Shown piece after piece: positions 1 to 64,000 of a stretch of DNA of 64,000 nucleotides. Source of the DNA: Terriglobia bacterium (GTDB lineage: Bacteria > Acidobacteriota > Terriglobia > Bryobacterales > UBA6623); contig VXRL01000004.1 of assembly GCA_009838515.1 (NCBI GenBank), forward strand, positions 72,863 through 136,862, in the 5' to 3' direction. The notes beneath the pieces are model-generated. The model saw nothing but the letters and a program-made list of their open reading frames with translations. It made no database searches and was not told the DNA's origin. A program made the position numbers and the translations under genes. Every line of letters starts with the position of its first letter. The first letter of the stretch is position 1.

Positions 1-194
1 TTGCCCGCTTCGTTGGATTGGACCATCCGTTGCTCGGATGTGCCTGCGTTCGTGACAGTGACCTCGGCGGCCACGATAACCTGACCCGTTGGATCTGTGA
101 CGGTGCCCGATAGCCGGCCTGACACTTGGGCCCAGCTGACGCTGGCGCCGATCGTCAGGCAAAGCAGCGCGAGGACCGCATTGCGAGAGTTCAT
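1..194 (-). CDS. TonB-dependent receptor, N-terminal part (partial)
   Basis: This is the start of an outer-membrane receptor that continues past the left edge of the window; 64 codons are visible. The translation opens with a Sec signal peptide (MNSRNAVLALLCLTIGASVS, then WAQ) followed at once by a carboxypeptidase-regulatory-like beta-sandwich beginning SGTVTDPTGQVIVAAEVTVT. That signal-peptide plus SGTVTDPTG pattern is typical of the large Oar/TonB-dependent receptors of Acidobacteriota, which import large substrates across the outer membrane. The start is set by ATG at 194-192 with a strong GGGAGGAG ribosome site just upstream (about 199-206). The barrel lies outside the window, so the substrate cannot be judged. 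Other secreted proteins share this regulatory domain, so the receptor call is likely but not certain. Confidence 0.75.
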   Translation of the reverse strand, partial: MNSRNAVLALLCLTIGASVSWAQVSGRLSGTVTDPTGQVIVAAEVTVTNAGTSEQRMVQSNEAG

Positions 195-394
195 GATCTC
201 CTCCCGGCAGGTCACCCCGCCGATGGCATTGAACCGATGGCTCGCCCAAGCATGCCGCGATCTACGCGGCCGGCTGAGCCCGATCAACCGTGGCAACCGC
301 CCCTCGGTTGGCATCCGCCATCGAAATGTGCCGAAGTACGATCCGCCAGCGCAGCGTCCTGCCGAACAGTCTGTTCGCAGGATGCTCCGCCCCG
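195..394. other. 5' untranslated region of the TonB-receptor gene
   Basis: No supported gene lies here. It is the probable leader of the receptor gene, between its promoter and its ATG. The reading frames that cross it have no ribosome site and no recognisable content. Confidence 0.4.
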
Positions 395-423
395 AAACTA
401 TACCCGTCGGCTAGCCCTGTCAA
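395..423 (-). promoter_or_regulatory. Sigma-70-type promoter for the TonB-receptor gene
   Basis: Read on the minus strand there is a perfect TTGACA -35 box (418-423). It is followed either by TATAGT (397-402, 15-nt spacer) or by TAGTTT (395-400, 17-nt spacer). Transcription would begin near 388 and leave a leader of about 190 nt before the ATG at 194. The call rests only on the match to the consensus. Confidence 0.5.
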
Positions 424-598
424 GGGGGAGTGTGTCGAATTTCTTGGTCGAAGCTTGATTTCTGTGTCTTTGACGGCAAGTCTGCCCTCGGACCCCGCGG
501 GCACCTCGACGAATTGGTGGCTCTTAGGCCGCTTCCGAGAGAGCGGCGGGTTACGGTGTATCGCGGACAGGTTCGCCGTCGCGAGTGCAGTACGCGGA

Positions 599-1516
599 TC
601 AGGCAGCACCGTAGGCGGAAGCGTAGACGGACTTGAGGTAGGCGAAGTCCGATTCGATGGCTTGCATCTCCCTCTCGATGCGTTGCGCCTCCGTGGTGGC
701 CTCGATCCTGTACTCGACGTGCAGCGAGATCGGCCCTGTGAACCCGCTGGCGGCCAACAGTTTGAAGAACTTCGGGTAATCGACCATCCCCTGGCCCAGC
801 GGGCACATGCGGGAGCGCCACTCGCCGCCGCTCTTCTCCCAGTAGAAGTCCTTGCAAGCGACCATCTTGAGGCGGTCCTGCAGCCGGTGGAAGCCGATTT
901 CCCAGCCCGCCGAGCCGCCCTCGATCGTCGCATGGCAAGGATCGAAGTAGAAGCCGATCTGCGTGGGATCGGTGTCGCGCAACAGCCACCAGTGGTCCCA
1001 CAGCGCGCTGCCGACATACGTGCCCGAGTGGTTGTGGAAGCCGCCGGTGATGCCGGCATGGCCGGCGATCGCTGCCAGGCTCTCCACCTCCTGCTTGATC
1101 TTGGACAGGTGGCCATCGAAGTCGGAGTACTGACGGTAGCGGTAGTACCCGAGCTTGAAGAACGGGATGCCCAGCTCTGCGGCGGTGTACAGCGTAGGGC
1201 GCGCCGCAGGGTCCCGGCTGGAAAGCAGCCCGGTCGAGATCATCGGCAGTGCGATGCCTTCGGCCGCCAGCGCTTCGAAGGCCCGCGGCAGGTCGCGCTC
1301 CACGTTCTCCGGCAGCACGTGGCCGCGCGGGCGTGTCGTCAGGTCCGCTCCCGCAAATCCGAGCGACCGCAGCGTGGCTGCAAGTTCCTTGTAGCCGAGA
1401 TGGGGCAGGTGCTTGGTGAACAGGCAAAGGGTCGGCTTGTTTTCGGCCGCGCTGCCGGTTGCCGCGGCGGTTGCGGCGGAGACGGCGAGCAGTTCGCGGC
1501 GGGTCAGGGCAGGCAT
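599..1516 (-). CDS. Sugar phosphate isomerase/epimerase (xylose-isomerase-like TIM barrel)
   Basis: The predicted protein has 305 aa. It opens with a Tat-type leader (TRRELLAVSAATAAATG) and then a TIM-barrel domain of the AP endonuclease 2/xylose isomerase-like family. Family-like elements include an early LGYKELAATLRSLGFAGADL segment, HNHSGT mid-protein and FYFDPCHATIEGG as the metal-site region. The substrate is unknown; such proteins isomerise or epimerise sugars or inositols. I prefer ATG at 1516 because a GAGGGA ribosome site sits about 7 nt upstream; ATG at 1522 is the alternative. The gene follows the TRAP receptor gene by about 10 nt on the same strand, so the two are probably co-transcribed and may act on one imported substrate. 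Confidence 0.8.
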   Translation of the reverse strand: MPALTRRELLAVSAATAAATGSAAENKPTLCLFTKHLPHLGYKELAATLRSLGFAGADLTTRPRGHVLPENVERDLPRAFEALAAEGIALPMISTGLLSSRDPAARPTLYTAAELGIPFFKLGYYRYRQYSDFDGHLSKIKQEVESLAAIAGHAGITGGFHNHSGTYVGSALWDHWWLLRDTDPTQIGFYFDPCHATIEGGSAGWEIGFHRLQDRLKMVACKDFYWEKSGGEWRSRMCPLGQGMVDYPKFFKLLAASGFTGPISLHVEYRIEATTEAQRIEREMQAIESDFAYLKSVYASAYGAA

Positions 1517-1526
1517 GGGCATTCCC

Positions 1527-2573
1527 TCATTGCGGGGCCTGGGGGTCTGACCTCTTTGCGCGGTATTCGTCTCTCCAGCGCACTGCTGCATCGAGCAGCT
1601 CGCTTGGAGCGTAGCGATCGCGCAGGCCTGGATACACGACCTCCATCTCGCGCCTCCATTCGGCTAGCGTGGACTGGTCGAGCTCAATTACGCGCAGTCC
1701 GTACTCTTGCATCGAGCGGATTGCGGACGCTTCCTGCGCTCGCGCTGCCTTTTCGATCTCAGCCGTGAGGTCGGTAGCGACTTCCCTCATCTGCCGCTGC
1801 TGGTCAGCCGGGATGGCGTCCCAAACGTCGTTGTTGATCAGCAGCGAGCCCAGGATCGCGACGAAGCGCATGTCGAGCATGTACGGCGCAGAGCCGAACC
1901 ACTGGTAGCCAGCCGCGATCAGCGGCGGCACCGCGAAGACATCCACCAGTCCGGTCTCGAGGTTGGCCTGGAGCTCGGTCAGATCCAGCGGGACTGCGAG
2001 GAAGCCGAACTCGCCGAACAACCGGAGCATGTCATCATCGCCCTTGGAGGTGTAGAGCTTCATCTCGCGCAGCTCCGCCGGAGTCCGGAACTCCTTGACC
2101 GCGAAGAAGCGCGCCCAGCCGGCGTCGCCCCAGCCCAAGGCCGTGAAGCCCTTGTCGCGCAGGCGCCTCTCCAAGGTCGGCGCCAGCTTGTCGAGCACGT
2201 AGTCGAATTCCTCGAGGGACTCGAACATCAAGGGCACCTGCAGCGCGCTGACGCCCTCGTCGAGGAACCCCATGCCGCTTCCCGACAGCAGGGCCGCCTG
2301 CATCTGCCCGTTGCGCATCTTGCGCAGCATCGTGATCTCGTCGCCGGCCACGCCCCCGGGGTAGATCGCGATATCAACCGCTCCGTTGGTGATCTCGCGC
2401 CATTCTTGGCGCATCTTGAGCAGCATCTCGTGAAAGACGCTGTTCTTAGGGGCCACCGTGCCGAGCTTTAACTTGCTCGCGCGACGTCTCTGGCCTAGCA
2501 ACGATTCCAGACCCGCGGTCGGCACCAAGCTGGTCAAGACGGCCAGTGCCAGCAAGAAGCCAAGTCTTCTCAT
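1527..2573 (-). CDS. TRAP transporter solute-binding protein, DctP/TatP type
   Basis: A 348-aa periplasmic receptor with a signal peptide (LGFLLALAVLTSLVPTAG). The DctP fold shows in KLGTVAPKNSVFHEMLLKM near the N-terminus, IYPGGVAGDEITMLRKMRNG, and the later LQANLETGLVDVFAVPP with the conserved ligand-contact region. Such proteins deliver organic acids or related solutes to a DctQM membrane unit driven by a sodium or proton gradient. No DctQ or DctM gene is in the window. A TatT (TRAP-associated TPR lipoprotein) gene lies at 4910-5866 on the same strand, separated from this one by an opposite-strand toxin-like pair. In spirochaetes TatT and TatP form a complex, so the two genes here were probably adjacent once. 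Confidence 0.85.
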   Translation of the reverse strand: MRRLGFLLALAVLTSLVPTAGLESLLGQRRRASKLKLGTVAPKNSVFHEMLLKMRQEWREITNGAVDIAIYPGGVAGDEITMLRKMRNGQMQAALLSGSGMGFLDEGVSALQVPLMFESLEEFDYVLDKLAPTLERRLRDKGFTALGWGDAGWARFFAVKEFRTPAELREMKLYTSKGDDDMLRLFGEFGFLAVPLDLTELQANLETGLVDVFAVPPLIAAGYQWFGSAPYMLDMRFVAILGSLLINNDVWDAIPADQQRQMREVATDLTAEIEKAARAQEASAIRSMQEYGLRVIELDQSTLAEWRREMEVVYPGLRDRYAPSELLDAAVRWRDEYRAKRSDPQAPQ

Positions 2574-2996
2574 CGCGCCGTTCGAACCGGCCCAGGCACC
2601 TCAACCGCAAGCCTGGAACAGGGACATCCTTAGTATAGGTGGGGGCGAGATCCCGCCAAATGGCTTCCGGGAGCCGCTCTCATTCCAACATAAAGGCGCT
2701 CGGATCGGATCTTGGCCAGCGCACGTCCGGAGCCTCGCGCTGGCGCCGGTCTCGAGCGTTGTGATGCAGTCCGACTGATGCCGCCGAATCGCGGGCGAGC
2801 CTCTGCGGGGAGGGCCTTCAGTGTCTACGATGTCAAGGGGTCTCCGTCTCGGGTTTTTGACCTGCATATGGTCCAAGATCACAGATCCAGCCCTCGGCGA
2901 CACCGACTTGCCTGGAGCCGGATCGTGCCTCGGGCCCCGCTCTCGGAGCGCTTCTTCCGAGCACGCGCACGTTGATCGGGTCCCTACGATGACAGT
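2574..2996. other. Intergenic stretch without a recognisable gene
   Basis: About 420 bases between the TRAP receptor gene and the promoter of the AbiEii-like module. Short open frames exist on both strands, but none has a ribosome site or a recognisable product. No tRNA, repeat or insertion-sequence end was seen. Confidence 0.5.
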
Positions 2997-3025
2997 TTGC
3001 CGGGCGACTTGGTCGAGAGTATAAT
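2997..3025 (+). promoter_or_regulatory. Sigma-70-type promoter of the AbiEii-like module
   Basis: TTGCCG (2997-3002), a 17-nt spacer and a perfect TATAAT (3020-3025) make a near-consensus promoter. It is followed by an AT-rich tract to about 3060 that stands out from the GC-rich surroundings and includes AAAAT/ATTTT arms. It points at the two genes starting at 3109 and would give a leader of about 75 nt. Confidence 0.6.
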
Positions 3026-3108
3026 TTACGAAGAAAATAACAATTTTATATGAAAATTCCTGCCCAAACGCTTGCCAAGCGAGATGGCGCGTGCTTCAAT
3101 AGTGAACA

Positions 3109-3669
3109 GTGTCCGACTCCAGCTCAGAGGATCTTCTGCCGACCTTCTGGAATCCAGGGATCGGAAAGTACCACCAAGCCGTCCGGATTCCGGTCACGAC
3201 CCCGACACGCTATTTGTCATACTTGGCCGCCCTTAACCTTCGCCTCCCTGGCGAGGACACCGGAGACTGGCACGGAGACCTGCCGTTCGTCACGTCCATT
3301 GACAATCCCCGCACCCTGAAGCCCGCCGGGCCTGGCGGCTGGTCGGACACGACACCGAGCCTCGGAAGCAAGGGCGTCCGTGACATGGCCCACGTCCTTG
3401 AGGGACTGTATATCCCGCCCGGCTGCGGGCCGGTATGGGTGGCGAACCACTATCGTGCGATTGCGGACTACGTGCTTGTCGATACCCAAGGGTGCTGGTG
3501 CGCCGAGTTTCCAAGGCACGTCCCGGTCCACAACATCAACCAATGGCTTTTCGCCCCTGAGCACGTAGAGCACTTGGTCGAGGAGTACCTCAAGCCGCTC
3601 CGGAACCAGCTAACCCCGGAAGAAAAGGAACTCCACGACGCATGGCTCCCGACCGTAGTGTTCGGCTGA
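3109..3669 (+). CDS. Hypothetical protein, possible partner of AbiEii-like toxin
   Basis: A 186-aa soluble protein with no signal peptide and no membrane segment that I do not recognise. It starts at GTG 3109, the first start after an in-frame stop; no good ribosome site is visible. The N-terminal half is rich in Pro, Gly and Trp (FWNPGIGKYHQAVRIPV, GPGGWSDTTPS). The C-terminal third contains a short acidic helix (APEHVEHLVEEYLKPL) and another near the end (TPEEKELHDAW). Its last 28 bases overlap the start of the AbiEii-like gene, so the two are translationally coupled and transcribed from the promoter at 2997. By position it could be the antitoxin or a regulator, but it does not look like the winged-helix AbiEi antitoxin. 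Confidence 0.6.
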   Translation: MSDSSSEDLLPTFWNPGIGKYHQAVRIPVTTPTRYLSYLAALNLRLPGEDTGDWHGDLPFVTSIDNPRTLKPAGPGGWSDTTPSLGSKGVRDMAHVLEGLYIPPGCGPVWVANHYRAIADYVLVDTQGCWCAEFPRHVPVHNINQWLFAPEHVEHLVEEYLKPLRNQLTPEEKELHDAWLPTVVFG

Positions 3670-4772
3670 ACCCGGACCAAGCACTCCACGAACGCATCAT
3701 GCGAGCGATCGCTCTCGAGATGCAAGACACACCCCTCGTGCTGAAGGGAGGGACTGCGCTGGCGTTGCTCTATGGGTTAGACCGTCATTCTGTTGACCTC
3801 GACTTCGATTGCGGCCGCGCAAAGCGGGTCTCGATAAAGCGCCAAGTACGGCGCGGCCTGCGAGAGGTCGATGTTCCGATGTCTGCCTTCAGGCGGGGTC
3901 TCCCCATGTGGAAGGGACGACGATTCCATGTCCGCTACGTCAACCCTGCGAACAACGCAGATCGATTGCTGAAGGTGGAGTTGAGTTTCAGAACCATACC
4001 GCAAGAGAACGACATCGAAGTCGTGGATGGAATTCGCACCTACAAGACTCCGGCCTTGTTCGATCAGAAGATGAACGCCGCGGAAGACCGGACCAAGGCG
4101 AGAGACCTCTACGACCTGGGGTTCTTGGCAGAGTCCTATGGAGACAGTTTCTCAACCGAGCAGATTCTGCGAGCTGACCGATTCAGCAGGCGCTACAAGC
4201 GCCTCGCAGATCGGTATCGCCGGGTCTTCCAAGACGACGAACTGTTAAAGAGCGTAACCACCGCTGATGATCGAGCGCTGGCGTTCAGGATCGCGATTGT
4301 CGAGCAGATGCACCATCGCGGGCAACTGATCATGGAGCAGTCCGTTTCCAGCGAGCGGCCGCTCGCGGACGTACTGGCCCTGCACAAGATCTGGCTCGAA
4401 TCGGATGGCCAGCGAGGTTCCCGAGCGGATCTCAGCGACGGAAAATTCGTCGGGTCTGTCTTGTGTGGCTTGAACTTCGAGCGGGCGGATCTGCGAAGAG
4501 CCGACTTTTCGAGCGCGGATCTTCGGAACGCCAACCTTCGGAACGCCGACCTAAGCGGGGCGGTATTGGCCAGCGCCGACCTGCGGGGAGCCGACTTCTC
4601 CGGCGCGGACCTCACAGACATCTCGATGCGCGATTGCAACGCTGGACCGGCCAGCAAGGGGCTTGCCGAGGCACTCGCGAGAGTTGCCAAGCCCGATCCA
4701 CCTCGCTACGTTCGCTACCGCCCGGTCCCACGTCGGGTCGAACCGGAGAGGGAGTTCGGGCCGTCACGCTAG
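3642..4772 (+). CDS. AbiEii-type nucleotidyltransferase fused to pentapeptide repeats
   Basis: A 376-aa protein with two parts. Residues about 25-180 match the AbiEii/MNT nucleotidyltransferase fold: LKGGTALALLYG (G36-G37), then HSVDLDFD (catalytic-type D52 and D54), and a later KARDLYDLGFL segment typical of the family. AbiEii proteins are type IV toxins, some of which block growth by transferring nucleotides to tRNA. From about residue 265 to 335 there is a run of pentapeptide repeats, A(D/N)Lxx, for example ADLRR, ADFSS, ADLRN, ANLRN, ADLSG, ADLRG and ADFSG, which fold as a right-handed beta-helix that can mimic DNA. The fusion of the two is not standard. Translation starts at ATG 3642 inside the upstream gene. 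Activity as a toxin is inferred from family only. Confidence 0.75.
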   Translation: MAPDRSVRLNPDQALHERIMRAIALEMQDTPLVLKGGTALALLYGLDRHSVDLDFDCGRAKRVSIKRQVRRGLREVDVPMSAFRRGLPMWKGRRFHVRYVNPANNADRLLKVELSFRTIPQENDIEVVDGIRTYKTPALFDQKMNAAEDRTKARDLYDLGFLAESYGDSFSTEQILRADRFSRRYKRLADRYRRVFQDDELLKSVTTADDRALAFRIAIVEQMHHRGQLIMEQSVSSERPLADVLALHKIWLESDGQRGSRADLSDGKFVGSVLCGLNFERADLRRADFSSADLRNANLRNADLSGAVLASADLRGADFSGADLTDISMRDCNAGPASKGLAEALARVAKPDPPRYVRYRPVPRRVEPEREFGPSR

Positions 4773-4909
4773 TCCTGGGCAGAGTGGTCTGCCATCAAGC
4801 CTCGACTGCTCCGGAGCATAGCCGGAACTTCGGGGTGTGGCCAAGGTCGGCTCTCGGTTCAGCATTGCGCCCACGCGGTCAAGGGGACTCCCTGATCGGC
4901 GGCCTTGAA

Positions 4910-5866
4910 TCAGAAGAACAGGTCGTCGACCTTGGAACGCAGCCACCGCGCTCGGCGCTGCGCGAGGTGGTTGAGCAACCGGTATTGCTCGTGCGCGTCC
5001 GGATCCACCGCGAGGGCCTTGTTCAGCATCTCGTCGAAGAGCGCGCGGTCTTGCTCCGGTATCGCACGCGCCTCCGCATAGGTCACGAACAGGCCGGCGC
5101 GCTCCCCTGCGGACAATTCCAGCGCGCGCCGGTAGCTCTCCTCCATGACACTCTCGGCACCGCCCCCCGGCTTGGCCGACTCCAAGCTCAGCCGGAATTC
5201 GTGGAAGGCCCCGCGGTCCCACGTCTCGTCGAGTTCCAGCGCGCGCTCCAGCATCGCGTCGACCTCGCGCAAGCGCACAACCATGGACGCGTCGGTCGGA
5301 TCGGCCGAGATCGACAGGCCAAGCGCTGCCCCGGCCCAATACAGCAGGTCGATGTGTTTCTTTGCCACGCGCCCGGCGGCCGAGCCGGGGCTGGTTCGAA
5401 ATTCTTCGGCTATGCCCGGATAGGCCGCCTCGAGCCCGCGCATGCTGAAGGCCAGAGAGCGCAGGTAGAGCCTCTTGGCGCGCTCGCGCAACCGCTTGCC
5501 CTCTAGGTAGTCCTCGTCAGCGAGCATCTCGCCCGGCGTGTCGACATAGGCCAGCGCGTACAGGGCGAACCCCTTGGCGGCCGTGACAAGCAGCCCACGG
5601 TGGCGAGGCGTGATTTCAAGCAGGCTCTCGACGAACTTGAGGCTGAATGGCAGGGCGTCGCCCACCAGATCGACATCCGGATCGGTCTCGAACGTCGACG
5701 GTCCCGCCGCTAGCGCGTCACCGACTTGGCGGACAGCGAACTTTTTCACCGAGCAAGCGGAGGCCAAGCAGAGGCAGGCGGCCAGAGTCACGGCCCACCC
5801 GCACGCGCGTCTGGCGCGCGTCCGCGAGGATTTGCCGTTCGTGGTGCGCAGCGGATTCCGGCCCAT
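4910..5866 (-). CDS. TatT-like TRAP-associated TPR lipoprotein
   Basis: A 318-aa lipoprotein of the TRAP transporter TatT component family. The start at ATG 5866 gives a basic N-region, a hydrophobic stretch and a lipobox (CLASAC) with the lipidated cysteine near residue 38. The rest is alpha-helical with degenerate TPR-like repeats, including LLEITPRHRGLLVTAAKGFALYA, LERALELDETWDRGAFHEF and LNKALAVDPDAHEQYRLLNHLA. In Treponema the TatT trimer binds the P-type TRAP receptor and is proposed to channel hydrophobic ligands. Here the matching receptor is at 1527-2573 on the same strand. The gene begins 4 nt after the stop of the DUF885 gene and so belongs to the minus-strand operon that runs down from 8653 or above. 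Confidence 0.8.
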   Translation of the reverse strand: MGRNPLRTTNGKSSRTRARRACGWAVTLAACLCLASACSVKKFAVRQVGDALAAGPSTFETDPDVDLVGDALPFSLKFVESLLEITPRHRGLLVTAAKGFALYALAYVDTPGEMLADEDYLEGKRLRERAKRLYLRSLAFSMRGLEAAYPGIAEEFRTSPGSAAGRVAKKHIDLLYWAGAALGLSISADPTDASMVVRLREVDAMLERALELDETWDRGAFHEFRLSLESAKPGGGAESVMEESYRRALELSAGERAGLFVTYAEARAIPEQDRALFDEMLNKALAVDPDAHEQYRLLNHLAQRRARWLRSKVDDLFF

Positions 5867-5870
5867 GCGC

Positions 5871-7595
5871 TTACAGCTCCAGCAGCCCCCGCACGAACCG
5901 CACCGGCGGCGAGCCGAACGAGAGCACCCTGTCGTGGTACGCCTGCCAGTCTTGGACCGGGCCGTTGCGCTCGATCCACGCAGCCCGCATGTCATTGTGT
6001 TCTGCGATGCCGACGAAATAGGTCGAGAGCTGGGCGGACGTGAGTTGGGCCCGGATCCACTTGCCCGCCGCCTCGCCTTCTTCTTGGAAGCCTTGGCCCA
6101 TCATCATGTCCATCGCTTCCCGTTCAGTCATCGAGCCCGCGTGGATTTTCTGGTCGAGGATGGCGTTGATCACGGCGCGGGTCAGCATCTTGAGCTGCTG
6201 CATCTTGAAGCGGGCCCCGCCGAAGCCGTGCTCGACCATGACTTGCTCCGCGTACACAGCCCAGCCTTCGATAAAGGTACCCGAGGAAAAGATCGACCGG
6301 ACCATGGTCGGTGCCTCCAGGCGGTTGGAATGGGCGAGCTGCAAGTAGTGTCCAGGGATTGCCTCGTGGACGGTCAGGTCTTGCAGCATGAAATCGTTGT
6401 ATTCGCGGTAGAACGAAAGCTTGCGCTCGGGCGTCCAGTCTTGCGGGGTCGGCGAGATGGCGTAGAAGGTCTCGCCGTGCTCTTCCAGCGGCCCGGGCGA
6501 ATCGCAGTAGGCGGTGGAGACGCCTCTGCGGAATTCCGGCATGACGATGATCTGCAGCGGCTCGTCCGGGACCGACACAAGCCTGCTTTCCCGGGTGAAC
6601 TCGGTGACTTCCGCCAGGTCCTGCTTGGCATCTTCAACGATGGACGAGTCCGTAGGATGGGAATCCGCCAGCATGTCGAGCACCGCTCGAATCACGGCCG
6701 GCCGGTCCGCGAGCGCCTCCTCTCCGGCGTCGGGGCGGTGTTCTTGGTACAGCGGCAGGGCCGTGCTGTAGAGTTCTTCCTGTAGTTCGTCCAGCCTGCG
6801 TAGCGCGCGTTCTAGGATCTCCTCCATCGACAGATCGGAATGCAGCGTGTAGGCGAGCTTCGCGCGGTATTTCTCCTCGCCGATGCGGAACGAGCGGGTC
6901 GAGCGGGGCAGCAGTTCTTCGCGCATCCAGCGGCCGTGCTCTTCGAGCGCTTGGAGTGCCGCCTCCCGAGACGGGGCGAGTTCCTCTTCCATGCCCGGGG
7001 CCAGCGCGAGGAATTCGTCGAGGTTCTTCGACACCAGGGCGATCGCGCCGTCGTTCTGTCGAATCGCTGTCTCGGCGTGGATTCTGGGAGGGTCGATCAG
7101 GTTCTCGCGCGCTGCGGACAGCACCGCGGGAATTTCCTTCAGCCGCTGGTGGAGGCTCTGCAGGCGTTCCTCGAGCGGCGCGAACTCCCGTGCCAGCAGC
7201 GAGTAGAGCGCATCGCCCACGCCGTAGCGCATCGGATTCCATTCGTGCTCCCGCAGGACCTCGGAGGACCAGATGCTGAATTCGACGTAGTTGCGCAGGA
7301 TCTCGTAGTCGATGGCGTTGGCCGCGACCAGGCGCGCCGGATCGATTGCTGCCAGCTCCTCCAGATAGCGCTTGTTCCACTCCAGGCCCGAGGCCACGCC
7401 TGCTGCCGTGTAGTCGTTGAGCCTGCCGTCGTAGCGGTGGTCGCCCAAGGCCGTAGCGTATTCGGGATAGCGCTCGAGAAACTCCTCGATGTAGCTCTCC
7501 GCCAGGGCGACGAATTGATCGTCCTGGGGCGGCGGCCCCGAACAAGACAGCGTCGCGACAACGGCCGCGACGAGCCAGCTGGCGCGCGTCTTCAT
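5871..7595 (-). CDS. DUF885 family lipoprotein, probable zinc peptidase
   Basis: A 574-aa protein of the DUF885 family, which is related to zinc metallopeptidases. I place the start at ATG 7595, which yields a lipoprotein leader (SWLVAAVVATLSC) with an LSC lipobox; the longer frame upstream lacks a signal. The diagnostic HEAIPGHYLQ segment, with an HExxxGH zinc-site layout, is present in the C-terminal third. Other family elements are the N-terminal FLERYPEYATALGDHRYDG and a C-terminal YHDRVLSFGSPPV. The protein probably works on peptides in the periplasm, anchored to a membrane. It lies 4 nt before tatT and 26 nt after the 139-aa hypothetical gene, consistent with one transcript. Confidence 0.85.
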   Translation of the reverse strand: MKTRASWLVAAVVATLSCSGPPPQDDQFVALAESYIEEFLERYPEYATALGDHRYDGRLNDYTAAGVASGLEWNKRYLEELAAIDPARLVAANAIDYEILRNYVEFSIWSSEVLREHEWNPMRYGVGDALYSLLAREFAPLEERLQSLHQRLKEIPAVLSAARENLIDPPRIHAETAIRQNDGAIALVSKNLDEFLALAPGMEEELAPSREAALQALEEHGRWMREELLPRSTRSFRIGEEKYRAKLAYTLHSDLSMEEILERALRRLDELQEELYSTALPLYQEHRPDAGEEALADRPAVIRAVLDMLADSHPTDSSIVEDAKQDLAEVTEFTRESRLVSVPDEPLQIIVMPEFRRGVSTAYCDSPGPLEEHGETFYAISPTPQDWTPERKLSFYREYNDFMLQDLTVHEAIPGHYLQLAHSNRLEAPTMVRSIFSSGTFIEGWAVYAEQVMVEHGFGGARFKMQQLKMLTRAVINAILDQKIHAGSMTEREAMDMMMGQGFQEEGEAAGKWIRAQLTSAQLSTYFVGIAEHNDMRAAWIERNGPVQDWQAYHDRVLSFGSPPVRFVRGLLEL

Positions 7596-7621
7596 GCGCT
7601 CATTGTACGTTCGGCCTGCTT

Positions 7622-8041
7622 TCAGAGATCGAGTTCGGCGACGTGGCGCTCGACCTGTTCGGCGGTCAGCGGCCACTCGCCGTCATGCCGGATATGCTCG
7701 GACTCGTCAAGGATCGCAAACAGCTGCATCTTCACGATCGCGTAGCGCTCGACCGCGTTCAAGTCGCGGCCCGCGCTCCGCTCCCAGGCTGCGAAGCTCT
7801 CATCGGGAGCGAACACGGCGAGGCGAAACCGCGCAGCCCTGTCGGACGTGCACTCGAACACGAACTCCCTGCCGACAGAGTCCGAGCGCGTGGCGGCCCG
7901 GTAGCCTTCGTAGGTGTACTGGTAGACGTATCCGCTATCGGCGGCGTAGGCCTTTTCGCGCCGGATCGGCGGCCGTCCTAGAAGTTCCGGCCCGGGTTGC
8001 TGGCGGTCGCGCCGCAGCAGTTCGAGGAACTTGGCTAGCAT
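7622..8041 (-). CDS. Conserved-looking hypothetical protein
   Basis: A 139-aa soluble protein with no signal peptide that I cannot assign to a family. ATG 8041 lies 9 nt after the stop of the sulfite-oxidase-like gene, and the stop is 26 nt before the DUF885 gene, so it sits inside a tight operon and is very likely real. It has an aromatic stretch (DSGYVYQYTYEGYRA), a beta-rich middle (REFVFECTSDRAARFRLAVF) and a helical C-terminus (AVERYAIVKMQLFAILDES). Its position directly after the molybdopterin protein suggests an accessory role for that enzyme, but nothing in the sequence proves this. Confidence 0.65.
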   Translation of the reverse strand: MLAKFLELLRRDRQQPGPELLGRPPIRREKAYAADSGYVYQYTYEGYRAATRSDSVGREFVFECTSDRAARFRLAVFAPDESFAAWERSAGRDLNAVERYAIVKMQLFAILDESEHIRHDGEWPLTAEQVERHVAELDL

Positions 8042-8050
8042 CGCGGGCCG

Positions 8051-8653
8051 CTAGCCAAAGCGCTGCTCGCGGACGGGATCGCCATACATGTGGTAGCCGC
8101 GCTGCTCCCAATATCCGGCCCGGTCTTCCGCCGTGAACTCCAGGCCGCGAATCCATTTCGAACTCTTCCAGGCGTACAAGTGCGGAACGATCATCCGCAG
8201 CGGCGCGCCGTGTTCCGGAGTCAGCGGCTCCGGGCTGTGGGTGTCAGCGAGCAGCACGTTATCGCGTAACAAGTCTGCTAGGGGCGTGTTGGTGGTGTAG
8301 CCGCCCTCGCAATGCTGGACGACGAAACGCGCTTCGGGCTTTGGCATCGCGCGCTCGGCGATAGTGCGCATGGCGACGCCTTCCCAGACGTTGTCGAACT
8401 TGCTCCAAGTTGTCACGCAGTGAAAGTCCGCCTGCACGCGCTTGCGCGGCAGGGCCTGGAATTCCTGCCACGTGAGTTCGAACGGATGGTCGACCAAGCC
8501 GAAGACCGCGAATTTCCAGGTGTCGGGATCGAATTCCGGAATGGCGCCCACGTGCAGCACGGGCCATTTGAGTGTCAGCGCTTGGCCCGGGGGCAGCCTG
8601 CCCTCGCTGCGACGCTCTCGCCCCAAGCGCTTGCGCTCACTGCTAACGAACAT
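8051..8653 (-). CDS. Sulfite oxidase-like molybdopterin oxidoreductase (YuiH-like)
   Basis: A 200-aa protein of the sulfite oxidase/MsrP superfamily, short stand-alone type. The molybdenum-ligand cysteine is visible as C79 in ADFHCVTTWSKFDNVWEG, followed by the cofactor-pocket segments HCEGGYTTNTPL, HGAPLRMIVPHLYAWKSSKW and the C-terminal GYWEQRGYHMYGDP. The length matches the small cytoplasmic COG2041 proteins and not the longer eukaryotic enzymes. There is no Tat leader, unlike MsrP, so it probably acts in the cytoplasm; the substrate is unknown. The start is ATG 8653. It heads the run of closely spaced minus-strand genes that ends with tatT. Confidence 0.85.
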   Translation of the reverse strand: MFVSSERKRLGRERRSEGRLPPGQALTLKWPVLHVGAIPEFDPDTWKFAVFGLVDHPFELTWQEFQALPRKRVQADFHCVTTWSKFDNVWEGVAMRTIAERAMPKPEARFVVQHCEGGYTTNTPLADLLRDNVLLADTHSPEPLTPEHGAPLRMIVPHLYAWKSSKWIRGLEFTAEDRAGYWEQRGYHMYGDPVREQRFG

Positions 8654-8709
8654 TGCCGAGTCCCAGAGTACACCAGCGAGGCGGGCGCCACTTGAGACGG
8701 CGCGGCCAG

Positions 8710-10410
8710 CTAGGGCACGACCCCCGCCCCCTCGCGGACCGTGAAGTATGCGCCCGGTGCAACGTCTTCAAGGCGGTCGACCGTGCCGCTGGGCCAGCGG
8801 ATCTCGATCCATTCTGCTGAAGCAGCACGCCCCAGGCCGAGGATCTCGCGCCGGTCGTGCGAGGACAGATAGCTGCCGCCGCTGGTGCGGAAACGGCTGC
8901 GCTCGGTACTGCCCGCCATCCACGCAAGCACGGCTCCGATTCCCTCCGGGTTGCTCTCGGTCGCGATCAGGCGCAGGCCGACCCACTGGTTGTGTCGCTC
9001 GGTGTCGTTGCGCAGCAGCAGCGGGGCTGCGCCGTTATTCGACACCAGCACGTCTCCGTCGCCATCGTTGTCGTAGTCCCCCACCGCCAGGCCGCGGGCC
9101 GCGTACTCTCGCTCGAACACGCTCCCGGCGGTGTTGCTGACGTTCTCAAACTCCGTTTCTCGATTCTCGAATAGCAGCAGCTCCTGCCTGTAGCTCACCT
9201 GCGGCTTGAACATGCCGATCATGTCGTCGGGGTGGCCGTTCGCAAGGATCAAGTCCGGATCGCCGTCGTTGTCGAAGTCGAAGAAGCGCAGGCCCCAGCC
9301 GCTGTACAGCCGGGTCTCCCTGCGCACCTCGAGCGAGGCGTCAACGAAATCGGCGCCCTCGAGGTTCTTGTACAGGCTGAACATCTCTTGGTCGATGTTC
9401 GCCACGAACAGGTCCTGCCAGCCGTCGCCGTCGTAGTCGGCCGCGTCGACGCCCATGCCGGATCGCGCCGTGCCGGCGTCGCTGTAGGCCACTCCCAGCA
9501 GCAGGCCCTCTTCGTAGAAGGTTCCGTCGCCTTGGTTGACAAAGAGAAAGTTCTGAATCGTGTCGTTGGCGACGAACAGGTCCAGCGCGCCGTCGCGATT
9601 GATGTCTGTCGCCACGGCGCCGAACGACTTGCTGCCGACGCTCGCGATGCCCGCGTCCTCGCTCACGTCGGCGAACGTGCCGTCGCCGTTGTTGCGGAAC
9701 AGCAGGCACTTGCTCGGCCGGAACGAGCGCGGTATGCAGTAGTGGCGCCGGCCGGCTTCGTTGTCGCCGCAGTATTTTGCCTCGTCCAGGCTGTAGGAAA
9801 CGAATCCGGAGACGAAAAGGTCGAGGTGCGAGTCGTTGTCGTAGTCGAACCAGACCGCATCGGTGTACCAACCGCTCGCAGCGACGCCCGCCTCTTCGGC
9901 GACCTCTTCGAAGCTGCCGTCGCCTCGGTTCCGGAACAGCTGGTTGCGGCCGTAGGCGGTCAGGTACAAGTCGGTGTCCCCGTCGGCATCGAAATCCGCA
10001 GCCGCCACGCCCATGCCGAACCGCCCGCCCTGAACGCCGGCGGCCGCCGTGACGTCGCTAAACGTGCCGTCGCCGTTGTTGCGGTATAGCGCGTTCGAAA
10101 GTTTCCGGTCCGGTTTGTAGAAGTCCGACGGCCCGCTGTTGAGCAGGTAGATGTCCATCCAGCCGTCCCCGTCGAAGTCGAAGAAGGCGCTTCCCGCGCC
10201 GACCGTCTCGGGCAGGTGGCGGGCGTCTGACATCCCGTTGACATGCGACCACTGGATGCCGGTGCTTGCTGGCGGAACGGATTCAAACTGGATGGCCGCG
10301 CTGGTTCCTCCACGCCCTGCCTGTGCCGCCGCGGGCACTCCCGCCAGCGAGGCCCAGGCCGTCAGCGCCGCGCCGGCGGCGATGCCACGCATGAATCGAT
10401 CCAAGTTCAT
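8710..10410 (-). CDS. FG-GAP/ASPIC-UnbV (CRTAC1-type) secreted protein
   Basis: A 566-aa exported protein. The ATG at 10410 overlaps the stop of the TPR gene (ATGA), and the product starts with a signal peptide ([20 protein letters not shown] then AAAQA). Seven or so FG-GAP/VCBS repeats form a predicted beta-propeller, each carrying calcium-loop motifs such as [44 protein letters not shown] and [14 protein letters not shown]. The C-terminal part is the ASPIC/UnbV domain, with [16 protein letters not shown] near the end. CRTAC1-type proteins are common in Acidobacteriota and are thought to act outside the cell; no reaction is established. It is a paralogue of the protein at 11684-13432. Confidence 0.85.
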
Positions 10411-11606
10411 GGTCTTGGTGCCCGCTGGCTTGCGGAATCCGGCGCGCCCCGTCGGGGCATCGACAGCACGCTGCCGTCGTAGAGCTGGTCGACGCCTCGC
10501 AAGTCGCGTTCCTGCTGGCGCGCGTTGAGCCGCTTGATGATCTCTTGCTGGCGGCGGAACTCGTCCCTGCGCTTCAGCTTCGCGTAGGCCCTGGCCAGCA
10601 TCACGTGCGCCGGCGTGAAGTCCGGCTGCGCTTCCACGACGCGGCGCAGCAGCGTCTCGGCCTCGCTCCAAGCTCCCTGGGCGCTATGCGCTTGGGCCAG
10701 CAAGTACTGCACCCCGGAATCGGATTCGTTCAGCGCGTAGGCATGCTCCAGCAGTTCCAGCGCCCGCGCTTGCTCGCCGTCCTGCTGGAGCAGCCACCCA
10801 AGAAAGGCATTTGCGTTGAAATCGCCGGGATTGGCGGCGAGTTCGGCGCGGAACTCCTCCTCCGCCCCCTCCCTGCGCCCGGCATACAGCAGCGCGACTC
10901 CGATCTGGGAGCGCAGCATCGGAAGGTCGCTGTTGCCCGAGCGCGCCCGCTGCAGCAGTTCCAGCGCCTCTTGGGACTGCTTCTTGGCGAGTTGCAACGA
11001 CCCCTTGATCAACAGGGCTTCCGGCGTCTGGTCGTCGCGCAGCCGCTCGCTGATGAGCCTTTCGGCAAGCTCGGCCTGCCCGGCCTTGATGTAGGCCGAT
11101 CCCAGCGTGTAGGCTGCCTGACGGTTGTTGGGATCGGCTGCCACGACGCGTTCGAGCGCTCGGGTCCCGTCGTCGAGATCGCCCAGCTTGAGCAAGGACA
11201 GGCCGTACAGGTGCAACGCCTGCCCGTTGCCCGGCTGCCTGTCCAGCACCCAGGCCAGCACCTCCCGCGCCTCTGCGTGGCGCTCCGTCTGGAAGTACGC
11301 CAAGCCTAGGAAATAGGCGATGCCCGCATGCTCGGGAAGGGCCGCTCGCGCCCGTTGCAAGCCGGGCAACGCTTGTGCTGGCCGTCCGCTTTGCAGGTAG
11401 GCGACGGACAGGTTGGAGAGAGCGTCGACGCGGTCGGGAGCCAGCTCGACAGCCCGACGAAACTCCTCGATGGCTCGCTCCAAGTCGCCCTGCTGCTGCA
11501 GGCGGACACCGTTCGCAAGAGCTTCGTCCGCGGTTTGGGCCGCGGAACTGCCCCACATGGCGGCCGCGCACAGGATGGGCGCGAAGCGACGTAGCCAAGC
11601 GATCAC
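10407..11606 (-). CDS. TPR-repeat periplasmic protein
   Basis: A protein of about 399 aa made almost wholly of tetratricopeptide repeats. Examples are [60 protein letters not shown] and [19 protein letters not shown], around nine units. A signal peptide ([20 protein letters not shown]) precedes them. I favour a GTG start at 11606, just ahead of the signal, because a start further upstream would run into the divergent gene; no clear ribosome site confirms it. The stop overlaps the next ATG by 4 nt. TPR proteins next to FG-GAP/UnbV proteins recur in Acidobacteriota, so the pair probably works together as a scaffold plus an extracellular propeller. Confidence 0.8.
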
Positions 11607-11683
11607 GGGAGAGATGTCCAAGGAGCAGGCGATGCTGTAGCCGCCCTTAAGCTCTGTCCGCACGCCATTGTTACATTGTGGGC

Positions 11684-13432
11684 ATGGCGGGCAGCTTGTC
11701 GAGGCGGCAATTGCTGGCGCTAGCGCCGCTTGCAACCCGGCCGCTGCGGGCGCAAGGGGTTGCGTCCCGGGGCGTGCGGGCCCAGCCGCGCGCCAAGGCT
11801 TCGGGCCTTCCGTTTCACGCCCGCTTCACCGACGTGGCCAAGGACGCAGGCTTGACCCAGCCGACCGTTTATGGCTCCCCAGACAACCCCCGCTACATCC
11901 TCGAGACGATCGGCTGCGGCGCTGCGTTCATTGACTACGACAACGACGGATGGCTCGATATTTTCGTTTTGAACGGACGGACTCTGGACGCGGTCCCTGC
12001 GGGCGCGACCAACCGGCTGTACCGCAATAACCGCGACGGCACCTTCACCGACGTCACCGAAGAGGCCGGGTTGGTCAGGCACGGCTGGGCCTGCGGCGTT
12101 TGCGTGGGCGACTACAACAACAGCGGGTACGACGACCTGTTCGTCACCTACTGGGGACAGAACGTCCTGTATCGCAACAATGCCGACGGCACATTCACGG
12201 ACGTCACCGAGGAAGCTGGCCTGTCCCGCCCGGACGTTCGCTGGGGCTCGGGCTGCACGTTTCTCGACTACAACCGCAGCGGAAGCCTGGACCTGTTCAT
12301 TGCCAACTACTTGGAGTTCGATTTTGAGACGGTGCCCCTGCCCGGCGAGTCTTCAGTCTGCGTCTGGAAGGGCGTGCCCGTCGTCTGCGGCCCCCGCGGC
12401 TTGCGGCGCGGGCACAACCTGCTCTACCGCAACAACGGCGATGGCACCTTCACCGACGTCAGCGTCGCTTCCGGCATCGCGTCCGCCACCGAGAGCTATG
12501 CGCTAAGCGCAGTGGCCGCCGATTTCGACAACGACGGCTGGCAGGACATCTTCGTCGCGGGCGATTCCAGCCCAAGCCTGTTCTACCGCAACAATGGCGA
12601 CGGCACGTTTAGCGAAGAGGCGCTAGAGCGCGGCTGCGCTGTCAGCGAGGACGGGGCCGAGCAGGCCGGCATGGGCGTGGCGGTCGGCGACTACGACTGC
12701 AGCGGCAGCTTGGACCTGTTCAAGACCCACTTTTCCGACGACACCCACGTGCTGTACCGCAACGATGGGGAAGGATACTTCGACGACATGACCTTGCGCT
12801 CGGGGATCGGAGTCGAGACCCGCTATGTGGGCTGGGGAGCAGGCTTGGTGGATCTGGACAACAGCGGCCTGCCCGACATCTTCTTCGTCACCGGCAGCGT
12901 TTACCCGCAAGTCGCCCGCGAGCACGAGCGGTATCCGGCCGCGACGCCGCGGGTCCTGTTCCGCAATCTCGGCGGCGGCCGCTTCGAGCAGCTATTCGAG
13001 GAGGCGGGCGCTGCCCTTTCGGAGGTGCGGTCCAGCCGCGGCTGCGCTTTCGGCGACTTCGACAACGATGGCGATGTAGACATCCTGATCGTCAACCTCA
13101 ACCAGCCTCCCAGCCTGCTGCGCAACGATCTCGCGGGCCGTGCCAATTGGCTCAAGGTCAAGCTGTCCGGCGTCGATTCCAATCGCAGCGCGATCGGCGC
13201 GACTGTGATCGCCAGCTACGGCGGCCGACGTCAGGCGCAAGCGGTGCTAAGCCAGTCCAGCTTTCACTCGGCAAGCGACAGCCGGCTGCATTTCGGGCTG
13301 GGAGAGGCCGCGTCTGCCGATCTCGAGGTGCGCTGGCCGACTGGCAAGACCGAAGCCTATCCGGGCGTGAATGCTAACGCCTTAGTGCGCATTGAAGAGG
13401 GAACCGGAATCGTGGGGCGCGAGCAGTGGTGA
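11684..13432 (+). CDS. FG-GAP/ASPIC-UnbV (CRTAC1-type) secreted protein, second copy
   Basis: A 582-aa exported protein transcribed divergently from the TPR/CRTAC1 pair. The leader is Tat-like (SRRQLLALAPLATRPLRAQG). The propeller repeats carry DYDNDGWLDIFVLNG, DYNNSGYDDLFVTYWG, DYNRSGSLDLFIANY, DFDNDGWQDIFVAGD and DFDNDGDVDILIVN. The C-terminal ASPIC/UnbV domain ends with LEVRWPTGKTEAYPGV, closely parallel to the copy at 8710-10410. ATG 11684 is preferred over GTG 11678. Compared with the other copy, several Asp positions are replaced by Asn or Cys (DYNNSG, DYDCSG), which may reduce calcium binding in those blades. Role unknown; extracellular location inferred. Confidence 0.85.
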   Translation: MAGSLSRRQLLALAPLATRPLRAQGVASRGVRAQPRAKASGLPFHARFTDVAKDAGLTQPTVYGSPDNPRYILETIGCGAAFIDYDNDGWLDIFVLNGRTLDAVPAGATNRLYRNNRDGTFTDVTEEAGLVRHGWACGVCVGDYNNSGYDDLFVTYWGQNVLYRNNADGTFTDVTEEAGLSRPDVRWGSGCTFLDYNRSGSLDLFIANYLEFDFETVPLPGESSVCVWKGVPVVCGPRGLRRGHNLLYRNNGDGTFTDVSVASGIASATESYALSAVAADFDNDGWQDIFVAGDSSPSLFYRNNGDGTFSEEALERGCAVSEDGAEQAGMGVAVGDYDCSGSLDLFKTHFSDDTHVLYRNDGEGYFDDMTLRSGIGVETRYVGWGAGLVDLDNSGLPDIFFVTGSVYPQVAREHERYPAATPRVLFRNLGGGRFEQLFEEAGAALSEVRSSRGCAFGDFDNDGDVDILIVNLNQPPSLLRNDLAGRANWLKVKLSGVDSNRSAIGATVIASYGGRRQAQAVLSQSSFHSASDSRLHFGLGEAASADLEVRWPTGKTEAYPGVNANALVRIEEGTGIVGREQW

Positions 13433-13463
13433 GAGCGTCACCCTGTCGCACTTGGCCAGTTCC

Positions 13464-13694
13464 TCAGCCTTGCGTGCCATACCGTTTCATCACATCTTCA
13501 AGGGGTGCCTCAGGAGACTTTCCGGTTCGACTGTCGATCAGCCGTCGCTCGGCGAGGTACGAGTCTTCGAGATCGTCCAGATGCTCGGTGATGGCGTCGA
13601 TCATGGAGGAGATGTTGCTGCACCCGGTGAGCTCAGCCAAGTGCTGTAGCCGTTTGGACGCTTCCTCAGGCAAGCGGTAAGCGATCGGCTTCAT
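13464..13694 (-). CDS. Ribbon-helix-helix antitoxin-like protein without a toxin
   Basis: A 76-aa protein starting MKPIAYRLPEEASKRLQHLA, the pattern of ribbon-helix-helix (RelB/DinJ/DUF6290-like) antitoxins: a short DNA-contacting beta-strand, then two helices (EEASKRLQHLAELTG and SSMIDAITEHLDDLEDSYLAE). The C-terminus (APLEDVMKRYG) would be the toxin-binding tail in an intact module. Only 31 bases separate its stop from the convergent CRTAC1 gene, so no toxin follows, and the gene upstream on the same strand is the large restriction-modification enzyme. It is either an orphan antitoxin or a small regulator belonging to that enzyme. Confidence 0.7.
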   Translation of the reverse strand: MKPIAYRLPEEASKRLQHLAELTGCSNISSMIDAITEHLDDLEDSYLAERRLIDSRTGKSPEAPLEDVMKRYGTQG

Positions 13695-13852
13695 GGCTGT
13701 ACCTGCTCGAGTTCTTGGAGGTCAATGCCTGAATCGCGAGCACTTGATTGGACCGCAATGGCATGGCAGGTTGTCCGTGTGTCGCACATCGCAATCGTGG
13801 CGAACCAGAGTCGGCTGTTCAACGTCTCTTAAGCATCCTCTTCAGCGGCCGC

Positions 13853-16800
13853 TCAAGAGGCCCGTACGTTGCTGACCGTTGGTTCCGCGGCCAACCGCCG
13901 TCGCCAGACAGACAGAGTCTCGGCATCGGCACCGATTGCCAAAGCCGCCGCCTCGTCGATGATCCTCCGCACTTCGCACGCCTCTGCCTTGTGCATCGGC
14001 TGCAACGGCACTTGACAGACGCTCTGCCACGCCCTAGCGAGGTCTTGAATTCGTTCTGATCCATCCCTCGGACATGGCACGGAGCTGAGATGTTCAACCG
14101 ACCACTTCGGATAGGTCAGCTTCTTTGCTCTACGATTGAGCAGAAGCAACCTCCCGGGAGTGCTGTTCCACCAAGCACACAGGGCCTGTTCATGGGCAGC
14201 GTCAGCTCCTTTGGCGGGAATCCATCCGAATCCGAAAGTTGGAGTCTCGCTCCACAGCGAGGTCAGGCGGCCACTAACTGTATCGAACCGCGTAGCAAGC
14301 ATCAAATTGGCGGAACTCGCTCTGACATTCTCGTACAGGTGTGCCCGCCGAGCACCTGGTACGACGGCCTGTTCCGGTACATCTGACATTGTCTGCCTGA
14401 TCTTCGCAGAAACACTGTCGAAAACCATGAGCCGGTCTGGATTTTGGTATTCCTCCTCGCACCGCACCCAAGAATCCTGCGCAGCTCGGCCAGTCGCACC
14501 GAATTTCAGATTCGCGGGTGCGAGATGTGGGTTGCGCTCCAACTGGAACACTGCCTCCGCAAGCGTACCGTCGTACCACTGCGCCGGCGTCCAGTCGCCT
14601 GCCCTGATACGTTCGTTGGGCCACAGGCTTGCCTTACCCCAGTCGCGGAGCTGACCCGAGCCGATGGCATCCGCCACCGCGATCGCCTCCTCTGCGGTGT
14701 CCGGCATCCGTCGCAATGACACGAACTCAGTCGGGGGAGGGGCGCTATCAGGATGGCGCCGACAGATCAGCAGGCACTCATGGATGCCCGTGTTTTCCGA
14801 GAAGGCGATCCGCTTCGGATCGTGCGTGGTGACGATCCGTTCGACATGGAAGCGGTCCGCCAAGAAGCGCCGCTCCGTAATTCCGGCGGCTCCGGTGCAA
14901 GCCGTGACCGGAATTACCTTGGCGAGGACTCCTCGGTCTGCTCGGAGAAGCTGATCTGCGAGTGGGGTGAAGAAAGTTCTGACGCTATTGGTCGTAATGA
15001 CTCGGCCGGCCAGTCCGTCGCGCTCTTGCAGGGTGTCACGGATCGCGAGTTCATGTTTCTGCATCCGTCTGAGCACATCCTTGGTGTACTTGCGCCCACG
15101 CTTTGCGTTGTCGGTGAACGGTGCATTCATGATGACACCGTCGAGATCCCTAAGAGGGAAGTCGATCTCTTCGCTTTCATCGACTTGTTCCGCATCGAGG
15201 CTGAAGAAGTCTCGCTGTGGGACCAGCACGTGGCGCAGGTCTGATTCCGCGGCAGAGTGCAGGATCTCCAGGGATCCTGCCTTGACCGTTTGGTCACCCT
15301 GTGGTCCGTGAGGCATCGCCACAAGGTTCATGCGCGCGTAGTCGACCGTGGGGGCCCCGAGTGTCATGTTGCACGCCGCAAGTTGGATGCCGTGCCGGTT
15401 GATGTCGAGGCCGCAAAGCACGTCCTCGACGAGGTGCTTGTGGAGTTTGCCCGTCTCCGCAGCCCCGATTTCCAAGGATGCGCCGACACGCGCCTTGATC
15501 GACTGGAGCGCTGCCATAAGCAGGGTCCCGGTACCGCAAGCTGGATCCATGATCCGCAGCCCTCTAACTGCTTCGGGATCAGACCAATCGGTAAACTCTG
15601 CAGTGAACGCCAAGCGCGCCAACATGACTGCAGAAAGGTTATTCGTGTAGAACGCACCATCGCTTTTCGCAGTACCGAGAATGCGGTGGTAGAGCGGTCC
15701 CGCATGGTCGTAGCCAAGCTCGCTCAGGGAGTCGGCGACGCGGTTAGCGCATTCGGCGAGAGAGCGGACGGCATCGTCTAGTGCTTTCCTCTCGGGGAAC
15801 GCCCGCAGGATCGCGAGGGCGGGCCTGAACACCGGAGAGTAGTCCTTCTCAAGGATCAGCTCCCAAGCCGCTTCGAGCGTTTCCTTGGGGTTCTTCGCGC
15901 CGGCCACCTTGTCCAGCCGTTCGGTCTCCAATTCCGGGACATCGTTGAGACGGCGTTGCAATAGGCAAGCATTGCAGAGCAGCAGGGACGCGACAGTGCA
16001 AACACCTTTGGCCCCGCCATCGGTTTCGGTGACGAGATCAAGCGCATTGGCAAGCGATCCCTCGACCTCCTCCTCCTGAAACACTACGCTTGCGCGCCGG
16101 ACCGCGTCGGTGATTTCGTCGGCAACGACTTGTCCGGGCTTGCCGAGGCCGGAGGCTGCGGCGACATGTGCGTAGATCCCCTGATCGGCCTCCTTCAGTG
16201 CGAGCACACCCTGTAGCTGGACATTCTCGGGATCGTCGCCCTTGCCTTCACCTGTCGGGAGGCCCGTCCGCCCTTCATCTTGCTCGTAGACCTTGACAAA
16301 GCTGGCGGGATCTTCGGCTAGGCGGCTATCGTGAGCCTGTAGTGCGCGCAGCACACGACCAACGGTCCTGTAGCCGTCCTTGTCCTTCTGCAGTGCTCCG
16401 ATAACATCACCGCCCAAGGGAACGACCACGGGAACGATTATGTAGCCGAAGCGTTTGCCAGGCGCCTTGCGCATGACCCGCCCGACCGCTTGAACGACAT
16501 CGACCTGACTGCTCCTAGGGTCGAAGAATGCCACCGAATCGAGCTGCGGCACGTCAACGCCTTCGGTGAAGAGCTTGACGTTGCTGATGACACGACATTC
16601 GCCTTTCTCGTGGTCGACTTGAGCAAGCTCGCGAAGCTGCCGGTTGCGATCAAGTGCGCTTGAACTTGCATCGAGGTGCGTGGCGATTACGTTCATCGCC
16701 CGCCCCTCCTGCATGTGCCTCGTTGTAGCGCGCTTGACTTCGCTTTCCTTTAGCGCCTCGGCATACCATTTCGAGCGGCGGATACTGTTCGCGAAGGCAA

Positions 16801-18253
16801 TTGTCCTCTGCAGGCGGCCGGGCTGATCTAGATCCTTGCCCTCGGTGACACCGTTCACCGCCAGGGAGACTCCGAGAACACGCGTCATCTCATTCGCTGA
16901 CGGTGCGCTTCCGCTCTTCCGGCGGCCATTTTCCGGTTGATCTAGCTTCTCAAGTCTGCCCCGCAGGCCCGGCGTGACGCTGCTCTCGTTCACGCCTAGG
17001 ACGATTACACGGTAGTCCGAGAGCATCTTGCGATCCACTGCCTTGGCAAATGGCAGGCGGTAGAGTTCGGGGCCATAAACCTCGATATCGCTCATGTCGA
17101 CGACCTTGATCCCCTGCGATGAAAGGGCGCCTTTCGACTTCTCGGTGTAGATCCGGGGTGTCGCGGTCATGTAGAGGCGCTTGTCGGCGCGTAGGCTATC
17201 GCCGTCGTGAAATTCTTGGAAGTTGACCTTCCCGGCAGCCGTTCCGACCGCACCGGTCGTGCGGTGGGCCTCATCGGCAATCGCAAAATCGAACGCAGGC
17301 GTGATGGTGCCGACCTGTGCGGAGGTCACCCGCCGCAACGACTGGTATGTGCAGAACACGACTCGCACGTGTTCGCAGTCAGCCTTCAGGAATTCTGCAA
17401 TTCCCTCCTCGTCGGTCGTCACCGGACATTCAAGTTCCGAGAGCCCAATATCCTCGTTCTCGTTCTTGCCACCGGCTGTTGGATCCGAGCAGACTACGAG
17501 ACAGCGGAGCCTGCGCGTGGTCTGCCGTAGCCACTCACGGCGGGCTTGGGAGACTAGGGCGATCGTTGGTGCCGCGAAGAGAATGCGCCCGCCCTCGCCG
17601 ACCAGCTGCTCGGTGATCCTGAGCGAAGTGAAGGTCTTGCCTGTGCCACAGGCCATAACGAGTCGGCCCCGATCATGGTTGGCCAGTCCCGATACGACAC
17701 TCTCGATGGCTTCGGTCTGAAGCTCCCATGGTTGCTGAATCGGTCGCTTGGTGTCCTCCGGCCTAACCTGCATGTGGCCGTAGTTGTGGAAGTCGATGCG
17801 CGAGATCTGCGGATAGGCACCCTTGATCGCGCTCTCAGCGTTGTGATTCCATCTGCACGTGGCGACGATCCAACGGTGGCCGAACGCCCAATGTTGGGAC
17901 CCGCCGAGGAACTTGTCTATCTCACCCTTCGGCAGCACTCGGCTGTCGTCGTAGCACTTGCATTGGATGGCGACCCATTCGCCAGAGGTCGTTCGTGCTA
18001 CCAGATCGACGCCTATATCGCGGCCATCCAGGCCAGTCACCGCTTGACGGTCCGGCCAATCCGGCCACCTCCAGATGCCGTCGACTTCGAGTTCCGGCAC
18101 CTGTCGAGCGACTCGCATGAACAGGAGTTCGAACCATCGACCTTTCTCGGTTTCGTCACGGCTTTCCGCTCGGATCTTCTTCAGGACCTCGCGTGCCGGG
18201 AGGTGATCGGGAAAGTCTATCCTTAACTGTCCGCCTGCGTCAGTACTAGCCAT
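13853..18253 (-). CDS. Single-chain type ISP-like restriction-modification enzyme
   Basis: A 1466-aa polypeptide that joins all functions of a restriction-modification system. Domains in order: an Mrr-like nuclease (E42, GVD83, QCK at 97-99); an SF2 helicase/translocase with Walker A GTGKT at 203-207, DEAH at 327-330 and a C-terminal RecA lobe near VQAVGRVMRKAPGKRFGY; an N6-adenine methylase with the SAM-binding DPACGTGTLL starting at D903 and a catalytic NAPF at 1043-1046; then a C-terminal target-recognition-like region. This order matches LlaGI/LlaBIII type ISP enzymes (about 1570 aa), which methylate one strand and cut after translocation. The methylase tetrapeptide is NAPF where NPPF/Y is usual. 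ATG 18253 has a GGGAG ribosome site 6 nt upstream; ATG 18307 is less likely. No separate specificity gene is nearby. Confidence 0.85.
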   Translation of the reverse strand: MASTDAGGQLRIDFPDHLPAREVLKKIRAESRDETEKGRWFELLFMRVARQVPELEVDGIWRWPDWPDRQAVTGLDGRDIGVDLVARTTSGEWVAIQCKCYDDSRVLPKGEIDKFLGGSQHWAFGHRWIVATCRWNHNAESAIKGAYPQISRIDFHNYGHMQVRPEDTKRPIQQPWELQTEAIESVVSGLANHDRGRLVMACGTGKTFTSLRITEQLVGEGGRILFAAPTIALVSQARREWLRQTTRRLRCLVVCSDPTAGGKNENEDIGLSELECPVTTDEEGIAEFLKADCEHVRVVFCTYQSLRRVTSAQVGTITPAFDFAIADEAHRTTGAVGTAAGKVNFQEFHDGDSLRADKRLYMTATPRIYTEKSKGALSSQGIKVVDMSDIEVYGPELYRLPFAKAVDRKMLSDYRVIVLGVNESSVTPGLRGRLEKLDQPENGRRKSGSAPSANEMTRVLGVSLAVNGVTEGKDLDQPGRLQRTIAFANSIRRSKWYAEALKESEVKRATTRHMQEGRAMNVIATHLDASSSALDRNRQLRELAQVDHEKGECRVISNVKLFTEGVDVPQLDSVAFFDPRSSQVDVVQAVGRVMRKAPGKRFGYIIVPVVVPLGGDVIGALQKDKDGYRTVGRVLRALQAHDSRLAEDPASFVKVYEQDEGRTGLPTGEGKGDDPENVQLQGVLALKEADQGIYAHVAAASGLGKPGQVVADEITDAVRRASVVFQEEEVEGSLANALDLVTETDGGAKGVCTVASLLLCNACLLQRRLNDVPELETERLDKVAGAKNPKETLEAAWELILEKDYSPVFRPALAILRAFPERKALDDAVRSLAECANRVADSLSELGYDHAGPLYHRILGTAKSDGAFYTNNLSAVMLARLAFTAEFTDWSDPEAVRGLRIMDPACGTGTLLMAALQSIKARVGASLEIGAAETGKLHKHLVEDVLCGLDINRHGIQLAACNMTLGAPTVDYARMNLVAMPHGPQGDQTVKAGSLEILHSAAESDLRHVLVPQRDFFSLDAEQVDESEEIDFPLRDLDGVIMNAPFTDNAKRGRKYTKDVLRRMQKHELAIRDTLQERDGLAGRVITTNSVRTFFTPLADQLLRADRGVLAKVIPVTACTGAAGITERRFLADRFHVERIVTTHDPKRIAFSENTGIHECLLICRRHPDSAPPPTEFVSLRRMPDTAEEAIAVADAIGSGQLRDWGKASLWPNERIRAGDWTPAQWYDGTLAEAVFQLERNPHLAPANLKFGATGRAAQDSWVRCEEEYQNPDRLMVFDSVSAKIRQTMSDVPEQAVVPGARRAHLYENVRASSANLMLATRFDTVSGRLTSLWSETPTFGFGWIPAKGADAAHEQALCAWWNSTPGRLLLLNRRAKKLTYPKWSVEHLSSVPCPRDGSERIQDLARAWQSVCQVPLQPMHKAEACEVRRIIDEAAALAIGADAETLSVWRRRLAAEPTVSNVRAS

Positions 18254-18457
18254 GTTCTGCTCCCGCTTCCTCGACAGCATGGTGTGAACCACGCTGAACC
18301 TGCCCATACCTCAGCAATGCAACCACAAGTGTGGGCAGTCTCCAAGCCCGTCCAGATATGGGAGCCAAGCATACAAGCTGGTAGAGCGCGTTGGACTTCC
18401 GCCTCTCCAAGTCCGATATCTTGAGTCTAGCGCCACGGCGTCGTGATCAGATTTCGG

Positions 18458-18886
18458 TCAACTTGTAGTCAGCGATGCATGCCCTTCTTGGGCTTCGTCC
18501 AATTCAGAGAATTGCGTTATAGGCCGTGAAGGCGTCCTCCTCAATCCGGGCGTTCCGACCTCCAGCCAGTTCCCGTTCTCCCCTGTGGCTTCATCCCATT
18601 CGTTCTGTTGGAGGGGCGGTTCAGCCTCTGGTCCCAAGAAACCGGCGACTTGGTCTGCCACGTCTTGAGAGGGTGCCGGGGCAGAGGCATGGCACAGGTA
18701 ATCCTGCTCGCAGGCAGAATAGAACCAACGAGCAACATCGGGCCAAGCCCGCTGAACTTCAGACAAGGCGCCAAGGATGTCTTCGGGGCCGGTCTTCCTA
18801 AATACGAATACGTGTGTGAGATGTGCCGAGTGTGTGCTGTAGTGCGAATTCGCGACTAGCCGAAAGCGCTCTCTAGGGGCGCGCAT
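18458..18886 (-). CDS. Hypothetical protein upstream of the restriction-modification gene
   Basis: An open frame of 142 codons on the same strand as, and about 200 bases before, the type ISP-like gene. The middle reads like a real protein (THVFVFRKTGPEDILGALSEVQRAWPDVARWFYSACEQDYLCHA), but the ends are low in structure and no family is recognised. No strong ribosome site is seen. It could be an accessory gene of the defence enzyme or a chance frame. Confidence 0.35.
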   Translation of the reverse strand: MRAPRERFRLVANSHYSTHSAHLTHVFVFRKTGPEDILGALSEVQRAWPDVARWFYSACEQDYLCHASAPAPSQDVADQVAGFLGPEAEPPLQQNEWDEATGENGNWLEVGTPGLRRTPSRPITQFSELDEAQEGHASLTTS

Positions 18887-19009
18887 GCCAGCGATTCACT
18901 TCATTCGACAGAAGAGATCGGAGCAGCTACACAGACTATGACTGTACGGTCGACTATACCGTCGCGAGACTCCTGCAACTCAGGTTCGTGCTGGTAAGCT
19001 GTTGGCGTG

Positions 19010-19975
19010 ATGAAGAAGATTCTATTGACGGCAATCCTGCTCTCGCTCGCCTGCGCCTATGGCCAGCCGACCGTGACCAAGGCGGACGTGGACGGCTGGA
19101 TGGAATCGCTTTCCAACTGGGGGCGCTGGGGTGACGATGACCAGCGCGGGGCCGTCAACCTGATCACGGCCGAGACACGCTTGGCCGCCGCCAAGCTTGT
19201 CACACAGGGCGTTTCTGTGTCGCTGGCGCGCGATGTCGAGAAGGACAGCGCGGTCGACAACCCGCGCCCGTTCTTGCACAAGATGCTGAACGTCGGCCTG
19301 AATAATCCGGGCCAGTTCGTTTCCGACAATTTCCAGGTCAGCTATCACGGCTACGCGCACACGCACATGGACTCGCTCTGCCACATGGCCTTTAACGGCA
19401 AGATGTACAACGGCTTCCCGCAGGCCGAGGTCGTAGCCGAGGGTGCCCCGAAGCTGGCCGTGACGAACTTCAAGGAGGGCATCTTCGCGCGGGCCGTGCT
19501 GATGGACATTCCGCGCCTGAAAGGCGTGGACTGGCTGGAGCCGGGCACGCCGATCTACCCGGCGGACTTGGATGCGTGGGAGCAGCAGTCCGGAGCGAAG
19601 GTGCAGAGCGGGGACATCGTGCTGATTCGCACAGGGCGCTGGGCGCTGAGGGACGCTGAAGGACCGTGGGATGTTTCGAAGAAGTCGGCCGGCTTGCACG
19701 CCTCGAGCGCGCAGTGGCTCAAGGACCGGGACGCGGCGATTCTCGGCAGCGATGCCGCCAGCGACGTGGCTCCGTCGCTGGTAGACGGCGTCAACCAGCC
19801 GATCCATCAGTTGGTCATCATCGCCATGGGCATGCCGATTTTCGACAACCTAGATCTCGAGGCCGTCGCCGCGGAGGCGGCTCGGCAGAACCGCTGGGAG
19901 TTCCTCGTAACCGCCGCGCCGATGGCGGTGGGAGGCGGCACGGGAAGTCCCTTCAATCCGATCGCGACATTCTGA
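19010..19975 (+). CDS. Cyclase family protein (metal-dependent hydrolase, kynurenine-formamidase-like)
   Basis: A 321-aa exported member of the cyclase family (COG1878). A signal peptide (KKILLTAILLSLACAYG) is followed by the fold. The metal-binding HxGTHxDxPxH motif appears as HGYAHTHMDSLCH around residue 115-127, and further family signatures are DIVLIRTGRW and the closing GGTGSPFNPIA. Related enzymes hydrolyse amide or lactone bonds, for example N-formylkynurenine, with Zn or Mn. Here the signal peptide places it in the periplasm, so the substrate is probably an imported or external compound. ATG 19010 is preferred over GTG 19007. It stands alone between the restriction-modification region and the HigBA operon. 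Confidence 0.85.
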   Translation: MKKILLTAILLSLACAYGQPTVTKADVDGWMESLSNWGRWGDDDQRGAVNLITAETRLAAAKLVTQGVSVSLARDVEKDSAVDNPRPFLHKMLNVGLNNPGQFVSDNFQVSYHGYAHTHMDSLCHMAFNGKMYNGFPQAEVVAEGAPKLAVTNFKEGIFARAVLMDIPRLKGVDWLEPGTPIYPADLDAWEQQSGAKVQSGDIVLIRTGRWALRDAEGPWDVSKKSAGLHASSAQWLKDRDAAILGSDAASDVAPSLVDGVNQPIHQLVIIAMGMPIFDNLDLEAVAAEAARQNRWEFLVTAAPMAVGGGTGSPFNPIATF

Positions 19976-20244
19976 ACGCCCTCGATCGCATAACGAGGGT
20001 GTCGATGCTGCATAGGCTAAATGGGTATGTGCGATTGACTTGACAACCAAACGGAAGATACCGGGGGATGTTTGCGTCACTCGGCAAGGGTTCGGCCTGA
20101 ATCGGGGACCTCGTGACGACAGCCGAGTCCGACGCGTGCATCCAGAGGTGCCGTCGATATGGATTCAGCAGTAGCCCTAGCCGTGTCTGAGCGGTGCTAG
20201 TTGCGATAGTCCCGTAATCGGTGGTGGGCTCTCCTCTCAGGGAT

Positions 20245-20544
20245 CTAGGGAGTCTCGGTTTCAGTTGATTGGGCCGCTCGAAGTTCACCGCGCTCATTCC
20301 GCAGTCGGGCCTGTGCTTCGTCATAGGCGGCTTGTAGACGCAGCCAGAGCTTCTGGCTGGACCAACCTGCAGCTTCCAGTTGTGACGCCAGCTTGGGCGA
20401 GATACCCTCATGGCCGTCTAGGACACGGCTTAGGGTGTCCGCCGGCACCCCAATCCACGCCGCGGCTTCAGGTACAGACATCCCGTCAACCATCCAGCCC
20501 TCGCGGATGTGCATGCCAGGGTGCGGTGGGTTGCGCATAGCCAT
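20245..20544 (-). CDS. higA: HigA-type antitoxin
   Basis: A 99-aa protein with the HigA signature MRNPPHPGMHIREGW at its start, followed by an XRE-type helix-turn-helix (SVPEAAAWIGVPADTLSRVLDGHEGISPKLASQL) and a helical C-terminus. It would neutralise the HigB ribonuclease encoded 15 nt upstream and repress the operon. It is the last gene of a three-gene operon (HTH protein, HigB, HigA) transcribed leftwards from the promoter near 21320. The C-terminal tail (about 30 residues, AYDEAQARLRNERGELRAAQ) is longer than in many HigA proteins. Confidence 0.9.
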   Translation of the reverse strand: MAMRNPPHPGMHIREGWMVDGMSVPEAAAWIGVPADTLSRVLDGHEGISPKLASQLEAAGWSSQKLWLRLQAAYDEAQARLRNERGELRAAQSTETETP

Positions 20545-20559
20545 GACAAACGTTCCATC

Positions 20560-20838
20560 TTAATGGTAATCCTCTAAGTCTACCTCCCAGATTTCGCTGT
20601 TCTCGATACGGAAGACGATGCGCCAGTTGCCAGACACTCGCATGCTCCAGTAGTTCGGACGGCCTTTGAGCGGATGCAGGCGGTAACGTGGCGCAGCCAA
20701 GTCGGCAAGCGTGGCGGCTTGATCCAACAACGCGAGAATTGTCCTGACTCGCCTGCGGAATGGCGGCTTGATCCGCGCATCCTCATCGCGTTCGTACAAG
20801 CGCTTTAAGCCGCCGTGTTTGAATGAGCGAACGGTCAT
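20560..20838 (-). CDS. higB: HigB-type ribosome-dependent mRNA interferase toxin
   Basis: A 92-aa RelE-superfamily toxin. It has the HigB pattern of an N-terminal SFKHGGLKRLYER, a basic helix with RRRVRTILALLDQA, then LHPLKGRPNYWSMRVSGNWRIVFRIENSEIWEVDLEDYH, where the W-R-I-V-F strand and the terminal DYH are characteristic. Proteins of this family cut mRNA in the translating ribosome and arrest growth. The ATG overlaps the stop of the upstream HTH gene by 4 nt (20835-20838), and the antitoxin gene follows after 15 nt, so toxin precedes antitoxin as in classical higBA. No key residue looks lost, so the module is probably active. Confidence 0.92.
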   Translation of the reverse strand: MTVRSFKHGGLKRLYERDEDARIKPPFRRRVRTILALLDQAATLADLAAPRYRLHPLKGRPNYWSMRVSGNWRIVFRIENSEIWEVDLEDYH

Positions 20839-21251
20839 GATTCGTCTTTCGCAGCCCTGCTAGCTAGGATCTCGGCAATCTGCTCTAAGGAGACGGCCAG
20901 GGGTGTGAGACTTATGGGCCAGACGACTCTTCCGGAGTCGGTTCTGCGCGGCTCTAGGCGCTTGAGCAGCCCCTTTTCCTCAAGCCTCCGCAAGCATCGT
21001 TCCACAGTCCGCCGGTGCACTCCCATTTGTGCGGCGATTCGGGCCGGTCTCGGAAACGGATCCCGATCGTGTCTCCACCAGCAGCGATTGATATGGAGAA
21101 GCACGACAAGGTCTGTGGAGGACAGGTTTAGGGCGCGTTGTCGGGTAAGCAGCAAGTTCGGGATAGCCTGAAATCCGGCATAGTCGAGCGCTCTGCCCCA
21201 CTTCTTCCGCAGGACGTAATTTTTGGCTTCCTGAGTGCTGGATGCTTCCAT
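20835..21251 (-). CDS. Helix-turn-helix (HTH_36-like) protein at the head of the higBA operon
   Basis: A protein of about 138 aa with a winged-helix domain related to plasmid replication initiators and HTH_36 proteins. The N-terminal KNYVLRKKWGRALDYAGFQAIPNLLL and LSSTDLVVLLHINRCWWRHDRDPFPRPARIAAQMGVHRRTVERCLRRLEEKGLLKRL form the recognisable core, with the recognition helix at GVHRRTVERCLRRLE. The C-terminal part (LTPLAVSLEQIAEILASR) is helical. ATG 21251 or 21272 is the likely start; ATG 21293 lies inside the 26-bp palindrome and is unlikely. The gene overlaps higB by 4 nt and is therefore part of the toxin-antitoxin transcript, probably as its DNA-binding regulator. Confidence 0.75.
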   Translation of the reverse strand: MEASSTQEAKNYVLRKKWGRALDYAGFQAIPNLLLTRQRALNLSSTDLVVLLHINRCWWRHDRDPFPRPARIAAQMGVHRRTVERCLRRLEEKGLLKRLEPRRTDSGRVVWPISLTPLAVSLEQIAEILASRAAKDES

Positions 21252-21280
21252 AGCGCTGATAGTAGCACGCATTGTGGGCA

Positions 21281-21306
21281 CTGGTGCCGGCATATGCCGG
21301 CACCAG
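21281..21306. promoter_or_regulatory. 26-bp perfect palindrome, likely operator of the HTH-higBA operon
   Basis: CTGGTGCCGGCAT is followed by its exact reverse complement, giving a 26-bp perfect inverted repeat with no spacer. It lies between a TATAAT box (21321-21326) and the first gene, just downstream of the predicted transcription start near 21313. It is the obvious binding site for the HTH protein or for HigA. Confidence 0.7.
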
Positions 21307-21320
21307 TAGATAATAGATAT

Positions 21321-21326
21321 ATTATA
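21321..21326 (-). promoter_or_regulatory. -10 box of the HTH-higBA promoter
   Basis: On the minus strand this is a perfect TATAAT within an AT-rich stretch (21307-21330). No good -35 box sits 17 nt upstream (AGAAAT at 21344-21349), so the promoter may depend on an activator or an extended element. Confidence 0.45.
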
Positions 21327-21349
21327 ACGGCACTGATGTCGCTATTTCT

Positions 21350-21648
21350 CTAATTCCCATCTTCAAAGGAATTCGGCTGCTCCACCTATCGGTGAGTTAG
21401 GACCGCTTAGTCGATCTGCGGGATATAGGGTAGAGCGTCTCAAGTCTGCACACCGCAGATCCCTTAATTTCCTACAATTCGGCGCTCTCTATTCCCAGAG
21501 GACATCGATACACACGCTACCGGCGGGGTAGCCCACAGTGATAGTCCTGCTCGGCCAACCTGCAGTTGCCCTTGTGCCGGAACGTGCGAAGCACAGGCGC
21601 AGGCACGCACACAGACGATTGGGTGCGGCAACACCGTAAGCTAGAGGG
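21350..21648. other. Intergenic stretch without a recognisable gene
   Basis: About 300 bases between the divergent higBA promoter and the PQQ-type propeller gene. No tRNA, repeat or convincing short gene was seen. The promoter of the propeller gene must lie here, but I cannot point to a clear one. Confidence 0.4.
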
Positions 21649-22776
21649 GTGCTGCACCGATTTCTGTTGGCCCTTGGCGGGTTCTGGGCAGTTTGGCTCG
21701 CGAGCATCGCTCTCGCAACGCCGCTGTCGCTGGCGTCCGACTGGCCACTGTTCCTCGGCAATAGCGCGCGCAATGCGATCGCGGAGTCGGCCTACGATCC
21801 ACCGCTGGAGGTCGAGTGGGTCTACGACGCCCCGGGCGGCGTCGACTCCACCGCGATCATCGTCGACGGCACCGTCTACTTCGGCGAGATGGACGGGCGC
21901 TTCCATTCCGTGGACCTAAAAAGCGGCAAAGCCAACTGGGTCTACCAGGCGAACCTCGGCGTGCCCGCCTCTGGCTGCGTGGCACGGGGCATGGTCTTTT
22001 TCGGGGACGAGGAAGGCTATTTTCACGCGGTTAGCGTGGAAACGGGGGAATCGGTCTGGGTCTACCAGACGTTCGCCGAGATCCTTTCCTCTCCGCACTG
22101 CAGCGACGAAGCCGTGCTAGTGGCCTCCTATGACACCCACCTGTATGCGTTTGAACCGCAGACCGGCGAGATGCTTTGGAAATACCAGACGGAGGATCGG
22201 GTCAATTCGAGTCCGGCCGTGGTGGATGGCAAGACCTTCATCACCGGTTGCGACGGCAAGTTCCGCATCATCGATATCCAGACCGGCGAAGAGGACGCAT
22301 GGGTCGACATGCAGGACTACGTCGCGGCCACTCCTGCGGTTGTGGGCGGGTCGGCCTATGTGGGCACGTTCGGCTATCAGGTGCTGAAGATCGACTGGGA
22401 CGGAAGGCGGATCGCGTGGCGCTACGACCACCCCGACACGGATTACGAGTTCTTCGCGTCCCCGGTGGTCAGTGACGGCTTGGTGGTGATCGGCGGCCGG
22501 GACAAGCGCGTTCATGCGATCGACGAGGAGACCGGCGAGCTGCGCTGGGATTTCGAGACACGCTCGCGGGTGGACTCCTCGCCCTTGCTCGCCGGCACTG
22601 TGATCTGGGTGGGTTCGATGGACGGCCACCTGTACGCGCTTGGGCACCAAGACGGGAAGCTGCTGTGGAAGTTCGCGATCGGAGGTCGAATCGTCGCCTC
22701 TCCGGCGATCGCCGACGGACGCTTGGTGCTCGGCTCTCGCAGCGGCGAGGTGTATTGCTTCAAGCGGGCCGACTAG
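21649..22776 (+). CDS. Secreted PQQ-type beta-propeller protein (PQQ_2 repeats)
   Basis: A 375-aa exported protein starting at GTG 21649, with an N-terminal hydrophobic signal (LLALGGFWAVWLASIALA). It consists of PQQ_2-type propeller blades, seen as repeats of the form TGE/K..W.Y/F: LKSGKANWVYQA, ETGESVWVYQT, QTGEMLWKYQT, ETGELRWDFET and QDGKLLWKFAI. Each alternates with strands such as VDGTVYFGEMDGRFHSVD and SGTVIWVGSMDGHLYAL. It has no haem motif and is too short for a PQQ dehydrogenase, so it is more like BamB or a non-enzymatic propeller. It lies 38 nt before a sulfatase gene on the same strand and is likely co-transcribed with it. Confidence 0.85.
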   Translation: MLHRFLLALGGFWAVWLASIALATPLSLASDWPLFLGNSARNAIAESAYDPPLEVEWVYDAPGGVDSTAIIVDGTVYFGEMDGRFHSVDLKSGKANWVYQANLGVPASGCVARGMVFFGDEEGYFHAVSVETGESVWVYQTFAEILSSPHCSDEAVLVASYDTHLYAFEPQTGEMLWKYQTEDRVNSSPAVVDGKTFITGCDGKFRIIDIQTGEEDAWVDMQDYVAATPAVVGGSAYVGTFGYQVLKIDWDGRRIAWRYDHPDTDYEFFASPVVSDGLVVIGGRDKRVHAIDEETGELRWDFETRSRVDSSPLLAGTVIWVGSMDGHLYALGHQDGKLLWKFAIGGRIVASPAIADGRLVLGSRSGEVYCFKRAD

Positions 22777-22814
22777 GGTTCGGCGGCGCAGGACCGCTGC
22801 TATAGTGGGCTGCC

Positions 22815-24215
22815 GTGGACAGGCGAGTTGTCATCCGTACGCTGGCGGCGGCCTCGACCGGGCCGTTCTTCGCGTTTTCCAAGACAAGCCGCGCGAACCT
22901 CCTGTTCTTGTGTTCGGACCAACATCAGGCAGCTGCCTCCGGCTGCTACGGGCACGAGCAGGCCCAGACGCCGCATATCGATGAGATTGCAGCAGAGGGC
23001 GTCCGCTTCGAGCGGGCCTTTTGCCAGTCTCCGGTTTGCGTTCCGTCGCGCGGCTCCATCATCACCGGGAACTATGCCAGTCGGCACGGCGCAAAGATCT
23101 TGCAGGATGCGCTCTCGTCGGACGCTCGAACCGTGGCCCACCTCTTCGGAGACCACGGATACTCCACGGCGGCGGTCGGCAAGATGCACTTTGTTGACGA
23201 GAGCCGCAAGCACGGGTTCGCGCACCGGGTCAACGCGGCTTCGCATCAGGCACGCCTCACGAAGCAGGAAGTCGAGGCGTTTCGGGCCGACCAGGGTGCA
23301 GGGGGAGCCACGACCGGACGGCCGTCGGCAATGCCCGAACGGCTCTTCAGGGACACGTTCTATGCGGAGGAAGCGGTGCGGTTCCTGCGCGAGCACAAGG
23401 ACCGGCCCTTCTGCCTGTGGGCCTCGTTCTTCATGCCGCACACGCCGCTCGTGCCCCAGCGCAAGTACTGGGACCGTTACGAGGACACTCACATCGAACT
23501 GCCCGAGCGAGCGCCGAACGCGCTGGAGACAGGCTTCCACGGACACTTGGTGCGGGCCAAGGAGCGAGGCTGGTACCAGCAGACTGACGAGGAATTGCGC
23601 GATGCGATTCGCGGCTACTATGGCAACGTCTCGCAGATGGATGCCAACGTGGGACGGGTCTTTGACACGCTGCGCGAGCTCGGCCTAGACAAGAACACAG
23701 TGGTGGTCTACACCTCGGATCACGGCGAGATGGCCGGCGCTCACCGCATGTGGACCAAGCACAACATGTACGAGCAGTCGGTGCGAGTACCGCTGATCGT
23801 TCGCACCCCCGACCACTTGGGTGCTGGCACGGCGAGGGAGCACATCGTCGAGCAGGTTGACCTGCTGCCGACTTTGGCGGAGCTGTGCGGCTTGGACGTC
23901 CCCGCGGGCATTGACGGGCGCTCGTTCGCGGCATCGGTCCGCGGCGAGCGGCACGCAGGGCGCGAGTTCGCCTACTCGGAATACTACTTCTGCCGCAGGG
24001 TGTTCACGGCGGATGACCGCTTTGTGGGCAAGCCGCCGATCGTCATGGTCCGCACTGACCGCTGGAAGCTCAATTACCTCAGCTGGGAGCGCAGCGAGTT
24101 ATTCGATCTCGAGAACGATCCGGGGGAGTTTCGCAACGTGATTGACGATTCCGGCAATGGGGGCATCGTGAAGGAGTTAACCAAGATCGCTGAATCGACG
24201 AGTCGGCCTGCGTGA
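22815..24215 (+). CDS. Sulfatase (type I, formylglycine-dependent)
   Basis: A 466-aa sulfatase of the alkaline phosphatase superfamily. GTG 22815 gives a leader with an N-terminal RR motif and hydrophobic stretch (DRRVVIRTLAAASTGPFFAF). The metal-site aspartate is in LLFLCSDQHQ, and the modification site CVPSR has its cysteine at residue 75, to be converted to formylglycine. Further family elements are YTSDHGEMAGAHRMW with the metal-binding D-H pair, and a C-terminal substrate-specificity domain with YSEYYFCRRVF. It hydrolyses sulfate esters, probably of glycans, in the periplasm. It follows the propeller gene by 38 nt. A maturation enzyme is not in the window. Confidence 0.9.
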   Translation: MDRRVVIRTLAAASTGPFFAFSKTSRANLLFLCSDQHQAAASGCYGHEQAQTPHIDEIAAEGVRFERAFCQSPVCVPSRGSIITGNYASRHGAKILQDALSSDARTVAHLFGDHGYSTAAVGKMHFVDESRKHGFAHRVNAASHQARLTKQEVEAFRADQGAGGATTGRPSAMPERLFRDTFYAEEAVRFLREHKDRPFCLWASFFMPHTPLVPQRKYWDRYEDTHIELPERAPNALETGFHGHLVRAKERGWYQQTDEELRDAIRGYYGNVSQMDANVGRVFDTLRELGLDKNTVVVYTSDHGEMAGAHRMWTKHNMYEQSVRVPLIVRTPDHLGAGTAREHIVEQVDLLPTLAELCGLDVPAGIDGRSFAASVRGERHAGREFAYSEYYFCRRVFTADDRFVGKPPIVMVRTDRWKLNYLSWERSELFDLENDPGEFRNVIDDSGNGGIVKELTKIAESTSRPA

Positions 24216-24354
24216 AACGACCGCATCACGGGTCTGTACCGATCCTCGAGAAGAGCTAGAGGCCCATCCCCATCTGCACATGGTCCTTCCCCCTCGAATA
24301 GTCGTGGCGCCCCAGCACGCGACAGCTCCTTGGGATCGGATGCATCCGGCCATA

Positions 24355-25545
24355 TCACGTCGCCGCGCTTCCATAGGTCGGCGGGAAGTCCCGGATGCGC
24401 GAGACGGCCCCTTCCAAGGAGACGGCCTCGATCTCCCTCGATAGCGGAAAGCTCTCACGACCAGCATGCACGACAAGTCGCAGCGTCGGCTTGAGGTCAT
24501 CGCAGGCACTGAAGAAGCCCCTCGAGACTTTGGGAGCTCGACTGCGTTTGATCTCGATCGCCACGAGCGTGCCCGCTCCGAGGTCCACCACGAGATCCAC
24601 CTCCGCCCCGCCGGAAGTGCGGTAGTAGCCGAAGCGAGCGTGCCTTGGCAATGTGCCGATTATGGTCTCAATGACGAATCCTTCCCAGCTGCCTCCGACA
24701 ACGGGATGCCCCAGCAAGTCGTTGAGTGATCCGATCCCTAGCAATGCGTGGCAGATTCCGCTGTCGCGCAGGTAGGTCTTGGGAGCGCGAACGAGACGCT
24801 TGCCCAGATTGCTTGTCCACGGCTGAAGCCGGCGGACGAGCAAGAGATCAACCATGAAGTCGAGATAGCGGCTGATCGTCACGCTCCTCAGGCCCAGCCC
24901 TCTTCCGAGCGCCGAGGCATTGAAGACCTGTCCCTGGCTATGGGCGAGCATCGTCCAGAAGCGCCGCAATGTCTCGGCAGGGGCGCGAGGGCCGAGTTGC
25001 GGCATGTAGCGTTCCAGATAGGTACGGATGAGGTCGAGCCTCCACTCAAGGCTCCGTGCGTCGCTGTCCGCGAGGAAGCTCTCCGGGAAGCCCCCCCGAT
25101 GCCATAGCTCGTGCAGGGCTCCGTGCGGGACTTCTCTGAGGTCGAACGGCCGCAGTTCGCAATACGCGACACGACCAGCAAGCGTCTCACTCGATTGGCG
25201 CAGCAGATCGATGCTCGCGGACCCGAGGAAAAGGAACTGCGCCGACCGGTTTCCAGCGCGTATGCGAGCGTCGATGACTCCGCGAAGGGGAGCAAACAGG
25301 TTCGGAGCAAGCTGCACTTCGTCAAAGATCAACAGATTCGCTTTGTTCAGGTCGCAGAACCACTCGATGTCGGCGATCTTCGCCAAGTCACCCGGCCGTT
25401 CGAGATCCAAGTAGACGCTCTTTCGCTCGCTCGCGATCTCCAAGGCCAAGGTTGTCTTGCCAACCTGGCGAGGACCCATTAGGACGACGGCTGGGTTGTA
25501 CCGCAACATCGACAACAACTCCGGTTGCAGGACTCGGCGAATCAT
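24355..25545 (-). CDS. AAA-type ATPase with DUF4143 domain
   Basis: A 396-aa ATPase of the widespread AAA_14/DUF4143 family. Walker A is GPRQVGKTTLA near residue 24-34 and Walker B LLIFDEVQ near residue 70-77, followed by the sensor region FLFLGSASIDLL. The DUF4143 domain covers the C-terminal half, where AEVDLVVDLGAGTLVAIEIKRS resembles a PD-(D/E)xK-like fold. The biological role of this family is not established; it is enriched in accessory and host-associated genomes. I choose ATG 25545 because upstream codons cover the promoter at 25563-25590. It is convergent with the sulfatase gene and unlinked to its neighbours. Confidence 0.85.
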   Translation of the reverse strand: MIRRVLQPELLSMLRYNPAVVLMGPRQVGKTTLALEIASERKSVYLDLERPGDLAKIADIEWFCDLNKANLLIFDEVQLAPNLFAPLRGVIDARIRAGNRSAQFLFLGSASIDLLRQSSETLAGRVAYCELRPFDLREVPHGALHELWHRGGFPESFLADSDARSLEWRLDLIRTYLERYMPQLGPRAPAETLRRFWTMLAHSQGQVFNASALGRGLGLRSVTISRYLDFMVDLLLVRRLQPWTSNLGKRLVRAPKTYLRDSGICHALLGIGSLNDLLGHPVVGGSWEGFVIETIIGTLPRHARFGYYRTSGGAEVDLVVDLGAGTLVAIEIKRSRAPKVSRGFFSACDDLKPTLRLVVHAGRESFPLSREIEAVSLEGAVSRIRDFPPTYGSAAT

Positions 25546-25551
25546 CCATGT

Positions 25552-25590
25552 AAATTTAACACAAAATATTAAATTTGCAATGTATATCAA
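25552..25590 (-). promoter_or_regulatory. Promoter with inverted-repeat operator for the DUF4143 ATPase gene
   Basis: On the minus strand TTGATA (25585-25590), a 16-nt spacer and TATTTT (25563-25568) form a promoter. Perfect 8-bp arms AAATTTAA (25552-25559) and TTAAATTT (25569-25576) flank the -10 box with a 9-nt gap. The tract is almost pure A and T inside GC-rich DNA. It looks like a repressor site placed over the -10 element. Confidence 0.5.
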
Positions 25591-25773
25591 CCCATCGCGA
25601 CGCCTTCCGATCAGTCCCTGCAGCCGTGCCCCCTTGGAAGCACGAAGGCCGCTCCCGCAGGCCGCGTGCTCAGCGAGAGGCTCGGGACTGTGGATACCAG
25701 ATCCAATTTCAGGCGTCTGCTCGCAAAGCCGGCGGCCGCGCTGAACGGTCCCGGCATCGCCGCCGGCGTCCAG

Positions 25774-26973
25774 TCACTGCCCTCGGATCCAGTCCGCGTC
25801 GAAACTCGCCACGGTCAAGTATTTCACGTGCGTTCCGCGATCAGTGGGCGTGCCGTCTTCGTACACGAGGTAGATCGTCCCATTGGGGCCGGCAGCTAGG
25901 TCGCTGTAGCCGCTCACGTCCGGCTCGATGACCCGCTCGTGCGGCCAAGTGGCACCCTCGTCCTCGCTCAATCGCACCGTCAGGTTGTGGCGCTTCCAGT
26001 TGCCAGCGGGATTCTCCGGATCGCGGGGCTCCTTGCTGTCTGGGTTCGCGAATACGAGCGAGTCGCCCACGCGCAGCAGGCTCGCCATGCAGATCGGTTC
26101 GAACAGGGCCTCGTCAAACCGCAGCGGGGACCATCCCGTACCACCGTCCGGGCTCACGGTCACAGCGCGTCGGTGATTCGGAGACTCGTGGCGGATGTTC
26201 AGCATGACGCTGCCGTCGGAGAGCTCGACGGCCAGAGTCTCGGAAGGGTTCTTGAGGTCGGGGTGGCGTACAACCACGTCGCCCCGCTCCCAGGTAGCGC
26301 CGCCGTCGTCGCTGTAGATCGTAGAGACGATCGATGGTCGGTGTGCATGCCCGGCGGTGCCGTCTGAGAGCCATACCGGTACGATCAATCGGCCGTTGCT
26401 GTGGCGGATGCCGTGCCCGGGCCCGGTCGCGATGACCTTCCAGTCGTACTCATCCCTGAAGCGTTCGAAAGTCTCCGTGATGTCCACTGGCTCCGAGAAC
26501 GTCTCGCCATCGTCTGCGCTGCGCATGTAGTAGGCGCGCTTGTACGCACTGCAGAACAGGAAGTGGACGACGTTCTCTTCCGCGTCGACGATCGGCACGA
26601 TGTTGTTGTACGTCGTGACGCCCGGCTCGGCCAGACCCTGTGCCAGAGCTGCCTCGTTCTGTTCCGGTTCGCCCTCCAGCGCCACGATCTTGCGAGGCTC
26701 GTCCCAAGTGTTCCCGCCATCCTTGCTGCGGACCATCAGAATGTCCTGCAGCCCCCAGTCGCCTCGCTCGCTGGCGCGGGCTTCGGTCACGACCATGACT
26801 GTTCCAGCCGGCGAGACTACGATGGCGGGCACCCGGTAGTGCGCATAGCCTCCCTTTTCGGCTTCGAAGATATGAACCGACGTCGCCACCGGCGTCGCCT
26901 CCTCCGGCTCGGGACCGGCCGTACAGGCCGCCAGCAAGAACAAGATAGAAATAGCGGGGAGGGCGTTTCGCAC
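25774..26973 (-). CDS. Sialidase/BNR-repeat lipoprotein (exo-alpha-sialidase-like)
   Basis: A 399-aa lipoprotein with leader AISILFLLAAC (lipobox LAAC). It folds as a sialidase-type six-bladed propeller: an N-terminal YRVPAIVVSPAGTVMVVTEAR carries the FRIP-like arginine, and four Asp-box motifs are visible (SKDGGNTW, SADDGETF, SDDGGATW, SEDEGATW). HSNGRLIVPVWLSD and an NIRHESPNHRRAV strand provide further arginines expected for the triad. The family cleaves terminal sialic acids or related sugars; some members act on other glycans. It stands alone and is transcribed away from the GH29-like gene starting at 27026, with which it may share a regulatory region. Confidence 0.85.
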   Translation of the reverse strand: MRNALPAISILFLLAACTAGPEPEEATPVATSVHIFEAEKGGYAHYRVPAIVVSPAGTVMVVTEARASERGDWGLQDILMVRSKDGGNTWDEPRKIVALEGEPEQNEAALAQGLAEPGVTTYNNIVPIVDAEENVVHFLFCSAYKRAYYMRSADDGETFSEPVDITETFERFRDEYDWKVIATGPGHGIRHSNGRLIVPVWLSDGTAGHAHRPSIVSTIYSDDGGATWERGDVVVRHPDLKNPSETLAVELSDGSVMLNIRHESPNHRRAVTVSPDGGTGWSPLRFDEALFEPICMASLLRVGDSLVFANPDSKEPRDPENPAGNWKRHNLTVRLSEDEGATWPHERVIEPDVSGYSDLAAGPNGTIYLVYEDGTPTDRGTHVKYLTVASFDADWIRGQ

Positions 26974-27025
26974 GCTGCAAGTCTACCAACCCGCTTCGAC
27001 AGGCTGCGACGATACAATCCAACCC

Positions 27026-28132
27026 ATGCGGCGACGTACGTTCATCGCGGCGGCGAGCGGGCTCGTTGGCTGCTCCAGTGCGCGCCGGGAGTCTTCGGTA
27101 CCGACGTACTTGGAGGAGTGGCAGGCCCTTTACGCGGGTAGCCCGAGGAGCGCCGCTTCGGAGTGGTTTCGATCTTGCGACCTCGGCCTGAGTCTCGAGT
27201 ACGGCGTGTTCACCCAGCTGGGCCGGGGGCCGTCGGTGCAGTTCGACGAGCGAATCCCTATCGCGCAGTACACGCAACTCCGATCCACGTTCGATCCCAG
27301 CGGCTTTGACGCCGAGCGGTTGGCAGACTTGGCGGTCACGTGCGGCATGGGCTACATCGGGATCACGGCCCGCAGCGCGGACGGCTTCTGCCTGTTCCGG
27401 ACGGTCCAGACCGATTTCAACTGCATGGAGGCCAGCGGACGCGACCTCTTGAGCGAGCTGTGCGAGGCTTGCCGGAAGCGGGAGCTTGGCCTCGTCATCT
27501 CGTTTTCCTACGCGGCGGACTGGAGGCATCCGTACTTCTATCCGGCCGAGACCGCGCAGACGGCTTGGACGGGCGCGCGGCCTGGCTACGCGTCAACTCC
27601 GGCGGAGTACCGCTTCGAGAAAGACGAGGATTTCCTGCTGTACATTCGCCACGCCCACAACCAGCTGCAGGAAATCGCCTATCGCTACGTCCCGCTCGCC
27701 GGAATCCGCTTGGAACCCCAGGAGGGCTACTTGGCCCGCCCGGATCTGTTCCCTGTCGATCAGACCTACTCCATCCTCAGGGAGGCACAGCCCGGACTCC
27801 TCATCGCTTTCGGCTCGGGTGTGAACGGGGGCGAGGACTTTGCCGCGGTGCCGGGGCTTGGGCTGCCGAACCCCGAGACGGAACTGGCCGCGCAAGCTTG
27901 GGCGCGCAACCGGGACAAGCCGCTCGAACTGACCTGGCGGCTTGCCAGTGACGGGGCGTCCGGCGTCCGCCCCCTGCTGGCCGGCCAGCGCGTGGCCGCC
28001 CAGCTAGGCGCCCGGCTGCTGATTCGCATGCCGCTTCGAGCGGACGGGTCCCCGAGCCGAGCGGCGGAAGGAGCCCTGCTGGAATTCTCGAAGCAGCGCG
28101 CTGCTCCGCCCGACCTTGGCGTGGCGGTCTAG
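27026..28132 (+). CDS. Alpha-L-fucosidase-like (GH29-related) protein, catalytic residues altered
   Basis: A 368-aa exported protein whose leader (RRRTFIAAASGLVGCSS) reads as Tat-like and lipoprotein-like. The N-terminal half resembles GH29 fucosidases: WFRSCDLGLSLEYGVFTQLG corresponds to the FGIFIHWG region, and YIGITARSADGFCLFRTVQTDFN to the YxVLTAKHHDGFCLW...TDFN region. The family HHDGF is SADGF here, and where the WxDG nucleophile is expected the sequence reads IRLEPQEGY, so the usual catalytic Asp may be absent. It may be an inactive or repurposed glycosidase. The stop overlaps the convergent aldolase gene by 4 nt. Confidence 0.6.
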   Translation: MRRRTFIAAASGLVGCSSARRESSVPTYLEEWQALYAGSPRSAASEWFRSCDLGLSLEYGVFTQLGRGPSVQFDERIPIAQYTQLRSTFDPSGFDAERLADLAVTCGMGYIGITARSADGFCLFRTVQTDFNCMEASGRDLLSELCEACRKRELGLVISFSYAADWRHPYFYPAETAQTAWTGARPGYASTPAEYRFEKDEDFLLYIRHAHNQLQEIAYRYVPLAGIRLEPQEGYLARPDLFPVDQTYSILREAQPGLLIAFGSGVNGGEDFAAVPGLGLPNPETELAAQAWARNRDKPLELTWRLASDGASGVRPLLAGQRVAAQLGARLLIRMPLRADGSPSRAAEGALLEFSKQRAAPPDLGVAV

Positions 28133-29157
28133 GCGACGAGAGCGTCCGGGCTCTCCGCACCGTAGAAGGAATACCAGGGAGCGGCTGCTTCCAGGCGGTC
28201 GTTGATGTGGCCGATGTTCTCGACGCCTTGCGTGCCCAGCCAGTCGTCCAGCGCAGCGACTCCCTGTTGGCAGTAGATCGGGATCGCTTCTTGCCAAGTA
28301 GCCCGGCCGCATAGCACGCCGGAGAAATTGGTGCCCGATTCGGCGGCCCATTCGAGCGACTCGGTGAAGACCTCGTTGGTCACGCCCGCACTGAGGTAGA
28401 TGAACGGGCGCGAGGCCGCTTCTGCAGCGGCGCGGAAGTGTTCCATCACCTCGGACTTCGAGTAGGCGCTCGGACCGCTGCAGGCCCGCGAGCCCGCTGC
28501 GAACTTCATATTGACGGGGATTTCGACCTTGAGCACGTCGACGCCGTACTTGTCCTTGGAGAATTCGCGCATGCTCTCGCCGACCACTTCCGGCTTGCGC
28601 CGGGCGAACTCGAAACCCTTCTCGTCGCCCCCCGCCGGGTCATACCCTACGAACTCGAGGAAGAACGGGATGTCGTTCGCGGCACACTCGTCGCCGATAC
28701 GCTCGATGAACGCATGCTTGACGTCGTTGATCCGGGCATCTTCGAACGGCGTGTAGTACAGCAGGATCTTGACGGCGTTGGCGCCAAGCCTGCTGATGCG
28801 CCGCACGGACAGGTCGTTCACCAGCGTGGCCAGCCGTCCCGGCTGGGTGTTGTCGTAGCCGCTCTCTTCGTACGACAGCAGCAGGCCGGCGTTCGAGGCT
28901 CGCGCCTTCGCGCCCGGCATGCCCCAGATGGGATCGAGCAAAATGGCGCTGGCGTGCGGAGTCAGCGCCCGCGACACGCTGAGCTTGAACTCGCTCATCA
29001 TCTCGTCGGTGACGTCGCCGGGCTCGATGCCCTTGCCTTTGGCAATCGCCTTCTTCAGCGATCCGCGCTGGTCCATCGCGGCGGCGCCGATGATTCCTCG
29101 CTCGGTGGCCAAAGCCTGGAGGTGCGCGCGTTTCGCGGCGCTGAGTTTGATGCTCAT
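28129..29157 (-). CDS. LacD-type tagatose-1,6-bisphosphate aldolase-like protein
   Basis: A 342-aa cytoplasmic class I aldolase of the LacD/DhnA-related family. The N-terminus GIIGAAAMDQRGSLKKAI is diagnostic. ILLDPIWG, ANAVKILLYYTPFE with the candidate Schiff-base lysine (VKILLYY), IPFFLEFVGYD and IYLSAGVTNEVF follow in the expected order. LacD cleaves tagatose 1,6-bisphosphate into glyceraldehyde 3-phosphate and dihydroxyacetone phosphate. No other tagatose-pathway gene is in the window, so the real substrate may be another ketose bisphosphate. ATG 29157 is supported by an AAGAAACGAGAAGA-type purine-rich stretch just upstream. The gene follows ribF by 15 nt. Confidence 0.85.
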   Translation of the reverse strand: MSIKLSAAKRAHLQALATERGIIGAAAMDQRGSLKKAIAKGKGIEPGDVTDEMMSEFKLSVSRALTPHASAILLDPIWGMPGAKARASNAGLLLSYEESGYDNTQPGRLATLVNDLSVRRISRLGANAVKILLYYTPFEDARINDVKHAFIERIGDECAANDIPFFLEFVGYDPAGGDEKGFEFARRKPEVVGESMREFSKDKYGVDVLKVEIPVNMKFAAGSRACSGPSAYSKSEVMEHFRAAAEAASRPFIYLSAGVTNEVFTESLEWAAESGTNFSGVLCGRATWQEAIPIYCQQGVAALDDWLGTQGVENIGHINDRLEAAAPWYSFYGAESPDALVA

Positions 29158-29172
29158 GGGTCTTCTCGTTTC

Positions 29173-30168
29173 TTAGGAGCGCGTGTGCTCCGCGTCTGTG
29201 CCGGAGTTCGCCGGACTTCTGCCTGGCAGTGACCGCAGCCTGCGAAAGAAGCGTCGGGCCGCCTCGATATCAATGCCGATCTGATCCCGCAGCGACTCGG
29301 CGGACGGGAACGGGCGCTCGTCCCGCAGCTTCCGGACGAAACCCAATTCTAGCGCGGTCGGGGCGGCCGCTCCCAGATCGTCCAAGACGTACGTCTCGAT
29401 CGTGCGGTCGCGTCCCGCAAAGGTGGGCCGCATGCCGACATTGGTGATCGAGTCGCGCCAGCGTCCCTCGCCCGCGATCCGCGTCAGCGTCACGTAGACA
29501 CCGTCGGCAGGCAGGACCTCGCTGTCCGGAACGAGGTTGAGCGTGGGCACCGTCTGCTTGGATCCAATGCCGGCTCCCTTCCTGATCGTGCCGTTTAGGC
29601 AGAAAACCCGTCCCAGCAAGCGCCGGGCCCGGCCCATCTCTCCGCAGCCGACCAGTTCGCGCACGCGGGTGCTGCTGACCGGCACCCCGCCGACCGTTAC
29701 GATGCCGGCATCGCCCACTGTGAAGCCAAATTCCGATCCCAGCACCCGCAGCGTGTTCGTGGTGCCGGACTGCCCTTGGCCGAACCGAAAGTTGGCACCT
29801 ACCGTCACGCGGGCTGCCCGCAGGCTTCGAACGAGGACCCTCTCGACGAAGCCTCGCGGCGACAGGCTGGCGATTTCCGGGGTGAAGCGCATCACCACGA
29901 CCTTGTCGATGCCCTGTTCCTGAATCAGCGCGGCTCTTTGCTGGATGCTGGTCAGGCTCTTCGGGGCCTTCGCCGGGGCCACGACTGCCAGCGGGTGGGG
30001 GTCGAATGTCAGCGCCACGGAAGTCAGCCCGTCATCGCGGGCCAGTTCCGCCACCGTGCGCAAGATCTTGCGGTGCCCCCGATGTACGCCGTCGAAGTTC
30101 CCGATCGTTACCGATGACGGGCCGAAGCTGTCGCCTAGGTCGTCAAGACCTTCCCACCGGCCGTCCAC
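29173..30168 (-). CDS. ribF: Bifunctional riboflavin kinase/FAD synthetase
   Basis: A 331-aa RibF. The N-terminal FAD synthetase (nucleotidyltransferase) domain shows SVTIGNFDGVHRGHRKIL with the GNFDGxHxGH motif, FDPHP, and VGANFRFGQGQSG. The C-terminal riboflavin kinase domain shows PTLNLVPDSEVLPADGVYVT and ETYVLDD, and ends LRDERPFPSAESLRDQIGIDIEAAR. It makes FMN and then FAD from riboflavin in the cytoplasm. The start is GTG 30168, only 3 nt after the stop of the MBL-fold gene upstream, so the two are co-transcribed. Length and motif order are normal and the gene should be functional. Confidence 0.93.
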   Translation of the reverse strand: MDGRWEGLDDLGDSFGPSSVTIGNFDGVHRGHRKILRTVAELARDDGLTSVALTFDPHPLAVVAPAKAPKSLTSIQQRAALIQEQGIDKVVVMRFTPEIASLSPRGFVERVLVRSLRAARVTVGANFRFGQGQSGTTNTLRVLGSEFGFTVGDAGIVTVGGVPVSSTRVRELVGCGEMGRARRLLGRVFCLNGTIRKGAGIGSKQTVPTLNLVPDSEVLPADGVYVTLTRIAGEGRWRDSITNVGMRPTFAGRDRTIETYVLDDLGAAAPTALELGFVRKLRDERPFPSAESLRDQIGIDIEAARRFFRRLRSLPGRSPANSGTDAEHTRS

Positions 30169-30171
30169 GCG

Positions 30172-31011
30172 CTAGCCCTCGACCTCGATGCGGAGCCCGT
30201 CATAGGCAAGCGAGACACCGCTGGGGAGCTGGCGAATGGTCTCCTTGTGCGAGAGTTCATGGCACACGTGGGTGAAGAACGCCCGATTGGGCCGCAGCAT
30301 CTCCACTAGCTCGAGCGCCTCCTCGACTGTCGAGTGCATGGGATGCGGAAGGTGGCGCAAGGCACCTAGAAAGAGCACGTCGAGATCCCTGAGGTGTGCC
30401 ACAGACTCGGGCGGGAATCCAGTCTGGTCGGTGACATAGGCAGCGCGCCCAAAGCGATAGCCGAGGATCTTCTTGGGTCCGTGATCCACCTGCACCGGCT
30501 GGAATTCCATTCCGAACAGGTTGATCGGGTCGGTGCTGACCGGCTTGGCGTCCAGCCGCGGCACGCCGCCGGGGTGGTTGCCCTCGCCCGCGAACGCGTA
30601 GGGAAATACGCGGCGCAGGGATCGCAGCGTGCCGGGAGAAGCGTATACCGGAATGCGATCCGGCCGGCCGTAATTGAATGGCCGGATGTCGTCCAGTCCC
30701 ATGATGTGATCTGCGTGATCGTGGGTGTAGATCACCGCGTCGACGCGCTTGAATTTGGCGCGCAGCGCTTGCTGCCGAAAGTCGGGCGATGTGTCGATGA
30801 CCACGGTCCGCTGAATGTCTTCGTCGTAGAACCGAACCGCGACAGAGGGGCGGAGGCGCCGGTCCCGGGGATCGTCCGACGTGCAGACCTTGCAGTGGCA
30901 GCCGATCGTGGGCACTCCCACGCTCGTCCCCGAGCCGAGCACTTCGATATCGCAACCCGCGAATTCGGGCTCGGGGGTGACCGGCGGGTGCCTGCGTCGG
31001 GTCGGCCGCAT
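30172..31011 (-). CDS. MBL-fold metal hydrolase (PhnP-like phosphodiesterase family)
   Basis: A 279-aa metallo-beta-lactamase-fold enzyme. The N-terminal strand ending LGSGTSVGVPTIGCHCKVC is typical of the PhnP/YycJ-like group, whose cysteines bind structural zinc. The catalytic metal site is YTHDHADHIMGLDDIRPFN (HxHxDH), followed by a second-site aspartate in YVTDQTGFPPES and C-terminal histidines (MHSTVEEA, FTHVCHELSH). PhnP hydrolyses 5-phosphoribosyl 1,2-cyclic phosphate in the C-P lyase pathway, but no phn genes are here, so another cyclic phosphodiester is possible. It sits 3 nt before ribF and heads the ribF/lacD-type run. Confidence 0.88.
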   Translation of the reverse strand: MRPTRRRHPPVTPEPEFAGCDIEVLGSGTSVGVPTIGCHCKVCTSDDPRDRRLRPSVAVRFYDEDIQRTVVIDTSPDFRQQALRAKFKRVDAVIYTHDHADHIMGLDDIRPFNYGRPDRIPVYASPGTLRSLRRVFPYAFAGEGNHPGGVPRLDAKPVSTDPINLFGMEFQPVQVDHGPKKILGYRFGRAAYVTDQTGFPPESVAHLRDLDVLFLGALRHLPHPMHSTVEEALELVEMLRPNRAFFTHVCHELSHKETIRQLPSGVSLAYDGLRIEVEG

Positions 31012-31196
31012 TGCGATTCCAATCTTAGCGAGGCGGCTTCTCGTCCCGCTCTCGCACGAGACTTCGCAGGATCGCGCGCAAGCCGGCCTGGGCGTGCCGC
31101 CCCTCTCTAGCTCCTTGTGCGTAGCGCGAACTCCGCCCAGGTGCCCCGAGGGGCCGATTGGGCGAAGCGTACCCCAAGCTATGCTGGTGAGAGCGC

Positions 31197-31796
31197 ATGT
31201 ACCTCAAGATCCTCAGTCACCCGATCTTCATGAACCTGAACTTTCACATGCCGATGGTGGTGGACCTGTCCCACCCACTGATCATGCTGGAGGGCGAGAA
31301 CGGCTCGGGCAAGTCCACTCTCCTGCATTCGATCTACTACGCCTTGCAGGGAGAGGAAGTGGAGAACTACGCCTACAGCCTGGACAGGGGCGCTACGGAA
31401 ATTCCAAAGGTCCTGCTGTTCGATGCCGAGCAGCACAACCCGCGCAATACGCCGTCGCTGTACGAGGACCAGCCTGCAATGAAGGAGTTCCTGCTTACCG
31501 CCAGCCACGGCCAGGTCATGCTCTCATTGTTCAAAGAGCTGTTCCCGCAGCTGCCCGACGGCTCGGTGCTGCTGCTGGACGAGCCCGAAATGGCGCTATC
31601 GCAGTCGAACCAGCTGCGCATCCTGAAGATGCTCAAGGAACTTGTGGACACGAAGAACTTTCGCATTGTCGCGGCGACGCACTCGGCGCACCTGCTGAAC
31701 TCGCCCGAAACCTACATCATCAACCTGGACCGGCACGTCAACCGCAACGTCACTACGGGTCCGCTTGGCATGGAGGGCGCGTCCACCATCCACTGA
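31197..31796 (+). CDS. Small AAA_21-type/ABC-like ATPase
   Basis: A compact 199-aa ATPase. Walker A is EGENGSGKST near residue 32-41, the Walker B region is SVLLLDEPEMALS, and the H-loop histidine is in IVAATHSAHLL, so a complete ABC/AAA_21 nucleotide-binding unit is present. It has no membrane segment and no TOPRIM nuclease domain, unlike OLD family proteins. The N-terminus (MYLKILSHPIFMNLNFHMPM) has the beta-hairpin usual before the P-loop in this group. The gene is alone on the plus strand between two minus-strand operons, so no partner can be named. Confidence 0.8.
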   Translation: MYLKILSHPIFMNLNFHMPMVVDLSHPLIMLEGENGSGKSTLLHSIYYALQGEEVENYAYSLDRGATEIPKVLLFDAEQHNPRNTPSLYEDQPAMKEFLLTASHGQVMLSLFKELFPQLPDGSVLLLDEPEMALSQSNQLRILKMLKELVDTKNFRIVAATHSAHLLNSPETYIINLDRHVNRNVTTGPLGMEGASTIH

Positions 31797-31818
31797 GGCG
31801 TCCGGGCAACAGACAGCC

Positions 31819-33297
31819 TTAGTGGCTCATGGCCAGGGCCAGTTGCACGAGGGTCGGGACTCCGGCGCCGCTCGGTCCGACGGGCGCGTGCGGCAGCTTT
31901 TTCTCGTACCACGCCGTGCCCGCGATGTCGAGGTGGGCCCATGGCGTGTCGCCGACGAAATTCTCGAGAAAGGCGGCAGCCGTGCAGGCTCCTCCCCAGC
32001 GCGGTCCAATATTGGCCATGTCGGCGATCGGGCTCTCCAGCAGCTTGGTGTATTCTTCGCCGAGCGGCATCGGCCACATTCGCTCGCCGGCCTTGCCGGC
32101 CGCCGAGAGGAGTTGCTCGCGCCAGGCGTCGTCGTTGCTGAACACGCCCGTGTGGTCAGTGCCCAGGGCGACGACAATGGCCCCCGTCAGTGTGGCGGCA
32201 TCGACCAAGTGCGTGCAGCCCTGCTCCTTGGCGTACGTCAACGCGTCTGCTAGGATCAGGCGGCCCTCCGCATCCGTGTTGAGCACTTCGACGGTCTTGC
32301 CGCTGCGCGAGGTCACGACATCTCCGGGTCTCTGGGCGGCCCCGCCGGGCATGTTCTCTACGGACGGGATCACAGCGGTGACGGGCAGCTTGGGGCGAAT
32401 CGAAGACAAGGCCAGCATCGTGCCGATCATGGCCGCGCCGCCGGCCATGTCATGTTTCATCAGGTGCATGTCGGCCGCGGGCTTGAGCGAGATTCCGCCG
32501 GTGTCGAACGTGACCGCCTTGCCGACCAGCCCGAGGTGCGCCTTGGCGTCGGAACCGCTCCCGTCCGGCCTGTAGCGCAGCACGATCAGCACGGGCGGCT
32601 CGACGCTGGCGCGGGCGACTCCGAGCAGGGCGCCCATGCGGAGTTCTTCGATCTGGGATTTGTCCAGAACCTCGCACTCCAAGCCGGCCTTCCCGGCCAA
32701 TGCCTTGGTGCGGGCTGCCAATTCCCGCGGCGGCAGCAGGTTGCCCGGTTCGTTGACTAGCTCGCGCGCGCGAAGCTGGCCTCGAGCCACGGCAGTTGCG
32801 CGGTCCAGCGCCGCTTGCGCATCGCCGGGGCAGGCGATGACGACGCGCTCCAGCGAGGAAGCCTGCTTGTCCTCGGTCTTGTGAACATCCGGCTCGTAGT
32901 CGGCTGCCGCGATGCCCTCAACGATGGCCATCAGCGCGTCGTCGCGGGCCATCCCGTCCGGCAGCGCGGTGGCGAGGCTGCGCACGCCGGCCGTGCGCAA
33001 GCGCCGCCAGCCCGCGCTGGCCGCTTCGCGCAAGCGCACGGTGCTGGCGTTGGCATGGGTGCCGCAGCCGACCAGCAGCAGGCGTCCGGCACGCATGCCC
33101 GCAGGGCGGTGCACGAGCGCTGTAGATTGCTGCTTCGCCCGGAATTCGCCGCTTTCCGCGAGCTCGCGGGCCAAGCCCGCAGTGAGGTCGTTCCAGTCGG
33201 TGGCAGCGGTGCAGTCGGCGCCTCCGTCATAGACGAATCCAAGCACGGCATCCGCCTCAATCTGTTGCAAGGCCGTGTCGGTCAGGGTGAATTGCAT
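31819..33297 (-). CDS. pepA: Leucyl aminopeptidase (M17)
   Basis: A 492-aa M17 aminopeptidase. The dinuclear zinc site is clear: VGKAVTFDTGGISLKPAADMHLMKHDMAGGAAMIG carries the active-site Lys and metal Asp residues, and NTDAEGRLILADAL is the family signature with the catalytic Arg. The N-terminal regulatory domain is also present. The enzyme removes N-terminal residues, leucine preferred, from peptides in the cytoplasm. ATG 33297 (MQFTLTD) is chosen over 33315 because it matches the family N-terminus. It lies about 50 nt after the O-antigen ligase gene. Length is normal. Confidence 0.92.
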   Translation of the reverse strand: MQFTLTDTALQQIEADAVLGFVYDGGADCTAATDWNDLTAGLARELAESGEFRAKQQSTALVHRPAGMRAGRLLLVGCGTHANASTVRLREAASAGWRRLRTAGVRSLATALPDGMARDDALMAIVEGIAAADYEPDVHKTEDKQASSLERVVIACPGDAQAALDRATAVARGQLRARELVNEPGNLLPPRELAARTKALAGKAGLECEVLDKSQIEELRMGALLGVARASVEPPVLIVLRYRPDGSGSDAKAHLGLVGKAVTFDTGGISLKPAADMHLMKHDMAGGAAMIGTMLALSSIRPKLPVTAVIPSVENMPGGAAQRPGDVVTSRSGKTVEVLNTDAEGRLILADALTYAKEQGCTHLVDAATLTGAIVVALGTDHTGVFSNDDAWREQLLSAAGKAGERMWPMPLGEEYTKLLESPIADMANIGPRWGGACTAAAFLENFVGDTPWAHLDIAGTAWYEKKLPHAPVGPSGAGVPTLVQLALAMSH

Positions 33298-33346
33298 GGG
33301 TCTTTCGTCAATCATGGCATAGGCGAGAAGCGATCCCGGCGAGGGG

Positions 33347-34552
33347 TCACTCCGCGCTCGAGCCAGTGGGTGTCTCGGCCAGGCCGCGGTAGGCTATGGC
33401 CGCTAGCGCAAGGAACGCCGCGAGCACCTCGCTGTCTCCCAGGGTCACGTCGAAACAGCTCAGGACAGCGATGACGAGCGTCCCGGCCGTGCCAGCCTGC
33501 AGCAGGAAGCGGCGGTCGTCTTGTGCTTTCGGCAGTCTCTTCAGGCCGCGCCGCATGTCGAACAGAACCTGCCCGAACAGCCACAGGACTATCAGCGCGG
33601 CCGGAACGCCGCGCTCGGCCGCGTAGTGGATGTAAAGGTTGTGCAAGTGCCCGTAGAATCCGGGAGGGAGCTCTTCGACGTCTTCCGGTTGGAATTCCGC
33701 GAACCGCGGCCCCACGCGTTCCGGCCCGACTCCCAGCAAGGGGCGGGCCGCGACCATATTCAGTCCGGTGCGCCACATCACGATGCGCGATTGATTTGCC
33801 TCGGGACGGATGGACCGGACGCGTTCCTGCAGGCCGGAGGGACCGAAGACATACAGTGCAACGATGGCGACCGGCACGAGCGCGAGCGCTTTCGGCTTGG
33901 CGCTGGCCATCAGGTAGAGCCCGCCGACCAGCAGCGCCAGCCACGCGCTGCGCGTGAAACTGAGCACGAGCGCGACTGCCATCACGACGCCGCACGCGAA
34001 CCAGATTCCGGCTCCCGGGCGCCGGCGCCCGTACAGCAGGTAGCACGCCAGCGTCAGCGCGCCCAGCGTCGCGGCTTGGCTGAAGGTCATCCAGTGGCTG
34101 TAGAAGCCTCGGATGCGGTCCGCGATCAGGAGGCCGTGGAAATCCCCTCCCCTCCCCAGCTCTTGGGCGGCCGAGGCGCCGAATTCGGCGATGGCCAGCC
34201 CGCAGGCGGCGACCAGCACGACGAACCAAGCCTCTGTCGCCCTCCTGCACATGTCGGCTGTGCGCAGCGCCGTGTACGCCAGGGGCAGAATTGCGAACAC
34301 GTAGAGCTTCTTGACCTGGGGCAGGGCCGCCGCCGGTTCATCCGAGGCCGCGGCGGACACGAGGGTCCAAACCAGCAGCGCAATGAGCGGCCAGGCGACG
34401 CGCGGCAGCCGCACTGCCCGCGGCCGCAGCAGCAACAGTCCCAGCCCGGCGCCCAGAATGCTATGGGCCGCGGCGATCGATGCGAAGTTTGCAGCAGTGG
34501 CGCCGAGGGCGGACCAAGCCGTCCACTCCCGCCACTTGCGCTCGTCCAGCAT
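33347..34552 (-). CDS. O-antigen ligase/Wzy-like membrane protein
   Basis: A 401-aa polytopic membrane protein with about ten hydrophobic segments and the O-antigen ligase domain (Wzy_C). The signature periplasmic loop contains SQSRIVMWRTGLNMVAARPLLGVGPERVGPRF and GHLHNLYIHYAAERGVPAALIVLWLFG, and FTRSAWLALLVGG is the conserved SRSxWL-type segment before it. Such proteins join O-antigen to lipid A core or polymerise polysaccharides at the periplasmic face. ATG 34552 is preferred over GTG 34555. Its neighbours are not glycan-synthesis genes, so the role in the envelope is inferred from the family alone. Confidence 0.82.
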   Translation of the reverse strand: MLDERKWREWTAWSALGATAANFASIAAAHSILGAGLGLLLLRPRAVRLPRVAWPLIALLVWTLVSAAASDEPAAALPQVKKLYVFAILPLAYTALRTADMCRRATEAWFVVLVAACGLAIAEFGASAAQELGRGGDFHGLLIADRIRGFYSHWMTFSQAATLGALTLACYLLYGRRRPGAGIWFACGVVMAVALVLSFTRSAWLALLVGGLYLMASAKPKALALVPVAIVALYVFGPSGLQERVRSIRPEANQSRIVMWRTGLNMVAARPLLGVGPERVGPRFAEFQPEDVEELPPGFYGHLHNLYIHYAAERGVPAALIVLWLFGQVLFDMRRGLKRLPKAQDDRRFLLQAGTAGTLVIAVLSCFDVTLGDSEVLAAFLALAAIAYRGLAETPTGSSAE

Positions 34553-34588
34553 CACGGCCTCACGAATCCCGCTGCGAGCCGCAAGCGC

Positions 34589-35539
34589 CTATTGCAGCGC
34601 TTGCCAGGCCGCTTCGTAAGCCGCCAGATCGGGCCACGCTCCGTTGAGAGTCTCGAGGAATGCCTTGATGTCGGAATGATCCTGCTTGCTCAGACCGAGC
34701 GGGTCGAGTTCGGTCTCGCCCAGGGCGTCCGTCTTGGGCTCGTTGTAGAACGCGAGCACGTCGTCCAGCGTCTCGAATCGGCCGTCGTGCATGAACGGCT
34801 CGCGACCCTTCCAGTTGCGCAGCGCCGGGGTCTTGAACGCGCCGAAATCGTAGTCGTCGTTGCTGATCTTCCAGCGACCGGGGTCGTCCGCCGTGCCCGT
34901 GCCGATATTGTGGAACGCGCCGTCCGTGAAGTTCGGGCCGAAATGGCAGGTGGCGCACTGGCCCCGCGTGAAGAAGATCATGCGCCCCCGTTCCTGCGCT
35001 TCGTCGAAGACCGAGCGATCTCCCGCGAGCCACTTGTCGAACAGTGTCGGACCGGTGGCGAGTCCGCGCTCGAACGCGGCAATCGCCTGCGCGATCGCGT
35101 CCATCGTGATCTCGTTGATCCCAGCCTGCCGGAACGACTCGACATAGGCCGCTTCCTCGCGCACGCGCCGGGCAGCTTCGTCGTGAGCGAGGTCCATTTC
35201 GATCGGGTTCTCGATGGGACCCTTGGCTTGTTCTTCCAACGACCCGGCCCGGCCGTCCCAGAAGAAGAACTCGGCATCGGCCAGATTGACCACGGTCGGA
35301 GCGTTGCGCGGCAGGGTGTCGCCGTAGGCGCCTTCGCCCAGAGCGACCCCGGATTCGAAACCTTTCTCGGGAATGTGGCAACTCGAGCAGGAAGTGTTGC
35401 GGGGCTTCGACAGCAGCGGGTCGAAGAAGAGCTTCCAGCCGATCGCCTCCAGAGGGCTGACCTCGCGACCGGCGGATTGCGCCGGCAGCGCGAAGGCGGC
35501 CAAGACCAAGGTCGCCAGCGCCCGGCGGCGACTAGTCAT
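34589..35539 (-). CDS. Di-haem cytochrome c peroxidase/MauG-family protein
   Basis: A 316-aa periplasmic di-haem protein. A Sec leader (LATLVLAAFALPAQSAG) precedes two haem-binding motifs, CSSCH and CATCH, with the MauG/CcpA order and spacing. Other family segments are LPRNAPTVVNLADAEFFFWDGRAGSLEEQA, FKTPALRNWKGREPFMHDGRFETLDDVLAFY and the C-terminal LETLNG. These enzymes reduce hydrogen peroxide or carry out long-range oxidation of a partner protein. ATG 35539 overlaps the stop of the propeller gene by 8 nt, so both are on one transcript with the binding-protein gene upstream (37269-34589). Confidence 0.9.
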   Translation of the reverse strand: MTSRRRALATLVLAAFALPAQSAGREVSPLEAIGWKLFFDPLLSKPRNTSCSSCHIPEKGFESGVALGEGAYGDTLPRNAPTVVNLADAEFFFWDGRAGSLEEQAKGPIENPIEMDLAHDEAARRVREEAAYVESFRQAGINEITMDAIAQAIAAFERGLATGPTLFDKWLAGDRSVFDEAQERGRMIFFTRGQCATCHFGPNFTDGAFHNIGTGTADDPGRWKISNDDYDFGAFKTPALRNWKGREPFMHDGRFETLDDVLAFYNEPKTDALGETELDPLGLSKQDHSDIKAFLETLNGAWPDLAAYEAAWQALQ

Positions 35540-36491
35540 CGAGTGCAACGCCCCACGGCATCTCGCCGGTCGGGATCGTCTTGATCTCGGACATTGTGGT
35601 GGTATCGACCACCGAAACCGTGGCATCGGGACCATTGGCCGCGTAGAGGCGCTTGCCATCCCGCGACAGCGCGATGCCCCAGGTCCGCACGCCGGTCTCG
35701 ACGGTTTCGAGCACTGCGAGGGTCTCCGGATCCAGCGCTGCGATCGAGTTGCCCCGGCCCATGGACACATACAGCCGCTCGCCATCGTGGCTCAGCAGGA
35801 TGCCCTTCGGCTTGACTCGCGGGTTGATCTGGCGGCGCAGCTGCTTGTTAGCCACCACGATGCGGTTGGTTGCGCGGTCGACCTTGGAGACGTGACCGGC
35901 AACCTCGGACGTGACCCAGAAGTGCTTGCCGTCCGGGCTGAATGCGACCTCGCGGGGGCGGGCGCCCACTAGGATGTTGGCAACCAGGCTGTTGTCGGCC
36001 ACCGAGATGACGTGCACCATGTTGGACGATTCGCTGGTCACGAGCACTTGCTGGCCGTCCGGGCTGACGCCGACGCCCTCGGGCTCCAGCCCGACCTTGA
36101 TCTCGGCGAGGATCTCCCCCGATTCCGGGTTCAGGGCAGTGGCCAGGCCCTCGTCTTCGTTCGACAGGTAGATCGTTCCGTCGGGATGGACGGCGAACGC
36201 TTCCGGATCCGAACCGGCCGGGATCGTGCGCTCCAGCTTGAGGCTGGCGGTGTTTACCACGCCAATGGCGTTGTCATTGCCGAGGGCAACATAGACCAGC
36301 TTGCGGTCGGGGCTGAAACCGATCCCGCGCGGACGCCCGCCGACCGGGACCGTCGCCTCGACCTCACCGCTACGGGTGTCGATCACGGTTACCGAATCGC
36401 CGGCTTCGTTAGTAACAAAGAGCCTGTGCGTGGGCTCGGCCAGCGCTTGCGCCAGCGGCAGGAGTACGAGGGCAGTGAGGATTCGGAGCAT
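35532..36491 (-). CDS. YVTN-type beta-propeller protein (PQQ-associated family)
   Basis: A 319-aa exported seven-bladed propeller. A signal peptide (RILTALVLLPLAQALA) is followed by repeated YVTN units: HRLFVTNEAGDSVTVIDTRSGEVEATVPVGGRPRGIGFSPD, KLVYVALGNDNAIGVVNTAS, GTIYLSNEDEGLATALNPESG and KRLYAANGPDATVSVVDTTTM. The closest described family is the PQQ-dependent catabolism-associated propeller (TIGR03866), supported by its neighbours: a TIGR03863-like binding protein upstream and a di-haem peroxidase downstream. ATG 36491 follows the upstream stop by 4 nt. No PQQ dehydrogenase or PQQ synthesis gene is in the window. Confidence 0.8.
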   Translation of the reverse strand: MLRILTALVLLPLAQALAEPTHRLFVTNEAGDSVTVIDTRSGEVEATVPVGGRPRGIGFSPDRKLVYVALGNDNAIGVVNTASLKLERTIPAGSDPEAFAVHPDGTIYLSNEDEGLATALNPESGEILAEIKVGLEPEGVGVSPDGQQVLVTSESSNMVHVISVADNSLVANILVGARPREVAFSPDGKHFWVTSEVAGHVSKVDRATNRIVVANKQLRRQINPRVKPKGILLSHDGERLYVSMGRGNSIAALDPETLAVLETVETGVRTWGIALSRDGKRLYAANGPDATVSVVDTTTMSEIKTIPTGEMPWGVALDD

Positions 36492-36495
36492 GGCG

Positions 36496-37269
36496 TTACT
36501 GGCAGGGCGAGCTTCCCAGGCCATCCAGGCCGCCCTGCGCGCCGCGGACGGGGGCCTCGCCGAGCAATTCTCCCGCGGCACCTACCAGGACCAAAGGCTG
36601 CCGCAGCTGGCCGCTGGCTCGAAAGCTGTGAGGATCGCCCTTCTGGCCATCCAAGCCGTCAGCTTGCTTGAGGGCTCCCAGCAGGGCTGCGGCGTCCGAG
36701 GCTGGCTCGCGCATCAAGGTGTCGCCCACGGCGCGCGCGGCGAACCAGCCGGCCCAGGCCAGCGCGTCCATCGGGCTGCCGTAGCGATCCAAGTAGCGCC
36801 GGTTGAGGTCGCGCGCGGCGAACTTGACCGCCTTGCTGTGCCATGCCGCGGCGGAGGCCTTGCTGCCGGGATTGCCGACTTGCCACTGGGCCACGGCGTC
36901 GGCCCTCATCTTGGCGCTGGGAATGATGTGCAGGGCGTTGGCCAGGCAGGCCGAGCGCAGTGCGTCGGAGTCGTCGCTGAGGTTGAATACGGCCCTGCCG
37001 CCTGCCCCGGCAGCTATGTCCGCGATCGATCCCGGCCTGTCCACGAACACGGCGAGAGCGCCGTCTGGCACTGCCTTGCCCGTAAGTTCGGTCAGGGTCA
37101 GCGTGACGTCGAGGAACGCGCCTTGGTGGTTGGACTCTTCGATGCCCAGCTTCAGGCCGCGCAGCGAGGCGCTGTCAGCCGAGCCAATGTAGGCCAGTTC
37201 GAATTCAGCCGCAGGTGCCGCTGCGATCAGGACCGAAGCGGCCGCGATCGCGTAGAGATAACTCCGCAT
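36496..37269 (-). CDS. Periplasmic ABC-type binding protein, PQQ-dehydrogenase-associated type
   Basis: A 257-aa exported protein (signal SYLYAIAAASVLIAAAPAA). It resembles the PQQ-system substrate-binding family (TIGR03863): LAYIGSADSASLRGLKLGIEESN at the N-terminus and the diagnostic end, HSFRASGQLRQPLVLVGA. It is shorter than the usual 350-400 residues for that family, missing much of the middle of the periplasmic-binding fold, so it may be a reduced form. It is the first gene of the three-gene operon with the YVTN propeller and the di-haem peroxidase. The ligand is unknown. ATG 37269 is preferred over 37299, since it starts directly at the signal peptide. Confidence 0.7.
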   Translation of the reverse strand: MRSYLYAIAAASVLIAAAPAAEFELAYIGSADSASLRGLKLGIEESNHQGAFLDVTLTLTELTGKAVPDGALAVFVDRPGSIADIAAGAGGRAVFNLSDDSDALRSACLANALHIIPSAKMRADAVAQWQVGNPGSKASAAAWHSKAVKFAARDLNRRYLDRYGSPMDALAWAGWFAARAVGDTLMREPASDAAALLGALKQADGLDGQKGDPHSFRASGQLRQPLVLVGAAGELLGEAPVRGAQGGLDGLGSSPCQ

Positions 37270-37370
37270 GAGAGGACAGCGTCTGCGCGGGCTGGGCATG
37301 CCCGCTGGCTTAGATCGATTTTATAGCAGTGGGGTCGCGCCACGCCATCGTCAGGCACACGTTGCGGCCA

Positions 37371-38270
37371 TCAGGGCGCGAGCGTGCCGAATTGCGGGTT
37401 GCCCGCGTCCAGCCAACTGGCCAGCTCGGTCGCTGGCAGGCGGATGGAGATGTAAAACGGGCCGAAGTGCGCATAGACGGCGCTCGCCTCGTCGAAGCGC
37501 ATCTCGTAGATCAGCTCCTTGAACACCAGCGGATCGTCGGCGAACAAGTCCACGCCCCATTCCCAGTCGTCGAATCCGATCGAGCCCGAGATGATCTGCT
37601 TAACCCGGCCGGCGTAGCGCCGGCCGATCATTCCGTGCTCGCGCATCATTTGCAAGCGTTCGCGAATGGGACGGGTGTACCAATTGATTTGCTCGCCGCG
37701 CTTCTTGTCCATCGGATAGAAACACAAGTACTTGTGCCCGGGCACGGACGGATCGAGGCGCGGCGCCATGGCAGCAGCCTGCTCATCCATGCGGGCGCGC
37801 ACGCGCTCCGCCCATTTGTCGCTGTCCGGGGAAATCTCTTGCTCTGCCAGTTCTTGATAGAGCTTGAAGGACGAGTCGTACAGGCCGAGTTCGACCACCG
37901 AGACATACGATGTGGTCGGCTCCAGAAACTCCGCCAGGCGCAGCTTCGCGATGTCGAGTTCGGCCCGATGGACCTGCTCGAGGTCGGGTCGGAAATGCAG
38001 CACCAGCAGGTCGCCCTTGTGGCCCAGCAGCGAAAACAGCGCCGAGCCGCCGGTGTCGTTGTCTTCCATGTCGTGCAAGGCCGAGGAGGCCTCGCTCGCG
38101 ATCTCGTTCCGCTCGCCGCCATCCAGCGTTCGCCAGGCCGACCGGTCGAGCCAAAACATCTGGTGCAGGACCGCAGCGCCGTCGAGTGTCTGCGGATGGG
38201 GCGGGATTCCCGGGGGTCTCGCTGCCGCGCTGGGAGGGCCGCCGCCCGCATATGGAGGTCTGCCAGCCAT
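37371..38270 (-). CDS. hemQ: Coproheme decarboxylase, chlorite-dismutase family
   Basis: A 299-aa HemQ-type protein. Family residues are visible: Y185 in CFYPMDKKR (the tyrosine essential for decarboxylation in Gram-positive HemQ), NWY at 196-198, the proximal haem ligand H212 in EHGMIGR, and [11 protein letters not shown]. It converts coproheme III to haem b in the coproporphyrin-dependent pathway, or regulates that step. The N-terminal 30 residues are Pro/Gly-rich and unusual, so the true start may be further downstream. The gene follows the pyrophosphatase gene by 55 nt on the same strand. Other haem genes are not in the window. Confidence 0.88.
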
Positions 38271-38325
38271 CGAATCCCCACTCTATCAGAGCGTCCCGGC
38301 GCCCGACCTCCGCGGCAGGGGCCGA

Positions 38326-40377
38326 CTACAGGGCGATCAACGGCGCGATGACCAGCGCCACAATCGACATCAGCTTGATCAGGATGTTCATCGACGGGCC
38401 GGACGTGTCCTTGAAGGGGTCGCCGATGGTGTCGCCGACCACCGAGGCCTTGTGCCCTTCCGAGCCCTTGCCTTCGCCGGAGACGCTGCCTTGCTCGATC
38501 TCTTTCTTGGCGTTGTCCCAGGCTCCGCCGGAGTTCGCCATGAACAGGGCCAGCAGCACGCCGGTGACAGTTGCGCCGGCAAGCGTTCCGCCCAGCGCTT
38601 CCGGGCCCAGCGTGAAGCCCACCAGAACGGGGGCCAGGACCGCGATCACGCCGGGTACCACCATCTCCCTCAGTGCCGCCGAGGTGGCGATATCGACGCA
38701 CCGCCGCGCGTCCGGCTGGACGCCTGGCGCACCGTCCAGCAGCCCCTTGATCTCGCGGAACTGTCTTCGGATCTCGTCGATGATCTTGCCCGCCGCCCGG
38801 CCTACCGCCTTGATCGTCAGGGCCGCAATGACGAACGGCAGGATGCCGCCGAGAAGCAGGCCGATAACCACGCTCGCGGAGTTGAGCGGGATGGAGATGG
38901 GCTCCAGGCCGGCTGCGGCTCGCGTGCTGTCGAGTGCCTGGGTGTAGGCAGAGAACAGGGCCAGGGCGGCCAGCGCGGCCGAGCCGATCGCGAAGCCCTT
39001 GCCCATTGCCGCCGTGGTGTTGCCGATCGAGTCGAGCTTGTCGGTGATCGCGCGCACTTCCCCTGGCAGCCCGCACATCTCCGAGATGCCGCCGGCGTTG
39101 TCCGCGATCGGGCCGTAGGCGTCCACGCTCATGGTGATGCCCACGGTTGCCAGCATCCCCACTGCGGCGATGCCGATTCCGTACAGGCCGGCCGATTCGT
39201 GCGCCACATAGATCGCAGCGCAAATCACGAGCACGGGTAGGGCGCAGCTGCGGAATCCCACTGCCAAGCCCTCGATAATGTTGGTCGCGGTGCCCATCCG
39301 CGATGCCTCGGCGATCTCCATGACGGGCTTCATGGACGTGTAGTACTCGGTGATGTAGCCGATTGCCACGCCCGCGAGGCATCCGGCGACGACCGCGCCG
39401 AAAACTCCGGTGCCGACTCCCATCGATTGGCCCGTGAAGTATCCGCCGACCAAGAACAGCAGCGCGCTCAGCCACGCCGCGTAGCGCAGGGCGGCAGCCG
39501 GCCCCAACGACTTCAACCCGCGAATCGCACCAATGCCGATCAGCGAAGCGGCCAGGCCGACCGCGGAGAGCACCAGCGGCAAAGCCATCAGCGCCGATCT
39601 GGCGGCCTCTTCTCCACCCGCCGCGAGTTGGGCGAGGAACGCGGCCGGGAGGGTTGCGGCGATCGCGATGGTAGCGATCATCGAGCCCGCGAATGACTCG
39701 AAGATATCGGCCCCCATGCCTGCGACATCGCCGACGTTGTCACCGACGTTGTCGGCGATAACCCCCGGATTCCGCGGGTCGTCTTCGGGAATGCCCGCTT
39801 CCACCTTGCCCACCAAGTCGGCTCCCACGTCCGCAGCCTTGGTATAGATGCCGCCGCCGACACGGGCGAAGAGCGCGATCGAGCTGGCCCCCATGGCGAA
39901 GCCGTTCAGGTAGACCGCGTTCTCGGCGCCTTGAAAATTGACGGCCAACAGGCCCACGCCCAACAGGCCCAGCCCGGCCACCGCCAGACCCATGACCGTC
40001 CCGCCGCTGAAGGCAACGGTCAGAGCCGCGGCCAGACTCCCCGAGCGGGCGGCCTCGCTTGTGCGGGAATTCGCCAGCGTCGCCGCTTGCATGCCGATCA
40101 GGCCGGCGATTACCGAACAGGCAGCGCCGACCGCGAAGCTCAGCGCCATGGGCGCGCCCAGCTGCCAGCCGATCAATCCGGCGACGACGACCACGAAGAT
40201 TGCCAGAATGCGGTACTCGCGGTACAGGAAGGCCATGGCCCCCACGCGGATCAAGCCGGCGACCTGACGCATCTGGTCGGTGCCGGGCGAACGCTTGCCG
40301 AGCGCGAGGAAGGTCAGGAAGGAGGCCAATAATCCGATGGCCCCGAGTGCGAGGGTAGGCGCTAGGTAGTTGTCCAT
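38326..40377 (-). CDS. hppA: Membrane-bound ion-pumping pyrophosphatase, likely potassium-dependent
   Basis: A 683-aa integral membrane pyrophosphatase with about 16 hydrophobic helices. The substrate site is clear: [47 protein letters not shown] contains the acidic motif that binds magnesium pyrophosphate. A second set, [18 protein letters not shown], is followed by [19 protein letters not shown]. The Ala after NTTA at the position that is Lys in potassium-independent enzymes points to the potassium-dependent class. It uses pyrophosphate hydrolysis to pump protons or sodium ions outward. Whether it pumps H+ or Na+ cannot be read with confidence here. It is divergent from the Sel1-repeat gene. 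Confidence 0.93.
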
Positions 40378-40686
40378 GGCAATGCGGAATCGAGTGCGGG
40401 CGCGGTTCCTGCCTGTCGCGAGGGACCGTCCTCAGCAGCCGCGGGGCGATAGACCTGGGCTGGCGCAGGGCGGGTTCCGCGAGCCTTCATATTGCGAGGA
40501 ACAGGCTAGCCCCGGCACGGTTTCCCGCACGGGCCGACCCTAGCGCTCGGCTTGCTCTTTAGGCTAGCACGCGCGGGCATCGAGACTTGATGCGTCCACT
40601 CGCTCTGGACCGAGTTCTCATGCGTGACGTCCGAAGTCCGATCAGAATGCGATAGAGTGCAGTCTTCGCAGCGGCAGGGAGCGCCA

Positions 40687-41721
40687 GTGGCACGTACGAT
40701 CCGCCATGCCGGCAATGATCAGGCAGAGCTCGTCCGGAAACGGGCCGAGGAGGGCAGTGCCGAGGCGCAGTTCAACTACGGGAGGTTTTGCTACGAGGGC
40801 AATCTGGTCGAACAAGACCTTGACGAGGCCGCCGATTGGTGGCTGGAAGCCGCCACGCAAGGCCATGTCCAGGCACGGACGCAACTCGGCCACCTGCTCC
40901 GGAGCGGCCTCGGCTTTCAGACAGGGAAGGACGCAATCGCTCGCTGGTGGTTCGAGTATGAGAGTTCGTTCGCGGAAGCCGGCGATGCCGAGGCGCAGCT
41001 CAATCTGGGCAAGATGTACGCCGCGGGCCGTGGCGTGAGCCGCGACCAAGCTGAGGCCGAGCGATGGTGGCAGCGGGCAGCTGCGCAAGGCGATGCGGAG
41101 GCTAGGCTGCAGCTCAAGCGCAGAATCGGCGAAACAGGCGACCTAGAGGTGCAGTGGGAACTGGCGCTGAGTTACTTGGAGGGCCGAGCCGTCCCCAAGG
41201 ACGAGTCCGAAGCTGCACGCTGGCTGGGCTTGGCGGCCCAGCAGGGCCACGAGGAGGCGCAGTGCCGACTGGGACAGCTGCTCATGCACGGCCCTGCCGC
41301 CGTTCGGGACAGTGTCAAGGCGGCCGAGTGGTTGCTTCGCGCAGCGGAACAAGGTAGCCCGCAAGCAGCCCGTGAATTGGGCGATCTGTATCGGGAGGGC
41401 GTCGGTGTCGAGGAAGACGACAGCGAGGCCGAGCGTTGGTGGCGGCAAGCAGCCGAGTTCGGGGAGGCAAGCGCCCAGTACCGCGTCGGAATGATGCATC
41501 TCGAGGGCCGAGGTGTCGTGTCCGATCCTGCTGCCGCCTTGGAGTGGCTGGTCAAGGCAGCCAAGCAGGGGCACAGCGACGCCCAGTTCCAAGTCGGCGG
41601 GATCTACAGGGATGGGCCGGTAGAGCTGCGAAGCGCCCCCGATGCGAACTACTGGCTCGAGCGTGCCGCTGGGCAGGGGCATTGCGATGCCCAGCAACTG
41701 CTTGGTTGGTGGGGGACTTAG
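40687..41721 (+). CDS. Sel1-repeat protein
   Basis: A protein of about 344 aa made of roughly nine Sel1-like (SLR) repeats, each near 36 residues, such as GSAEAQFNYGRFCYEGNLVEQDLDEAADWWLEAATQGHVQA, GDAEAQLNLGKMYAAGRGVSRDQAEAERWWQRAAAQG and GHSDAQFQVGGIYRDG. No signal peptide is visible, so it is probably cytoplasmic, acting as a protein-interaction scaffold. GTG 40687 is preferred because AGGGAG lies 5-6 nt upstream; an earlier GTG at 40624 has none. It is monocistronic and precedes the hipBA module. Sel1 proteins are often expanded in host-associated bacteria. Confidence 0.85.
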   Translation: MARTIRHAGNDQAELVRKRAEEGSAEAQFNYGRFCYEGNLVEQDLDEAADWWLEAATQGHVQARTQLGHLLRSGLGFQTGKDAIARWWFEYESSFAEAGDAEAQLNLGKMYAAGRGVSRDQAEAERWWQRAAAQGDAEARLQLKRRIGETGDLEVQWELALSYLEGRAVPKDESEAARWLGLAAQQGHEEAQCRLGQLLMHGPAAVRDSVKAAEWLLRAAEQGSPQAARELGDLYREGVGVEEDDSEAERWWRQAAEFGEASAQYRVGMMHLEGRGVVSDPAAALEWLVKAAKQGHSDAQFQVGGIYRDGPVELRSAPDANYWLERAAGQGHCDAQQLLGWWGT

Positions 41722-41857
41722 CGGCCGATTGTGACGGGCGCACGTGACTTCACTTTCCGTTGTTGCGGCTGTGAGCTTGTCAGATGATCTGGCAGTGCAG
41801 AGCTGGCAAGAGCGTATTTCTGTCAATAAGTTTTCAGATACAAAATGCAAAAGATTT

Positions 41858-41881
41858 TAAGAAGCTATATATTGATTCTTA
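41858..41881 (+). promoter_or_regulatory. Putative hipBA promoter/operator
   Basis: Perfect 6-bp arms TAAGAA (41858-41863) and TTCTTA (41876-41881) enclose TATATT (41868-41873), which can serve as a -10 box. The right arm reaches the A of the proposed ATG of hipB. The tract is AT-rich inside GC-rich DNA. No good -35 box or ribosome site is seen, so translation may be leaderless or start elsewhere. Confidence 0.4.
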
Positions 41882-42231
41882 TGAGGCAGCGGCTCTATTC
41901 ACCATCCGTCCGGCGCGCATTACGAGAGCTCGGTCGCGACATTCGGATCGCACGCAAGAAACGACGCATGCCAGTGGCGGATTTCGCCGTGCGCATGGGC
42001 GTGTCCCAAGGAACCCTTCTTCGCCTTGAGAAAGGGGATCCCGGCGTGGCCATCGGTGCCGTGGCGATGGCTCTGCTGGCGCTTGGCGAGCTACATCGCC
42101 TCGGGACGATCATCGACATTTCCACTGACGACACCGGCTTGATGCTCGATGTCGGAAGCCTGCCGCAACGGATACGCAGGCCCAAGCCCTTGGCCTTTGC
42201 GCGCGAGGGCACCGCCGAGGGTAGCGAATGA
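41881..42231 (+). CDS. hipB: HipB-type antitoxin (XRE family)
   Basis: A protein of about 116 aa with an XRE helix-turn-helix: LGRDIRIARKKRRMPVADFAVRMGVSQGTLLRLEKGDPGVAIGAVAMALLALG, where MGVSQGTLLRLE is the recognition region. The Ile/Leu-rich helix after it leads to a basic tail (LPQRIRRPKPLAF). HipB binds HipA and represses the operon. Start ATG 41881 gives the more usual N-terminus; ATG 41845 would add 12 hydrophobic residues (QKILRSYILIL) with no known counterpart. The stop overlaps the hipA start (ATGA at 42228-42231), so translation is coupled. Confidence 0.88.
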   Translation: MRQRLYSPSVRRALRELGRDIRIARKKRRMPVADFAVRMGVSQGTLLRLEKGDPGVAIGAVAMALLALGELHRLGTIIDISTDDTGLMLDVGSLPQRIRRPKPLAFAREGTAEGSE

Positions 42232-43487
42232 GCAAGCAATCGAAGCGTGTGCGAGTCGCGATTGGGGAACGGCTCCGGCCGGTTGGCGAGATCGTCTTCG
42301 AGACGGACGGCAGGCGCCAGACAGGCATGTTCCGCTACGCCGTCGAATGGCTTGAGAATCCACAGCGGTTCCCCATCGCGCCTTCGATGCCCCTGGGCGA
42401 GTCCCAGTTCTACGCGTCCGCGTCGCGCGTCAATCCGCGCGACGCCCTGCTTGGGCCGGTCAGTGACGGCTCGCCAGACTCTTGGGGGCGCGGCCTGATC
42501 CGTAGAGCACGGGGCGGCACTTTGACGGAACTTGACTATTTGCTCGCGGTGGACGACCTGACCCGGCAAGGTTCGCTGCGGTACCTCGATGAAGCCGGGA
42601 CACCGCTTGCTCGTTCGTATCCCCCCGTTCCCCGCCTGAGCGAGCTCGCGAAACTCAGGAGCCTGGCGAGTGCCGCCGACAGAGCTGCGGCAATTGCCGC
42701 GGCGGACATGGATCAACTGTTGGGCAGCGCCGGTTCCCTCGGCGGGACCCGGCCTAAAGCGAGTGTCCGCGATGAGAGCGGCCACTTGCACATCGCCAAG
42801 TTCACGACCGACGTGGACTCTATGCCGATCGAACGCGCCGAGGTTGCAACGCTGAAACTCGCTCGGGCGGCAGGCATTCGCGCCGCTTCGGCACGGCTCG
42901 AACTCTCTGGCACGAATCGCCCCGTCGCTCTGATCAAGCGATTCGACCGCAGTGGGGCGGAACGCTTCAGCTATCTCTCCGCCCAATCGTTCTTAGGGAC
43001 TGAGGCCGCCACAGGCGCGTTCTACACGGACATTTCGGACAGCTTGCGGGCGCATGCTCTTGATCCTCGGGGACAGATGGCCGAACTCTATCGCAGGATC
43101 CTGTTCACGATCCTCGTCTCGAATACAGATGACCACCTGAAGAACCACGGACTGCTTCACGCTGGCGCTGGCCGCTGGATTCTTTCCCCAGCTTTCGATA
43201 TCAATCCCCAGCCATTCCGACGGCGGCAATTGGAGACCGGGATTAGCGAGCTCAGCGGCAACACAGCTTCCATCGAGGCTGCTCTTGAGGCGAGTCCCCT
43301 CTTCGGGATCCCACGGGACGTAGCGGCCGAAGAGCTATCTCGGATCACCTCGATCATCGACGAGCAATGGCAGCCAAGCTGTCTTGCAGAGGGCATGACA
43401 GTTGAGGAACTCGCGCTCTACCGGCCCGCCTTCGACCATGAAGAGAGTCTCGTTGCCCGGCGAATTTCGGCAGGTGTTCACTCGTGA
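42228..43487 (+). CDS. hipA: HipA-family serine/threonine kinase toxin
   Basis: A 419-aa HipA. The N-subdomain (IGERLRPVGEIVFETDGRRQTGMFRY and GPVSDGSPDSWGRGLI) and the kinase core are complete: SLGGTRPKASVRDESGHLHIAKF supplies the phosphate-binding loop and Lys, and ALIKRFDRSG, NTDDHLKNHGLL (N299 to L310, catalytic Asp) and LSPAFDINPQP (metal-binding DxN) are present. HipA toxins phosphorylate glutamyl-tRNA synthetase or related targets and induce dormancy. No motif is missing, so it should be active. It is coupled to hipB by a 4-nt overlap. Confidence 0.92.
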   Translation: MSKQSKRVRVAIGERLRPVGEIVFETDGRRQTGMFRYAVEWLENPQRFPIAPSMPLGESQFYASASRVNPRDALLGPVSDGSPDSWGRGLIRRARGGTLTELDYLLAVDDLTRQGSLRYLDEAGTPLARSYPPVPRLSELAKLRSLASAADRAAAIAAADMDQLLGSAGSLGGTRPKASVRDESGHLHIAKFTTDVDSMPIERAEVATLKLARAAGIRAASARLELSGTNRPVALIKRFDRSGAERFSYLSAQSFLGTEAATGAFYTDISDSLRAHALDPRGQMAELYRRILFTILVSNTDDHLKNHGLLHAGAGRWILSPAFDINPQPFRRRQLETGISELSGNTASIEAALEASPLFGIPRDVAAEELSRITSIIDEQWQPSCLAEGMTVEELALYRPAFDHEESLVARRISAGVHS

Positions 43488-43900
43488 TGCAGCAGGTCCT
43501 CGCGCCAGCCCTCGGTCGGTACGACGATCCCCGAGGTTTTCGCCCACGGCCCATGTCTCCGATCCCTGGCCTCAGAACGGCGTTCCGAACATGCCTGTCT
43601 AGTCGGTGAAATCTGCGTGGCTATGGCGACACGTTTCCTTGTCCGGACTGTCTCGGCGTCCTTTGCGGAGAACATGTTGCAACGATTCTCTGCACGCTTT
43701 GCACGTTCGCACATGCAAGGGTCTAGCAGCCCAACGTTCTCTTCCTGATGTCCGACGATCGCGCCGCAAACCCGTTGGGTGCCCGTGGCGGACGCCTAGC
43801 ACCATTGGACCCAACGACCGAGGTGGACAAGCTGGCCGGCTCGGGAATGCTGTTCGAGAACGCGTCTTGCACCAATAGGTATGCCGCCCTAGCGAACAGC
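43488..43900. other. Intergenic stretch without a recognisable gene
   Basis: About 410 bases after hipA. Frames on both strands are short and unconvincing. No tRNA or repeat was seen. It may be the debris of an older insertion next to the toxin module, but nothing in it can be named. Confidence 0.4.
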
Positions 43901-44197
43901 ATGCACGTACTGGCGGCAGCCGCGATCCTGCTCGGCCTGAGTGCCTCGGCCCATACAAAACCGGAATTCTTCGCCGAATCTGTCGCCTTCGGCGGCAAGG
44001 ACTACCTCTTCTGCCACACCGAGCCCGGCGCCGGGCGCACGTGGAACGACCGCGGGCACTGGCTCGTGACCCGCAAGCAGGAGAGCGGTCAGGAGACCAT
44101 CGCCGGCAGCTCGCTGTCAGACTATGTTTCGCCGGAAGCCAGTGAAATCAGCCGGTCGGCAGCGTCGGAGGCACAGCCGAACCGCCGCGGCTCTTAG
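43901..44197 (+). CDS. Possible small secreted protein
   Basis: A 98-codon frame starting at ATG 43901 that opens with a plausible signal peptide (HVLAAAAILLGLSASAHT) and then KPEFFAESVAFGGKDYLFCHTEPGAGRTWNDRGHW. It is not recognised. After its TAG the same frame stays open for 64 more codons to 44392 without a start, which could mean one longer gene with a nonsense mutation. No ribosome site is evident. Weakly supported. Confidence 0.25.
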   Translation: MHVLAAAAILLGLSASAHTKPEFFAESVAFGGKDYLFCHTEPGAGRTWNDRGHWLVTRKQESGQETIAGSSLSDYVSPEASEISRSAASEAQPNRRGS

Positions 44198-44516
44198 CAT
44201 TTCGGCTTCGAGGAGATTAGGAATCAGGGCAACATCTCCGCCAAGGGGGTGATCGCACGGAAAGGACGCAAGCTCTTTCGGAGCTACAGCCAGACACACG
44301 CCCTTCAAGTACTAGGCCCCATCACAGAATGCTACGCGCGACGCCAGTTGAGTACTCAGCAATGGCTCCATTGGAGCTGTGAAACCTGAGTCTCGGACGA
44401 TACGTCCGACTACCTCCGTTGCCTCCAGCAACAGCTTCTGCTGCGTGCAATCGGCACAGAGTTCACGGAACATCGTGGAAATCGAGACAGCACGTCCGAA
44501 ACTACGACCACTGTGT

Positions 44517-46052
44517 ATGGCTGGGGCTTTCGCGGGGCTCCGGATCAGGGGCGTTGGCGGATTCTCGTTGGCGGCAGCGACCCTCGTCCTGTGGGCGGGG
44601 ACGCTACTCGCCCAGCAAGCATCGTACGAGTCAAACTGGAATCCAGAGTGGGACCAAGCCGGATCCGACAGTTCGTCGAGCTACGGCAGCTCGATCTCCA
44701 ACTCGAACAGCTACGGCGGTTCCCAATCTACCTCGAACACGTACGGCTCCTCGTCAATCAGTTACGGCAGCTCAGATTCCACGTCGAACACGTACACCAG
44801 TAGCTCCAACAAATACGGCAGCAGCTCTAGCTCCTACGGCAGCAGCTCTAATTCCTACGGCGGTAGTTCGAACTCCTACGGCCAGAGCAAGAACTCCTAC
44901 GGCAGTTCGAACTCCAGCGTCCACCAAACTTATCGCACCGATAGCGACAGGGATTCCGAACGCTGCCGACACTACAACGGCTCTCCCAAAATATGCAGAC
45001 CTCGTGGAATGGGCTACCCCATATACTTGGCTGGCCGTGTTGCGCTAGCAAGCGGCGAAGCCTTGTACGAGCCAGTTAGGATCGCTATCACTTGTGGCGG
45101 GCATGCAATACCGCAGGTCTACACAGACGCTAGGGGACGTTTCAATTTCCAACCAAAATGTCGACCACTGTTGGCTCTATCAGACGCTAGTTTACGCAGC
45201 TTCTCGCTGTATCCCGGATTCGGTCAAGGACTGACAACTACGACCGGGACGGCAAACCTAATGGGCTGCGAACTGTTTGCAGAACTCCCCGGACACTGGT
45301 CGACCCGCGTTCGGCTGGGCTTGGTCGCGGCACCCGCACGCAATGAGGTCGGCCTGATCATCCTGAGTCCACTCGACAACTCGACTGGCCGTTCCGTTAG
45401 TGTGACAACGCTGACAGCGCCACCTGGAGCTAAGAAGGCTTACTGGAATGGGCTCAGAGCATTGCGCAAGAGGAAGCCCGATTTCAGGAAGGCTGCCAAT
45501 CTCTTCGAGCGCGCCGTCAAGCTCCACCCGGAGCACGCCCAAGCCTGGGCCGCACTTGGTGAGGCGCGCGCCGCTCTTGGAGAGGCGGACAGAGCCAAAG
45601 AAGCGTTTGCGCGCTCGATCCAGTCTGATCCCGAGCTGTTGCAGCCTTATGACGCGATGATACGAATTGCAGCAAGAAATCGTGATTGGGCGCATCTTGA
45701 TTCGCTGGCCACGAAGTATCTGAAGCTGGCACCGGGCTCGTCCCGAGTCCGCTTCTACAGTGCAGTGGCAGCGTGGGAACTGGGCGACATCGCGCGAACG
45801 GAGTCCACCATCAAGCAGATGGAAGAGCTCGGCGAACTGGACGGATGGCCCATGAGCTACGTCATTATGGCGCTAGCGCATGAGCGGCGTGCTGATTTTG
45901 AGACTGCGGCCGACTATTACGAGCAGTACATTGAGATCTCCGTCGACGCGGAGATATCTTCGCTGGCTCGAAGGGCAATCTACGACTGGGGCCATCTGCA
46001 GGTCATCGAAACTCGACCCGTCACATTGGCACATGCAGCGGAGCCTGAGTAA
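44517..46052 (+). CDS. Secreted protein with Ser/Tyr/Gly-rich prion-like domain, regulatory sandwich and TPRs
   Basis: A 511-aa exported protein. A signal peptide (FSLAAATLVLWAGTLLAQQ) is followed by about 80 residues composed almost wholly of Ser, Tyr, Gly, Asn, Thr and Gln, with nine YG units (SSYG, NSYG, NTYG, ISYG, NKYG and so on). Then comes a carboxypeptidase-regulatory-like beta-sandwich (YLAGRVALASGEALYEPVRIAITCGG to GRFNFQPKC) and a C-terminal TPR region (AANLFERAVKLHPEHAQAWAALGEARAALG, AKEAFARSIQSDPELL, and YYEQYIEIS later). The sandwich plus TPR pairing is common in Acidobacteriota; the low-complexity insert is not. It may help self-assembly or surface attachment. ATG 44517 starts just before the signal. 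Confidence 0.75.
   Translation: MAGAFAGLRIRGVGGFSLAAATLVLWAGTLLAQQASYESNWNPEWDQAGSDSSSSYGSSISNSNSYGGSQSTSNTYGSSSISYGSSDSTSNTYTSSSNKYGSSSSSYGSSSNSYGGSSNSYGQSKNSYGSSNSSVHQTYRTDSDRDSERCRHYNGSPKICRPRGMGYPIYLAGRVALASGEALYEPVRIAITCGGHAIPQVYTDARGRFNFQPKCRPLLALSDASLRSFSLYPGFGQGLTTTTGTANLMGCELFAELPGHWSTRVRLGLVAAPARNEVGLIILSPLDNSTGRSVSVTTLTAPPGAKKAYWNGLRALRKRKPDFRKAANLFERAVKLHPEHAQAWAALGEARAALGEADRAKEAFARSIQSDPELLQPYDAMIRIAARNRDWAHLDSLATKYLKLAPGSSRVRFYSAVAAWELGDIARTESTIKQMEELGELDGWPMSYVIMALAHERRADFETAADYYEQYIEISVDAEISSLARRAIYDWGHLQVIETRPVTLAHAAEPE
44668..44920 (+). repeat. Degenerate tandem repeat coding (S/N)SYG units
   Basis: Imperfect in-frame repeats built around TCCTACGGC plus Ser/Asn codons, spaced mainly 18-27 bases apart; the most regular part is 44815-44905. 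The DNA copies differ at third positions while the peptide stays alike, which suggests selection on the protein and not recent slippage alone. Confidence 0.7.
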
Positions 46053-46209
46053 GGCATTGGCGGCAGCCTAGCCTAGCCGACGACGATTAGAATGCTGGCG
46101 GACGTGGTCGCCGGCCACTTGGCCCTTAGGTCGGCTCAGATTGATCATCCTCGCAGAACACGCGGCACGCCAACTGGCTGCCGTCGCATCTCCGCGGCGC
46201 CGCACGGAT

Positions 46210-46632
46210 CTAGGGGTGAGTAGCGTGGTGCACTTGCGGTGATATCAGCGCGACTGACGGAAAATAGGCGCGATAGCGCCTGGTGTCCCGGGTTAGCAGC
46301 GTCAGCCCTTCGAGCGCGGCGTGCGCTCCGATATAGAAGTCGGGCATCGGCGACGAGCGCGCTCCTCCGGCACGGCGGTACTCCAGGAATGTCCTTCCCG
46401 CACCGAACCCTGCTTCGAACGGGAGTTGCAGGCGCTCAAGCAGCAGGGCGTCCAGCTCACGGTCCAGTTCTGAAACGCTGTCAAAGGCGAGCGAGGTTTC
46501 CGCATAGATCAACGGGTTGATCCCAGCCAAGCCCGTCGCTCGCGCATCCCTAAGCGCAGTCACCGACCACAGCCTCCATGTGGCGTCTTCAGTGAAGATG
46601 TCCAGCAGGACACTTGAGTCAACGAGGACCAA
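46210..46632 (-). CDS. vapC: VapC-type PIN-domain ribonuclease toxin
   Basis: A 140-aa PIN-domain protein. Acidic site residues are visible: VLVDSSVLLDIF at the N-terminus, an INPLIYAETSLAF helix, and PMPDFYIGAHAALEGLTLLTRDTRRYRAYFP, where D and the later TRDTRRY match VapC. The start is TTG 46632, with a GGGGAGG site 10 nt upstream. It follows a fragment of a VapB gene by 4 nt; that antitoxin lacks its N-terminal DNA-binding part (see 46637-46813). Such toxins cut tRNA or rRNA. A toxin beside a damaged antitoxin implies either leftover antidote activity in the fragment or cross-neutralisation. Confidence 0.85.
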   Translation of the reverse strand: MVLVDSSVLLDIFTEDATWRLWSVTALRDARATGLAGINPLIYAETSLAFDSVSELDRELDALLLERLQLPFEAGFGAGRTFLEYRRAGGARSSPMPDFYIGAHAALEGLTLLTRDTRRYRAYFPSVALISPQVHHATHP

Positions 46633-46636
46633 GCTC

Positions 46637-46813
46637 TCAATCCTCCCCGCTGGTCAGGTGCAAGATCTCGTCGGTCGACAGACCCTTGGCGGCTACACCG
46701 CAAGCATTTCGAAGCCGCCGTTCCATCAGGTCTTTGAGGCTCACGGCAGGACGGATCAGTGCCCCGCCTTGAAGTTCCTCGAAGACGACCTCGGCGGGCC
46801 AGCGGCCGGGGTA
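46637..46813 (-). pseudogene. VapB-type antitoxin remnant, N-terminus lost
   Basis: Reading upstream of vapC, the frame ending at TGA 46637 translates as PAEVVFEELQGGALIRPAV and, further on, KGLSTDEILHLTSGED, the C-terminal half of an AbrB-like VapB. The frame is closed by TAG at 46814-46816 and has no ATG, GTG or TTG before the conserved part. The AbrB swapped-hairpin domain expected ahead of it is missing in all three frames. The next gene upstream, on the other strand, starts at 46900. The piece kept is the toxin-binding portion. Confidence 0.6.
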
Positions 46814-46899
46814 CTACGTGTCACGCGAAAGCTGGCCGCCCCGCACGCCTCGCAGCCAGGTTGGTCCGACGATTGATTTACGATGGTCTTCTGGTCGCG

Positions 46900-47901
46900 A
46901 TGATCATCGGGTTGACCGGTACGAACGGCTCGGGCAAGACGGTTGCCTGCGAATTGCTGAAGCGCAAGGGGTTTCAGTTCTACTCGCTTTCGGACATTAT
47001 CCGGGAAGAGCTGGCAGAGAAGGGCCTGGCCGCCAATCGCGAGAATCTGATCGCCGAGGGCAACCGCCTGCGGACCGAACTGGGTTCGGCGATACTGGCG
47101 CTCCGTGTGGGGCGCAAGCTTCGCCACGATCAGAATTACGTGATCGACTCGATCCGCAACCCACGCGAAGTTCAGGCCCTGCGGGACTCGGGCGAGTTCC
47201 GTCTGCTGCACCTTGACGCTCCGCGACAGCTGCGCTACGAGCGCGTGGTGCTTCGCGGCGGCGAGCGCGTGCCGGCCTCCTTTGAAGAGTTCGCCGAACA
47301 GGAAGATCGCGAGATTAATGGCTCCAACGAAGCGCACCAGCGTCTGCGGGCGACCTGGGCCGAAGCCGACGAGACGCTGGACAACAGCGGCACGCTGGAT
47401 GGGTTCAAGGCCGCCGTCACCGAACTCGTCAAGCGCTGGATGATGGGGTCCGAACGGCCGGGATGGGATGAGTACTTCATGCAGATCGCCCGCATCGTGG
47501 CGTTGCGCTCCAATTGCATGAAGCGCAAGGTAGCCGCCGTGATCGTGCGCGACCGCCGGATCATCTCCACCGGGTACAACGGGACCCCGCGTGGAGCGAA
47601 GAACTGCAACGAGGGGGGGTGCCCTCGGTGCAACTCGCTCGCGGACAGCGGCACGATGCTGAGCGAGTGTCTGTGCAGTCACGCCGAGGAGAATTCCATC
47701 GTGCAGGCTGCCTATCACGGCATCACTGTCAAGGGCGCGACCCTCTATTCGACCTTCTCGCCGTGCCTGCTTTGCACCAAGATGATCATCAACGCCGGCA
47801 TCTCGCGCGTGGTCTACAACCTTGAGTATCCGCTGAACGATACGGCCAAGGAACTGTTGGCCGAGACGGGCGTGGAGCTGTGCCACGTGGCGCTTCCCTA
47901 G
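46900..47901 (+). CDS. P-loop kinase fused to deoxycytidylate deaminase (AvcD-like architecture)
   Basis: A 333-aa two-domain protein. Residues 1 to about 180 form a P-loop kinase related to dephospho-CoA kinase: GLTGTNGSGKT (4-14), YSLSDIIREELAEKG, and VIDSIRNPREVQALRDSGEFRLLHLDAPRQLRYER. Residues about 190-330 form a zinc-dependent dCMP deaminase: H261 in SHAEENSIVQAA and C289/C292 in SPCLLCTK. A stand-alone dCMP deaminase makes dUMP for thymidylate; the same kinase-deaminase fusion is found in the anti-phage AvcD proteins, which deplete cytosine nucleotides, though AvcD is longer (over 500 aa). ATG 46900 is the only sensible start. A housekeeping role in dTTP supply cannot be excluded. Confidence 0.85.
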   Translation: MIIGLTGTNGSGKTVACELLKRKGFQFYSLSDIIREELAEKGLAANRENLIAEGNRLRTELGSAILALRVGRKLRHDQNYVIDSIRNPREVQALRDSGEFRLLHLDAPRQLRYERVVLRGGERVPASFEEFAEQEDREINGSNEAHQRLRATWAEADETLDNSGTLDGFKAAVTELVKRWMMGSERPGWDEYFMQIARIVALRSNCMKRKVAAVIVRDRRIISTGYNGTPRGAKNCNEGGCPRCNSLADSGTMLSECLCSHAEENSIVQAAYHGITVKGATLYSTFSPCLLCTKMIINAGISRVVYNLEYPLNDTAKELLAETGVELCHVALP

Positions 47902-47948
47902 ACTCGTGCCTGTCGCTGCAGGTCCCCGCTGGCGTATGATCCATTGGA

Positions 47949-48566
47949 ATGGGTGACAACGAATTCCGCGAGCCGAGCATCGCGCTGACGCGCGTCTATA
48001 CCCGCAGCGGGGATGCCGGCACCACTCTATTGGTCAACGGCCGCCGGGTGAGCAAAGACGATCCGCGCGTGGAGGCTTACGGAACGGTCGACGAGCTGAA
48101 CGCCTGCATCGGCCGCGCGCGGGAGTGCCTGCGGGCCGCAGCCGGCCGCTGCGCGGAACTCGGGCGATTGGACGCGATCCTGCTGCGCGTGCAGCACGAG
48201 CTGTTCAATCTCGGCTCTGAGGTTGCCACGGACCCCGGTGCCGTTCGCGAGCGCCAGCCGAGGGTGCTTGGGTCGCAGGTGGAGCGCTTGGAGGCCGAAA
48301 TCGATTCCATGAATGCCGAGCTGCAACCGCTGGAATCGTTCGTATTGCCTGGCGGCTCAGCCGTGAATGCCGAACTGCACGTGTGCCGAACCGTCTGCCG
48401 CAGAGCCGAGCGCAGAGTCGTGACTCTGATGGGCTCTGAGCAAGACTCGCGGCTAGCGGCGCGATATCTGAATCGGCTCTCCGATGCGCTGTTCGTTTGG
48501 AGCCGATGGGTTTGCCAACGCATGGGCGACGCCGAAGTGCAATGGCAGCCCAACGCCACCTTGTGA
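47949..48566 (+). CDS. Cob(I)alamin adenosyltransferase, PduO type
   Basis: A 205-aa PduO-type adenosyltransferase. The ATP-binding N-terminus is VYTRSGDAGTTLLVNGRRVSKDDPRVEAYGTVDELNACIGRARE, followed by the family segment QHELFNLGSEVATDP, then FVLPGGSAVNAELHVCRTVCRRAERRVV and a terminal LNRLSDALFVWSRW. It transfers the adenosyl group of ATP to cob(I)alamin, giving coenzyme B12 for mutases such as methylmalonyl-CoA mutase. No B12-dependent enzyme or cobalamin riboswitch is in the window. ATG 47949 lies 47 nt after the kinase-deaminase gene, and the two may be co-transcribed. Confidence 0.92.
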   Translation: MGDNEFREPSIALTRVYTRSGDAGTTLLVNGRRVSKDDPRVEAYGTVDELNACIGRARECLRAAAGRCAELGRLDAILLRVQHELFNLGSEVATDPGAVRERQPRVLGSQVERLEAEIDSMNAELQPLESFVLPGGSAVNAELHVCRTVCRRAERRVVTLMGSEQDSRLAARYLNRLSDALFVWSRWVCQRMGDAEVQWQPNATL

Positions 48567-48660
48567 CACACACTTCGGGCGTGAAGGGTCGCTCCCTGCC
48601 CCCGCGAAACCGCGCATGAGCGCCAGCCCGGTTTGACGGGCACTGCGCCATAATGGCAGC

Positions 48661-49644
48661 ATGCTCACGCGCAGGGAACTATTGGCGGCGAGTGCCGGCA
48701 TGGGCGTCGTCTGGGGTTGTGCGGAAAGGGCGGGAATGCCCGTTATCGGCGTTGTCCCCAAGGGCACGAACCACACGTTCTGGCAATCTGTGCATGCCGG
48801 CGCGATCAAGGCAGGCCAGGAGTTCGGCCTCGACATCGAGTGGAACGCGCCCCAGATGGAAATCGATGCGGCGCGTCAGATCGCCATCGTCGAGAACTTC
48901 ATCACCCGCCAGGCCGACGGCATCGTGCTGGCTCCGGTGGACTCGGAGGCGCTGGTCACGGTCGTCGAGCGCGCGGCTGATCGCGGAATCCCGATTGCGA
49001 TCTTCGATTCAGCCATCAACACGGACAAGATCATCACGTTCGTAGTGACCGACAACTACCTCGGAGGCGTCATGGCGGCCGATCGCATGGCCCAGATTAT
49101 TGACGGCCGCGGCAAGGTCGGCGTGATCGGCTTCATGCCCGGCAGCGCCTCGACGATGAAGCGGGAAGCGGGGTTCGTCGAGACGGTGGAAGAAAAGTAC
49201 CCGGATATTGAAGTCGTCGGCGTCAAGTTCAACATGGCCGATCGCGCCAAGGCCCTGGCGGAAGCCGAGAACCTGATGACCGCCCACCCCGATCTGGCCG
49301 GGTTCTTCGCCGACAACGAATCGAGCGTCGATGGCACCGTGCAGGCCGTCAAGCAGCGCGGTCTTGCGGGCAAGGTCAAGATCGTAGGCTTCGATGCCTC
49401 TGAATCATTGATTCAAGACATGCGGGCGGGCGTGATCGACTCGATCGTGGTCCAGGACCCGTTCAAGATGGGCTACGAGAGCACGCGCCAGATGTCCCTG
49501 CACCTGAACGGCGAGCCGACAGAGGCCCACATCGATTCCGGAGCGTACCTGCTCGAGCCGAGCAACGTCGATACGCCGGAGATGCAGGCAGTGGTGTTGC
49601 CCGACCTTGAGTACTGGCTCGGAGAGGGCGCCGGCGGGCACTGA
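48661..49644 (+). CDS. Sugar ABC transporter substrate-binding protein (RbsB-like)
   Basis: A 327-aa periplasmic-binding protein of the type I (ribose/autoinducer) class. The leader LTRRELLAASAGMGVVWGC is Tat-like and ends in a possible lipobox (VWGC). The two-lobe fold shows PVIGVVPKGTNHTFWQSVHAGAIKAGQEFGLDIEW, NFITRQADGIVLAPVDSEALV, GVIGFMPGSASTMKREAGFVE and KIVGFDASESLIQDMRAGVIDSIVVQDPFKMGYES. It should bind a sugar or polyol for an ABC importer whose permease and ATPase are not in the window. ATG 48661 starts directly at the leader. The stop is immediately followed by tadA. Confidence 0.88.
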   Translation: MLTRRELLAASAGMGVVWGCAERAGMPVIGVVPKGTNHTFWQSVHAGAIKAGQEFGLDIEWNAPQMEIDAARQIAIVENFITRQADGIVLAPVDSEALVTVVERAADRGIPIAIFDSAINTDKIITFVVTDNYLGGVMAADRMAQIIDGRGKVGVIGFMPGSASTMKREAGFVETVEEKYPDIEVVGVKFNMADRAKALAEAENLMTAHPDLAGFFADNESSVDGTVQAVKQRGLAGKVKIVGFDASESLIQDMRAGVIDSIVVQDPFKMGYESTRQMSLHLNGEPTEAHIDSGAYLLEPSNVDTPEMQAVVLPDLEYWLGEGAGGH

Positions 49645-49645
49645 C

Positions 49646-50122
49646 TTGCCGGGTGACAGCGACCGCTACATGCGCGAGGCCCTTGCGCTCGCGCGCGAGG
49701 CCGCCGAGGCCGACGAGGTTCCGGTTGGCGCCGTTGTCGTGCATGACGGAAGAGTTGTGGGCCGCGGCGCGAACCGGCAGATCCGCGACGCGGATCCCAC
49801 GGCCCATGCCGAGATCGTCGCCCTGCGGCAAGCGGCGCGGGAGATCGGTGACCATCGCCTGCGCGACGCGACAGTGTATTCGACCCTGGAGCCGTGCGCC
49901 ATGTGCGCGGGAGCCTTGGTGACGGCCCGCATTGCCAGACTGGTTTTCGGATCGCGGGATCTGAGATTTGGCGCGGTGCGCAGCAAGTTCCGGCTCGCAG
50001 ACTCGGAGTTGCTCAATCACAGGCTAGAAGTCGAGGAAGGGGTCTTGGCGGGCGAGTGCCTGGATTTGCTGCAGTCGTTCTTCGCTCGGCGTCGGAGCCG
50101 TGGGGATCGGTTTAGCGGTTAG
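49646..50122 (+). CDS. tadA: tRNA-specific adenosine deaminase
   Basis: A 158-aa TadA. The zinc site has HAEIVALR with its catalytic Glu and, about 30 residues later, PCAMC; DADPTAHAEI and VFGSRDLRFGAVRSKF are also typical. TadA converts A34 to inosine in tRNA-Arg(ACG). The start is unsettled: TTG 49646, 1 nt after the upstream stop, gives the usual short N-terminus (PGDSDRYMREAL); ATG 49607 would overlap the binding-protein gene by 38 nt; ATG 49670 would cut the first helix. Length and motifs are complete. Confidence 0.92.
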   Translation: MPGDSDRYMREALALAREAAEADEVPVGAVVVHDGRVVGRGANRQIRDADPTAHAEIVALRQAAREIGDHRLRDATVYSTLEPCAMCAGALVTARIARLVFGSRDLRFGAVRSKFRLADSELLNHRLEVEEGVLAGECLDLLQSFFARRRSRGDRFSG

Positions 50123-50434
50123 CTCTTGAGAGAGGGACCAGCCGACAGGGCCGGGGCCGGGGCAATCATGCCAGCACACGCAGAACGCGCGGACAATGAC
50201 GAGCCGTATCGCCAATCTTTCTCAATGCCGCAAGGCAGTTTGGACACATTTGCCGGTCTCCGAGCGCGGGGCAGCAGGGTGACAGGGCTTGCGGGGATGG
50301 ACAAGCCCGCGAGTTCGGATCAGATCGTCCACCCCCCTCGCGTGCTCCCACTCCGCATGCGTATTCGCTACAGACGGTCGGCCGTGGCGGCGGGAAGCGC
50401 CCCGATCATCGGTCCTGATCGACGGTCCACGCAG
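50123..50434. other. Intergenic stretch without a recognisable gene
   Basis: About 310 bases between tadA and the vapBC operator. The signal recognition particle RNA that often lies next to tadA was looked for on both strands and its conserved GGAAGGAAGCAGC-type loop was not found. No tRNA was seen. Confidence 0.4.
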
Positions 50435-50460
50435 GGTAGAACTGCTACAATTGTTCTACC
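50435..50460 (+). promoter_or_regulatory. vapBC operator overlapping the -10 box
   Basis: Perfect 8-bp arms GGTAGAAC (50435-50442) and GTTCTACC (50453-50460) are separated by 10 nt that hold TACAAT (50446-50451), a good -10 box. Transcription would start near 50458, about 12 nt before the vapB ATG. This is the expected layout of an autorepressed toxin-antitoxin operon. Confidence 0.7.
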
Positions 50461-50469
50461 TAGAGAGCG

Positions 50470-50727
50470 ATGGGCCTCAATATCAAGAACGACGAGACTT
50501 GTCGGCTTGCTCGCGAACTAGCGCGGCTGACTGGCGAATCCATGACAGGCGCGATCACGGTCGCGTTGCGTGAGCGGCTGGTGCACGAACAGCGCAGGCG
50601 CGGCGTTCAGGCTCGCGCCCGAAAGCTCCGTGCGATTGCCGAGCGATGTGCGAATCTCATGGGGCCGGGGCCAGCTTCGACGGAGCACGGCGAAATGCTT
50701 TATGACGAGCGGGGCCTGCCAAGATGA
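50470..50727 (+). CDS. vapB: VapB-type antitoxin (PSK/Rv0623-like)
   Basis: An 85-aa antitoxin of the Rv0623/PSK transcription-factor type. The N-terminus MGLNIKNDETCRLARELARLTGESMTGAITVALRERL is the ribbon-helix-helix-like DNA-binding segment, followed by a basic linker (HEQRRRGVQARARKLRAIAERC) and the toxin-binding tail HGEMLYDERGLPR, which matches the usual 'LYDEdGLP' ending. It should repress its own promoter at the inverted repeat 50435-50460. The stop overlaps the vapC start by 4 nt. Confidence 0.92.
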   Translation: MGLNIKNDETCRLARELARLTGESMTGAITVALRERLVHEQRRRGVQARARKLRAIAERCANLMGPGPASTEHGEMLYDERGLPR

Positions 50728-51113
50728 TCGTCGATAGTTCCGCGCTGCTTGCGGTGCTGAACCGGGAACTCGATGCGGAGCGGTACGAGACGGCGATCCT
50801 TGAGGCGACGCGATGCCGCATTTCGGTGGCGAACCTGCTGGAGACCTCGATCGTGGTCGAGAGTCGCGGCGGTGCCGAGGCCGGACATGAACTTGACGAG
50901 TTCCTTGAACTTGCGGAGATCGAGCCCACGCCGGTGACGGCCGAACACCTGGCGGCGGCCCGACAGGCTTGGAGGCAGTTCGGAAAGGGCAGGCATCCGG
51001 CAGCTCTGAACTTCGGCGACTGTTTCGCCTACGCGCTCGCTCATGTCAGCGGCGAGCCGCTGCTGTACAAGGGCGACGACTTCGCCCGCACAGACGTAGC
51101 AACAGCCGGCTAG
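50724..51113 (+). CDS. vapC: VapC-type PIN-domain ribonuclease toxin
   Basis: A 129-aa PIN-domain toxin. The acidic catalytic residues are in place: MIVDSSALLAVL (first Asp), VANLLETSIVVE (Glu), LNFGDCFAYALAHVSGEPLLYKGDDFARTDV (third and fourth Asp). The C-terminal pattern 'FGDCfaYALA...PLLyKGdDFa.TDv' is the hallmark of VapC partners of PSK-type VapB. It would cleave tRNA or rRNA when released. ATG 50724 overlaps the vapB stop, so both are made together. Both partners are intact. Confidence 0.93.
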   Translation: MIVDSSALLAVLNRELDAERYETAILEATRCRISVANLLETSIVVESRGGAEAGHELDEFLELAEIEPTPVTAEHLAAARQAWRQFGKGRHPAALNFGDCFAYALAHVSGEPLLYKGDDFARTDVATAG

Positions 51114-51528
51114 CGCAAACTCCGCCACCAAACCGGTCGCTCACCGGCGCGATATGTCTTCGAGCATCGCGGATCGCGCAGCTGCTTCGGGCCACTGTGT
51201 TCATCATGGCCGCCGCGCCGAAATCCCAACGCCGGAACGCCCGAATCACCAATCCAAGGCAGGTCGGGCGGATCGTTCGACGTCCGAACCGAGGTTGAAT
51301 GTGCTCGGATGGGCCATGCCCGGCAGGCGGGCGGAGACAGAATGAGCTAGGCGCTTGGAGCGCAACCGGTCTAGCTGGGCCTGCAGGTGACTGTGGCTTC
51401 TGGAGGGCCATCGCTCGCGCAAGGCATCGGGTGTCGGCACGAACCCAGCCCCAGCGAGCCGCCGAACGGCGGGACTCTGGGGTATGCTCAGGTGGCGCCG
51501 GCGGCGGGCCGCACGGCCTGGACCGGGA
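51114..51528. other. Intergenic stretch without a recognisable gene
   Basis: About 415 bases between vapC and the GH32-like gene. A minus-strand frame here gives a protein-like stretch (51246 to about 51450), but it has no start of its own and no recognisable family, so it is not called. A promoter for the next gene must lie here but is not evident. Confidence 0.35.
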
Positions 51529-53013
51529 ATGCCAACGCGACGGTCATTCATTGCAACCGGAGTCCTGTTCGCAGGGGTGGGCGGACTCGTAGGCGGGCAA
51601 GTTCGCGCCCAGCGCGACCAGGGTCCCGATCGTCGCTCGCATCCACCCGGTCGCGACCCCGACACGGACGGCACTCAAAGGCCGGTGATCGACGAATCGA
51701 TTGGTTCGCAGATCGAGCTCTTCGTCGACCGTCACCGGATCGATTCCATGGACGGGGTGGACTTGCGCCTGCATCCGCCGACGATGGCGGACCCGGCAAT
51801 TCGCTTTGACCGCCAGTGGGAGGGGCCGACATCGGCCTATGTGACCGTCTTCGAGGACCAGGGACGGTACCGGATGTACTACCGCGGCTCGCCCGGAGGG
51901 GGCCAGTCGGAGCAAACCTGCTATGCCGAGAGCGAGGACGGCATCCAGTGGCGAAGACCGGATCTCGGCCTCCACGACTGGGACGGGTCGCGACGGAACA
52001 ACATCGTGTTGCGCGGTCTGGGCACGCACAACTTCACGCCATTCAAGGACCCTCGTCCGGGAGTGCCCGATCGCGAGCGCTACAAGGCTGTCGGTCGCGG
52101 TATCGATCCCAAGAGGGCGCTGCATGCGTTTGCCTCGCCCGACGGCATCCGCTGGAGCGCCGTCTCGCCCGAACCGGTCTTCACAGAGGGCAGGTTCGAT
52201 TCGCAAAACCTCGCCTTCTGGGATCCGGTGCGCGCCAAGTACCGTTGCTATTTCCGCACGCCGTACCGGGGTGTACGCGGCGTCGGCCTGGTGGAGTCGG
52301 ACGACTTCAGGCAATGGGAGGGTTCGCAGCTTATCGCCGTGGACCCACCGCAAGCCGAGCACTTCTACACCAACGCCACGATCCCCTATTTCCGCAATCC
52401 GCAATACCGCTTTGCGTTCCCGAGTCGATTCCTGCCTGATCGGCGGCGCTTGCCCGAGCACGGCAGCGACGGCATCTCGGAAGCCGTGTTTCTCAGCAGT
52501 CGCGACGGCGTGCATTTCGACCGGACGTTCATGCAGGCATGGGTGCGTCCGGGACGCGACCGGCGCAACTGGGGAGACCGCAGTTCAATGCCCGCATGGG
52601 GGTTGCTAAGGACGGCCGAGGACGAGCTGTCGGTCTACATCAGCCAGCACTACCGGTTCGACAGCGCGCACCTTGTCCGTGGGACCCTGCGCCTAGATGG
52701 GTTTGCCTCGGCGCACGCGGGTTACGCGGGCGGTCAGCTGGAAACCGCGCCGATCCGATTCCAGGGGCGGCGGCTCGTCCTCAACTATGCGACGGGAGCG
52801 GGCGGCTCGGTTCGCGTCGAGCTGCAAAGCCAGTCCGGAGAGCCGTTGCCGGGCTACACGTTGCAAGACGCGCCGGACCTCTATGGCGACGCAACCAACG
52901 AGACGTACGGCTGGAAACGTGGCACGGACGTGTCGTCGCTAGCTGGGGAGCGTGTACGTATTCGGTTCGTGCTCAAGGACTGCGACCTGTACTCGTACCG
53001 GTTCACCGGATAG
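51529..53013 (+). CDS. Tat-exported five-bladed propeller protein (GH32/GH43-like)
   Basis: A 494-aa protein. The Tat leader is PTRRSFIATGVLFAGVGGLVGG. The body resembles the glycoside hydrolase 32/43/130-type propellers seen in Planctomycetes and Acidobacteriota: YVTVFEDQGRYRMYYRG, CYAESEDGIQWRRPDLGL, HAFASPDGIRWSAV, FDSQNLAFWDPVRAKYRCYFRTPYRG and VFLSSRDGVHFDRTF. A C-terminal beta-sandwich follows (QLETAPIRFQGRRLVLNYATGAGGSVRVELQ to VRIRFVLKDCDLYSYRF). The substrate cannot be told from the motifs, and enzymatic activity is inferred. The start is ATG 51529, directly before the twin-arginine leader. Confidence 0.75.
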   Translation: MPTRRSFIATGVLFAGVGGLVGGQVRAQRDQGPDRRSHPPGRDPDTDGTQRPVIDESIGSQIELFVDRHRIDSMDGVDLRLHPPTMADPAIRFDRQWEGPTSAYVTVFEDQGRYRMYYRGSPGGGQSEQTCYAESEDGIQWRRPDLGLHDWDGSRRNNIVLRGLGTHNFTPFKDPRPGVPDRERYKAVGRGIDPKRALHAFASPDGIRWSAVSPEPVFTEGRFDSQNLAFWDPVRAKYRCYFRTPYRGVRGVGLVESDDFRQWEGSQLIAVDPPQAEHFYTNATIPYFRNPQYRFAFPSRFLPDRRRLPEHGSDGISEAVFLSSRDGVHFDRTFMQAWVRPGRDRRNWGDRSSMPAWGLLRTAEDELSVYISQHYRFDSAHLVRGTLRLDGFASAHAGYAGGQLETAPIRFQGRRLVLNYATGAGGSVRVELQSQSGEPLPGYTLQDAPDLYGDATNETYGWKRGTDVSSLAGERVRIRFVLKDCDLYSYRFTG

Positions 53014-53038
53014 TGCCCAAAGCGGAAGTTCTTCGAAT

Positions 53039-53250
53039 TCAGAGGTCGCGAGGTGTCAACCCTGTCCGCCTAGTGATTCTTGCCAGCATGCGGGGTCCGA
53101 TCTATTCGCGGGCATGGAATGCGAACACAAATCGGGTGCATCGTCTCGCGTCAAGACCCACTGAGATCCACATACGCGCTCGACCCTCCATCCTCTGCGT
53201 TGAGGCGCAGCAAGAACCCGGCGCGCTCGAGCACCGGGCCACGCACTCAT
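53039..53250 (-). pseudogene. hicA: hicA toxin gene inactivated by a frameshift and a stop
   Basis: The ATG at 53250 overlaps the hicB stop. The first frame gives SAWPGARARRVLAAPQRRGW and, after VERV, CGSQWVLTRDDAPD, the N-terminal two-thirds of a HicA mRNA interferase, where the catalytic His of the usual GSHxxL is replaced (GSQWVL). Near 53132 the frame shifts by one base and continues as FVFAFHARE, a TAG stop (53102-53104), then IGPRMLARITRRTGLTPRDL to TGA 53039, the typical HicA C-terminus. Three separate lesions make this a dead toxin gene. Confidence 0.8.
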
Positions 53251-53453
53251 GCAACAGTAAACCGGATCTCAATCGATTCGAGAGGTTCCTCGCCTGCCTC
53301 GATTCGCTCCGCCAAGACACGAAGTGCCAGCGCCTCAGCTTTGCCGATTGCGTCGGTCCGAGTCTGGCCGTACTTCATCACCCCGGGCAGGCCGATTACT
53401 TCGGCGATCCAGCGCCCGTCTTGCTCTCGCTCCGTTTCAATCGTGAGACGCAT
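53247..53453 (-). CDS. hicB: HicB-like antitoxin
   Basis: A 68-aa HicB-type protein with the degraded-RNase-H fold: MRLTIETEREQDGRWIAEVIGLPGVMKYGQTRTDAIGKAEALALRVLAERIEAGE, where RWIAEVIGLPGV and the A-A-xx-E-A-L-A helix are diagnostic. It lacks the extra C-terminal DNA-binding domain of longer HicB proteins. Start ATG 53453 is chosen since upstream codons have no homology. The partner hicA directly downstream is broken, so this antitoxin is now an orphan; it could still act against other HicA toxins or be in the first stage of loss. Confidence 0.85.
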   Translation of the reverse strand: MRLTIETEREQDGRWIAEVIGLPGVMKYGQTRTDAIGKAEALALRVLAERIEAGEEPLESIEIRFTVA

Positions 53454-53681
53454 ATCGCACCCATCTGATCGTAAGGACTCGAGTCTCGCTGAGGCTTCGG
53501 ACAGTCTACCGAGACCTGCTCGGCCGAGCTGGGAAAAAGCAGGCCGCCCGAACATTCGGCGATCCCCCCTCCACCAGCCCGAGCTAGCATTCTCGAGAGA
53601 TCTCGGACGTTCCCGGACGCGTGGTCATTCTTGCCAACGGTCCGCTCCGGACCGTCTCCACGGACCGCAGTCCCCCTCGCT

Positions 53682-55343
53682 TCAGCTTCCGGGACACGGC
53701 CGGAGCTCACGTTGCGCTGTTCCATCGGCATTGGCGCGCAGCCCATCGAGCGCTTGGTCGAACACGGCAAGTGCTTCGCCGCGGTCGCGGGCGGTAGCAT
53801 AGCGCCCGCTGCGCTCGTAGTGATTCCGCTGCTGTTGCAGAGTCGAAACTAGGGCTTCGCCGTCTTCCGCCGACCAGATCGGCTCCCCATCGACAAGCAC
53901 TCGCACCGCGCTTGTGTGCGCGACTTCGTTACCTCCGGGGAGCAAGGAGGGAGCGCCTTCCCCGCGCACCGCGATCCATCCGCTGCGATCGAACTGAGCT
54001 TCAGTCTCAAGCCGCAGTGAACGCACTTCTCCTTCGCGAGCCTGATCGGATGCCGTCGCTACGACCGTTCCGTTTCGGACGAGCTCGAGCCGTTGCAGGT
54101 CTCGCGGACTCCGCAAGACTGCGCTCACCCGGACACTCCCGCCCTCGGCGGGCAGGCAGAGCGTTCCGCCAGGCCCTACGCCATTCGCGTCGAACTCGAG
54201 CACGGGGCCGCTACTGACAAACGTCTCGCCCCGTCGAACGGCTTCGTTCCAAGCTGGAGAGCCGGTCGAGTCCCCGGTCTTTGCGTACATGCGCATCCCC
54301 CCGAGGAAGGGCTGCCAAGGCTCCCGGCGCGGATTGTTCGGCAGGTCAGTGCCGGCAGTTGCGGGCAGCGGGTAGCCGCAATTCAAGAGGCGGTACCAGT
54401 TGTCGAGCGGCCACAGCTCCCAGCTCCAGTTTGCGATTTCGAGGAAGTCGGCTGCTCCTCCCACCGTATCCGCCAGAGCGGTGGAACTGGTTCCGAAAGT
54501 ACCGCCATGGGCGATTCCGGCCAAGGCTCCGGTGGCGCGGGCCCGCCTCATCACGTTCGCGAGTGTCGGGAAGTTGTACGGCGCCTCGGGCACACCGGCC
54601 ATGATGGGTGCAATCAGATCGCCGAGGCCGAACAAGAGAATATGGCCTTGCATTCTGTCCCGATACTCTTCGCCTGCCACGATCGTTCTCGTGCCATCCG
54701 CGGCTTCCCCCTCCTCTCCGAAGGCGAACTGCCGCGCCCAAGTGCCGGGCACCATGCCTCCCCTGAGAGTCATGAACTGGCTGTGCGCGATATCGTCGCC
54801 AGCCATCATTGCGAACCAGTCACGATCCCCGTCCGGCCCGATGCGGTCGTAGTGTAGGTGGGCATCGGCTGCGCGCCAGCCCTCCTCGCGAAGGCGATTC
54901 CAACGCCGCAGGCGGGCACTGACCTCAACCGGGTCCTCGCTGACGTCTGCTTCCAGGGACACGGGCAAATAGTCGAGTCCCTTAACGACGTCGACCTTCA
55001 CCCGCTTCGCGCCAGGCGCAAGGGGTACCCAAACCGGGCCGGTGCCCCGAGCGTAGGTGACGACTTTCGTTTGGCGCTTGGACACATGCACGGAAACGAA
55101 TCGCAACCCGTGGGGCCCGATCCAACGAGGCTCGTGCGGCTTGCCGTCAACGGAAATGGAAAACCGTGCGGCGCTCCATTCACCCGTGGATTCCTCAACG
55201 ACGTTGAGTACGAGAATTGGGCTCCACGCGCGGTCGCTTTCGATCTGCGCATCACCGACCAGTGCCAGCCAGATGGCCGCACAACTTGCGAAGACTGCGA
55301 GGGAAACCAGCCGAAACCGTCGAGCCCGGCGATGGCGTTCCAT
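53682..55343 (-). CDS. CehA/McbA-family PHP-type metal hydrolase
   Basis: A 553-aa exported protein with an N-terminal hydrophobic segment (FRLVSLAVFASCAAIWLALVG). The PHP-like metal site reads RAADAHLHYDR, with later GIAHGGTF and LPATAGTDLPNN in the order of CehA/McbA-type enzymes, which cleave carbamate esters or phosphoesters. A C-terminal beta-sandwich region (VRVSAVLRSPRDLQRLELVRNGTVV) is common in acidobacterial members. The substrate in this organism is unknown. It lies on the same strand as the hicBA remnant but about 230 bases upstream, and 84 bases downstream of the enolase-superfamily gene. Confidence 0.8.
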   Translation of the reverse strand: MERHRRARRFRLVSLAVFASCAAIWLALVGDAQIESDRAWSPILVLNVVEESTGEWSAARFSISVDGKPHEPRWIGPHGLRFVSVHVSKRQTKVVTYARGTGPVWVPLAPGAKRVKVDVVKGLDYLPVSLEADVSEDPVEVSARLRRWNRLREEGWRAADAHLHYDRIGPDGDRDWFAMMAGDDIAHSQFMTLRGGMVPGTWARQFAFGEEGEAADGTRTIVAGEEYRDRMQGHILLFGLGDLIAPIMAGVPEAPYNFPTLANVMRRARATGALAGIAHGGTFGTSSTALADTVGGAADFLEIANWSWELWPLDNWYRLLNCGYPLPATAGTDLPNNPRREPWQPFLGGMRMYAKTGDSTGSPAWNEAVRRGETFVSSGPVLEFDANGVGPGGTLCLPAEGGSVRVSAVLRSPRDLQRLELVRNGTVVATASDQAREGEVRSLRLETEAQFDRSGWIAVRGEGAPSLLPGGNEVAHTSAVRVLVDGEPIWSAEDGEALVSTLQQQRNHYERSGRYATARDRGEALAVFDQALDGLRANADGTAQRELRPCPGS

Positions 55344-55427
55344 GTCGAAACCTCCTTGGTGCGGCAGTAATTGATTCAGAATCGCACCCGCTGCCGCTGA
55401 AGCTGCTTATTTCGTGCGATTAGTGCG

Positions 55428-56525
55428 TCATGTACTTCCAACCGCCGCCTCGTTCAGCTCGATCCCGAGGCCCGGCTTCTCGGTCAGCTCCATGATTCCG
55501 TTCTTGGGCAGGACGTGCTCGCCGTAGAGCTTGGCCACCTCGTCGAGCGGTCCGGAAAACTCCGCCGAGAACTCGTGCGGCCGGGTGGCGGTCTCGACCG
55601 TCGCGTAGACATGCAGCGAGGCCATCGAGTTGATTCCGGCGTGGGGGCTGTGGGGCATCACCGGCTTGTCCAGCGTTGTTGCCATGTCGTAGATGCGCTT
55701 CACTTCCGAGATGCCCCCCGCGTTGAGAATGTCCGGCTGCAGAATGTCGGGGTCGCCGAGCAGGACCAATTGGTGAAACCACCAGCGGTAGGCGTCCTGC
55801 TCGCCTGCGGAGACGGCGACGTCGAGGGCGTCTGCGACTTGCTTGAGTCCCGGCAGGTCGTAGTTGGGAATCGGCTCTTCGAAGTGATTGATGCCGAGCG
55901 CCTCGAAGCGCCGCCCCTGCTGGATGGCCGTGGAGACGGAGTACCCGTTGTTGGCATCGAATGCGAGGTAGATCTCGGGTGCCAGGAAGTCCCGCACGCG
56001 CCGGAACATCGCGAAATCCTTCTCCGGGTTGATGTCTTGGCGCCAGCCGCGCCAGTCCATCCGGATCTTGAAGGCGCGAAACCCCATATCCCAGCCGGCC
56101 TGGACTCGCTCGAGCATCTCGGCCGGCTCCATCCGCCAGCCCGAGCCGGTGCTCCAGTAGAGCGGGATGTCGGTGCGTGCCGCCCCGCCGAGCAGCCTGA
56201 AGACCGGCAGGCCGGTCTCCTTGCCCATCAGGTCCCAAAGGGCGACGTCGACTATGCCGACAGCCCAGCCGGGCGTGCGGTGGAAGACTTCGCCGCGTCC
56301 GAGCGCGAGCGCGTTCCAGTGGCGGTCGATGGCGAGCGGGTTCTCGCCGACGAGGGTGGGTTTGATGACTTGTTCGAGATAGGCGCTGAAGACCGCTTCC
56401 CGTTCCGGAATGATTCGATTGGGACCCGGTGCTTCGGCCCATCCTTCGACGCCGACGTCGGTCTGGACGCGCAAGAGGTTCTTGCCGATCTTGAGCGGCG
56501 TGAGGGTAATGTCCGTGATCTTCAT
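55428..56525 (-). CDS. Mandelate racemase/muconate lactonising enzyme family protein
   Basis: A 365-aa enolase-superfamily enzyme. The capping domain (MKITDITLTPLKIGKNLLRVQTDVGVEGWAEA) is followed by the barrel with FKIRMDWRG (the KxR/KxK-type base position), metal ligands YLAFDANNGYS (Asp), INHFEEPIPNYD (Glu) and AVSAGEQDAYRWW (Glu), and PHSPHAGINSMASLH at the end of the barrel, with a histidine that could act as acid/base. It abstracts a proton alpha to a carboxylate, in sugar-acid dehydration or racemisation. It lies 45 nt after a sulfatase gene on the same strand, consistent with degradation of sulfated, uronic-acid-containing glycans. Confidence 0.88.
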   Translation of the reverse strand: MKITDITLTPLKIGKNLLRVQTDVGVEGWAEAPGPNRIIPEREAVFSAYLEQVIKPTLVGENPLAIDRHWNALALGRGEVFHRTPGWAVGIVDVALWDLMGKETGLPVFRLLGGAARTDIPLYWSTGSGWRMEPAEMLERVQAGWDMGFRAFKIRMDWRGWRQDINPEKDFAMFRRVRDFLAPEIYLAFDANNGYSVSTAIQQGRRFEALGINHFEEPIPNYDLPGLKQVADALDVAVSAGEQDAYRWWFHQLVLLGDPDILQPDILNAGGISEVKRIYDMATTLDKPVMPHSPHAGINSMASLHVYATVETATRPHEFSAEFSGPLDEVAKLYGEHVLPKNGIMELTEKPGLGIELNEAAVGST

Positions 56526-56570
56526 GGCTGGGATTGGGCTCTGCCGGTTCCGCCTCGGATTTGGAGCGTC

Positions 56571-58349
56571 TCAGGCCGAGCCGGGTCCGGGGTGTAGTCT
56601 CTCCACGTCTACGAAGTACGCCCCGCGGATTGTGCCGTCCGCACGATCGAGCCAAGTCCTCAGCTCGGTCGAGCCCGCTTCTAGCTCGGCTTCGAAACGC
56701 ATCGAGCGAGCGCCGGACGGGATCGATCGTCCGGCCTCGAATGCGCCGATCTCGATGCGGGCCGCGACGCCTTCGATCGGGTAGTCGGCCTCGGGAGGCC
56801 GCTCCATCAACGTGAATGCGTACCTTCCGGGCTCGGCGACACGAACGGCCCAGAAGGAGCCACCGTCGTATGCGCGATACCGTTCCGGATCCTGCATTAC
56901 GAATTGGTTCGGCGGGCCACCGTCGGGGCGCCAGTCGAAGCTAGTCAGCCTGGTCGGATTCCCGCCCTCGGCTCCGATCGGTATCTCGACATACTCGTGC
57001 GCGGGTCCGGAGACTTCTGCCCACCATTCGTCGTAGGCGGCTCTCAGCCTTGCGACTTCTTCGGGGTGCTCGGCGGCCACGTCGCTGGCCTGCGCTGGAT
57101 CGGCCTTGATGTCGTACAGCTCCTTGCCCTCGACCAACCGCCAGCGCTCGTCCAGCACGGCACTGTTGAGGAACGGCTGCGGGTCGTGCATCTGGCGCTT
57201 GCCCGCGACGTAGAACTGCGTGTGCTGCGTGAAGTGAACGCGGCCGTCGGCCCATCCGGGCTCGTCCCGCAGCAGCGGGCCCAGGCTGTGTCCGTCAAAC
57301 TCGATCGGCCTGGGCAGTTCCAGGCCGGCGAGCTCGACCAGCGTCGGGACGACGTCAATGCCGGCCGCCAGGCGACCGACGTCCCTTCCGGCGCCGATGC
57401 CGCCCGCTGGCCACTGCACGAAGAACGGCACGCGGTGGCCGCCGTCATAGACCGAGCCCTTGCGCGCGCGCATTCCGGCGGAGTGGCCCTTCCATTCGCT
57501 TTCGTTCGACAGCCCCCCAGAGGTTCCGTTGTCGGTCATGAATATGAAGATCGTGTTGTCGGAGAGGCCGAGCTCTTCCAGCCTCTTCCGCAAGGCGCCG
57601 AGGTTCTCGTCGATGTTCTCGATCATGCCGTAGAACTTCGCCATCTGCGGGGACGCGCCTTTCGCTTCATAGGGCTTGCTGTAGCGCTCGTCGACGAAGA
57701 ATGGCGAGTGCGGAGCATTCAGCGGGAAGTAGGCGAAGAATGGCTGGGCGCGGTTCTTCTCGATCCATTCGAGGCCTGCGCGGAAGAAAACGTCCGTGCA
57801 ATAGCCTTCGTACTGCTCCACGACATTGTTGTGCGAGTAGCGGTCGTCGAAGTAGTCGTTGCCCCAGGCATCGGCCGCCTGGGTGGCGCCGCCGCTCCAG
57901 CAGACGACCGTCTCGTCGAAGCCGCGTTCGTTGGGCCGGAACGGGAAGTTGTCACCCAAGTGCCACTTGCCGAACAGGCCTGTCGCGTAGCCGTTGTGCT
58001 GGAGGATCTCCGCCAGCGTCGTCTCTTCGAGTCGCATGATCGAGCGGCCGGCGAACGCCGCCGTGACGCCGCAGCGGAAGGCGTGACGCCCCGTCAACAG
58101 CCCGGCGCGGGTGGGAGCGCACAGCGGGTCAACATGGAAGTCCGTGAACCGCACCGCGTTGGCATGCAAGCGGTCAATGTTCGGCGTGTTGATGACCGGA
58201 TTGCCGTGGCAGCCGAGGTCGCCGTAGCCTTGGTCGTCCGTGATCACCAGAACGATGTTTGGTTTCCGGCCGAGCGCGGGCTGAGAGCACGCGGCAACCA
58301 GGGACGCCGCTCCCAGAAAGCCGCGACGAGTGATGGACTGCGCGGTCAC
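56571..58349 (-). CDS. Arylsulfatase-type sulfatase with C-terminal sandwich domain
   Basis: A 592-aa type I sulfatase with a Tat leader (ITRRGFLGAASLVAACS). Active-site features: PNIVLVITDDQGYGDLGC with metal aspartates, the modification site CAPTR with C77, FIFMTDNGTSGG with the metal-binding D-N pair, and GKWHLGD. CAPTR is a Cys-type variant with Thr in place of the more frequent Ser, still within the CxPxR rule. The last 150 residues form an added beta-sandwich (YEFTLMERPPEADYPIEGVAARIEIG-like region) not needed for catalysis. It precedes the enolase-superfamily gene by 45 nt. Exact sulfate ester unknown. Confidence 0.9.
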   Translation of the reverse strand: MTAQSITRRGFLGAASLVAACSQPALGRKPNIVLVITDDQGYGDLGCHGNPVINTPNIDRLHANAVRFTDFHVDPLCAPTRAGLLTGRHAFRCGVTAAFAGRSIMRLEETTLAEILQHNGYATGLFGKWHLGDNFPFRPNERGFDETVVCWSGGATQAADAWGNDYFDDRYSHNNVVEQYEGYCTDVFFRAGLEWIEKNRAQPFFAYFPLNAPHSPFFVDERYSKPYEAKGASPQMAKFYGMIENIDENLGALRKRLEELGLSDNTIFIFMTDNGTSGGLSNESEWKGHSAGMRARKGSVYDGGHRVPFFVQWPAGGIGAGRDVGRLAAGIDVVPTLVELAGLELPRPIEFDGHSLGPLLRDEPGWADGRVHFTQHTQFYVAGKRQMHDPQPFLNSAVLDERWRLVEGKELYDIKADPAQASDVAAEHPEEVARLRAAYDEWWAEVSGPAHEYVEIPIGAEGGNPTRLTSFDWRPDGGPPNQFVMQDPERYRAYDGGSFWAVRVAEPGRYAFTLMERPPEADYPIEGVAARIEIGAFEAGRSIPSGARSMRFEAELEAGSTELRTWLDRADGTIRGAYFVDVERLHPGPGSA

Positions 58350-58415
58350 CGCGTGCCCATCTTAGCCTGTCCGCTACCGCAAGATGGCTCCTCTCACGCA
58401 TGCCTCGAGAGCGGG

Positions 58416-58762
58416 TCATAGCGCCGCTCGACCGACACGAGTGCCGACCGCGAAGAGCCAGCGTCGGCGATTGATCGCGAACTCTTGGGTCTCGAAGCGC
58501 TTTGCACGAACAACGTCCCCGTCGCCCGTATCGGGCAGCGAGCGCCCCGTGGCGATCACCTCCCAGGTCGGTTAGCTCGCCTCCTCCTGCTCAAGCGCCG
58601 ACCAGATGTGTGCGAGGAACGGCTGGTCAAGGCCCCCCGCAAGGCCCAGTCGTCGAGCGTCACGCTGTCGGCGCGGTGACGGTGCAGCCAGGCCGCATAG
58701 AACGCATTTGCGTCCTTTTCTGGCCCGAACCGCTTGCCGCCCTCCGAGGCCTTGGCACACAA
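58416..58762 (-). pseudogene. Small unrecognised gene with a frameshift and a stop
   Basis: Ten bases after the third vapC a frame starts at TTG 58762 and reads coherently (GGKRFGPEKDANAFYAAWLH, then RHRADSVTLDDWALRG). At a run of six G bases it must shift by one to continue as GLDQPFLAHIWSALEQEEAS, then TAA, then in the same frame EVIATGRSLPDTGDGDVVRA and on to INRRRWLFAVGTRVGRAAL before TGA 58416. The three parts look protein-like and belong together, so this seems to be one gene of about 115 codons with two lesions, or two small genes. The family is not recognised. Confidence 0.35.
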
Positions 58763-58772
58763 GGACGCTTCC

Positions 58773-59171
58773 CTACAGCGGGCGCGTGCTTGGCAGTGTG
58801 GCCATCCGCTTGTCGAGTGTCAGAGCGGACAGACCAGCTCGCGCGTAGTCGTTCGCAATCAGGCGGTCAAGGAGCCCGGCACCGCCGGATGCCTCGAGAG
58901 CGGCGATGACTGACACACCGTTTAGCGGCGCGACGAGCCCGCTCTGCAACACATCAAGCAGTCCGGCCCGTGTTTCGACCTTGGAGATCCCGTAGTGATG
59001 CTGAATGGCGATGTAGGCCTCTCCGATGACCTGATTCGACGCGAAGATCTCGGCCCCCTCGTTCTCGATCAACGCTCTCAGCGCGGTAAGGGAATACTCG
59101 AAACTCGGCTCGGGGTGGCCCGTTACCAGCCGAACGAGCACGGAGGTGTCAATCCCGTAGCGCGGGGTCAT
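58773..59171 (-). CDS. vapC: VapC-type PIN-domain toxin
   Basis: A 132-aa PIN-domain protein. YGIDTSVLVRLVTGHPE has the first Asp, EIFASNQVIGEAYIAIQHHYG the central Glu, and GLLDRLIANDYARAGLSALTLDKRMATL the C-terminal Asp pair. It overlaps the upstream AbrB-type antitoxin gene by 23 nt, so it belongs to a standard antitoxin-then-toxin operon. ATG 59171 is the natural start. The module differs from the VapBC at 50470-51113 in antitoxin type. It appears intact. Confidence 0.87.
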   Translation of the reverse strand: MTPRYGIDTSVLVRLVTGHPEPSFEYSLTALRALIENEGAEIFASNQVIGEAYIAIQHHYGISKVETRAGLLDVLQSGLVAPLNGVSVIAALEASGGAGLLDRLIANDYARAGLSALTLDKRMATLPSTRPL

Positions 59172-59391
59172 GTGCTTGATTGCGGAACGATTCCAGATCG
59201 AGCGGAACCTGGTCCGGTCGAACCTTCGATCGCAGAGGTGCGAGACGCGCCGGGTCGATTCGACGGGGCCTTAGCATGAACCCGTCGGAGCACTCTATCA
59301 ATTCGATCTGGTCACCGGCGCCCACGCCAAGCGCATCCAAGACTCTTGCGGGGAAGGTCACCTGGCGTTTTGACGTGATCTTGACTACCAC
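59149..59391 (-). CDS. vapB: AbrB/SpoVT-type antitoxin
   Basis: An 80-aa protein with the swapped-hairpin AbrB motif VKITSKRQVTFPARVLDALGVGAGDQIELIECSDGFMLRPRRI, followed by a linker and a toxin-binding tail (VPLDLESFRNQAHDPALRD). GTG 59391 is preferred because it places the family start and has AAGGTAAGGA 8-9 nt upstream; a TTG at 59430 would add an unusual 13 residues. Its end overlaps the vapC start by 23 nt. It should neutralise VapC and repress the promoter. Confidence 0.88.
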   Translation of the reverse strand: MVVKITSKRQVTFPARVLDALGVGAGDQIELIECSDGFMLRPRRIDPARLAPLRSKVRPDQVPLDLESFRNQAHDPALRD

Positions 59392-59508
59392 AACTAGTTC
59401 CTTACCTTTAGCGTACTTGGGTAAGGACAAGATCGCAAGGTTGTTCGTCCGTTCGTTTGCTCGACCGCACTCGAAACGGAGCCTGCGGATTCAGGACTTG
59501 AGCCAGAA

Positions 59509-59538
59509 TTGACAATGACCTGCCAGAATCGAAAGAAT
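59509..59538 (+). promoter_or_regulatory. Promoter of metK
   Basis: A perfect TTGACA (59509-59514) is followed after 18 nt by AAGAAT (59533-59538), four of six matches to TATAAT. Transcription would start near 59545, right where the folded leader begins. The -10 box is weak. Confidence 0.45.
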
Positions 59539-59542
59539 GGAA

Positions 59543-59653
59543 GCTCGCAGGTGACACGCACCTAGTTCCGTTAGGCCGTTCGCCACCAAGGAATCTGCCG
59601 CCCCGCGAGCTGTAGCTGCGGCCTGAGAGCGTTGGTGGCTCCCCCATCGGAGG
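59543..59653 (+). promoter_or_regulatory. Structured 5' leader of metK, possible riboswitch
   Basis: The leader can form a closing stem GCTCGC/GCGAGC (59543-59548 with 59605-59610) around a hairpin AGGTG/CACCT (59549-59553 with 59559-59563) and a stem GTTCC/GGAAT (59565-59569 with 59590-59594). The segment GCCACCAA (59582-59589) can pair instead with TTGGTGGC (59632-59639), and CTCC (59639-59642) can cover the GGAG of the ribosome site (59649-59652). No known SAM or SAH riboswitch consensus was recognised. Function inferred from fold and position only. Confidence 0.4.
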
Positions 59654-59659
59654 ATCGCT

Positions 59660-60820
59660 TTGCCGAATAGCGCCACGCAGTTGTTCACATCAGAGTCAGT
59701 GAGTGAGGGGCATCCTGACAAGCTGTCAGACAAGATTTCCGACGCCGTCCTCGATGCAGTTCTAGCCCAAGACCCGCTCGGCCGGGTTGCGTGCGAGACG
59801 CTCGTAACGACTGACCTTTGCGTGATCGCTGGCGAAATCCGGACCAGCGCGGAGTTGGACTTTGAGGAGATTGCGCGGGAGACGATTCGCGAGATCGGCT
59901 ACAACGACCCCGCCTACGGGTTTGACGCCGGCACTTGCGCGGTCAAGACGCATCTTCACAAGCAGTCGGACGACATCGCCATGGGCGTCGACACGGGCGG
60001 AGCCGGCGACCAAGGGCTGATGTTCGGTTTCGCCTGTCGCGAAACCGATGCGCTGATGCCGCTGCCGATCATGCTTGCCCACGAACTGGTGCAGCGCCTC
60101 ACCGACGTCCGCAAAGCGGGCCAGTTGAACTTCCTGCGCCCGGACGGCAAGTCCCAGGTCACCGTGCAGTACGAAGGCAGCGAGCCGGTCCGCATTGATG
60201 CCGTGGTGGTTTCGACTCAGCATGATCCGGTGAACGGACCCACGCTGGCAAGCCAAGCCCAATTGCGCGAGCAGGTCAGGGAGGCCGTGATCGACCATGT
60301 CGTGCCGCAGGACTTGGTGGACGAGCGCACCAAGTACCACATCAATCCCACCGGGCAGTTCGAGATCGGCGGCCCGCACGGAGATTGCGGCCTGACCGGG
60401 CGCAAGATCATTGTCGACACCTACGGCGGCATGGGCCGCCACGGCGGGGGAGCGTTTTCAGGCAAGGACCCCACGAAGGTGGATCGCTCGGCGTGCTACA
60501 TGGCGCGTCACATCGCGAAGAACATCGTCTGGGCGGGCTTGGCGGATCGCTGCGAGGTCCAGCTGGCGTACGCCATCGGTGTTGCCGATCCGGTGTCTGT
60601 GCGGGTGGACACTTATGGGACGGGACGCCTGGGCGACGAGCGTCTTGCCGAGATTGTCCAGGAGCTGTTCCCGCTTACGCCCGCCGGCCTGATCGAGTAC
60701 CTCGATCTGCGGCGGCCGATCTACAAGCCCACCGCAGCATACGGGCATTTCGGCCGCAGTGGGGACACCTTCACGTGGGAACAGCCGACCCGCGTGGATG
60801 CCCTGAAGCAAAAGGTTTGA
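59660..60820 (+). CDS. metK: S-adenosylmethionine synthetase
   Basis: A 386-aa Met[21 protein letters not shown] carries the ATP/methionine-binding His and Asp, followed by [24 protein letters not shown], the flexible active-site loop region [21 protein letters not shown], and the phosphate-binding [29 protein letters not shown]. It makes S-adenosylmethionine from methionine and ATP. The start is TTG 59660, with GGAGG (59649-59653) 6 nt upstream. It is followed by ahcY after 59 nt, so the two key enzymes of the methyl cycle are paired. The leader is probably regulated (see 59543-59653). Confidence 0.96.
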
Positions 60821-60879
60821 GAGGCATGGCCCGCCGCGCGGTCGGCCCGCGGGCTTAAAGTGAGCTAAGGAGGCTTGCG

Positions 60880-62364
60880 ATGGCGCTAGCTGAAACCCTG
60901 CCCCAAACGCGCGAGACCGAGTCCGCGCCCCGCGACGATTTCAGGGTCAAGGATCTTGGCCTCGCCGAGTTCGGGCGCGACGAAATCCGTCTGGCCGAGC
61001 ATGAAATGCCCGGCTTGATGGCGCTGCGAGAGCAGTATGCCGGGGAGCGCCCCTTGGCCGGGGCGCGCATCACGGGCTCGCTGCACATGACAGTGCAGAC
61101 GGCGGTGTTGATCGAGACGCTCCGCCTGCTCGGCGCCTCGCTCCGTTGGGCTTCGTGCAACATCTTTTCCACGCAGGACCATGCCGCCGCCGCGGTTGCG
61201 GTCGGGCCGGGGGGGTCTGCGAAGGCCCCCGTAGGAGTCCCCGTGTTCGCTTGGAAGGGCGAGACTCTCGAGGAGTACTGGTGGGCCACGGCCCGGGCAC
61301 TGCTCTGGCCGGACGGCGCGGGTCCGAATCTGATCCTCGACGATGGCGGCGACGCCACGCTGTTGGTGCATCTAGGGCTGGAGTACGAGCGGGCGGGTGC
61401 CGTGCCAGACCCGTCGGAGGCCGCTTCTGACGAAGAGGCCGTGATCCTGGCCCGTCTCGAGACGTTGCGCCGCGAGCGCGGTCGCTTTTGGGATGGGATC
61501 GCCGCGGGGGTTCGCGGCGTGTCCGAAGAGACCACCACGGGCGTCCATCGGCTCTACCAGCGGCAGCAAGAGGGGTCGCTGCTGTTTCCGGCCATCAACG
61601 TCAATGACTCGGTGACCAAGTCGAAGTTCGACAACCTCTATGGATGCCGCCACTCGCTGCTGGACGGAATCAACCGCGGCTTGGACCTGATGATCAGCGG
61701 CAAGGTGGTTGTCGTGTGCGGCTACGGCGATGTTGGCAAGGGCTGCGCCCAGTCCGTGCGCGGCCAGGGCGCGCGGGTGATCGTCACCGAGATCGACCCG
61801 ATTTGCGCCTTGCAGGCGGCCATGGAAGGCTTCGAGGTGCGGCGGCTAGAGGACGTGCTGGAGGTGGGCGACATCTTTGTCACCGCGACCGGCAACAAGC
61901 ACATCATCACCGCCCAGCACATGGCTCGCATGAAGCATCAGGCCGTCGTCGGCAACATCGGCCATTTCGACAACGAGATCGACATGGCGGGGTTGGCCAA
62001 GACGGAAGGAGTCACGCGCAAGAATATTAAGCCCCAAGTGGACGAGCACCGGTTCCCCGACGGGCATTCGGTGATCGTGCTCTCGGAGGGTCGCCTGCTC
62101 AACCTCGGCAACGCCACCGGCCATCCCAGCTTCGTGATGTCCTGCAGCTTCACCAACCAGGTCTTGGCGCAGATCGAGCTGCACCGCAATGCCGAGTCCT
62201 ACGGCCGCACCGTAGCCACGCTGCCGAAGGCGCTCGACGAGCAGGTCGCTCGCCTGCACCTGCCCGCCCTAGGCGCTGATCTGACCAGGCTTTCCGAGGA
62301 GCAAGCCGAGTATCTCGGCATCTCTGCGGACGGCCCCTACAAGTCCGACCACTATCGGTATTGA
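60880..62364 (+). CDS. ahcY: Adenosylhomocysteinase
   Basis: A 494-aa S-adenosylhomocysteine hydrolase. Substrate-site residues are in the N-terminal half ([18 protein letters not shown] and STQDHAAAA) and NAD-binding is shown by [59 protein letters not shown] and the terminal KSDHYRY with its conserved Lys and Tyr complete the set. It hydrolyses S-adenosylhomocysteine to homocysteine and adenosine, removing the inhibitor of methyltransferases. Translation starts at ATG 60880 with a strong AAGGAGG site (60867-60873). It follows metK, forming a methyl-cycle operon. Confidence 0.96.
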
Positions 62365-62385
62365 TTGCGCGGAGGCGGGCGAACG

Positions 62386-63207
62386 ATGTCCCGAGCGGGG
62401 GTGCGGCGAGCGCTAATGCGCGGCACAGCCGCGGGCATCCTGCTCTCATGCGCCGGCTGGCTCGCGGCGCAGCGCGGCTATCGCGATATCCTGCTGCCGC
62501 CGGAATCGCCGTGGAGCGTTCACGAGCCGCCAGGCAGCGGACGGCCGTCCGAGTTCGTGCTCGCCCGCATGGCGTACACGGACCGCTATGCCGACCAACT
62601 GCTCGATATGCGGCCGTGGCAGATCGACACGCCGGCGGCCGAGCGACATTTCTTGCAAGGCTTGCAGCGCCTGTCGGTGATTGACGCGCGGCCGAACGAG
62701 ACCTACGTCCATCCCAACGATCCGGAGGTGTTTGACTATCCGTTCCTGTACGTGGTCGAGGCCGGGCACTGGGACTTGACCGCATCGGAAGTCGAGCGTA
62801 TCCGGGAGTATTTATTGCGCGGCGGCTTCATCATGTTCGACGACTTCCACGGCAGCGAGGAGTGGGAGCACTTCATGAACGGCATCCGCCAGATCTTCCC
62901 CGATCTGCCCGTAGAGGACCTCGATTCCGACAACGAGGTCTTCCACGTGCTGTTTGACATGGAGCACCGCGAGCAGATCCCCGGGGCGCAGATGCTCTAC
63001 AGCCAGCGCCCCTACGAACGCGACGGAGTCGTGCCGCACTGGCGCGGCATCCGCGACGCGGACGGCCGGTTGATGGTCCTGATCAACCACAACATGGACC
63101 TTGGGGACGCCTGGGAGCACGCAGACTGGCCCGAATACCCGGAGCGGTTCACCGCAATGTCGTACCGCCTAGCGATCAACTACATCATTTACGCGATGAC
63201 ACATTGA
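62386..63207 (+). CDS. DUF4159-domain exported protein
   Basis: A 273-aa protein with a signal peptide (ALMRGTAAGILLSCAGWLAA) and the DUF4159 domain. The domain shows EFVLARMAYTDRYA, PNDPEVFDYPFLYVVEAGHWDLTASEVERIREYLLRGGFIMFDDFHGSEEWEHF, and YERDGVVPHWRGIRDADGRLMVLINHNMDLGDAWEHADWPEYPERF. The fold resembles a glutamine-amidotransferase-like (GATase) domain; function is unknown, but the family is typical of Acidobacteriota, Planctomycetes and Bacteroidetes, often in operons with AAA ATPases and DUF58 proteins. Here it stands after ahcY instead. ATG 62386 has CGGAGG about 9 nt upstream. Confidence 0.85.
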   Translation: MSRAGVRRALMRGTAAGILLSCAGWLAAQRGYRDILLPPESPWSVHEPPGSGRPSEFVLARMAYTDRYADQLLDMRPWQIDTPAAERHFLQGLQRLSVIDARPNETYVHPNDPEVFDYPFLYVVEAGHWDLTASEVERIREYLLRGGFIMFDDFHGSEEWEHFMNGIRQIFPDLPVEDLDSDNEVFHVLFDMEHREQIPGAQMLYSQRPYERDGVVPHWRGIRDADGRLMVLINHNMDLGDAWEHADWPEYPERFTAMSYRLAINYIIYAMTH

Positions 63208-63215
63208 CTCTCGGC

Positions 63216-63515
63216 TCAGCCCTTGCGCCTCTCGAAGAGCACCGACACTTCCGATGCAAACAGCCACAGATTGACCAGGCCTATCCCGGAAATGGCGCCC
63301 CGCAGGTGGTTGCCGAGCCAAAACGCGCTGTGCTGGGGTTGCAGGCTGAAGAAGTAGTTGTTGTCCCAGAGCAGAGTCCAGGGCAGCAATAGCAGGACCA
63401 CGCCGACTTCCATGCAGACCAGTACTAGGAAGACCTGTCGGAGCAGGAGGTGCGACCGGCCGTGCGAAACCCGCTTCGCCTCTTGCAGGGAGGGCATCCT
63501 CGGACTGATGCTCAC
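63216..63515 (-). CDS. Small membrane protein, two predicted helices
   Basis: A 99-aa protein with two hydrophobic helices: LLLRQVFLVLVCMEVGVVLLLLPWTLL and, after a loop with WDNNYFFSLQPQH, the second AISGIGLVNLWLFASEVSVLF. It is not recognised as a named family, although acidobacterial genomes often carry such a protein beside rnhB. It starts at ATG 63515 and ends 8 bases from the convergent DUF4159 gene. rnhB ends 18 bases upstream on the same strand, so the two may be co-transcribed. Confidence 0.6.
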   Translation of the reverse strand: MSISPRMPSLQEAKRVSHGRSHLLLRQVFLVLVCMEVGVVLLLLPWTLLWDNNYFFSLQPQHSAFWLGNHLRGAISGIGLVNLWLFASEVSVLFERRKG

Positions 63516-63533
63516 GAGTTCCCAGTGTAGCCG

Positions 63534-64000
63534 CTAGGCGCTGCATTCAAACTTCGCCAGCTCCCGCACTGGCCCGTAGCTGAAGCGGTGCTGGGGCGTG
63601 CAGCCGTGCTCGCGGAGCGAGGCGAGATGTTGCGGCGAGGGGTAGCCTTTGTGGTTCCTCAGCCCGTATTCGGGGTAGATTGCGTCCCACGCCAGCATGC
63701 ACTGGTCCCGGGCGACCTTCGCGAGGATTGACGCCGCCGCGATGGAACTGCTCTTGCTGTCCCCCTTGACGATCCCTCGTTGCTGGATCGGCAGGTCGAC
63801 TGCCGCCGCGTCAACGAGCAAGAAGTCGGGAGTCGGATCGAGGCCCGCGACCGCCAGCTTCATGGCCCGTCGTGATGCCTGCAGGATATTGAGCAGGTCG
63901 ATCGTGGCGGCGTCCACCGCTCGTACAGCGAACGTCAAGGCGACCTGCCGGATGCGCCGGTCCAGTTCCAATCTGCGGCTCGGGCTGAGCCGCTTGCTGT
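63534..64000 (-). CDS. rnhB: Ribonuclease HII, C-terminal part (partial)
   Basis: The C-terminal 155 or so residues of an RNase HII; the start lies past the right edge. The visible part begins SKRLSPSRRLELDRRIRQVA, matching the 'DSKKLSPkkREeL' segment, and includes VDAATIDLLNILQASRRAM, LLVDA (catalytic Asp), KGDSKSSSIAAASILAKVARD (the conserved Lys and Asp helix) and GYPSPQHLASLREHGCTPQHRFSYGPV. The enzyme removes RNA from RNA-DNA hybrids and single ribonucleotides from DNA. All visible signature residues are present, so it is expected to be functional. Confidence 0.95.
   Translation of the reverse strand, partial: SKRLSPSRRLELDRRIRQVALTFAVRAVDAATIDLLNILQASRRAMKLAVAGLDPTPDFLLVDAAAVDLPIQQRGIVKGDSKSSSIAAASILAKVARDQCMLAWDAIYPEYGLRNHKGYPSPQHLASLREHGCTPQHRFSYGPVRELAKFECSA

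Follow-up and report, generated by a model that had tools for sequence, protein, structure and literature searches.

What does a tyrosine-rich heptad repeat do near the N-terminus of a protein that a bacterium appears to export? Comparable spacing of tyrosine-glycine (YG) units, about one in every seven residues, is familiar from animal and fungal proteins that form condensates or belong to the cell wall; here, judging from the sequence, the pattern is found on a bacterial exported protein that carries a CRD-like beta-sandwich and a TPR domain and is encoded within a 64-kb stretch of DNA (64,000 nucleotides), referred to below as the window. The tyrosines of this segment may take part in contacts, or the segment may be a flexible polar tail of which the repeat is a by-product of DNA turnover. 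We weigh these and two further explanations against the composition of the tail, its distribution among relatives, and the selection acting on it.

Gene organization and export signal

The preliminary description of this locus called an open reading frame on the forward strand from an ATG at 44517 to a stop at 46052, and the same boundaries were obtained here. In-frame GTG codons at 44379, 44445, and 44475 are also possible starts, and no clear ribosome-binding site accompanies the ATG or any of these earlier GTGs. The organization of the gene is given in Table 1. On the strength of its predicted signal peptide, the window protein would be exported by the Sec route; its cleavage and location are likewise presumed. 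No lipobox follows the signal peptide. The Gln column after the signal peptide is nearly invariant in 80 family relatives, and Gln occupies position +1 in 91 of 105 family members according to simple rule-based cleavage calls, which are biased by construction towards Q, E, D, and S. The idea of a Q-rule like that of Bacteroidetes, served by glutaminyl cyclase, found no support: a search confined to the cyclase type Glu_cyclase_2 detected it in none of the genus's 11 genomes. When neighbouring proteins were scanned roughly, several residues occurred at +1, Gln being one of them.

Table 1. Features of the window gene and of the sequence preceding it (window coordinates).
Feature	Coordinates	Strand	Basis
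Whole gene: signal peptide, Tyr-heptad tail, CRD-like beta-sandwich, TPR; 511 aa	44517..46052	+	sequence, Pfam, AlphaFold2
Signal peptide, predicted cleavage LLA/QQAS, residues 32/33	44517..44612	+	sequence; post-signal Gln column
Low-complexity tail, residues 50-133, nine YG, mostly 7-residue spacing	44664..44915	+	composition; pLDDT
Transthyretin/carboxypeptidase-regulatory-like beta-sandwich, residues 163-291, two conserved Cys	45003..45389	+	fold match, conservation
TPR domain, residues 303-493	45423..45995	+	Pfam, AlphaFold2, fold match
PQQ-dependent dehydrogenase N-terminus remnant	43748..44197	+	sequence similarity, shared order with C56 locus

A tyrosine-phased, low-complexity tail

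The segment of Ser, Tyr, Gly, Asn, Thr, and Gln with nine YG units that had been described earlier is readily delimited. It comprises 84 residues (S 41, G 11, Y 10, N 9, T 5, Q 2, D 2, I 2, K 2), 93% of which belong to these six amino acids, whereas elsewhere in the window, whatever the reading frame, no stretch of 85 residues has more than 55%. Successive tyrosines are separated by 10, 10, 7, 10, 7, 7, 7, 7, and 7 residues, an evenness matched by none of 20,000 shuffles, and the number of YG pairs lies above that of all shuffles. A chance origin of the pattern is ruled out by the spacing shuffles together with the six-frame composition. The underlying DNA is an imperfect 21-bp repeat, in which serine codons are drawn from both boxes (25 TCN and 16 AGY) and all ten tyrosines are encoded by TAC.

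The tail is predicted to be disordered: AlphaFold2 assigns a pLDDT below 50 to nearly all of residues 29-149, and nothing in PDB resembles its sequence at E values up to 10. The label 'prion-like' is used here in the compositional sense from which it derives.

The folded core

The folded part of the protein is modelled with high confidence. AlphaFold2, run on 80 aligned sequences, gives a pLDDT above 90 over most of the beta and TPR domains. Pfam recognizes the TPR domain alone (TPR_2, 36.5 bits against a cut-off of 27). A Foldseek search with the full model returned, among the matches listed, only TPR chains, and the beta domain was therefore modelled separately, reaching a mean pLDDT of 83. 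In this form it matches two carboxypeptidase D domains, 3mn8_B (Z 9.1, rmsd 2.4, 84 aligned) and 5aq0_B (Z 8.9, rmsd 2.4, 82 aligned), although the best E-value given by Foldseek itself is only 2.8e-3. CarboxypepD_reg (PF13620) gives weak Pfam matches in 27 of 62 related beta domains (best E 1.9e-4) and none in the window's own beta domain. The models suggest that the beta domain shares a transthyretin-like fold with carboxypeptidase D domains, a likeness of fold that does not imply one of function. Cys193 is invariant and Cys251 is at least 90% conserved among family relatives, which suggests a Cys193-Cys251 disulphide. The preliminary account of an exported TPR protein with a beta-sandwich therefore stands: the signal peptide is present, and both domains are real by Pfam, AlphaFold2, and fold matches.

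An order-wide family in which the tail is variable

Family members were sought in 61 genomes, the own genome and 60 relatives, and matches occur in 60 of them, although the weaker matches often cover TPR alone. Among named genomes, a scan placed the family almost throughout in Bryobacterales and other Acidobacteriota, the exceptions being two MAGs labelled Arcobacter and Acidimicrobiia; members include MAGs named from groundwater, lakes, and soil. The tails of 105 distinct members were compared by script. In nearly all, the signal peptide is followed at once by a low-complexity tail, usually of about 50-65 residues and of Gly, Pro, Thr, Gln, or Asn type (GGGT, GGGN, PTP, QQ) with little or no Tyr. 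The tail itself is therefore a family feature, and the S/Y/G type is the exception.

In the family tree, S/Y-rich tails are spread over several subclades, all belonging to one genus. Clade A contains the window copy, the C56 paralogue, and their relatives; the genes of clade B (L039-L043) stand in tandem, two or three together, except for one that is single; clade C comprises L053 and L055. One C9-type paralogue (L049) has a further S/Y-rich tail outside these clades. Two short-tailed genes, one in L050 and one in L072, passed the script's Tyr threshold through length alone, so the six tail-type changes tabulated overstate the number of switches. Heptads are seen in the window copy, in ten clade B genes, and in two clade C genes, and L045 adds two further 7-residue Tyr intervals. 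In the nearest relatives of the window gene (L006, L038, L052) the tails are rich in S/Y but show no regular heptads, and the tail of another near relative (L044) has no Tyr. The core protein evidently does not need heptads, since these nearest relatives lack them and tails across the order are nearly Tyr-free.

This distribution bears directly on the simplest explanation, a plain entropic spacer. Any polar, flexible, protease-tolerant tail would then suffice, and the heptad would reflect minisatellite turnover at a permissive site, as the imperfect 21-bp array under the repeat would lead one to expect. Tails of very different composition, SSSYG among them, occupy the same position, and the heptads were lost from, or never present in, close relatives of the window gene. 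The explanation is a strong one, given that almost any polar tail seems acceptable in this family and that the sister genes of the window copy do without the heptad; we regard it as a substantial possibility, if still a somewhat doubtful one.

Tail length points in another direction. Tails of the S/Y clades span 82-171 residues, against about 60 in the others, and serine makes up half of the window segment, with threonine adding another 6%. Both features would suit an adhesive surface stalk, glycosylated on Ser/Thr or cross-linked through Tyr, that presents the beta-sandwich and TPR domains. However, a free N-terminal tail is no obvious stalk, no membrane or cell-wall anchor was found in the window protein, and the few neighbours examined include no glycosyltransferase, peroxidase, or tyrosinase. 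We consider such a stalk very unlikely.

The heptad is confined to one genus

To follow the heptad at the DNA level, a pattern of two YG codon pairs, five codons apart, was used. It gives multiple matches in this genus, coinciding with genes of the CRD-TPR family, and scattered single or double matches only in other genomes. Three consecutive heptads are present in 6 of 257 Bryobacterales genomes, all of this genus and all in CRD-TPR family genes; the 395 other genomes in a sample drawn from across the phylum have none. Among 15 YG-rich tails the Tyr interval is exactly 7 in 66 of 105 cases, the rest being mostly 14, 15, or 21-22. The architecture is thus as unusual for a bacterial exported TPR protein as had been supposed, with the YG-heptad tail confined, among the genomes searched, to a single genus. 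A 7-residue Tyr period that recurs in several subclades and in no other genus searched speaks against a plain spacer.

Selection on the tails of clades B and C

Five orthologue pairs from clades B and C allowed tail and core to be compared. Their dN/dS values are 0.12-0.32 in the tail versus 0.13-0.37 in the core. The tails have accumulated 122 codon changes, 74 synonymous and 48 nonsynonymous, where a neutral simulation expects 35 ± 5 synonymous changes. This synonymous excess rules out neutral drift of these tails and supports purifying selection on the heptad tails of clades B and C. Column conservation in clade B tails is 95% for Gly, 93% for Tyr, 91% for Ser, 74% for Thr, and 64% for Asn. 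Both the purifying selection and the better conservation of Tyr than of the adjacent Asn and Thr weigh against a spacer to which composition is indifferent.

The result applies to the clade B and C tails rather than directly to the window copy. The window tail and that of its paralogue are 39% identical with a dS of 1.8, too poorly alignable for a neutrality test, and for L038 versus L006 the tail is more relaxed than the core (dN/dS 0.54 and 0.18). The preliminary description had argued for selection on the peptide, and this holds for the comparable tails of clades B and C, whereas the nearest relatives of the window gene lack heptads. Its reading would have fallen had the segment been absent, or replaced by unrelated linkers, in all close orthologues; this is not the case, because the ten clade B and two clade C genes carry heptads.

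Genomic neighbourhood and apparent host association

An intact PQQ-dependent dehydrogenase gene lies upstream of the C56 paralogue (G000:C56, L006:1561-3840), and a remnant of such a gene precedes the window copy; the window locus therefore seems to have arisen by segmental copying of the C56 locus. An orphan C-terminal family fragment (L006:4560-4742; G000:C56:164559-164741), placed between that dehydrogenase and the paralogue at C56, is 74% identical to residues 451-511 and is left from another copy. A clade B heptad gene of the own genome (L077, G000:C19:35000-40000, about 1850-2569) is truncated after about 150 residues, comprising the tail and the early beta domain, with the remainder missing.

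Several neighbouring genes deserve mention in their own right. A PIN-domain toxin-like gene lies just downstream of the window gene (46210-46632, reverse strand), and by eye a PIN-like gene also lies just upstream of the C56 paralogue. Another gene (46759-47901, forward strand) encodes a P-loop kinase-like domain fused to a dCMP/cytidine deaminase (Pfam AAA_18 and dCMP_cyt_deam_1; PADLOC dCTPase model, E 2e-59), which may have a housekeeping role as a deaminase or may defend against phage by depleting nucleotides. Upstream, on the forward strand, an HTH protein followed by a HipA-like kinase (41845-43487; HipA_C, E 4e-40) forms a HipBA-type toxin-antitoxin pair, and a Sel1-repeat protein with six repeats (40624-41721) is another eukaryotic-like repeat protein nearby. 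Across the family, the commonest neighbour is a divergent gene for a PepSY-type lipoprotein, present at 24 of 57 clustered family-bearing loci (L098, L107, and 22 other Bryobacterales loci, mostly at about 5000-5700 on the reverse strand). It is seen only at loci outside the window gene's genus and may cooperate functionally with the family core. An FG-GAP/ASPIC-UnbV gene adjoins clade B tandem arrays (L039:8052-9905, forward strand, and also the L041 and L043 loci).

Relatives within the genus include jk18x bins and the records p16x60, RHO3, SB0661, and OX638379, the last four of which are presumed to come from sponges. The jk18x names belong to MAGs of Caribbean Ircinia sponges (PMC9531527), and the genus appears to consist of sponge symbionts. 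TPR domains are reported to be enriched in sponge-symbiont MAGs (PMC9531527; PMC8163846). Together with the restriction of the heptad tail to this genus, these observations would fit a eukaryotic-like protein that acts on sponge cells through its TPR core and maybe also through its FET/DDR48-like tail, for example in avoiding phagocytosis. The CRD-TPR core is, however, no invention of symbiosis, because the family is order-wide and extends to the groundwater, lake, and soil MAGs, and no host-directed secretion signal was identified for the window protein. A role on sponge cells is, on balance, decidedly unlikely.

A working model for the tail

We tentatively favour a disordered tail that makes multivalent, tyrosine-mediated contacts on an exported CRD-TPR scaffold, and hold this to be the leading possibility without calling it probable. 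The protein would be a Sec-exported, scaffold-type protein, whose conserved function would reside in the CRD-like beta-sandwich and TPR domain and probably consists in binding other proteins, either in the periplasm or on the cell surface. Cleavage of the signal peptide would leave a free, disordered N-terminal tail. In this genus, a 21-bp minisatellite would have converted an ordinary Gly/Asn/Pro-type tail into one with a Tyr-Gly about every seven residues in a Ser/Asn/Thr background, the tyrosines acting as putative stickers and the Ser/Asn/Thr stretches as spacers. Weak multivalent contacts could then form between the tail and itself, paralogues with the same tail, or a partner in the envelope or host. 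In favour of this reading are the tyrosine spacing, the conservation of Tyr columns, the selection seen in clades B and C, the recurrence of heptads within a single genus, and the precedent of CsgF, described below; against it are the heptad-free tails of the window gene's nearest relatives and the near absence of Tyr from tails across the order. Since the window tail has ten tyrosines and no arginine, its self-association at ordinary concentration may be weak. Phase separation and adhesion, as proposed in the preliminary description, are at most possibilities, and so is a location outside the cell instead of in the periplasm.

A bolder version holds that a genus living in sponges convergently evolved a FET/DDR48-like YG-heptad tail that forms tyrosine-sticker condensates or gels at the envelope or host interface. 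We consider this unlikely; if true, aromatic-sticker phase separation would be used outside the cytoplasm, in symbiosis.

Comparison with known systems

The window tail resembles the low-complexity regions of the FET proteins FUS, EWSR1, and TAF15, as had been proposed, insofar as [G/S]Y[G/S] units are repeated in a polar, predicted disordered segment, although in the strict sense these units number seven rather than nine. FET prion-like regions are Gln-rich, intracellular, and attached to RNA-binding domains. Unlike these, the window tail is Gln-poor (2 of 84 residues) and phases its tyrosines at about seven residues in a protein that is predicted to be exported and shows only TPR in Pfam.

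A very similar periodicity is found in the fungal DDR48/Cprp proteins, which are built of tandem units of about seven residues centred on SYG, (N/D)(N/D)(N/D)SYGS, and are prion-like by PLAAC, predicted to be disordered, and cell-wall-associated in yeasts (PMC10512284). SYG heptads and predicted disorder are shared with the window tail. The fungal spacers are acidic Asn/Asp stretches, whereas those of the window tail are Ser/Asn/Thr with two Asp in 84 residues; the fungal repeats span most of the protein, whereas the window repeat is confined to its 84-residue tail; and DDR48/Cprp has neither CRD nor TPR. Homology is not claimed.

Two bacterial envelope proteins offer parallels to parts of the architecture. 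CsgF of the curli secretion system is exported, and its N-terminal prion-like tail phase-separates at the cell surface via aromatic residues (PMC10133297). Like the window protein, it places a disordered N-terminus directly after the signal peptide, but the CsgF tail is short (residues 20-54), of Asn/Gln/Phe type, and without YG repeat or TPR, and it works with CsgG. PG1058 (PorE) of type IX secretion combines TPR with a carboxypeptidase-regulatory-like fold, as the window protein does, in an envelope protein proposed to be a scaffold, according to the abstract (PMC5053529). As described there, it is a lipoprotein with a beta-propeller and an OmpA-like domain, and the abstract describes no low-complexity tail; the window protein lacks a lipobox and shows only TPR in Pfam.

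A further comparison lies within the family. The single-copy CRD-TPR orthologue found in the same genus (own copy G000:C63, L064) has the same type of signal peptide, the beta-sandwich, and the TPR domain at 36% identity, but its tail is 58 residues of Gly/Asn/Gln type, ends in NDPFG motifs, and is without Tyr. Nature provides a series here: the conserved exported core is joined to tails without Tyr over the order as a whole, and to Tyr-heptad tails in a single genus that is apparently associated with sponges. With this series one can ask directly whether selection favours aromatic sticker repeats for assembly outside the bacterial cytoplasm. If the tail does not assemble, it would be a warning against inferring function from such composition; if it does, it would be a bacterial, extracytoplasmic parallel to the low-complexity regions of FET and DDR48.
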